Of a stretch of DNA of 33,032 nucleotides, positions 1 through 33,032 are shown one piece after another. The DNA comes from a virus. Every line of letters starts with the position of its first letter. The first letter of the stretch is position 1. A model generated the notes under the pieces. It had not been told where the DNA came from and ran no database searches. It saw only the letters and a program-made list of their open reading frames with translations. Made by a program: the position numbers and the translations under genes. The stretch is taken from positions 1 through 33,032 of IMG/VR virus record IMGVR_UViG_3300011116_000409; one strand, written 5' to 3'.

Positions 1-1
1 T

Positions 2-325
2 TTCGTGAAGACATATGCAAGCACACCAGATAGTGGCACAGCCGCACTTGATCTAGCAAGCAACAATCACAAAAAGATATACATCATAGGTTTCGATTAT
101 CATAATGGTCTTCATAACAATGTATATGCAGGCACGGCAAACTATAATGCTAAGAATTACAGCACGCCAACTGTGCAAGATGACAAATGGCGTAGCAGAC
201 TATACAACATAGTCAAACAGAACAATGACATAGAATATGTACATGTAACAAATGATACATATGAACATGTGTTACCAAACATCACGACGATGGATATTGA
301 ACGATTCAAGGAGATAATATGTTAG
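2..325 (+). CDS. C-terminal part of the Rossmann-like putative glycosyltransferase (left-edge partial)
   Basis: This is the truncated left-end copy of the gene that is complete at 31491..32090. The reading frame is open from the first full codon at base 2, so the start lies outside the window. The visible 107 residues include the segment IYIIGFDYHNG and an NNVYAGTANY motif. The residue after DYHNG is Leu here and Ser in the right-end copy. The stop overlaps the next start as ATGTTAG, which suggests translational coupling. See the full-length entry for function. Confidence 0.85.
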   Translation, partial: FVKTYASTPDSGTAALDLASNNHKKIYIIGFDYHNGLHNNVYAGTANYNAKNYSTPTVQDDKWRSRLYNIVKQNNDIEYVHVTNDTYEHVLPNITTMDIERFKEIIC

Positions 326-591
326 AATTCAAATATCATGTAGAGACAGGTCCAGACGGTATACGCTGGGTCTCAGTAGAACCATTGATGGAAGACATCG
401 TTGGTAGCATAGATCAGTTGATGAAACTACCCACAGACGATTTAGATGATGATGGCAAGCATATATTAGAGATGAAGATATTGGGCTTGCGCACAGTACA
501 TGAGTTTCTTGGCAGTATCATCACAGCAGACAATCTAAAGAAAATGAAGGCAAACACAGATGCGACAGAAGAAACAAAAGTCATACACTAA
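319..591 (+). CDS. Conserved small acidic protein, unknown function
   Basis: A 90-residue protein that I do not recognise. It is soluble and acidic (LPTDDLDDDGKHILE in the middle) with no signal peptide or membrane segment. The start ATG overlaps the stop of the upstream gene, and AAGGAG precedes it (308-313) with 5 nt between, so the start is well supported. Its 3' end overlaps the next gene by 32 bases. The right-end copy at 32084..32356 encodes the same protein with only synonymous changes (for example at 508-520), which shows purifying selection and supports a real gene. Confidence 0.85.
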   Translation: MLEFKYHVETGPDGIRWVSVEPLMEDIVGSIDQLMKLPTDDLDDDGKHILEMKILGLRTVHEFLGSIITADNLKKMKANTDATEETKVIH

Positions 592-952
592 TGTACCTAA
601 ACTGTTGGTAGACAGACCAACAAACACCAATATACGTGTGTTCGACAAGATGTGTACCGAACTCAGTCCATATATGACTGAACTAGAAGTAGATGCCGTA
701 GTCAGTTTCATGATAGAGATACAGCACAGCAAATGGGATGTGAATCCTTCAGTAGAAGATAGCAAGTCACAACTCAAACTCATACTTGGTTCAGACCGTT
801 TCGATGAAATATGCAAACAATGGAATGTTAAGAATCAGAAATGGTTGACTGTGTTCGGCACAAGGAAATATCGTCATAAGACTGATAAGACATTATGGGA
901 TGGATTAGATGCAACAGATAATCCTGAAGATTACGAGGTCACTTGGATATAA
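560..952 (+). CDS. Unknown protein upstream of the terminase genes
   Basis: A 130-residue protein with no family I recognise. It is predicted mostly helical (MCTELSPYMTELEVDAVVSF), with a basic N terminus (MRQKKQKSYTN) and a C-terminal part rich in Trp and charged residues (DKTLWDGLDATDNPEDYEV). It overlaps the upstream gene by 32 bases; the SD-like GAAGG at 546-550 lies 9 bases before the ATG. Compared with the right-end copy at 32325..32717, residues 12-24 differ in a cluster (VPKLLVDRPTNTN against EPKLLVDRPDTTR) while the rest is nearly invariant. A role in replication or host takeover is possible only by exclusion. Confidence 0.8.
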   Translation: MRQKKQKSYTNVPKLLVDRPTNTNIRVFDKMCTELSPYMTELEVDAVVSFMIEIQHSKWDVNPSVEDSKSQLKLILGSDRFDEICKQWNVKNQKWLTVFGTRKYRHKTDKTLWDGLDATDNPEDYEVTWI

Positions 953-954
953 AC

Positions 955-1164
955 ATGCAACTCAGCGACAACATGAAAAAAGTTAAAGAATATGATGACG
1001 AGACATTCATGGCTTTTGCAAGATACCTGCGCTATAGCATGGTAGAACGTTGGGAAGAGAAATTATTGTTCGATATGATAAACGAACGATTGGCTAGACA
1101 GAATCTACGCATGGAGTGGGGATGCTGTGGTACCAATCAAATATTAAGGAGAGATGAATTATGA
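955..1164 (+). CDS. Small helical protein, unknown function
   Basis: About 70 residues, unknown family. It contains a helical stretch FMAFARYLRYSMVERWEEKL and a C-terminal Cys pair (GCCGTNQ). The ATG at 955 is preferred. A TTG at 943 in the same frame is an alternative, with GAGG at 935-938 only 4 bases before it. The start sits across the stop of the preceding gene, and its own stop overlaps the next start (ATGA type). The right-end copy at 32720..32929 differs by one residue near the start (Lys to Gln in MKKVKEYDDE) although it carries about ten nucleotide changes, so the protein is under constraint. Confidence 0.75.
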   Translation: MQLSDNMKKVKEYDDETFMAFARYLRYSMVERWEEKLLFDMINERLARQNLRMEWGCCGTNQILRRDEL

Positions 1165-1349
1165 AAGATAGCCATTTTTATAAAAGACTTGATGATCAGA
1201 CAGGATTCAAAGCATTAGTGAATATGCTCAAGAATCAACCATTGAACATCGCAGAGCAAGTTTTCGAGAATATCACTACAGAAGCAGAAGATCATCCTAA
1301 GTATGAGCAGATCAAGCAAGTCTGGGAACAAAGATTAGAGCAGTCATGA
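1161..1349 (+). CDS. Small unknown protein, first of a tandem paralogue pair
   Basis: A 62-residue protein. AAGGAGAG precedes the ATG with good spacing. Its pattern is FYKRLDD at the N terminus, a central helix, then EAEDHPKYEQIKQVWEQRLEQ. The next gene has the same scaffold (FYERLNN, then EANDHPRFPILLRAYQKRLQ), so the two are tandem duplicates that have diverged. No catalytic or DNA-binding motif is visible. The start overlaps the upstream stop (ATGA), in line with a tightly coupled early or packaging operon. Function unknown. Confidence 0.78.
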   Translation: MKDSHFYKRLDDQTGFKALVNMLKNQPLNIAEQVFENITTEAEDHPKYEQIKQVWEQRLEQS

Positions 1350-1549
1350 GAAACACATATTTCTATGAACGCTTGAACAACAAGCAGACAGTAGAGACAT
1401 ATATCGAAAAGATCAATACCTACGAACTAGAATTCGCTAAGGTATTATTGGGAAATATCTATCTGGAAGCAAACGACCATCCTAGATTTCCTATTTTGTT
1501 ACGTGCATATCAGAAAAGATTGCAAGATGAACAACATAAAAAAGAGTGA
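1346..1549 (+). CDS. Small unknown protein, second of the tandem paralogue pair
   Basis: A 67-residue protein that starts inside the stop of its paralogue (ATGA overlap). It shares with the upstream gene the N-terminal FY(E/K)RL, the EA.DHP(R/K) motif about 40 residues in, and a C-terminal helix ending QKRLQDEQ. It is predicted all-helical. Its position immediately before the small terminase would allow a role in packaging or as a small regulator, but nothing in the sequence shows it. Confidence 0.78.
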   Translation: MRNTYFYERLNNKQTVETYIEKINTYELEFAKVLLGNIYLEANDHPRFPILLRAYQKRLQDEQHKKE

Positions 1550-1563
1550 TGGAGGAACTATCC

Positions 1564-1935
1564 ATGTCAGAAAATCTGATCAACAATCAGAAAAAATCAG
1601 TAGTCCCGGGAAAGAATGGGGGCTACAGACCAGGCGCGGGACGCAAGAAGGGTCAGACACAGAAACTTTCAGCGCAGAGTATTTTGCAAGAAATAGCGAA
1701 GAAAGACAAGCCTTTCGCAATTGGACTCGCGGAAGACTATCACAACGCACGAATGTCAGGAGACACGCACCTAGTAGTCAAGTATCAGCAGATGATACTA
1801 AACAAGGTAGTCGCTGATAAAGTCGATGTAGATCATACTACAATGGGACAACCATTGACCACGGTGTTTAATTTTCCACAGCGTGAGTTACCTGATTGGA
1901 CTAGTGTAGAAAAGAAAATAACAGTAAAGGAATAA
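1564..1935 (+). CDS. terS: Putative small terminase subunit (TerS)
   Basis: About 123 residues. The start at 1564 is chosen because GGAGG (1551-1555) lies 8 bases upstream; an ATG at 1546 also exists in frame. The N-terminal GGYRPGAGRKKGQTQ is the basic Arg-Pro-Gly-Ala-Gly-Arg-Lys motif common at the start of phage small terminases and other phage DNA-binding proteins. It is followed by a helical region (QSILQEIAKKDKPFAIGLAE and HLVVKYQQMILNKVVADKV) that fits the oligomerisation part of TerS. TerS recognises the packaging site and regulates the large subunit. Its position one gene before the large terminase supports the call. The C-terminal VFNFPQRELPDW may contact TerL (inference). Confidence 0.75.
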   Translation: MSENLINNQKKSVVPGKNGGYRPGAGRKKGQTQKLSAQSILQEIAKKDKPFAIGLAEDYHNARMSGDTHLVVKYQQMILNKVVADKVDVDHTTMGQPLTTVFNFPQRELPDWTSVEKKITVKE

Positions 1936-1940
1936 ATCAA

Positions 1941-2867
1941 ATGGAACTAACAAGTGAAATAACATTTACAAATATGCAGGGCAAACATACGCTTTATAAT
2001 CAGAATTATTATAAAGACAATTATATCGTGCCCTATGTCAAAGGATTCACAGAATACTTGAACGCATGTCCAACACGCTATAATCCTGCGTTCTATGCAT
2101 ATAAGACAGATGGCATCATAGGTGCTAGCCTAGCATATTATGGCGAGTATACAGAACTAGAGTTGGCATTACTGCGCAATTTCATGAATGAAGAGGTCAT
2201 AGCCTATGATATCGGTGCCAATATTGGTTATCATACTGTAGGATTAGCGAAATCTTGCAAACATGTCTATGCATTTGAACCAAATCAAAAAAACCTCGAT
2301 CTTTTGCATATCAATATCACGCATGACAAAAACGTAGACATATTTGAATGCGCCATCAGCGATAGTGACGGCACCACTATGATCAGCGATTATGAATTAG
2401 GTGATATGGGCAATTATGGCGAGTGCAAACTAACTGATAAGGGCCAAGAATGCATAAAGCGTAGCATAGATTCATTAGTGAAAGAAAATTTGATAGAGCC
2501 ACCTAATCTAATCAAGATCGATGTAGAAGGTCATGAGTACGAAGTGTTCAAAGGCATGGAAGACACTATCAAGAACAATTTGCCTGTGATCATGTATGAA
2601 GCCATGCATTGTGACCTCGCAAATATCTATGACATGTTGAATGGTCTAGCATATACATTATATTGGTTCCCTGTACCTAACTATAATCCAGATAATTTTT
2701 ATAAAAACAAAGAAAACATCTTTGGTCAAGGAGGCGTATTAAACATATTGGCTGTACCATTCCATGTCAATCTAAACACTAATCTACCTAAAGTATCAAG
2801 TCGTGATGAGACATATCAACAGTTGGTAGAAGAGATGTTAAAGAAACAGAATGCAAAATCTGATTGA
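1941..2867 (+). CDS. FkbM-family SAM-dependent methyltransferase
   Basis: A 308-residue class I methyltransferase. The SAM-binding motif I is YDIGANIGYHTVGLA (about residues 89-103), followed by the acidic loop VYAFEPNQKN (109-118) and the FkbM signature LIKIDVEGHEYEVFKG (about 190-205), then MYEA. FkbM enzymes O-methylate sugars or similar hydroxyls. In phages they are often found near structural or surface-modifying genes, so targets could be host glycans, virion glycans or small molecules (inference). The gene lies between the terminase subunits and overlaps TerL by 17 bases, an unusual place for a methyltransferase. It lacks the target-recognition motifs of a DNA methylase. Confidence 0.88.
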   Translation: MELTSEITFTNMQGKHTLYNQNYYKDNYIVPYVKGFTEYLNACPTRYNPAFYAYKTDGIIGASLAYYGEYTELELALLRNFMNEEVIAYDIGANIGYHTVGLAKSCKHVYAFEPNQKNLDLLHINITHDKNVDIFECAISDSDGTTMISDYELGDMGNYGECKLTDKGQECIKRSIDSLVKENLIEPPNLIKIDVEGHEYEVFKGMEDTIKNNLPVIMYEAMHCDLANIYDMLNGLAYTLYWFPVPNYNPDNFYKNKENIFGQGGVLNILAVPFHVNLNTNLPKVSSRDETYQQLVEEMLKKQNAKSD

Positions 2868-4293
2868 CATACCACTATATGGTCAGCAAAGCACGTTATT
2901 GCGTGATTGGTTGAACACCGACAAGCATTGCATAGATATCGTGCCAGTAGGTAGTGGCAAGACATTCTTAGCCGCTATCGCACTACCTATATTTGCTAGC
3001 GATGAACGCTATCACAAAGGTAAAGATATCATATACTCAGCGCCAACAGGTGCTATGATCAAATCATTGATATGGGAACAACTTAAACAGAGTTGCATGA
3101 ACCATTTTAATTTGAAAGATGGTGTCGATATCAATAACTCAGAACTAACCATAAAGTTTCCTAATGGTGTCTTTATACGCTGTAAGAGCGCGGAACAGAG
3201 AGAGAATCTACGCGGTCTTAATGTCGGCATATGGGTAGCCGATGAAGCCTCACTCTATACCCAAGATACACTACAAGAGATCACGAATCGATTGCGTCCC
3301 CGCGTAGGACAACCTGACACAGCAGGTAGATTGATCGTGATCAGCACGCCTAATGGCACAGGACCATTATATGATTTGTTTCAATATGCATTAGAAAGAC
3401 CTGAAAAATATGTAGTCAGACATCTCAATTATCTAGAGATGCGTAGCGGTAATCGTGCATTCATAGAAGAACAGAAACGAATTATAAGTCCATTGAAGTT
3501 CAATCAAGACTATATGTGCCAATTTGAATCTGTGGCAGATCAGTTTTTCTATACTTTTAATAAACATAAACATTGCCGTGAAATCAAAGATAGAGGTGGT
3601 GACATCTATACCTTCCACGATTGGAACAAACGTGTGATGTGCGCTATCGTGGCACAGGTCACTAAAGCAGGTGAGATGGATGGTCGCATAGAGATATTAA
3701 AAAGTTATGCCATACCTGATTGCGGTACAGAAGGCATAGCAAGCGCCATACGTGAAGATTTCCCACGCAGGCGCATCAACAGCATCATAGACATGAGTGG
3801 TGCACAGACTAATCGTGACACTACAAGTCCATTCGGCGTGACAGATAGAACCATCATAGAGAAATATGGCTTCAATATCGTCAACAGTCGCAAGAGCAAT
3901 CCATTAGTCACAGACACAGATAACACATGTAACGCATTCATAGCAAGGAATGGTTTGGTAGTAAAGCCTGATGATAAATATCTACTAGATGCTATACAGA
4001 CATATCACTTTGAGGATGCTAGCCGCAAACGATTAGTGAAATATACTGAGCAACGATATGCACATATAGACGGATTAGGTGACGCATTGCGTTATGGCAT
4101 ACATCACTTGTTCCCGATACAGCATGATAGTGTGCCATATCCAGAGTATATAGGCATGGATCCTAGACTGATGAATCGTGCGAGACCAGGTCTAGAACAC
4201 ATGCCAGAAAGCCCATTGTATCCAGGTGGCCCAAGTTGGCAACAGATATTAGGCGAAGAAACGATTGAACAAGATTATGTCAAATGGAGTTAA
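2851..4293 (+). CDS. terL: Terminase large subunit (TerL), packaging ATPase and nuclease
   Basis: 480 residues, the usual TerL length. The N-terminal ATPase has Walker A PVGSGKT (residues 32-38), Walker B IWVADEAS (about 127-134) and coupling motif ISTPNGTG (164-171). The C-terminal RNase H-like nuclease shows acidic residues in YTFHDWNK (D257), SIIDMSG (D314) and HIDGLGDALRYG (D407, D411), the expected spread for metal coordination. TerL docks on the portal, pumps DNA into the prohead and cuts the concatemer. The ATG lies inside the end of the methyltransferase gene, and the next gene, an HNH nuclease, follows after 3 bases. Confidence 0.95.
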   Translation: MQNLIDIPLYGQQSTLLRDWLNTDKHCIDIVPVGSGKTFLAAIALPIFASDERYHKGKDIIYSAPTGAMIKSLIWEQLKQSCMNHFNLKDGVDINNSELTIKFPNGVFIRCKSAEQRENLRGLNVGIWVADEASLYTQDTLQEITNRLRPRVGQPDTAGRLIVISTPNGTGPLYDLFQYALERPEKYVVRHLNYLEMRSGNRAFIEEQKRIISPLKFNQDYMCQFESVADQFFYTFNKHKHCREIKDRGGDIYTFHDWNKRVMCAIVAQVTKAGEMDGRIEILKSYAIPDCGTEGIASAIREDFPRRRINSIIDMSGAQTNRDTTSPFGVTDRTIIEKYGFNIVNSRKSNPLVTDTDNTCNAFIARNGLVVKPDDKYLLDAIQTYHFEDASRKRLVKYTEQRYAHIDGLGDALRYGIHHLFPIQHDSVPYPEYIGMDPRLMNRARPGLEHMPESPLYPGGPSWQQILGEETIEQDYVKWS

Positions 4294-4296
4294 CAA

Positions 4297-4779
4297 ATGA
4301 GAAAACGCAAGCCAATATTAGAAAGATTATACAAGAGAACAAACATACCATTGAACAAAGATGGCACATATAGCAAGAAGCAATGTTGGGAATGGCATGG
4401 TGTCACTAATAATGCAGGATATGGCATGATGAAAGTCAGCGCAGAATATGGAATGGCTACTGTGCATAGGATCAGCATGGTAGAACACAATAAAACCATG
4501 CAATATGGTGATAAAGTAGAAGTCTTGCATACATGCGGTAACAAATCATGTGTGAACCCTGATCATCTTATGATAGGCGATATCAAGGATAGAGTGAGAT
4601 TACAGATTAAATATAATAATGTAAACAACAAGACTTTTTTCGATAAAAAGTTCATGTGGCCCGTATGTGAGCATTGTGGCGGCACTAACTATAGACCACA
4701 TTTTAAAAGATTACACAGTCTATGTGAATATAATGCGAAGCATAAATACACTATAGACAAAATAACCGGAAAACTATAA
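4297..4779 (+). CDS. HNH endonuclease with C-terminal zinc-finger-like segment
   Basis: 160 residues. The core is an HNH_3-type domain: VHRISMVEHN (about residues 57-66), VLHTCGNKSCVNPDHL (about 82-97). Here the pattern H...C.NKSCVNPDHL carries the catalytic His and the zinc or metal ligands. The N-terminal CWEWHG..NNAGYG resembles the strand region seen in such nucleases. A second Cys cluster (CEHCGG, then HSLC) ends the protein and may bind zinc. HNH proteins beside TerL can assist cos cleavage in HK97-like phages, but this domain type is also typical of free-standing homing nucleases. Both remain possible. Confidence 0.87.
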   Translation: MRKRKPILERLYKRTNIPLNKDGTYSKKQCWEWHGVTNNAGYGMMKVSAEYGMATVHRISMVEHNKTMQYGDKVEVLHTCGNKSCVNPDHLMIGDIKDRVRLQIKYNNVNNKTFFDKKFMWPVCEHCGGTNYRPHFKRLHSLCEYNAKHKYTIDKITGKL

Positions 4780-6423
4780 ATGCTTATAAAAGATTTGATG
4801 AAACGCAATCAGATATACCAGGCTGTTTACCAACAGATGCAGGGATATCAATATGCGTATCTTGGTGGTTATGCGTTTAAGCAATATGTTCGTAAGAAGC
4901 GCCCTAGCGAAGACAGCGCATTATGGATCGATCTGATCAATAACACGGTGGCACAACCTATCAGTCGTTATGTCGTTGACACAATCAATGATGTGTTGTT
5001 CGATCCAGGCGTGAAACGCAACTTACAATTCTGCACACCGTCAGGCGTGCAAGTGAATCCTGAGAACAATGATTGGGTAGAACTGTTCTGCCTAGATGCT
5101 GATCTACAAAATAGAAGTCTAACAGGATTCATGGAACAAGTAGGCGACCTTACTAGCATATTCGGACATTGTTGGGTGGCAGTAGATATGCCTAAACAAG
5201 ATGAAGGCAATCTTGGTAGACCATATTGCTTAGCCATAAGTCCATTAAATGTATGGGATTGGGAATGGGACTACTATTGCGGTAGACCATTATTGAAATA
5301 CGTCAAGGTACTTGAAAACGAAGATGGAAATAACTATTATATCAAATGCCACTACCTTGGCAATGAGAATGAACCTAGCCGTTGGTGTTACTATCAAGTA
5401 CCTAAGCAAAGCGTTGGTGCTAAATTAGATGAGCCAGCAGAAGTATTAGGCGAAGGTTATTATCCTGCAGGCATGAGCATACCTGTGTTCATAGCATATG
5501 GTCGCAAGGACCCACGCACAATCGATCTTGGCGTTAGCGATATCGACTCCGCGAGCGATGCGCAACGTGAACATTATAAATTAGAATGCGAGGCATATAC
5601 AAGCATTCAATTTGCCAAGACTTTGATACGTGCAGAAAAAGGTATAGCAGTACCGGCGCAAGCAGGTGCTATCGTTCGTGCGCAAAAAGATCAGGTAGAA
5701 GCCATACCTGTAAGCACAACTGATGTTGATACCATCATAAAGAAACAGCACGATATATTAGAACAGATCGAAGCATTGACAGGTCTTGGTGGATTGCGTA
5801 CAAGCAAGAATCAAGTACAAAGTGGCATATCAATCATAGAAGAACGCAAGACATTGCACAAGACTGCAAAAGCCAAAGCACGATTGATGGAAGTCACAGA
5901 AGAGATGATATTCACATATGCCGCACGTTTTATGAACCAACGTTGGGCAGGCGAAGTGAGTTATATCACAGACTACGAGAGTAGCGATACCAATTATAGA
6001 TTAGCGTTGATCAGAGCCGCGAAAGAATTCACACAAGATAATGAGATCGTAAATAGTCTCATCACTAAGGAAATCATTGGCATGTTGGCACCACCAGAAG
6101 AAGTGCCAGAGTTCCAAGAAGCATATATCAAGACCATACCTGATATCGATGTTCGCAATCTAATGATGGAACAGACTTCAGAAATCTATAGCCGCGATCT
6201 TGGCGATCAGATACCAAAAGCAGTAAAAGAAAACGATGATGAGACAGAATATGATAACAAAGTCAGCGGCAACGAAGATTATGAAGACGAAGGTGGATTC
6301 GGTGAAGCCACCAACTCACAATTGATGGGTGGCCCTGGCACACCAATACAAAACGTTGGATTAAGTTATTACCCACAGCAAGCCGTCGCTGTACAATTGA
6401 CAGGCATGAACACAGGAAGATAA
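4780..6423 (+). CDS. Portal protein
   Basis: 547 residues, a typical portal length, placed directly after the terminase and nuclease. The N terminus is helical and basic. The middle has RYVVDTINDVLFDPG and a wing-like region with several Trp (NVWDWEWDYYCG). A long helical stretch (about residues 310-400, TIIKKQHDILEQIEALTGLG and ERKTLHKTAKAKARLMEV) matches the stem and clip helices of portals. The C terminus is acidic (KENDDETEYDNKVSGNEDYE) and probably disordered. The portal forms the dodecameric ring at one capsid vertex and binds TerL and the head-tail connector. The call rests on context, length and architecture. Confidence 0.82.
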   Translation: MLIKDLMKRNQIYQAVYQQMQGYQYAYLGGYAFKQYVRKKRPSEDSALWIDLINNTVAQPISRYVVDTINDVLFDPGVKRNLQFCTPSGVQVNPENNDWVELFCLDADLQNRSLTGFMEQVGDLTSIFGHCWVAVDMPKQDEGNLGRPYCLAISPLNVWDWEWDYYCGRPLLKYVKVLENEDGNNYYIKCHYLGNENEPSRWCYYQVPKQSVGAKLDEPAEVLGEGYYPAGMSIPVFIAYGRKDPRTIDLGVSDIDSASDAQREHYKLECEAYTSIQFAKTLIRAEKGIAVPAQAGAIVRAQKDQVEAIPVSTTDVDTIIKKQHDILEQIEALTGLGGLRTSKNQVQSGISIIEERKTLHKTAKAKARLMEVTEEMIFTYAARFMNQRWAGEVSYITDYESSDTNYRLALIRAAKEFTQDNEIVNSLITKEIIGMLAPPEEVPEFQEAYIKTIPDIDVRNLMMEQTSEIYSRDLGDQIPKAVKENDDETEYDNKVSGNEDYEDEGGFGEATNSQLMGGPGTPIQNVGLSYYPQQAVAVQLTGMNTGR

Positions 6424-6427
6424 TACA

Positions 6428-6859
6428 ATGGCATTAGCAGACACATTAAAAGAACAGTTAGGAACATTGGAAGCATGGAAAGTAAAGAGCCAAGGTTTTC
6501 ATTGGAACGTAGAAGGTGAAGGTTTCGTAAGTCTACATGAATTGTTTGGTAAGATTTATGAAGATGCTGACGATGCCATTGACACATTAGCCGAGCATAT
6601 CAGAACATTAGAAGTCTATGCTCCAGGATCTATGAAAAGATTTATAGAATTAAGTGCTATCAAAGAACAAGAAAAAATACCAAAAGCCATGCTTATGGTA
6701 AAAGAATTGATCAATGATAGTGAAATCATTCTAGGTCACCTCGACCAATGCTTTGCGGAGGCGACTAAGGATAATAAACAAGGCATCGCAAATTTTATTG
6801 CTGACCGCCAAGCGGCTCACAGTAAATACTTGTGGATGTTAAAAAGTTACGCAAAGTAA
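6428..6859 (+). CDS. Dps/ferritin-like protein encoded in the head operon
   Basis: 143 residues, slightly shorter than bacterial Dps (about 160). The first helix carries KSQGFHWNVEG, then FVSLHELFGKIYEDADDAIDTLAEH and APGSMKRF, matching the Dps pattern. By alignment to Dps from memory, the ferroxidase ligands His25, His37, Asp52 and Glu56 are present with the right spacing, but the Asp four residues after the second His is Gly41. Dps dodecamers oxidise iron with peroxide and shield DNA. The gene lies 4 bases after the portal with GGAAG before the ATG, so it is expressed late with head genes. It could protect DNA from oxidation, store iron, or have been adopted as a structural protein. Confidence 0.82.
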   Translation: MALADTLKEQLGTLEAWKVKSQGFHWNVEGEGFVSLHELFGKIYEDADDAIDTLAEHIRTLEVYAPGSMKRFIELSAIKEQEKIPKAMLMVKELINDSEIILGHLDQCFAEATKDNKQGIANFIADRQAAHSKYLWMLKSYAK

Positions 6860-6898
6860 AAAACATTCGTTTGTTACGATATAACTAAAAGAGGAAAT

Positions 6899-7672
6899 AT
6901 GAGCGATTATCAGAATGAATTCGTTGGCAACGATACAGCCGAAGTTGTAGACAACGCAGGACAGTCTACAGACGCTAAAGTTAATCCTGGTGCTATACGC
7001 AAGTCTACCACACATTCAATATTGAACGCATTGTCAAACGCAAGCGGTCAACCATTTGAGAGTGTAGAGGCTGCTATCGCATACATGGCAAGAACAGCGG
7101 CGCAAGCAGGTTCTGCACCCGTTGGCCACGCACAGCCAGTGGAACAACCATCACAGCGTAATGGTCGTGTCACCACAAATGATCTACATGAGCAGTTCAA
7201 CAAACTTCAAATGGATCTTGCACGTAAAGAGCAAGCATTGCGTGAAAAAGAGTTGGATGGTGACATCATGAGAAGCATGGGTGAGAAGTTCGATAGCGAT
7301 TTAATGGATTATGCTATAAACAAAGTAAAGTCAAACATTCGTTGGAATGATGATGGCAGTTATAGCATCGTAAATCAAAAAGGACAAGAACGTTATGCAA
7401 TGGATGGTAATCCACTCACGATCTCTGGATTAGTAGAGGAAGTAGCGAAGGGTAATCCTAAGTTACTTAAACAGAGTAATCTAACCGGAGGTTCAGGTAT
7501 GAGACCTGGAAGCAATTTTGCAGGAGCACCTGATGAAGGCATTCCTGACTATACGAAAGACCCAGCCGCGTTCAACGCATGGGCTCAACGTAATGGTCTA
7601 GGTAAACGTGTCGGACTCAAGGCTGCAACTGTAGAAGTACATGCGCAACAGATGTCTCGAAAAATACTCTAA
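6899..7672 (+). CDS. Putative capsid scaffolding protein
   Basis: 257 residues between portal and major capsid, the standard place for a scaffold. The N terminus is low-complexity and acidic. Residues about 95-125 are a charged coiled coil (LHEQFNKLQMDLARKEQALR). The C-terminal half has LTGGSGMRPGSNFAGAP, then YTKDPAAFNAWAQRNGLGKR, a basic tail that could bind capsid subunits. There is no serine protease motif, so maturation by a fused protease is not evident. AGAGGAAAT precedes the ATG. The assignment is by position and composition, not by a family signature. Confidence 0.65.
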   Translation: MSDYQNEFVGNDTAEVVDNAGQSTDAKVNPGAIRKSTTHSILNALSNASGQPFESVEAAIAYMARTAAQAGSAPVGHAQPVEQPSQRNGRVTTNDLHEQFNKLQMDLARKEQALREKELDGDIMRSMGEKFDSDLMDYAINKVKSNIRWNDDGSYSIVNQKGQERYAMDGNPLTISGLVEEVAKGNPKLLKQSNLTGGSGMRPGSNFAGAPDEGIPDYTKDPAAFNAWAQRNGLGKRVGLKAATVEVHAQQMSRKIL

Positions 7673-7703
7673 TTGCCAACAATAGTATAACAGGAGAATT
7701 ATT

Positions 7704-8765
7704 ATGGCCTATGTATTGGGAGGACCCAACAACGAAGCCGATGGATTCACAACTGCAATCGCAAGTTTCGCACTTCGTGCAATGCATGAATCACAAGGTC
7801 TCGTTAACATGACAAACGTTGTTACACCTACACAGGGTAACACATTCTTAGTACCAAACTTTGCTCCAATCACTTATCAGGATTACAATCCTAATTCAAG
7901 TTCTGGAACATATGGTGTATTCGGCGGTAACGCTGTGGTACAAAACCCTGCATTGCAACAGGGTTCAATTACTGCAACACCAGCAGTAGCAACAACTGCA
8001 TTCGATATTTTCTACGGCTGGACTACATCATTCCAGTTGGCAGCAACTCTCGGCGCAGAACTCGGCGACTCATTCGCTGAAAAGGTAGACCAGCGTGTAT
8101 GTAAGGCTTTCTTGAGTTTCAAAGCAACTCCAGGAAACGTATTCTACACTAACACACCAGCAGACGGTTTCCCACGTATCCTCCAATTGGGTGCTATGGA
8201 ACTAATGCAGGACAATCTACCACCTTCAACTGCTGGATGGTCAAATGGCTTCACAGCAAACAAAGTGCTTGAATTGGTTCGCTTAGTTAAGCAACAGTTC
8301 AAGATCGCTCGTATGCCTGGTAATCCAGTCATCGTACTTGACAGCAATGGCGATGCCGCAACTGTAAGCGCAAGCGTACAGAGTGGTTCTTCATTGACTC
8401 GTCTATTAGGCGAACTCACAGGTGGTGCTGTATCACAAGCAGGCGGTTCAAACCTATCTGCACTCGGTAACGAATTGCTATCAACTGGTAAGATTGAATC
8501 TGTATATGGCTGTATGGTCATGTTCACTACATTCTTGACTAGTGCAAATCGTGTCTTCTTAGGTCAGCAATCAGCCAGCCCATGCTTAGTCGGTGCATAC
8601 ATCGGCGACAGCGCAGTATTCACAGTACTAAAAGAAGGCTTGCAGATCAAGACTGGTGAAGTCCCAGGTGGCTTACAGATGTGGTTGACTGGTGTCGGAT
8701 ACTTCGGTTCTGGCGTCGGTGACCTTCGTCGTGGCGGCGCAATTAACATCCTTCAGGCACCGTAA
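7704..8765 (+). CDS. Major capsid protein
   Basis: 353 residues, directly after the scaffold-like gene and with a strong AGGAG ribosome binding site. The composition is typical of capsids: small polar residues, few Lys or Cys, long beta-rich stretches (FLVPNFAPITYQDYNP, VVQNPALQQGSITATPAVAT). The central helix AELGDSFAEKVDQRVCKAFL could be the spine helix of an HK97-type fold (inference). The C-terminal LPAGGLQ-like region (VPGGLQMWLTGVGYFG) and GDLRRGGAINI are consistent with a P-domain strand followed by an arm. The codons here are visibly more optimised (gca, cgt, aac) than in neighbouring genes, as expected for the most abundant virion protein. Confidence 0.8.
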   Translation: MAYVLGGPNNEADGFTTAIASFALRAMHESQGLVNMTNVVTPTQGNTFLVPNFAPITYQDYNPNSSSGTYGVFGGNAVVQNPALQQGSITATPAVATTAFDIFYGWTTSFQLAATLGAELGDSFAEKVDQRVCKAFLSFKATPGNVFYTNTPADGFPRILQLGAMELMQDNLPPSTAGWSNGFTANKVLELVRLVKQQFKIARMPGNPVIVLDSNGDAATVSASVQSGSSLTRLLGELTGGAVSQAGGSNLSALGNELLSTGKIESVYGCMVMFTTFLTSANRVFLGQQSASPCLVGAYIGDSAVFTVLKEGLQIKTGEVPGGLQMWLTGVGYFGSGVGDLRRGGAINILQAP

Positions 8766-8781
8766 TTTAGGAGATTAGATA

Positions 8782-9309
8782 ATGTCAGTACCATATCAGC
8801 GAATCAGTAATGCTACAGTAAAAGATATAATCTTTTATGATCCTGCCGCTGAACGCCGTGCTGCCCAGATGCAAGTCAATTGGGATGACTACTTCCATGT
8901 AGGCTCACAAGAGATATTGTATCAGATGGAGTTCGGTTGGTGGCAGAAGTATTGTGATACTGTTATTGGTGCTTATTATTATACTAACCTTCCTAATGGA
9001 CAATTGATTTCGTCATTCAATCCAAATCTATTGATCAAGAATGATCAGACTTTAATTCGATTAGACACGTTCAAGGCGGTCGAGGTATTTTACGAAAGTA
9101 TAGTAACCGACCCCTCGAACGTGAACGATGTGGATAAAGCAAACTATGATCATGCTACTCGTAGATATATGGCTGAATGGCAGAAAGCAATACAGTTGAT
9201 GAACTGGTATAATCTATTCCAAGATGCTCCAGAAGGTCCAACTACCAAGTTGGAAGAGAATTGGACTGCGGATGTGGATTACTTCAACAATGATCGTAGG
9301 TACTTTTGA
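8782..9309 (+). CDS. Putative head-tail connector protein
   Basis: 175 residues, unknown by sequence. It follows the capsid gene with a strong TTAGGAGAT ribosome binding site. It is rich in aromatic residues (WWQKYCDTVIGAYYY, FEVFYES type segments) and predicted mostly helical with a Tyr/Asp-rich C terminus (VDYFNNDRRYF). In siphoviruses the first gene after the capsid protein is usually the adaptor that extends the portal, so head completion or adaptor is the best guess. Its stop overlaps the next ATG (TGATG). Confidence 0.55.
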   Translation: MSVPYQRISNATVKDIIFYDPAAERRAAQMQVNWDDYFHVGSQEILYQMEFGWWQKYCDTVIGAYYYTNLPNGQLISSFNPNLLIKNDQTLIRLDTFKAVEVFYESIVTDPSNVNDVDKANYDHATRRYMAEWQKAIQLMNWYNLFQDAPEGPTTKLEENWTADVDYFNNDRRYF

Positions 9310-9734
9310 TGTCTAGTCCTTATATCACCAAAGATGAGATATATGATTATCTCTATGCTGTGTGTTCAAAATTGAACCCACCCGTAGATGTACTCAAGAC
9401 ATATCCAAGTCAAGGTGATCAAGTAGCATATGGTGTCTATTTGAATGGTATAAACGCCACTAATAGAACGCCATATAAACTCGGCTTACAGCCATGCGGT
9501 AGCATCTATACTGTTACTGATGAATTCTATCTGATGTTCGTCAGTTTCCAGAATGATCCTAACGCACCTGCAGTAGTCGAGGCTATAATGACTATGATAG
9601 AAGATAGTGAACTATGGTCAGGATATCATGAAGTTGATTTCACAAACTCAGTCACGTTCGGCTCGAGGAATAAGATTAGAACTTATGTCATCAGCGCCAA
9701 GAGGGTCAATTTTAATATAACTGCCACTAACTAA
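9309..9734 (+). CDS. Putative tail terminator or neck protein
   Basis: About 142 residues, beginning at the ATG of the TGATG overlap with the upstream gene; a TTG three bases earlier is less likely. The order is a helix (KDEIYDYLYAVCSKL), then mixed strands (FYLMFVSFQ, KIRTYVISAKRVNFNI), with a helix between (PAVVEAIMTMIEDSEL). This alpha-beta arrangement and the place just before the tail tube gene resemble tail terminator proteins that cap the tail and join it to the head. No diagnostic motif is visible. Confidence 0.5.
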   Translation: MSSPYITKDEIYDYLYAVCSKLNPPVDVLKTYPSQGDQVAYGVYLNGINATNRTPYKLGLQPCGSIYTVTDEFYLMFVSFQNDPNAPAVVEAIMTMIEDSELWSGYHEVDFTNSVTFGSRNKIRTYVISAKRVNFNITATN

Positions 9735-9747
9735 AGGAGAAATCACA

Positions 9748-10284
9748 ATGGCAAGAATCACAGTTAACGAGACAGGTACTAACCCATTAGTATTATTGTC
9801 AACAACTATAGGTAACACTACACAGTTGCAAGACGGTAATATTACTGCGGCTAACGTACTTAGCGTAACTTGCTTGCAGGATATCACCATCACATCAAGC
9901 ACTGGCATATTCAGTTATGTGGACTTCTGTTCTAAAGACGTAAATAAGGTTACTACACCAGCGGACAACGAAATTAGCATGAACATCGTCATCGATCCAA
10001 CTGCTTATTTCGGAGCAAACATCGCTGCCCCAGGTGCTAGCAACCAAGGTATTGCAAGTCTTTCACAGAACAAAGTTCCAGTACAGTTCTTGGTCGTATG
10101 GAACTATAATGCAAACATCGCAAACGTTACTGGTGGAAACATCCAGTCACTAAGCAATGTGTATTACAGTTCAGGAACAGGTTACATCAGTAGCCTCGCT
10201 CCAACAGCCGCACCAGATGCACCGGTGTTCGTAACACCGATCAGCATCGCGGTAGATGGTACGATGTACTCAAGACAAAGTTAA
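9748..10284 (+). CDS. Putative major tail (tube) protein
   Basis: 178 residues, beta-rich, with AAAGGAGAAA before the ATG, among the strongest ribosome binding sites in the window. It is rich in Thr, Asn, Val and Ala and has few charged residues (TITSSTGIFSYVDF, FLVVWNYNANIANVTGGN). Its length and composition fit the tube subunit of a siphovirus tail. It is followed at once by a strong hairpin (10298..10325), which would set its expression above that of the downstream chaperone and tape measure genes, as for many tail tube genes. The call is by context. Confidence 0.6.
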   Translation: MARITVNETGTNPLVLLSTTIGNTTQLQDGNITAANVLSVTCLQDITITSSTGIFSYVDFCSKDVNKVTTPADNEISMNIVIDPTAYFGANIAAPGASNQGIASLSQNKVPVQFLVVWNYNANIANVTGGNIQSLSNVYYSSGTGYISSLAPTAAPDAPVFVTPISIAVDGTMYSRQS

Positions 10285-10297
10285 TCTAGCGATAGAT

Positions 10298-10325
10298 ATG
10301 AAGGGGGTGGCAACACCCTCTTCAT
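10298..10325 (+). terminator. Strong hairpin after the tail-tube gene (attenuator or terminator)
   Basis: A 12-bp stem (ATGAAGGGGGTG with CACCCTCTTCAT, one G-T pair) closed by a GCAA tetraloop of the GNRA type, followed by TTGTT. The U run is short, so partial termination is more likely than a full stop. It lies between the tail-tube candidate and a 65-residue gene, so it may step down transcription or stabilise the 3' end of the upstream mRNA. Confidence 0.7.
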
Positions 10326-10348
10326 TTGTTAATCAATGAAGGTGTATA

Positions 10349-10546
10349 ATGAATGACGCAAACAACACATGGCTAAACACTACTGAAGAGAAACTTCGTA
10401 GCCTCATAGCCGATGAAGCAAAACTATTACCCATGCTCACCAACATGGAACACACCATAAGACAGATGAAAGCAAAGCAAGCATTTCGCCTCGCATTGCT
10501 CAATCAACTTTTGGAAGAAGAATACGATAAATATAGTGGGAACTAA
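10349..10546 (+). CDS. Small coiled-coil protein, unknown function
   Basis: 65 residues, almost wholly helical with a heptad-like pattern (EEKLRSLIADEAKLLPMLTN, then MKAKQAFRLALLNQLLEEE). GAAGG before the ATG supports the start. It lies between the tail-tube candidate and the tail assembly chaperone candidates, so it may be a tail assembly factor. No family recognised. Confidence 0.65.
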   Translation: MNDANNTWLNTTEEKLRSLIADEAKLLPMLTNMEHTIRQMKAKQAFRLALLNQLLEEEYDKYSGN

Positions 10547-10568
10547 TTAATTCATAAGGAGAAAATAA

Positions 10569-10913
10569 ATGAATATCAAAGAATTCGCACACAAACAAGA
10601 GTTAGTCAAGGTCACAATCGATGACGCTGAGATAGTTGAGAAGTATGGCGAGCCCATAACTTTTTACACACACAACGTAGTTAAACTCACTACTTACTTT
10701 GACTTTTTCAATGCACGTTCAAACAATCAATATAGTCAACTCGACTTGATGATGAAGAACATGATATTGGATGAGAATGGTCTTAAAGTATTAGAACCAG
10801 ATGAGGATCTACCGATCGATATCGCGGCAGCAGCCATCAATAAGATTGGAGAAATCTTGGGAAAATCACCCAGCAAGACATCGACACAAAAAGTTGGGAA
10901 ACAGCAAAAATGA
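10569..10913 (+). CDS. Putative tail assembly chaperone
   Basis: 114 residues with a strong AAGGAGAA site. It is acidic in the middle (LKVLEPDEDLPIDIAAAAIN) and has a basic, Lys/Gln-rich C terminus (SKTSTQKVGKQQK). Size and place, between the tail tube and the tape measure, match the first tail chaperone (lambda gpG analogue), which coats the tape measure during tail assembly. Its stop overlaps the next start (ATGA). The next gene lies in the -1 frame relative to this one, as in gpG/gpGT systems. I found no canonical X-XXY-YYZ slippery heptamer in the right frame near the end, so reinitiation at the ATGA looks more likely. Confidence 0.55.
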   Translation: MNIKEFAHKQELVKVTIDDAEIVEKYGEPITFYTHNVVKLTTYFDFFNARSNNQYSQLDLMMKNMILDENGLKVLEPDEDLPIDIAAAAINKIGEILGKSPSKTSTQKVGKQQK

Positions 10914-11128
10914 TAACCATAGGTAGATTGGCAGAAAAATATGGTGTCTTACCTCACGTGGTAAGAGACGATGCCGATTCCTATGATTTCATGATTTACG
11001 ATGTTCTTGCTACATACGACCAATATATGGAGCAGAAAAAGAGTGGTAAGTTGATCGATGGTAAGTTATATGGCTTGACTACCGAAGAGATGATGAGACT
11101 TAAGGATCTAGGTAAAAATGGCCAGTAA
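10910..11128 (+). CDS. Putative second tail assembly chaperone (gpT-like position)
   Basis: 72 residues (ITIGRLAEKYGVLPHVVRDD at the N terminus, then MIYDVLATYDQYMEQKKSGK). The DXXXYDFMIYDVL-type segment resembles the short chaperone product that follows the gpG analogue in many siphoviruses, where it recruits tail tube protein to the tape measure. The start is coupled to the upstream stop. The 3' end overlaps the next gene by 11 bases. The assignment is by order and size. Confidence 0.5.
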   Translation: MITIGRLAEKYGVLPHVVRDDADSYDFMIYDVLATYDQYMEQKKSGKLIDGKLYGLTTEEMMRLKDLGKNGQ

Positions 11129-11399
11129 TTGCGTCAATAGGTTAAACAAAGTATTAGATACTTTGAATGAACAAAAAGTTACGAATCATGCATATAAGAC
11201 ATTCGTGAAGAATACACCTATCCGTAGCGGTAACGCAAGACGCAAGACTAGATTACAAGGCAATACAATCAATGCCGCATATCCTTATGCTCAACGATTA
11301 GAAGAAGGCTATAGCAAACAAGCACCTAAAGGTATGACTGAACCTACCATAGATGAAGTGCGCAAATATGTCTATAATAAATTGGGAGTTAAGATATAA
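11118..11399 (+). CDS. HK97 gp10-like neck/tail completion protein
   Basis: 93 residues. The pattern NTPIRSGNARRKTRL, then INAAYPYAQRLEEGYSKQAP, resembles the HK97 gp10 family, where a TPxxTGxLRRS-type loop is followed by a strand and a YxxxxExG turn. Members sit at the head-tail joint. Finding it after the chaperones and directly before the tape measure is unusual, because it normally sits among the connector genes. The stop and the tape-measure start overlap as TAATG. Confidence 0.6.
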   Translation: MASNCVNRLNKVLDTLNEQKVTNHAYKTFVKNTPIRSGNARRKTRLQGNTINAAYPYAQRLEEGYSKQAPKGMTEPTIDEVRKYVYNKLGVKI

Positions 11400-13642
11400 T
11401 GGCTACCATTGACCAATATAAAATAAAGATTGATGTAGAAGGCGCACAGGCAGTAGATAGACTAAAAAATAGTCTAGGTGGTCTTGGTACTGTCATCGCA
11501 GGTATAGGCTTTGGTGCATTCGTCACTAGCGTACTAAAAATGGCAGATGCGGTTACTGATCTTGCCGCAGCCACAGGTCTAGCAGTAGGAGATATCGCCG
11601 CATTTGGTGGTGCATTACAACAAGCAGGTGGTAATGCAGAAGATGCAAGCAAGATGATCGCTGCCTTCTTCAATCAGATCGATAAAGCAGCCAGTGGCAA
11701 TGAACAAGCACAAAAAGCATTAGAACGTGTTGGTATATCATTTGAAGATTTAGGTAAATTAAGCGAGAGAGACTTACTTGCCAAAGCATTAAAAAGTTTA
11801 CAAGAGATGGGCCCCGGCGCTGAGAGAACAGCGGCGGGTATGGAAGTGCTTGGTAAAGCCTTTAGAAATATCGATCCTAAAGTATTAGAAGAAGCATTTA
11901 GAACAGGCGATTTTAGCAAAGCAGAAGAAGCATTAAAGAAGATGGGTGATCTTGCCGATAAGATGGCAGGTAATTTCCATACATTACAGATCGCAGGTGC
12001 ACAAGTCTTTAGCGATCTTGCAAAAGCATTAGAACCATTCATAGGTAAAGTAGAAGAAGGTCGCTTGACATTAGAGCAAGCAGAGAAAATAATTAAAGCA
12101 GTAGGTATAGCGATTGGCATAGCGTTTGCGATTAAAACTGTTGCTACTATTGTTGAGATTGTTAGTGCAGTAGGATTATTGACTAAGGCATTAAAGGGCA
12201 CAGTCATCGTACAGACTGCATTAACTGCATTGAGTGGACCTAAGGGTTGGGCTATGATCGCTGCCGGTGCAGCCGCTGCCGCTGGTGCAGTATATGCATT
12301 GAATAAAGCATTAGGCGATACGAATGACGAGATCGCTCAAGCGGTGAGTCAGAAACCAGAACCACAAAAACCAGAAGGTCCTGCACGTAAGACACAATTC
12401 TATAGCGATGAAGAATTAAAGGCACGCAAGCAAGCATTGATTGCTGCCCAAGAAACTACTAAATTAATAGCCAAACAAAATTCAGAAGCCAACAAATATC
12501 AACAGATTATAACAAGCACAGTTGGTATGTTGGATGAACAAGCAGCCAGAATCAAACTAAATGCAGAAGTTGATCGTGATGCAGCCAATCAAAAAGCCGC
12601 AATATTAAAACAGATTGAGCAAGAAGAAAATAAAGGTCGTGATAGAAATCAAGGTTTGATTGATGAGTATAAAAAACAATTAATATTGATCGATCAACAA
12701 GCACAAGCCAAAAAGATATTAGGCGCGGCAGATTTGACTGCATTAGAAATCGAAAGACAACGCAAAGATTTAATCGCACAGAATACTGAAAAGACTAAGA
12801 TGCAGATCAACGATGCTGCCACTCTTAGCGAGGCAGAATTACAAAGACAGGTCATTGCAGGACAGATCACAGAGCAACAAAAGAAAGATTATACAGATTA
12901 CATAAAGATAGCAACAGATGGCGCTAAGAACCTTGCCGATCTACAAAAACAATTGGATCAATCAACTAGCCAGATTGAAAAAAACAATATCAGAGCATTG
13001 ATGGATCTAGAGGCAGAGCGCACAGCAAAAGCCATAGAATTGAAGAAGCAAGAGATACAACAGCGTGAAGAATTAGAACAGAGTTATCAAGCAGGCGTAG
13101 TTAAAGCATTAGAAAAAATCGCTGATCAATATAAACCAATCAATATGGCACAAGAAGCCATAGGTAAAGGTTGGAGCAGAATATCTGATGCCATAGATAC
13201 ATTTGTTGATACGGGTAAATTTAAGTTTAGTGATTTCGCACGTAGCGTTATAGCCGATCTTGCTAAGATGATCGCAAAGGCTGCTATATTCCAAGCCATA
13301 TCAGCGACATTAGGTTTCTTTGGACTAAAAGTACCTGGCTTGGCAGAAGGTGGTCCTGTCAAACAAGGTCAACCATATGTCGTCGGTGAGAAGGGTCCTG
13401 AACTATTCATACCTAAATCAGCAGGTGATATCATACCAAATAAAGATATGGCTAAACCTAGCATGGCTATGAGTTCGGATAGAGGCTCTACTAATGCACC
13501 GATCACTAATAATTATAACACTTATAACATCAACGCACTTGATGCTAAGTCAGTCGCACAACTATTCGCAGAAAATCGCAGAGCGATATTTGGAGCAAAC
13601 AAGATGGCAGAGCGTGAGATGAGTTACGCAGGAGTAAGATAA
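11399..13642 (+). CDS. Tail tape measure protein
   Basis: 747 residues, the longest gene of the tail assembly block. Residues about 20-50, 234-262 and 282-300 are hydrophobic and Gly/Ala-rich (IAGIGFGAFVTSVLK, AMIAAGAAAAAGAVYALN), suited to membrane insertion at infection. Residues about 340-600 form long charged coiled coils. The C-terminal GEKGPELFIPKSAGDIIPN (near 662) is a common tape measure ending, followed by a Asn/Thr stretch (TNNYNTYNINALD). The protein sets tail length; at about 0.15 nm per residue the tail would be near 110 nm. No peptidase or lysozyme domain is visible. Confidence 0.9.
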   Translation: MATIDQYKIKIDVEGAQAVDRLKNSLGGLGTVIAGIGFGAFVTSVLKMADAVTDLAAATGLAVGDIAAFGGALQQAGGNAEDASKMIAAFFNQIDKAASGNEQAQKALERVGISFEDLGKLSERDLLAKALKSLQEMGPGAERTAAGMEVLGKAFRNIDPKVLEEAFRTGDFSKAEEALKKMGDLADKMAGNFHTLQIAGAQVFSDLAKALEPFIGKVEEGRLTLEQAEKIIKAVGIAIGIAFAIKTVATIVEIVSAVGLLTKALKGTVIVQTALTALSGPKGWAMIAAGAAAAAGAVYALNKALGDTNDEIAQAVSQKPEPQKPEGPARKTQFYSDEELKARKQALIAAQETTKLIAKQNSEANKYQQIITSTVGMLDEQAARIKLNAEVDRDAANQKAAILKQIEQEENKGRDRNQGLIDEYKKQLILIDQQAQAKKILGAADLTALEIERQRKDLIAQNTEKTKMQINDAATLSEAELQRQVIAGQITEQQKKDYTDYIKIATDGAKNLADLQKQLDQSTSQIEKNNIRALMDLEAERTAKAIELKKQEIQQREELEQSYQAGVVKALEKIADQYKPINMAQEAIGKGWSRISDAIDTFVDTGKFKFSDFARSVIADLAKMIAKAAIFQAISATLGFFGLKVPGLAEGGPVKQGQPYVVGEKGPELFIPKSAGDIIPNKDMAKPSMAMSSDRGSTNAPITNNYNTYNINALDAKSVAQLFAENRRAIFGANKMAEREMSYAGVR

Positions 13643-14334
13643 TGGCAGGTTTACAGACAATCATAGACAAAGCAAATGGTTTAGTGATAGATCGCAGAAA
13701 AGTCGTAGGCGTGCAGATCACTCGCAACGAGATACCACGCACAAGTTTGACGCCAACTAAACAGCCATGGCGTTTCAAGATCACAGTACCAAGTGGATTG
13801 AGATATTATAACAATCGTGATTTATTAGAAGAATTAGATAGATTAGATCGTTATCAACCACAGATCGTTAGTTTTGGTAGCAACACTTGCATCAATTGGA
13901 TATTCAGATATCAAGGTGCATTGAGCGCAGGTCAGATCAATGCCATGAGCGTATTAGATTTCACAGGCAATCAACTAGAGATCGATGTATCAGGCGTTTC
14001 AGTCAATAGTAATACTGTCATCTTTAGACCAAATGATTTGATACAGATAGGTGCATATACATATCCATTCACAAGCACTACTACTGTGACAAGAGGTACA
14101 GGTGGTAGCATCATAGTGACCACAAACAGACCAAACATCATATCAAGTTCAGTATTAGGTGCGGGCTTGACAGTTGGTAGCGATTGTGATTTTTATATGT
14201 TCTGTCCAAACATGCCTACATATAAATTGATACCTGGCGGATATGTTCCCGGCACAGGTACGACTACATTAAATAATGCATTGATTGAGTTTAGTGATGA
14301 CTTTGAATTTTATGAATGGGTAGGTACAGCATGA
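13642..14334 (+). CDS. Putative distal tail / minor tail protein
   Basis: 230 residues starting inside the tape-measure stop. It is beta-rich, with SLTPTKQPWRFKITVPSGLR and DRLDRYQPQIVSFGSNTCIN at the N-terminal half, and a Thr/Gly-rich C-terminal half (TTVTRGTGGSIIVTTN). The order tape measure, this gene, next gene, then tail tip corresponds to the lambda M and L region or to distal tail proteins that make the hub below the tube. No motif beyond context. Confidence 0.6.
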   Translation: MAGLQTIIDKANGLVIDRRKVVGVQITRNEIPRTSLTPTKQPWRFKITVPSGLRYYNNRDLLEELDRLDRYQPQIVSFGSNTCINWIFRYQGALSAGQINAMSVLDFTGNQLEIDVSGVSVNSNTVIFRPNDLIQIGAYTYPFTSTTTVTRGTGGSIIVTTNRPNIISSSVLGAGLTVGSDCDFYMFCPNMPTYKLIPGGYVPGTGTTTLNNALIEFSDDFEFYEWVGTA

Positions 14335-15023
14335 CACAGATAATACCAGAAGTCGGCCCTAATGTCACGCAGATCAATAATGCTGAATTTATTAAGTTAA
14401 CTATATTCAATGAATATGGTAATACCAGCAACACGACTATATTGACATTCAGTAGTTCTTATAAAGAAGAAACTATAGGTAATGTCGTATATGATCCATT
14501 AGGTGGCTTGCTTAGTGTAGGTTCACAGAATCGTAACCTACGTGCTACATCAGGTGAGACAACTATTGCATTATCAGGTATAGATGGCAACAATATCTAT
14601 AATGTGTTAGCCACAAACATACGTGGTAGCGAAGTAGAGATCATACGTGGTTTCTATGATAATAATTATGTATTACAAAATACATATCCAAGATTCAGAG
14701 GTATCATAACTAGTTATGGTATCAGCGAAGACCGTGAAGGTACTACAGACAATTTTACTGTTAGCGTAAGCGCAAGTAGTTATAAGACTATCTTAGAAAA
14801 TCGCATAGCAGGTCGAAAGACTAATAAAGAGAGTTGGAGATTCTTTGATAGCAACGATAGTAGCATGGATCAGGTCTATGCATTATCCGGCGTCAGTTTC
14901 GATTTCGGTATAGATCCGAAAACAAAAACAACTGTGCCAGGAGGCGGCGGCTTCCCACCAGGTGGTGGTGGAGGTGGCGGACGACCAGGTCCGGGCGGAG
15001 ATGGAAATACTTACGAACCATGA
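14331..15023 (+). CDS. Putative minor tail protein (lambda gpL-like position) with glycine-rich tail
   Basis: About 230 residues; the ATG at 14331 overlaps the upstream stop (ATGA) and is preferred to an ATG at 14316. The N-terminal region (FIKLTIFNEYGNTSNTTILT, YDPLGGLLSVGSQNRNL) resembles DUF1833/DUF2163-like tail tip proteins. The segment ENRIAGRKTNKESWRFFDSN followed by SSMDQVYAL is typical of the hub subunit that precedes the tail tip in many siphoviruses. The last 30 residues are almost all Gly and Pro (GGGGFPPGGGGGGGRPGPGG), probably a flexible linker. Confidence 0.62.
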   Translation: MTQIIPEVGPNVTQINNAEFIKLTIFNEYGNTSNTTILTFSSSYKEETIGNVVYDPLGGLLSVGSQNRNLRATSGETTIALSGIDGNNIYNVLATNIRGSEVEIIRGFYDNNYVLQNTYPRFRGIITSYGISEDREGTTDNFTVSVSASSYKTILENRIAGRKTNKESWRFFDSNDSSMDQVYALSGVSFDFGIDPKTKTTVPGGGGFPPGGGGGGGRPGPGGDGNTYEP

Positions 15024-15487
15024 TTATAAGACCTGCAAACAAATTCGATCTACCATATTTCATCGATTTGATACATCGTATCAATGACAACGATGAATTG
15101 GGCGATATCGTGTGTGCTGAGTTAGATGACAAACATCTAAACAGCATATTTGCTAGCGTGTTAGCAGGCGCAGGATTATGTTTCGTGGCAGAAAGCGATA
15201 CAAAAGTTGGCATGATATTAGGCGTGATCAGTCCTAATATGTGGCAACCAAGTTACTTATTCATACATCAGGTGTTATATTATGTGGAAGAAGATTACAG
15301 AGGTACTAGAGCAGGTTATCTGCTTTTTAAAGAATATGATAAAGCGTGTCAAAAACTCGTAGATGAGAAACGCATACACCACGTGACATTGACTGCGCCA
15401 AGGACATTTATAGACATGGATTTCGAAAGATTCGATTATGAATTGAGTGAAAAAACATGGATCAAAAAAGGTATGAGACATGAGTAA
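15020..15487 (+). CDS. GNAT-family acetyltransferase within the tail operon
   Basis: 155 residues. Motif A of the GNAT fold is visible as LYYVEEDYRGTRAGYLLFKE, with RGTRAG as the R-x-x-G-x-A pyrophosphate loop that binds acetyl-CoA. The N-terminal IIRPANKFDLPYFIDLI is the usual first strand and helix, and HHVTLTAPRTFIDMDFERFD is the C-terminal part. Start and stop both overlap the neighbouring tail genes (ATGA at each side), so it is made with the tail tip. The place is where lambda has its peptidase gpK. It may modify tail proteins or be an assembly factor; the substrate is unknown. Confidence 0.82.
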   Translation: MIIRPANKFDLPYFIDLIHRINDNDELGDIVCAELDDKHLNSIFASVLAGAGLCFVAESDTKVGMILGVISPNMWQPSYLFIHQVLYYVEEDYRGTRAGYLLFKEYDKACQKLVDEKRIHHVTLTAPRTFIDMDFERFDYELSEKTWIKKGMRHE

Positions 15488-18400
15488 AGTCGTCAAAGCA
15501 TTAGTAGCAGTAGCCGCAGTTGTAGCCGCTGTAGTATTCACAGGCGGTACCGCTTTAAGCGCAGTAGCATCAACGATTGGTCGCTCATTAGTCACAGCAG
15601 CCATAAGCATAGGCATAAGCAGATTGATAGCCAAAAGAGCAAGCGTGCCTGGCGATAGTGGTGGCGATGGTGGCGCAAGAATACAGTTGCCTCCTGCTAC
15701 AACAAACAAATTACCTGTAGTATATGGTACTAGTTTTATAGGTGGCCCTATCACAGATGCCATGATCAGCGCAGACCAAAAGACTATGTGGTATGTTGTT
15801 GCATTGGCAGAAGTCTCTGACAATCAAGGTGGCGGTGGCGGTAGTTACACATACGACACAAGCAAGATTTATTATGATGGCAAGTTAGTGCAGTTTGGTA
15901 CTAATGGTGCTGTCACAGGACTGATAACAAACAATGCCGCACCAGGCGTTGCACAAGTAGATACAAGAGTCAATGGATTCTTGAATATATACCTATTCAC
16001 TAATGGTAGCAGTTCAGGTATCAACACAGGTGGACAGACTGCCGCACAGATATTGAGCGTTGCTAATGGAGTACCTGCAAATCATGCATGGGGCCCAAAT
16101 CAGACTATGACTAATTGCGCATTCGCAATCATCAAAGTCAGATATAGCACAGACGCAGGTACTACAAGCGCAGGTGGATTGTTAGTCAATATCACAAACA
16201 GCATCACTAAGCCAGGTGATGCTATACTTGACTATATGTTGAATGACCGCTATGGTTGCGCATTACCTATAGATTTGATTGATACTGCTAGCCTCACAGC
16301 ATTAAATGGCTATAGCGATGAACTGATCGATTACATACCTGCTGATGGTAACACTACACCACCATTACCACAGCAAGCAAGATATCGCATCAATGGACCT
16401 GTCAATACAGCAGATAATTGCTTGAGCAATCTACAATATCTTGTAGATAGTTGCGATAGTTGGTTACAATATAGCGAACTCACAGGCAAGTGGCGTGTAG
16501 TCATCAATAAATTATATACTGGATATCCAAATATCAACAATCTATATTTGGTAGATAGCAGTAATCTGATTGGCGGTATAGAAGTCAGCCCAATCGATCT
16601 AAACGAGACATTCAATCAAGTAGAAGTCGCATATCCAAACACGAATATCAAGGATCAGACAGATTATCAGATCATAGATTTGTTCGTAGAAGATCCACAG
16701 TTGTTGAGTCCTAACGAAGCAGTCAACAAACTAAACATCACATTACCATATGTGAACAACGCAGTACAAGCAAAATATCTAGCACAACGTAGATTGTATC
16801 AGAGCCGCGAAGATTTAGTCATAGCATTTAAATTAGATTTTAGTGGTATACAATTAGAAGCAGGCGATGTCATACGTGTCACACATGAAGTATATGGTTG
16901 GACTAACAAATTGTTCCGTGTCAATGCTGTAGCAGAGACAAAAGATGAGAATGGTAATCTGTTTGCTGACATACAAGCATTTGAATATAATGATGGCATC
17001 TATGCAGATGTCATACAAGATTACATACCTGCGTTCAACACGGGCTTGAAAGACCCTAACGTGATCAGTCAACCTGGCACGCCAACATTTGCACCTAGCA
17101 CTACAGGTGAAGGACAGATATCAAGTTTCGATGTGACTAGTTATGTACCACAAGATGGTCTTGTGTTATTGATGGACTTCAACTATGGTAATACAAGCAA
17201 TGTATTAGAGCATAGATTATATCGCACAGTACAGCAAAGTAACGGCGCACCATATATCAACAGCAGTAATGTTGGCGGTAATTCACAAGTATTGAATAAT
17301 GTCAGCATAAATGTGAATGATTTCAAAGCAGGTAATTATTATTGGTCTGTAACAGCAAGAAACAATACATCAGGTAGACGCAGTAATAGTAGCGCATTGT
17401 TTAATTGGTTAGGTGCTAACATCACGCCACCTATAAATTATTCAGGATGTAATGCAGTAAGCGTAGGTAATCTAATCACAAGTGATGCTATAGCGAATTT
17501 AACTGTTGGTAGTAATCTTATCATAACATCAGGCAATGGTGCTTTTGCAGCCAATACTTATGTCACAAGTGTCATTAGCAATACTCAATTCACAGTATCA
17601 TCAGTACCAACTACGCCATTGAGCAATGCATGTATAACTGCACAGAATGGTGGTGTCAGCGGTAACAATGTGCGTAGCAACACCATAACTAGCAATAACA
17701 TGACTAAGACAGGCGTTGTCGCAGGATGTTATACAAGTCCAGGTAATGTTTGTGTTGATGATGCAGGTCGTATAACATTTATAGCCAATGGCACTGGTGG
17801 TGGTGGAGGTGTAGGTGTTAGAATAAACAACGTTGCTATTTGTAGTGCTAATACACTTAATTTCACAGGATCTGTCGTAGGAGGTTGTGCTAATGGTATA
17901 GCCACTATTCAAGTTTTAGGTAGCGGTGGCGGTGGTGGATCGCAAACACGTTATGGTGGAGTATCTAGTAATGTTTGGACAACCGTATTACGAAGTTATT
18001 CGGATACTTTAAATATCGTAGGCGGTCGTGAATTTTATTGTAATGCAAATATCGGTGTACTAAGCCAGCCATGGACATTTAATGGAGATGATGATCCTTA
18101 TTATAATCAAACTGCTACTACTGGAGCGGGATTCCTAGAAAATAGTTCAGCATTTAATAGATTTTCACCTTTAGGTGCAGCCTTTCAACAAGTTGGATTT
18201 TTTTGTAGCAATACCTACGTAGGTGATGGAAAACAAGGCTGGGTCGGTGTTTTGCGTTCATCAACATTTAGTAGCGCAGTTAACTATGTACACAAGTATA
18301 CCGCAACTGTGCAATTAATTGCACCAACAAATATAGATGTACAAATAGCGCCGGGTATAGGTTTAAATTTTACTGCAAATAATAATATTAAAGGCAGTTA

Positions 18401-18608
18401 TGTCGATTTTACAAGCGTGCATAATTTAAGTTTGCAAGCAAATAAACCAACTATTTTTACAATAACTTATACAAGAAACGCACAAAATTTAAATTATATT
18501 TTTACTCCAGCCACTTGTTATATTGGAGAATTAATTTTATATGTAAGAAATCTTGGATCAGGGGCATTGTACGTACCAACTGGACATATGCTAACCTTCC
18601 CAGCATAA
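15480..18608 (+). CDS. Tail tip / host specificity protein (lambda gpJ-like)
   Basis: 1042 residues. The N terminus has an Ala/Val-rich hydrophobic segment (residues about 5-45) like the tail-tip assembly protein gpI, then LPVVYGTSFIGGPITDAMIS and the hub region LDYMLNDRYGCALPIDLIDT and CDSWLQYSELTGKWRVVI. These are typical of gpJ-like central tip proteins that bind the receptor and open the tail. Fibronectin-like strands lie near residue 560. The last 225 residues (from about 17930), after a GSGGGGG linker, are visibly more AT-rich and use different codons from the rest (ttt, aat, att), suggesting an exchanged receptor-binding head. Confidence 0.82.
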   Translation: MSKVVKALVAVAAVVAAVVFTGGTALSAVASTIGRSLVTAAISIGISRLIAKRASVPGDSGGDGGARIQLPPATTNKLPVVYGTSFIGGPITDAMISADQKTMWYVVALAEVSDNQGGGGGSYTYDTSKIYYDGKLVQFGTNGAVTGLITNNAAPGVAQVDTRVNGFLNIYLFTNGSSSGINTGGQTAAQILSVANGVPANHAWGPNQTMTNCAFAIIKVRYSTDAGTTSAGGLLVNITNSITKPGDAILDYMLNDRYGCALPIDLIDTASLTALNGYSDELIDYIPADGNTTPPLPQQARYRINGPVNTADNCLSNLQYLVDSCDSWLQYSELTGKWRVVINKLYTGYPNINNLYLVDSSNLIGGIEVSPIDLNETFNQVEVAYPNTNIKDQTDYQIIDLFVEDPQLLSPNEAVNKLNITLPYVNNAVQAKYLAQRRLYQSREDLVIAFKLDFSGIQLEAGDVIRVTHEVYGWTNKLFRVNAVAETKDENGNLFADIQAFEYNDGIYADVIQDYIPAFNTGLKDPNVISQPGTPTFAPSTTGEGQISSFDVTSYVPQDGLVLLMDFNYGNTSNVLEHRLYRTVQQSNGAPYINSSNVGGNSQVLNNVSINVNDFKAGNYYWSVTARNNTSGRRSNSSALFNWLGANITPPINYSGCNAVSVGNLITSDAIANLTVGSNLIITSGNGAFAANTYVTSVISNTQFTVSSVPTTPLSNACITAQNGGVSGNNVRSNTITSNNMTKTGVVAGCYTSPGNVCVDDAGRITFIANGTGGGGGVGVRINNVAICSANTLNFTGSVVGGCANGIATIQVLGSGGGGGSQTRYGGVSSNVWTTVLRSYSDTLNIVGGREFYCNANIGVLSQPWTFNGDDDPYYNQTATTGAGFLENSSAFNRFSPLGAAFQQVGFFCSNTYVGDGKQGWVGVLRSSTFSSAVNYVHKYTATVQLIAPTNIDVQIAPGIGLNFTANNNIKGSYVDFTSVHNLSLQANKPTIFTITYTRNAQNLNYIFTPATCYIGELILYVRNLGSGALYVPTGHMLTFPA

Positions 18609-18630
18609 ATATTATATAGGAATAGAGAAC

Positions 18631-19152
18631 ATGAGTTTATTACTAAACGGATCAAAAACAGTCACAATCGCTGGCACAGAGATGCAATGTATAGAGATAT
18701 ACACAGGCGAGAGTTATACATTACCATTAGCGTTTGTCGATAATGTAGGCAATCCAATCAATTGCACATTACCAAACGCATGGGCATTAAGCACAAGTGC
18801 TAAATTCTATACTTGTACCGATATCACATACAGCGGCGATACTGCTGTGTTAGGCAATCTAGATTTAAACACGCCCCAACCAAGCACAGGCGCAGGTACA
18901 TATAGCGCAAATTTAGTGGCTGCATTCACTAATGCCAATCAAGGCAAAGGATATCTATATATACCTAGCAATTTGACAGGTGGTACAGGTAGCCCTAACC
19001 CTACACCAACTATCGTGCCTCCTGCACAGAATACAGCGGCACCAAGCACCGTAGTTGTTGTCACATTACAAGTCAGCAGACAAAGTGCGAGCAATCCTGC
19101 ATTAGCAGATGTCAATAAAGAACCTATCGGTATGATTGTGAGATATCAATAA
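18631..19152 (+). CDS. Baseplate/fibre adaptor-like protein (BppU-like N-terminal fold suspected)
   Basis: 173 residues. The segment MQCIEIYTGESYTLPLAFVD resembles the N-terminal domain of baseplate upper or fibre attachment proteins, where a short beta-barrel docks the fibre to the tail tip. A Pro/Thr-rich linker (SPNPTPTIVPPAQNTAAPS) precedes a last beta segment. Stop and start of the next fibre gene overlap (AATAATG), so the two are likely co-translated. This may be the socket for the fibre that follows. Confidence 0.55.
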   Translation: MSLLLNGSKTVTIAGTEMQCIEIYTGESYTLPLAFVDNVGNPINCTLPNAWALSTSAKFYTCTDITYSGDTAVLGNLDLNTPQPSTGAGTYSANLVAAFTNANQGKGYLYIPSNLTGGTGSPNPTPTIVPPAQNTAAPSTVVVVTLQVSRQSASNPALADVNKEPIGMIVRYQ

Positions 19153-21317
19153 TGAGCGATATAAATTTGGAAATCACTCCAAATGTATCTACAACTGTTA
19201 TAACTGTAGATCAAAACACTATACAGGTCACACCTAGTGCTATCGATCTTACATTTAGCACAGGTGGTATCATAGGTGCTACTGGAGCGACAGGCCCTAT
19301 AGGGGCTAGCGGTGCTACAGGACCCAGCGGCGGCCCTACAGGTGCTACTGGTATAACAGGTGCAACTGGTGCTACAGGTATTTCTATACCTGGAGGCAGT
19401 AATACTCAAGTTCAATTCAATGATAATAGTCTTTTTGGTGGCACAGCAAATTTAACATTCAATAAATCTACAAATAACCTTGCGTTAGCAGGCAATATGT
19501 TATTGACTGTTGGAAGTTATTATGGTAATGGTAATACTTTAAACAGCATAAATGGTAGCAATGTTACAGGTCAAGTAGCCAATGCGTTAATAGCCGGAAC
19601 AGTTTATACAAACGCACAACCAAACATAACAAGTGTTGGTAATTTGACAGGTCTAAACGTTAATGGTAACGTGACCGTGACTACCGGCAGATATGTAGGT
19701 AATGGTAGTGGATTAACAAATATACCTGGTGGTAATGTCACAAGTCAAGTACCAAACGCATTAGTTGCTGGTACAGTTTATACAAACGCACAACCAAATA
19801 TCACAAGCGTTGGAGCATTAAACTCATTGACTGTAGTTGGTACTGTAACTGCAGGTGCATTTAGTACAAACACTGGTAGTTATACTTCTATTAATGGTAG
19901 TGTTTTTGCCAACAATGGTACTGTTAGGGGTAATTTGTTAACAGGTACATTGACTACCGCGGCTCAACCAAATATAACAAGTGTTGGTAATCTGACAGGC
20001 GTGACTTTAGCACCTAATGCTGATATCGTAATGAGTGGTATAGATTCTACTATATCAGGTGCTAATCTAATTGCAGGCAATCTTTTTGCAGGAACATTGA
20101 CCACTCCTGCACAACCAAACATAACAAGTGTTGGTAATTTGACAGCATTAGTAGTGATTGGAAACGCTAGTGCCGGTAATTTTATTGGTACATTAGCCAA
20201 TGGTAATAGTAGTATAAGCATTCCTGTAGTTAATGGAAACATCAATATTAGTGCTACTGGTTCTCCTAATGAATTAGTAATAACAAGTACAGGAGTGAAC
20301 ATCACAGGCACATTAAATGTTACAAGCACATTAAATGCCACAGGTAATGCCAACGTTGGTAATTTAGGCACAGCACAAGTATTAGCAAGCGCCAATATCA
20401 CAACACCTCAATTCATTTCCAACATCGCTACAGGAACTAGTCCATTAATTGTAAATTCAACTACTCCAGTAGCAAATCTAGGAGTTGAGACTGCAGGTAC
20501 TGTACGAAATGCCGCGCAACCAAATATCACAAGCGTTGGTAATCTAACAAGTTTAACTGTTCTTGGTAATATTAATGCAAATAATTTTAGTTCTAACCTG
20601 TTAACAGGCACATTAACAACAGCCAATCAACCAAATATAACAAATGTTGGAACATTAGGTAATCTATCTGTAAGTGGTAATATAGATTGCGGTGTATATC
20701 AGAACAGCGTCAGCAATATTAAAATAACAAGTACTGCTATAACATTTAGTGCCAATAATACTGCAAACTTAGGTTATTTTGATTATCTATCTGGTTTTTT
20801 TGCAAATAATGCAAGTTTCAATGCATTACAATTAAATTCAAATAGAGTAGCATTAGGTAGTCAAGCAGTTGTAAGTGCAGTTGGCGCAGGTGTTAATACC
20901 GGTGTAGCCATAGGACAACAATCTAAATATCAGACAGGTAATTTAGGTAGTGATACTATCGCTATAGGTGCCTCATCACAATCTGGTATAACTGCCAATA
21001 TTGGCTCACAAAGTATTGCGATCGGCGTAAGAGCCGCACAAAGTAGCACACAATATGCAAATAGTATTGCTATAGGTGCTGAAGCAGGTAGAGCAGGATT
21101 AGGTGTAAGCAGTATCGCAATAGGTACTGGAGCGGCTTATGGCGCAAATGCAACAGCAAATAACACGATTGTTATCAATGCTACAGGTGCAAATTTAGAA
21201 GGTACTACAGCAAATGCGTTGTATATCAAGCCTGTGCGTAGAGTAACATCAACAACAGGTTTATGGCAAATATATTACGATCCAACAACAGGGGAACTCG
21301 TTTATTATCAACCATAA
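19152..21317 (+). CDS. Tail fibre with collagen-like stem, AQPNITSVG repeats and YadA-like head
   Basis: 721 residues. A beta N-terminal anchor (residues 1-40) is followed by a collagen-like Gly-X-Thr tract ([20 protein letters not shown], about 40-80). Six degenerate repeats follow, each with the core AQPNITSVGNLT (about residues 155, 213, 271, 319, 453 and 492), a motif of trimeric beta fibres. The C terminus has YadA-type beta-roll motifs (SIAIGVRAA, SIAIGAEAG, SIAIGTGAA) and ends YYDPTTGELVYYQP. Fibres of this kind are trimers that reach the receptor. Cysteine is nearly absent. No S74 autoprocessing domain is seen. Confidence 0.87.
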   Translation: MSDINLEITPNVSTTVITVDQNTIQVTPSAIDLTFSTGGIIGATGATGPIGASGATGPSGGPTGATGITGATGATGISIPGGSNTQVQFNDNSLFGGTANLTFNKSTNNLALAGNMLLTVGSYYGNGNTLNSINGSNVTGQVANALIAGTVYTNAQPNITSVGNLTGLNVNGNVTVTTGRYVGNGSGLTNIPGGNVTSQVPNALVAGTVYTNAQPNITSVGALNSLTVVGTVTAGAFSTNTGSYTSINGSVFANNGTVRGNLLTGTLTTAAQPNITSVGNLTGVTLAPNADIVMSGIDSTISGANLIAGNLFAGTLTTPAQPNITSVGNLTALVVIGNASAGNFIGTLANGNSSISIPVVNGNINISATGSPNELVITSTGVNITGTLNVTSTLNATGNANVGNLGTAQVLASANITTPQFISNIATGTSPLIVNSTTPVANLGVETAGTVRNAAQPNITSVGNLTSLTVLGNINANNFSSNLLTGTLTTANQPNITNVGTLGNLSVSGNIDCGVYQNSVSNIKITSTAITFSANNTANLGYFDYLSGFFANNASFNALQLNSNRVALGSQAVVSAVGAGVNTGVAIGQQSKYQTGNLGSDTIAIGASSQSGITANIGSQSIAIGVRAAQSSTQYANSIAIGAEAGRAGLGVSSIAIGTGAAYGANATANNTIVINATGANLEGTTANALYIKPVRRVTSTTGLWQIYYDPTTGELVYYQP

Positions 21318-21332
21318 TAAATATAATATAAC

Positions 21333-21380
21333 ACCCTAGACTTGCGAGACAGCACACTAGGGTAATAATGCGAGGCAGCA
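21333..21380 (+). promoter_or_regulatory. Hairpin with flanking 12-nt direct repeats before a fibre gene
   Basis: A 7-bp stem, ACCCTAG (21333-21339) with CTAGGGT (21357-21363), encloses 17 nt. TGCGAGACAGCA (21343-21354) and TGCGAGGCAGCA (21369-21380) are 12-nt direct repeats with one mismatch, 26 bases apart; one lies in the loop and the second runs up to the start codon at 21384. The start has no good Shine-Dalgarno apart from the AGAGATG context. A TATAAT (21322-21327) precedes it but without a convincing -35 box. It may control production of the downstream fibre gene. Confidence 0.5.
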
Positions 21381-21383
21381 GAG

Positions 21384-22199
21384 ATGGCAAAATTTAGTCA
21401 AAACACCCTCAATCAAGTTGGGGGATTCGATGGTCAGGTTCTTGCACAAGAACTTGTCTATAATCAAAAAGCGTTCTGGAACCTTAATTGGGCTACCATC
21501 ACGCAATATATCAGCGGTTGGCAGACAGGCACTACACCTATCAATCTAACAGGCGCAACGATCTCAGCAGAAATCATACGCAGATCGATAACCAATTTTA
21601 GAAATAGTCGCACAGGATATGATTTCATCATCCGCGACTATCCATTAGTCAGCAAGATAACAACAATAACAAACACAGAAGTCGGTACAAATCATTTCAC
21701 ATGCACAAGCACAAGTGAATTATTCATTGGTATGCCAGTACAGTTTCGTGGATCGGTATTTGGTGGTGTAGCGATCAACACCACATACTATGTCAAAGAT
21801 ATCATAGATGATAATGTTTTCACTATAAGCGATACTAGAGGTAATGCACCAAATTATACTCCAGGTACTGTTTATGCATTGACTACAGCAGGCGGCAGTA
21901 TGACTATGAATCGCATAGAACCATTGCCCATATCTTTAGGTATCACAAATCGTGATAATCTAGCAGGTAATTTTACAGTAGTCATAGATGAAGAACAATG
22001 GGCAACTATAGGTCGTGATAATCTACAAGTCACATATTCAGGACTGCCAGGTGATCCTGATCTTGATATCAATGCTACTGACCCTGCATGTTTCACAGGA
22101 CGAATAAAGATAAGTTTTCCAGCAACATTGACACAGCCAGCCTACGATGTGTTAGTTTTCATGCTGTTCCTCGTAGCAAGCGATGGAGTGTATAACTAA
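21384..22199 (+). CDS. Putative baseplate or fibre attachment protein
   Basis: 271 residues, beta-rich, unknown family. N-terminal part: [20 protein letters not shown] then [17 protein letters not shown], which resembles the BppU-type phrase 'LTGATI.A.I..' found in proteins that dock fibres on tail tips. A middle part repeats strand patterns ([36 protein letters not shown]). Its position between two collagen-like fibre genes suggests an adaptor. It contains a few Cys and no catalytic motif. The regulatory hairpin just upstream is described separately. Confidence 0.6.
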
Positions 22200-22200
22200 A

Positions 22201-27156
<4,956 letters not shown>

Positions 27157-27168
27157 GAGAATGGAAAA

Positions 27169-27387
27169 ATGTCGATGCTAGAAACACTAACAGCGTTCAT
27201 AAAAACATTACCAACTTGGCTTGGTGCAGTAGTCGAGGTAATGGTCGTAGCGATAATCTTTTTGACTGCTATGACCTTCCTCGCAGGAATATGGTGTGGT
27301 TTGCGTATAGTTGGTAAACGAGCCAATGCTATACAAAGTATAGAATTCTTTCCGCCCCGTATAATTTTCAAGGACTCAGATAAATAA
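27169..27387 (+). CDS. Small one-helix membrane protein (holin/spanin candidate)
   Basis: 72 residues. A single hydrophobic stretch (about residues 19-46, LGAVVEVMVVAIIFLTAMTF then LAGIWCGLRIVG) is followed by a basic cytoplasmic-type tail (GKRANAI) and FPPRIIFKDSDK. The size and single helix fit a small (class III-like) holin or an inner-membrane spanin. It is the last gene of the late operon, where siphoviruses often place lysis genes. No endolysin sits beside it. Function by context only. Confidence 0.6.
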   Translation: MSMLETLTAFIKTLPTWLGAVVEVMVVAIIFLTAMTFLAGIWCGLRIVGKRANAIQSIEFFPPRIIFKDSDK

Positions 27388-27800
27388 ACATGTAGGGTGT
27401 GCGTTTTCCATATGTTGAGTGCCAAAATCCGTCCTATTTTAGACTAAGCCATAGTCTATCCGTATAGCACACCCTACATCCTCAATACAAAAAGAAATGC
27501 CCGCTTTGTGCGATCTGCGGGCAGAGATCAGATAGCCTTGCAACATCTTTGAGAGATTCTCCTTGTTAAGGAAAGTCTTGGGGCTATTATGCACGTTGAA
27601 AAAGATGCTAGGTTTCAGCGCATACTACCTAGCGAGTATGGATGACCGAGGCTGAATTGGTCGCGCCTAAATTTATTGCCCGATTTGTGCGCCTTCGGTG
27701 CCGAGATTACAAATGATCAGCGGGGAATATAACAACATTGCTAAGAGTGCTGATCTAGATACACAATAATAATTATACAGATTTATATACCTATTGCAAA
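27388..27800. other. Gene-free, highly self-complementary region between convergent operons (candidate structured RNA)
   Basis: No credible gene lies here. Visible structures: a perfect 13-bp pairing of 27390-27402 with 27467-27479 that encloses a TAGACT/AGTCTA hairpin; TGCCCGC/GCGGGCA (27498-27504 with 27517-27523); GCTAGGT/ACCTAGC (27607-27613 with 27627-27633), mutually exclusive with CATACT/AGTATG (27621-27626 with 27635-27640); GATCAGC/GCTGATC (27715-27721 with 27749-27755). Two similar stretches, TGCCCGCTTTGTGCG (27498) and TGCCCGATTTGTGCG (27678), occur. The first hairpin follows the stop at 27387 by 2 bases and may end the late transcript. The density of pairings suggests a stable RNA rather than a simple terminator. 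Confidence 0.6.
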
Positions 27801-28187
27801 TTATTTGGGTGCCTGCTTGCAATTATCAAAATGATATCTATTCATATTACCTTGATTTTTACTTTGAAATTTACAATAAGGACAAACAATCATTGGTTTT
27901 AGTTTCATTGTTTTTTTATATTTTTCTACCTGCTCTTTAGATTTTGGTACACCCTTCAATCTAGCAATTTTTGCTTCACGCACACCGGGCGCATATGCTG
28001 GATTGTTTGTTCCAATCATATCAGGTCTTTTGACTCCTTTTTTACCATTGCTAAGATTTTTGCGGTAATCCTTATCATTGGCTTTATTAATATTAGCCAA
28101 AACACGATTAGCATTAGTCTCATTTAGAGAATGCAATTTACTAGAATTGCGTATTTCATCTAACTTTTTTTGAATATCATTGGACAT
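27801..28187 (-). CDS. NUMOD3-like DNA-binding protein with C-terminal zinc finger, no nuclease domain
   Basis: 128 residues from the ATG at 28187, which overlaps the ATPase stop by 11 bases; an upstream start at 28208 is less likely. The middle carries NUMOD3-type helix-turn motifs (GTNNPAYAPGVREAKIAR, then LKGVPKSKEQVEKYKKT), as found in the DNA-recognition part of GIY-YIG and HNH homing nucleases. The end has CPYCKFQSKNQGNMNRYHFD then NC, a C-x2-C...H-x3-C finger common at the end of such nucleases. No GIY-YIG or HNH core is present. It may be a nuclease remnant or a domesticated DNA-binding regulator. Confidence 0.72.
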   Translation of the reverse strand: MSNDIQKKLDEIRNSSKLHSLNETNANRVLANINKANDKDYRKNLSNGKKGVKRPDMIGTNNPAYAPGVREAKIARLKGVPKSKEQVEKYKKTMKLKPMIVCPYCKFQSKNQGNMNRYHFDNCKQAPK

Positions 28188-29025
28188 AATTAATATTCCA
28201 CATGTCAAGATAATTATTAGGATATTTTTTAATGATCTTAGTTAATTTTTCAATCAAACTTAAATTTCGTTCTGTAACGTTTTTCCAATTATAAAAACAC
28301 CAAGTTAAAATTTGTTCTTGTTGGGCTTGTGTCACAGATGGTAAAATCTTTTGACAAATTTGGCTATTAAGTGTAATATATGCCACATATCCCCAAAGTT
28401 CATCATCAGACATAGAAATTTCTTGATAATCTACACGCCTACGAATGGCATGCAAATCTGTTTGTACACTATGCTTTTTACTACCGCTAGGTAATGCATT
28501 GACTTCATTAATTGTAGGTAGGTGCCTATTAGTCAAAATCAAAAAACTTACATTATCTAAAGGTACCTCAAATCCTGCACGATTAGGATTTGTAAAATGT
28601 TGAATGGCTTCCCATTGCAATTCATTACAAAATGCTTTTAGACCCGTAGTAACCTTATTGTATTTTAATTTTTTAGTCTGATCGAACATCTTTTTGGTAG
28701 TATTCGTATTAGTATCTAAAAATAAAATATCACAATCATCTTGCACGATAAACAATGGCTTATTACAAGCAAGATAAACTGCTGTAGTAATATCAACAAT
28801 GAAAGCAGGCATGCTAGGTGTACCTGCAAAAAATAATGGTTGATCCGTCATTGTTTGCATGAATTTTTCAGTTTCATAACTTTTACCCAATCCAGGGCAA
28901 CTACTAATTATGACATTTTCACAATTATTAGTTAAACTTGATTGAATCAAATTTTTAAGTTTATTATGATGAAACGCACCTTTATTGATAAGGTTCATTT
29001 GGTCTACTGTAAATACTTGTGACAT
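28177..29025 (-). CDS. AAA+ family ATPase (replication/initiation candidate)
   Basis: 282 residues. Walker A is SCPGLGKSYE (about residues 42-51), Walker B LFIVQDDCDILF (about 92-103), a sensor-1-like strand VSFLILTNRHLP (near 155) and a basic motif HAIRRRVDYQEI (near 195) that could hold the arginine finger. These are the elements of an AAA+ switch protein. The genome has no other replication gene, so this is the best candidate for an initiator or helicase loader that diverts host replication; that role is inferred. It begins one base after the upstream stop. The codons are more AT-rich than in the plus-strand genes. Confidence 0.75.
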   Translation of the reverse strand: MSQVFTVDQMNLINKGAFHHNKLKNLIQSSLTNNCENVIISSCPGLGKSYETEKFMQTMTDQPLFFAGTPSMPAFIVDITTAVYLACNKPLFIVQDDCDILFLDTNTNTTKKMFDQTKKLKYNKVTTGLKAFCNELQWEAIQHFTNPNRAGFEVPLDNVSFLILTNRHLPTINEVNALPSGSKKHSVQTDLHAIRRRVDYQEISMSDDELWGYVAYITLNSQICQKILPSVTQAQQEQILTWCFYNWKNVTERNLSLIEKLTKIIKKYPNNYLDMWNINYVQ

Positions 29026-29026
29026 A

Positions 29027-29248
29027 TCATTCTCCTAAATTATCAATTTCCCAACAAATTCTATCAATTACCCAATCATTACCGAATTCGGCTCCTACCC
29101 ATTCTTTATGTACATTTTCTATAAATTGATTAAATTTATCCAATCCATAAAAAAATACATAATAAGATTTTTCTAAATATAGTTGACGTAAGAACCTATC
29201 ACGGTCACGCCAAGTATTAAAATGTGGAATTTTAATATTCATGGGCAA
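29027..29248 (-). CDS. Small Tyr/Trp-rich protein, unknown function
   Basis: 73 residues (or 71 from an ATG two codons in). It is aromatic-rich (KSYYVFFYGLDKFNQFIE, then WVIDRICWEIDNLGE) and amphipathic without a clear membrane helix. It overlaps the end of the lipoprotein gene by 10 bases, and the ATPase gene starts one base after its stop, so the four minus-strand genes are one operon. No family recognised. Confidence 0.68.
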   Translation of the reverse strand: MPMNIKIPHFNTWRDRDRFLRQLYLEKSYYVFFYGLDKFNQFIENVHKEWVGAEFGNDWVIDRICWEIDNLGE

Positions 29249-29487
29249 GTATAAACATTGCCAGTAACATTGTCACGCCAGAAACCTGCACGGTTATTGT
29301 CGCACTTTGATTTCTGATTGGCTTTGCCTAATGCACCTGCTACTACACCCACAACTACGATAGTGCCAACTGCGGTCATGAGTTTGCGATTGTTATCGAC
29401 CTCACTCACATCGACACCATTGACATTACCTATAGTAGCACAACCTGACAATGCTAAAACACATGATGTTATGACTAACTTTTTCAT
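29239..29487 (-). CDS. Small lipoprotein with signal peptide and glycine-rich hydrophobic segment
   Basis: 82 residues. MKKLVITSCVLALSGCATIG is a signal peptide ending in the lipobox LSGC; cleavage would leave Cys16 lipidated. Residues about 38-55 (LMTAVGTIVVVGVVAGALGK) are hydrophobic with a glycine-zipper look. The C-terminal part has Cys residues (SKCDNN, VYTCP) that may form a disulfide. It is the first gene of the minus-strand operon. Likely roles are superinfection exclusion at the outer membrane, as known for other phage lipoproteins, or an outer spanin. The early operon position and glycine segment favour exclusion; unproven. Confidence 0.75.
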   Translation of the reverse strand: MKKLVITSCVLALSGCATIGNVNGVDVSEVDNNRKLMTAVGTIVVVGVVAGALGKANQKSKCDNNRAGFWRDNVTGNVYTCP

Positions 29488-29525
29488 GACATTTCCATAT
29501 ACATAGCGAACTTGCTATACTGTCT

Positions 29526-29553
29526 ATTATACGGATCTGTAGGATAATGTCAA
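29526..29553 (-). promoter_or_regulatory. Sigma70 promoter for the minus-strand operon
   Basis: Read on the minus strand: TTGACA (29553-29548), 16 bases, then TATAAT (29531-29526). Both hexamers match consensus exactly. Transcription would start near 29519, about 32 bases before the lipoprotein ATG, which has GGAAA as a weak ribosome binding site. Such a strong host-type promoter suggests early or constitutive transcription of this operon. Confidence 0.88.
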
Positions 29554-29569
29554 TAAAATAAAACCTAAC

Positions 29570-29613
29570 AAAATCAACAACTTACGTGCGAGATACTGTA
29601 AGTTATTGATTTT
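29570..29613. repeat. Long inverted repeat in the divergent control region
   Basis: The arm AAAATCAACAACTTAC (29570-29585) is complementary to GTAAGTTATTGATTTT (29598-29613) at 15 of 16 positions, with a 12-base loop GTGCGAGATACT. It lies 17 bases upstream of the minus-strand -35 box. It could act as an operator for a dimeric regulator, a replication origin element, or a terminator (its T-rich end works in both directions). The loop contains TGCGAG, also present in the direct repeats near 21343 and 21369. Confidence 0.72.
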
Positions 29614-29656
29614 AAACGACATTTTTGGGCATTTTATTGTAAATACCCGTTTTCTA

Positions 29657-29684
29657 TTGCTTTTTGTTGTTTTCTCGCTACAAT
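29657..29684 (+). promoter_or_regulatory. Candidate promoter for the plus-strand small-gene block
   Basis: A TACAAT -10 box (29679-29684) with TTGCTT (29657-29662) 16 bases upstream. The -35 match is weak (TTG only), the -10 match good. A small imperfect hairpin (29627-29648) lies just before it. It would transcribe the leader with the anti-Shine-Dalgarno element and the 77-residue gene at 29810. Confidence 0.4.
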
Positions 29685-29723
29685 AGATAAATAAACATGC
29701 ACTTTCAAAGAGTGCGCTTTTGA

Positions 29724-29800
29724 CCTCCTAGACTATGGGCTTTTAGCGGAGCCCATAGTCATTCTTCGCTAAAGAATGGAGGCTAATGATTTATAGGAGG
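29724..29800 (+). promoter_or_regulatory. 5' leader that can mask the ribosome binding site (anti-Shine-Dalgarno element)
   Basis: CCTCCTA (29724-29730) is perfectly complementary to TAGGAGG (29794-29800), the ribosome binding site of the gene at 29810. Between them are two perfect hairpins stacked end to end: GACTATGGGC/GCCCATAGTC (29731-29740 with 29751-29760) and ATTCTT/AAGAAT (29761-29766 with 29772-29777). A second GGAGG (29779-29783) could pair with the same CCTCC, giving an on and an off form. The arrangement would form a three-way junction that hides the site, like a thermometer, riboswitch or protein-controlled leader. Confidence 0.65.
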
Positions 29801-29809
29801 CAACAAATT

Positions 29810-30043
29810 ATGTTTGTGAAAACATTGACGAAACAAGAAAAGAGATTGGTCGACAATTTTATCATCAAAGTTGTTGACGCAGGAAGCACCAATTCATTTA
29901 GTGTAGCATTGTTCAACAATGCAGTATGCAATACATTGCCCGCATTTCGTGCGGAAGAACTACTAAATGGCAAAGACAAAAAGACCATTGCATTCATCGA
30001 CTATGTAAAAGATTTACAGAGAATGAAGCAAAGTGATAAATAA
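29810..30043 (+). CDS. Small protein under a structured leader, unknown function
   Basis: 77 residues from the ATG at 29810, chosen because TAGGAGG ends 9 bases upstream; an ATG at 29786 in frame lacks a ribosome binding site. The protein is helical and basic at its ends (MFVKTLTKQEKRLVDNFIIK, then KTIAFIDYVKDLQRMKQS). The middle has SFSVALFNNAVCNTLPAF. It resembles no family I know. Strong site plus masking leader implies tightly adjusted, potentially high expression, which would suit a regulator or host-takeover factor. Confidence 0.72.
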   Translation: MFVKTLTKQEKRLVDNFIIKVVDAGSTNSFSVALFNNAVCNTLPAFRAEELLNGKDKKTIAFIDYVKDLQRMKQSDK

Positions 30044-30540
30044 CATTACATTGATCATATGCGTTCCATACTACGCTGAAAGTATGAAAAACCCGTTCTG
30101 ATGTGTGACGGTATGTTGTGCGATCAACACGATTCTATGAGACTACCTCGAAAGAGATGCCAAAAATGAATTCTGAATCAGAATAACATTTCTCATAGTC
30201 TAAATGGTAAAAATGCGATGCGTCATAGTAACAAGGGTAGAGGGCGCATACTAGACATAGACAATCACCAACAAAGGTCTATGTTATTAGTGAATACGAT
30301 AGCAGCCTACAAGGTCATGAGATATAGTCAATCCGCTGTGTTAAATGCTAGGAGTTGGAACCTTAGACCTCAGGTAATGTTGGTTAAGGAAATAGGTCGG
30401 TAGAGTATCTACCCCTATTTCCCTAGGTAATATTGAGAGCGATGTACGATGAGACCTAAAAAAAACAACACGAACAGGAGTTTACTCCTGTGAAGTGTAT
30501 GTTTTGAGCGTAGCGAAAAACATGATATAGGAGACGACAA
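30044..30540 (+). other. Gene-free structured stretch (candidate non-coding RNA or long leader)
   Basis: 497 bases with no convincing gene. Hairpins seen: CATACT/AGTATG with 8-base loop (30067-30086); CTATGAGA pairing with TCTCATAG (near 30134 and 30191) around a hairpin ATTCTG-AAT-CAGAAT; ACATAGAC/GTCTATGT (30255-30262 with 30277-30284); AAATAGG-TC-GGTAGA pairing with TCTACC-CCTATTT (30390-30420, 13 bp with a 2-base bulge); ACAGGAG/CTCCTGT (30474-30491); ATGTTTT/AAAACAT (30499-30523). GCGCATACTA (30244) also occurs in the other gene-free region at 27618. The last hairpins lie just before the ribosome binding site TAGGAG (30528-30533) of the next gene, so part of it is a leader. Confidence 0.55.
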
Positions 30541-30969
30541 ATGAACAAATTAAAGATTGGTTATAACCATAAAACTACAAAAAGCAACAACACATATGTA
30601 AACATCAATAAACAAGACAATGATGTTTTTTATAGAAATGTGTTAGCCATAAATGCATATATGCAGGAACTTGCATTAAGCACAGATCCAGACATCAAAG
30701 ACTTCATAAAATGGTGGCGTGGTAGTGACAAGAAATATCCATATAACAAACGATTAGGCAAATACAACACACCTGAGACTATGATGGCGGGTCTAGTCAA
30801 CAATGTCATATATGGCAATCAGCGTGACTTATCAGTAGAACAATTACCATTCTATGAAGAGATAGTCAATGTATGCGCAGAAGTCATAGAAGAACTGAAA
30901 CTGGTCAAGAAATTAGATTTACAACCTGACTATGACATCATTGGTGTGCAGTTTGGGCTGTCGTTTTGA
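30541..30969 (+). CDS. Unknown protein, 142 residues
   Basis: TAGGAG lies 7 bases before the ATG. The protein is mixed helical, with a basic N terminus (KIGYNHKTTKSNNTYVNINK), an internal IKDFIKWWRGSDKKYPYNKR and an acidic helix near the end (YEEIVNVCAEVIEELKLVKK). No enzyme motif is seen. It is preceded by the large gene-free stretch and two hairpins, so its translation may be regulated. With the preceding small gene it may belong to an early block. No family recognised. Confidence 0.75.
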   Translation: MNKLKIGYNHKTTKSNNTYVNINKQDNDVFYRNVLAINAYMQELALSTDPDIKDFIKWWRGSDKKYPYNKRLGKYNTPETMMAGLVNNVIYGNQRDLSVEQLPFYEEIVNVCAEVIEELKLVKKLDLQPDYDIIGVQFGLSF

Positions 30970-30982
30970 CATATATCTATAA

Positions 30983-31004
30983 ATATCTATGGAAACATAG
31001 ATAT
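30983..31004 (+). promoter_or_regulatory. Hairpin that includes the start codon of the next gene
   Basis: ATATCTATG (30983-30991) pairs perfectly with CATAGATAT (30996-31004) around a GAAA tetraloop (GNRA type). The start codon ATG of the gene at 31003 begins within the 3' arm. The only Shine-Dalgarno-like bases, GGA, lie at the loop. The start would thus be partly closed, giving low or regulated translation. Confidence 0.6.
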
Positions 31005-31305
31005 GAGAAAAATAAAACTAAATCCTATCGATAATAAAGCCTATAGGGTCAGTCAAGGCTTGAATAACACTACACGCAGCCAACTCAAAAAGATACAGAA
31101 AGCAGATACCAATCGCAACATAGAGCAAGTACCAATGGGCGAACTATACATTCGTTATAAAGGTAATTGGATCGATAAAGGTAAGTTCTGTTATATCTGC
31201 AATGATTTATTGGGCTTTGATGAAGAAGTATTAGATAAACATAGATATATCTGTGTTCCGATAAATAAGAATACAGGAGATCATGATGCCTATACAGATG
31301 ATTAA
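31003..31305 (+). CDS. Small protein with a Cys/His cluster, unknown function
   Basis: 100 residues. The N-terminal half is basic (MRKIKLNPIDNKAYRVSQGL). The C-terminal half has CYIC (near residue 66) and HRYIC (near residue 83), so C-x2-C...H-x3-C could bind zinc. The start is at the base of the hairpin described above. It overlaps the next gene by 20 bases. A DNA- or RNA-binding role is possible. No family recognised. Confidence 0.72.
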   Translation: MRKIKLNPIDNKAYRVSQGLNNTTRSQLKKIQKADTNRNIEQVPMGELYIRYKGNWIDKGKFCYICNDLLGFDEEVLDKHRYICVPINKNTGDHDAYTDD

Positions 31306-31525
31306 GCGCGGTGGAGAAACTTATTATCGCTATGGTGATAGTGGTAAAGAATATAAATCACGTGCCGAAGCAGAACGACAAGCAGCCGCCATACATGCCA
31401 GTGGATATCAAGAAAAGAATAGTCAAGGCAAAAAAAAAGGAAGTGATGGCAAAGCATGTTGGGAAGGCTATCGTTATGGTGGCACAGTAGATGGAAAAGA
31501 TGTCTGCACAAAAGTCAAACGATGA
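31286..31525 (+). CDS. Small basic protein of a family common in marine and freshwater phages
   Basis: 79 residues from the ATG at 31286; AGGAG (31275-31279) lies 6 bases before it, better spaced than for the ATG at 31283. The sequence YGDSGKEYKSRAEAERQAAA followed by IHASGY, then CWEGYRYGGTVDGKDVC at the end, is a pattern I associate with short proteins often seen in environmental phages, including Cys-anchored C-terminal KVKR. Function is not established. It is very polar and basic, with repeated Lys (KNSQGKKKGSDG). Confidence 0.7.
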   Translation: MPIQMIKRGGETYYRYGDSGKEYKSRAEAERQAAAIHASGYQEKNSQGKKKGSDGKACWEGYRYGGTVDGKDVCTKVKR

Positions 31526-32090
31526 TGCTGTAGTGATCGGTAATGGTACGAGTAGATTACACTTTGACCTATACAAGATCAAACAAAAGTATACCACTTA
31601 TGGATGCAATGCATTGTATCGTGACTTCATACCAGACTATCTGATCAGCATGGACATATATATGGTCACAGAGATAATCAATGCAAGAATGCATCATAAC
31701 ACCAAATTCTATACGCAACATGTCAATGACATAGATGTGTTGCAAGGTCAAGGTGAACCTATAAATTTCGTGAAGACATATGCAAGCACACCAGATAGTG
31801 GCACAGCCGCACTTGATCTAGCAAGCAACAATCACAAAAAGATATACATCATAGGTTTCGATTATCATAATGGTAGTCATAACAATGTATATGCAGGCAC
31901 AGCAAACTATAATGCTAAGAATTACAGCACGCCAACTGTGCAAGATGACAAATGGCGTAGCAGACTATACAACATAGTTAAACAGAACAATGACATAGAA
32001 TATGTACATGTCACAAACGATACATATGAACATGTGTTACCAAACATCACGACGATGGATATTGAACGATTCAAGGAGATAATATGTTAG
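31491..32090 (+). CDS. Rossmann-like protein, putative glycosyltransferase (sialyltransferase/MptE-DUF115-like)
   Basis: 199 residues from 31491; an ATG at 31500 is also possible. The pattern AVVIGNGTSRLHFDL (near residue 13), then YGCNALYRDFIPDYLISMD (near 37), then IYIIGFDYHNG (near 125) matches the nucleotide-binding region seen in GT42 sialyltransferases and DUF115/MptE-like proteins, where G-N-G-x-S is followed by a CN-x(3,4)-F turn. Such enzymes transfer sugars from CMP or related donors. It would fit modification of phage or host glycans together with the FkbM methyltransferase. The N-terminal part overlaps the preceding gene by 35 bases. The other copy is truncated at the left edge. 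Confidence 0.6.
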   Translation: MEKMSAQKSNDDAVVIGNGTSRLHFDLYKIKQKYTTYGCNALYRDFIPDYLISMDIYMVTEIINARMHHNTKFYTQHVNDIDVLQGQGEPINFVKTYASTPDSGTAALDLASNNHKKIYIIGFDYHNGSHNNVYAGTANYNAKNYSTPTVQDDKWRSRLYNIVKQNNDIEYVHVTNDTYEHVLPNITTMDIERFKEIIC

Positions 32091-32356
32091 AATTTAAATA
32101 TCATGTAGAGACAGGTCCAGACGGTATACGCTGGGTCTCAGTAGAACCATTGATGGAAGACATCGTTGGTAGCATAGATCAGTTGATGAAACTACCCACA
32201 GACGATTTAGACGATGATGGCAAGCATATACTAGAGATGAAGATATTGGGCTTGCGCACAGTACATGAGTTTTTAGGGTCGATCATCACAGCAGACAATC
32301 TAAAGAAAATGAAGGCAAACACAGATGCGACAGAAGAAACAAAAGTCATACACTAA
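32084..32356 (+). CDS. Second copy of the small acidic protein
   Basis: Same 90-residue product as 319..591, with synonymous changes only (for example six substitutions near 32273-32285 that leave the amino acids unchanged). The same ATGTTAG overlap with the upstream gene. See that entry. Confidence 0.85.
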   Translation: MLEFKYHVETGPDGIRWVSVEPLMEDIVGSIDQLMKLPTDDLDDDGKHILEMKILGLRTVHEFLGSIITADNLKKMKANTDATEETKVIH

Positions 32357-32717
32357 TGAACCAAAATTGTTGGTCGATAGACCAGACACTACACGTATAC
32401 GTGTGTTCGACAAGATGTGTACCGAACTCAGTCCATATATGACTGAACTAGAAGTTGATGCCGTAGTCAGTTTCATGATAGAGATACAGCACAGCAAATG
32501 GGATGTGAATCCTACTGTAGAAGATAGCAAGACTCAATTGAAACTCATACTTGGTTCAGACCGTTTTGATGAAATATGCAAACAATGGAATGTTAAGAAT
32601 CAGAAATGGTTGACTGTGTTCGGCACAAGGAAATATCGTCATAAGACCGATAAGACATTATGGGATGGATTAGATGCAACAGATAATCCTGAAGATTACG
32701 AGGTCACTTGGATATAA
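32325..32717 (+). CDS. Second copy of the 130-residue unknown protein
   Basis: Counterpart of 560..952. It differs in residue 12 (Val to Glu), in a cluster at residues 21-24 (TNTN to DTTR), and at two Ser to Thr positions (NPSVEDSKS to NPTVEDSKT). The central and C-terminal parts are unchanged. The N-terminal cluster shows a locally variable segment. Confidence 0.8.
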   Translation: MRQKKQKSYTNEPKLLVDRPDTTRIRVFDKMCTELSPYMTELEVDAVVSFMIEIQHSKWDVNPTVEDSKTQLKLILGSDRFDEICKQWNVKNQKWLTVFGTRKYRHKTDKTLWDGLDATDNPEDYEVTWI

Positions 32718-32719
32718 AC

Positions 32720-32929
32720 ATGCAACTCAGCGACAACATGAAGAAAGTACAAGAATACGATGACGAGACATTCATGGCTTTCGCACGTTATTTGCGTTAT
32801 AGCATGGTAGAACGTTGGGAAGAGAAATTATTGTTCGATATGATAAACGAACGATTGGCTAGACAGAATCTACGCATGGAGTGGGGATGCTGTGGTACCA
32901 ATCAGATATTAAGGAGAGATGAATTATGA
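32720..32929 (+). CDS. Second copy of the small helical protein
   Basis: Counterpart of 955..1164. One residue differs (MKKVK to MKKVQ) despite about ten nucleotide changes, most of them silent. An upstream TTG at 32708 is again in frame. Confidence 0.75.
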   Translation: MQLSDNMKKVQEYDDETFMAFARYLRYSMVERWEEKLLFDMINERLARQNLRMEWGCCGTNQILRRDEL

Positions 32930-33032
32930 AAGATAGCCATTTTTATAAAAGACTTGATGATCAGACAGGATTCAAAGCATTAGTGAATATGCTCAAGAAT
33001 CAACCATTGAACATCGCAGAGCAAGTTTTCGA
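32926..33032 (+). CDS. Second copy of the first tandem paralogue (right-edge partial)
   Basis: The first 107 bases of the gene complete at 1161..1349, cut by the window end. Same start (AAGGAG before ATG) and identical residues (MKDSHFYKRLDDQTGFKALV). See that entry. Confidence 0.8.
   Translation, partial: MKDSHFYKRLDDQTGFKALVNMLKNQPLNIAEQVF

Follow-up and report, generated by a model that had tools for sequence, protein, structure and literature searches.

Comparison with related viral contigs shows that the 413-nt stretch at 27388-27800 of the window (the whole 33,032-nt sequence analysed, IMG/VR record IMGVR_UViG_3300011116_000409) encodes two predicted sets of structured RNA on opposite strands, a hairpin RNA on the plus strand (module A) and an array of double pseudoknots on the minus strand (modules C, D and B). 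The modules are previously undescribed and Rfam 15 holds no matching family; the window gave nothing at the gathering threshold and 27300-27880 gave nothing up to E = 10 on either strand, as expected of a new family. Tandem phage pseudoknots were likewise absent from the literature searched, and a few further searches turned up nothing equivalent to the modules. Arrays of paralogous double pseudoknots might constitute an undescribed RNA class that this phage lineage uses either for modular punctuation or as a non-coding RNA of several modules, a view we hold with less than even confidence.

The window is a circular phage genome of 31,765 bases with its end repeated. Its plus strand carries genes for terminase, portal, tape-measure and tail fibre, and at 6428-6859 (plus strand) it encodes a ferritin-like protein (Pfam PF00210). 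By portal comparison no named phage is close, the nearest, at 24-26% identity, being Pelagibacter phages and phage DSL-LC06; blastn against named phages matched nothing. The stretch is gene-free, as an earlier sequence-only reading had it, lying between a 72-aa plus-strand gene (end at 27387) and a minus-strand gene (end at 27801); no gene inside it is supported, and its length changes by non-triplets among relatives. The 72-aa gene has no family match, its label "holin-like" being taken from its own sequence only, while the minus-strand neighbor weakly resembles homing endonucleases. That neighbor raised the possibility of a group I intron, which was rejected, as Rfam gave no match and relatives have the modules with other genes in its stead. 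Related viral contigs were gathered through the holin-like gene (eight) and the module motif (three more), a small sample in which some members are closely related; bacterial genomes queried with the holin-like protein yielded no relative.

The minus-strand features are as follows.

27772-27799, minus strand: promoter-like TTGCAA-N16-TATAAT, sigma70-like, upstream of module C, 10 of 12 consensus matches
27678-27766, minus strand: module C, double pseudoknot; a TTGTGT 27766-27761, P2 27755-27749/27721-27715, d CCGA...TCGG 27698-27680
27607-27667, minus strand: module D, double pseudoknot; a GGCGCG 27667-27662, P2 GACC/GGTC 27662-27644, sharing one base with a
Within module D, minus strand: core; c CATACT 27640-27635, d GCTAGGT 27633-27627, c' AGTATG 27626-27621, d' 27613-27607
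27606-27598, minus strand: U-rich tail ATCTTTTTC after module D, similar to that of module B
27499-27594, minus strand: module B, double pseudoknot; a GTGC 27594-27591, P2 ATAGCC/GGCTAT, c GATCT 27529-27525, d GCCCGC/GCGGGC
27488-27498, minus strand: U-rich tail ATTTCTTTTTG after module B

Along the minus strand the order of parts is a, P2, c, usually 1-3 nt, d, c', a', an A-rich 2-3 nt and d'. Strands a and c, which flank hairpin P2, pair with a' and c', adjoining stretches in the 11-14-nt loop of hairpin d/d', and modules span 56-107 nt. Counting against the simultaneous formation of a-a' and c-c', only 2-3 nt would then have to cross a 9-11-bp helix. Module D is an H-type pseudoknot (S1 6 bp, L1 1 nt, S2 7 bp, L3 7 nt), its minus-strand loops of 1 nt across the deep groove and 7 nt across the shallow groove giving the classical geometry, and the a/a' helix would use part of the 7-nt loop. 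The two stems that the sequence-only reading had called mutually exclusive, GCTAGGT (27607-27613) with ACCTAGC (27627-27633) and CATACT (27621-27626) with AGTATG (27635-27640), are both present and correspond to d/d' and c/c' of module D. Their exclusivity holds on the plus strand, where a last loop of 1 nt would have 7 bp to span, but not on the minus strand, where the two are compatible; the proposed switch between them is unsupported, the two being parts of a single pseudoknot. The core of module D scores 32 (0 of 2000 shuffles) and that of module B 32.5 (0 of 2000 shuffles reach 32), and D-type modules also occur in two other contigs (G013, G017).

Compensating base changes, named beforehand as the test of a structured RNA, were found and support one strongly. 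In module C, 97.8% of cells are paired (9 sequences); in module B the figure is 93.3% (7 sequences). The DNA identity of module C to relatives is 75-85%. Among about 40 modules all four helices covary, including arms such as TTGTGT/GCACAA, TCGTGC/GCACGA, CAGGGC/GCCCTG, ACGG/CCGT, GTCT/AGAC and GCACA/TGTGC for a; GATCT/AGATC, GTCT/AGAC, CATACT/AGTATG, ACACT/AGTGT, CGTAT/ATACG and CCT/AGG for c; and GCCCGC/GCGGGC, ACCACGA/TCGTGGT, GCTAGGT/ACCTAGC, CTACCGT/ACGGTAG and GGTCCGT/ACGGACC for d. Arms pair at 95-100% with their own partners and at 48-69% with those of other modules, a contrast flattered by the choice of arms by hand; a fairer test comes from descriptor scans run alongside shuffled controls. 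A two-stem core scan at a score of at least 30 gave 17 real matches against 1 shuffled, and a strict four-helix scan at a score of at least 52 gave 25 against 0.25 per shuffled set, although both scans were built after the first modules had been seen and those modules contribute to the counts. Within the stretch, the minus strand holds two H-type pseudoknots scoring at least 32 and the plus strand none; not one of 2000 shuffles holds even one.

Non-Watson-Crick pairs in the helices number 32 G.U against 7 A.C on the assigned strand, favoring RNA of that strand over an inverted repeat at the DNA level. This asymmetry and the loop geometry, like the promoter position and the direction in which inserted genes run, indicate the minus strand as the probable source of C, D and B, and not the plus strand, to which the 3' three quarters of the stretch had been assigned. 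The promoter-like block also precedes strand a of module C in other contigs at a near-fixed distance.

The plus-strand features lie at the other end of the stretch.

27380-27386, plus strand: ATAAATA box, candidate T4-late-like promoter for module A, with the stem core G (27392) 5 nt downstream
27390-27479, plus strand: module A; stem 27390-27402/27467-27479 around hairpin 27440-27446/27452-27458, loop GCCA conserved

The long stem is the perfect 13-bp inverted repeat described earlier, and module A, folded on its own, reaches z = -5.0 on the plus strand (0 of 300 shuffles). Across eight sequences 96.1% of its cells are paired, 12 having changed on both sides, and the two sides of the long stem change in step (GTAGGGTGTGC/GCACACCCTAC, GTAGGGTGAGC/GCTCACCCTAC, GTAGGGCAG/CTGCCCTAC); in the two most distant contigs the stems are quite different, at 12-14 bp. 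One A-stem position in the contig of L008 is G.U on the plus strand and A.C on the minus strand, which fits the plus strand. The structure proposed for this part is accordingly backed by compensating changes, but the stretch as a whole would hold two sets on opposite strands and not one RNA. In related contigs the distance from an ATAAATA or CTAAATA box to the first G of the conserved A stem is exactly 5 nt in every copy, and T-run hairpins lie downstream of module A in L007, L008, L009 and L094. Over 12 contigs ATAAATA occurs in 83 sense and 11 antisense copies, 74 of the 83 sense copies lying outside ORFs of at least 100 aa. We infer that module A is probably transcribed separately, as an RNA of its own, from a late-type promoter that belongs to it.

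Several further observations were made around these elements. Plus-strand ATAAATA sites of the window (27380, 29687, 30036, 30979 and others) resemble the T4 late promoter TATAAATA; no T4-like sigma gene was noticed in the course of the analysis. Directly after one such box, a leader at 29690-29790 (plus strand) is strongly folded (z = -4.9), and a similar leader near 7070 of G004 has a stem that differs around its TTTTAGCG loop; the intergenic segment at 30404-30540 (plus strand) folds at z = -4.2. In G006 an Rfam COG2908 RNA match directly follows module A (L168 12108-12153, plus strand, 43.3 bits, E = 4e-9, below the gathering score). In L008 and L009 a gene of Dps-like appearance separates the holin-like gene from module A (site L172 3090-3524, plus strand).

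The minus-strand module recurs at gene boundaries in about twenty viral contigs, its sequence changed and its fold kept. A protein-blind search of the viral collection used two DNA patterns from the d-loop-d' core, the looser of which gave mostly chance matches. Five of six contigs picked for plausible architecture (G012, G013, G014, G016, G017) carry the lineage portal (59-78% identity) or the holin-like gene; the plausible-looking L221 (G015) has neither and was dropped. The pattern GAAGGCGCACRAATCG occurs in 48 stretches of viral contigs, and outside the known lineage all were judged chance; GATCTT...AAGATT matches in G003 and G011 may be coding and were not counted. The more distant portal relatives G045 and G028 have two intergenic modules, while no convincing module emerged from the DNA beside the portal in 79 relatives of greater distance, and 35 of the contigs of these 79 showed no holin-like gene. 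In L006, L093, L094 and L096 the stretch splits into independent pieces, each kept, with genes between them, and C, D and B are separated by inserted genes in several relatives. Gene-free arrays of two to four modules are found in the window, G001-G004, G014 and G017, with the order C-C2-E in G014 and C-D-B-E in G017. The first module of a run mostly begins 0-36 nt past a stop codon of the same strand. When the next gene is close, typically 7-28 nt separate d' from the ATG of that gene, with no SD-like motif between; for comparison, a lenient count assigns an SD-like start to 107 of 166 ORFs of 200 aa or more. Module limits and some of these downstream ORFs are judgement calls. In L174 (G010), at about 2010-2040 (plus strand), a Fur-type-operator-like dyad GATGAGAATGATTCTCATTCGCATC lies upstream of a TTGACA/TATAAT-like promoter.

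The stop and ATG spacing, the SD-less starts, the T-rich tails and the promoter block before module C make RNA punctuation in cis the leading explanation. The modules most likely act as leaders, intercistronic elements or terminators of accessory genes, to which we give close to an even chance. Module C would form the 5' end of the transcript, its first bases buried in the pseudoknot, and the other modules would stand between successive genes or terminate transcripts, with the d hairpin and its frequent U-rich stretch perhaps acting as terminator or 3'-end protection. Because a module often ends so shortly before an SD-less start, it probably sets the output of the next gene. The retention of the fold a-P2-c-d-c'-a'-d' while most of the sequence has changed would imply one shared, shape-reading partner, possibly the ribosome, RNA polymerase, a nuclease or an RNA-binding protein. 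Because the window phage has no genes between its modules, transcription would yield a non-coding RNA some 270-280 nt long. If modules replace Shine-Dalgarno sequences or terminators, they would offer a small phage a compact and portable way to gain and lose accessory genes.

Gene-free arrays count against a purely cis-acting role, which does not require modules to be kept with no gene between them; so do the empty terminator scan in the window and the shortness of some downstream ORFs, which may not be genes. The gene-free arrays, which comprise two, three or four modules and follow a conserved promoter block, speak most strongly for a stand-alone trans-acting small RNA, possibly processed into single modules. 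Such an RNA would bind a host or phage protein or RNA as decoy, antitoxin mimic or regulator and would be a new phage RNA effector. A fold kept under sequence change is also what a shape-reading partner would call for. We consider this main rival unlikely, if worth taking seriously, given the tight placement of many modules, on either strand, in the gap from a stop codon to a start codon, and given that no toxin-like partner gene was found; a PF13958 (ToxN-like) search of 17 contigs returned none, but the control genomes gave no match either, leaving that search with no positive control. It is less probable again that the modules are plain terminators or 3'-end stabilizers, with d/d' and the U-rich tail ending transcripts and the pseudoknots merely protecting the end. 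The 8 nt after d' are T-rich (48% against 31% overall, 39 modules) and clear T6-T7 tails occur in G007, G008 and G045, but in roughly two thirds of modules these 8 nt contain fewer than five T, module C stands at the transcript start without a T run, and a/a' and P2 covary though a terminator needs neither. An intrinsic terminator scan of 27300-27900 found none; the 11-14-nt loops exceed the limit of the scan, and T-rich tails do exist.

Compact pseudoknots upstream of genes and in tandem copies recall known riboswitch arrangements, and a GCRC-N-AA-like loop pattern is kept. A ligand-binding riboswitch in tandem copies is nevertheless quite improbable, since almost no bases beyond the A-rich tail are invariant, even GCRC covaries with strand a (CAGGGC/GCCCTG, ACGG/CCGT), the downstream genes differ and suggest no common metabolism, and no Rfam riboswitch matched. 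The single plus-strand RNA with a conformational switch proposed earlier for all 413 nt is disfavored and can hardly be credited. Inverted repeats exist on both strands and the folding energy of the whole region is similar on the two, but that energy is not significant (z = -1.4 on plus and -1.9 on minus; 8 and 7 of 100 shuffles, respectively, were as good), and the strand evidence for C, D and B favors minus.

The modules resemble several known systems in part. Phage and metagenome sequences also contain small nested pseudoknots in the form of self-cleaving ribozymes such as pistol and HDV-like, but the strand order of these is probably unlike that of the modules, which have no conserved catalytic core and no Rfam match. 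Intrinsic terminators share the GC-rich d/d' followed by a U-rich tract, as in G007, G008 and G045 and loosely in modules D and B of the window, whereas here the 11-14-nt loop would be engaged in two further helices and module C, at the transcript start, has no T run. The repZ/repA pseudoknot of the IncI-type plasmid ColIb-P9 (Asano and Mizobuchi 1998, as cited in PMC10724649) is similar in arrangement only, a pseudoknot between an upstream stop and the start of the next gene that could control translation of that gene; its topology is different, and starts after the present modules have no Shine-Dalgarno sequence. In type III toxin-antitoxin systems the RNA antitoxins ToxI, CptI and TenpI are tandem pseudoknotted units behind a promoter, some of them phage-encoded (PMC5449768). 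Near-identical tandem repeats, which define these antitoxins, were sought and are absent, as C, D and B share a fold and differ in sequence and length. The likeness is one of arrangement only, the present units being strongly divergent in sequence, 56-107 nt long and equipped with the extra hairpin P2 and a second pseudoknot.
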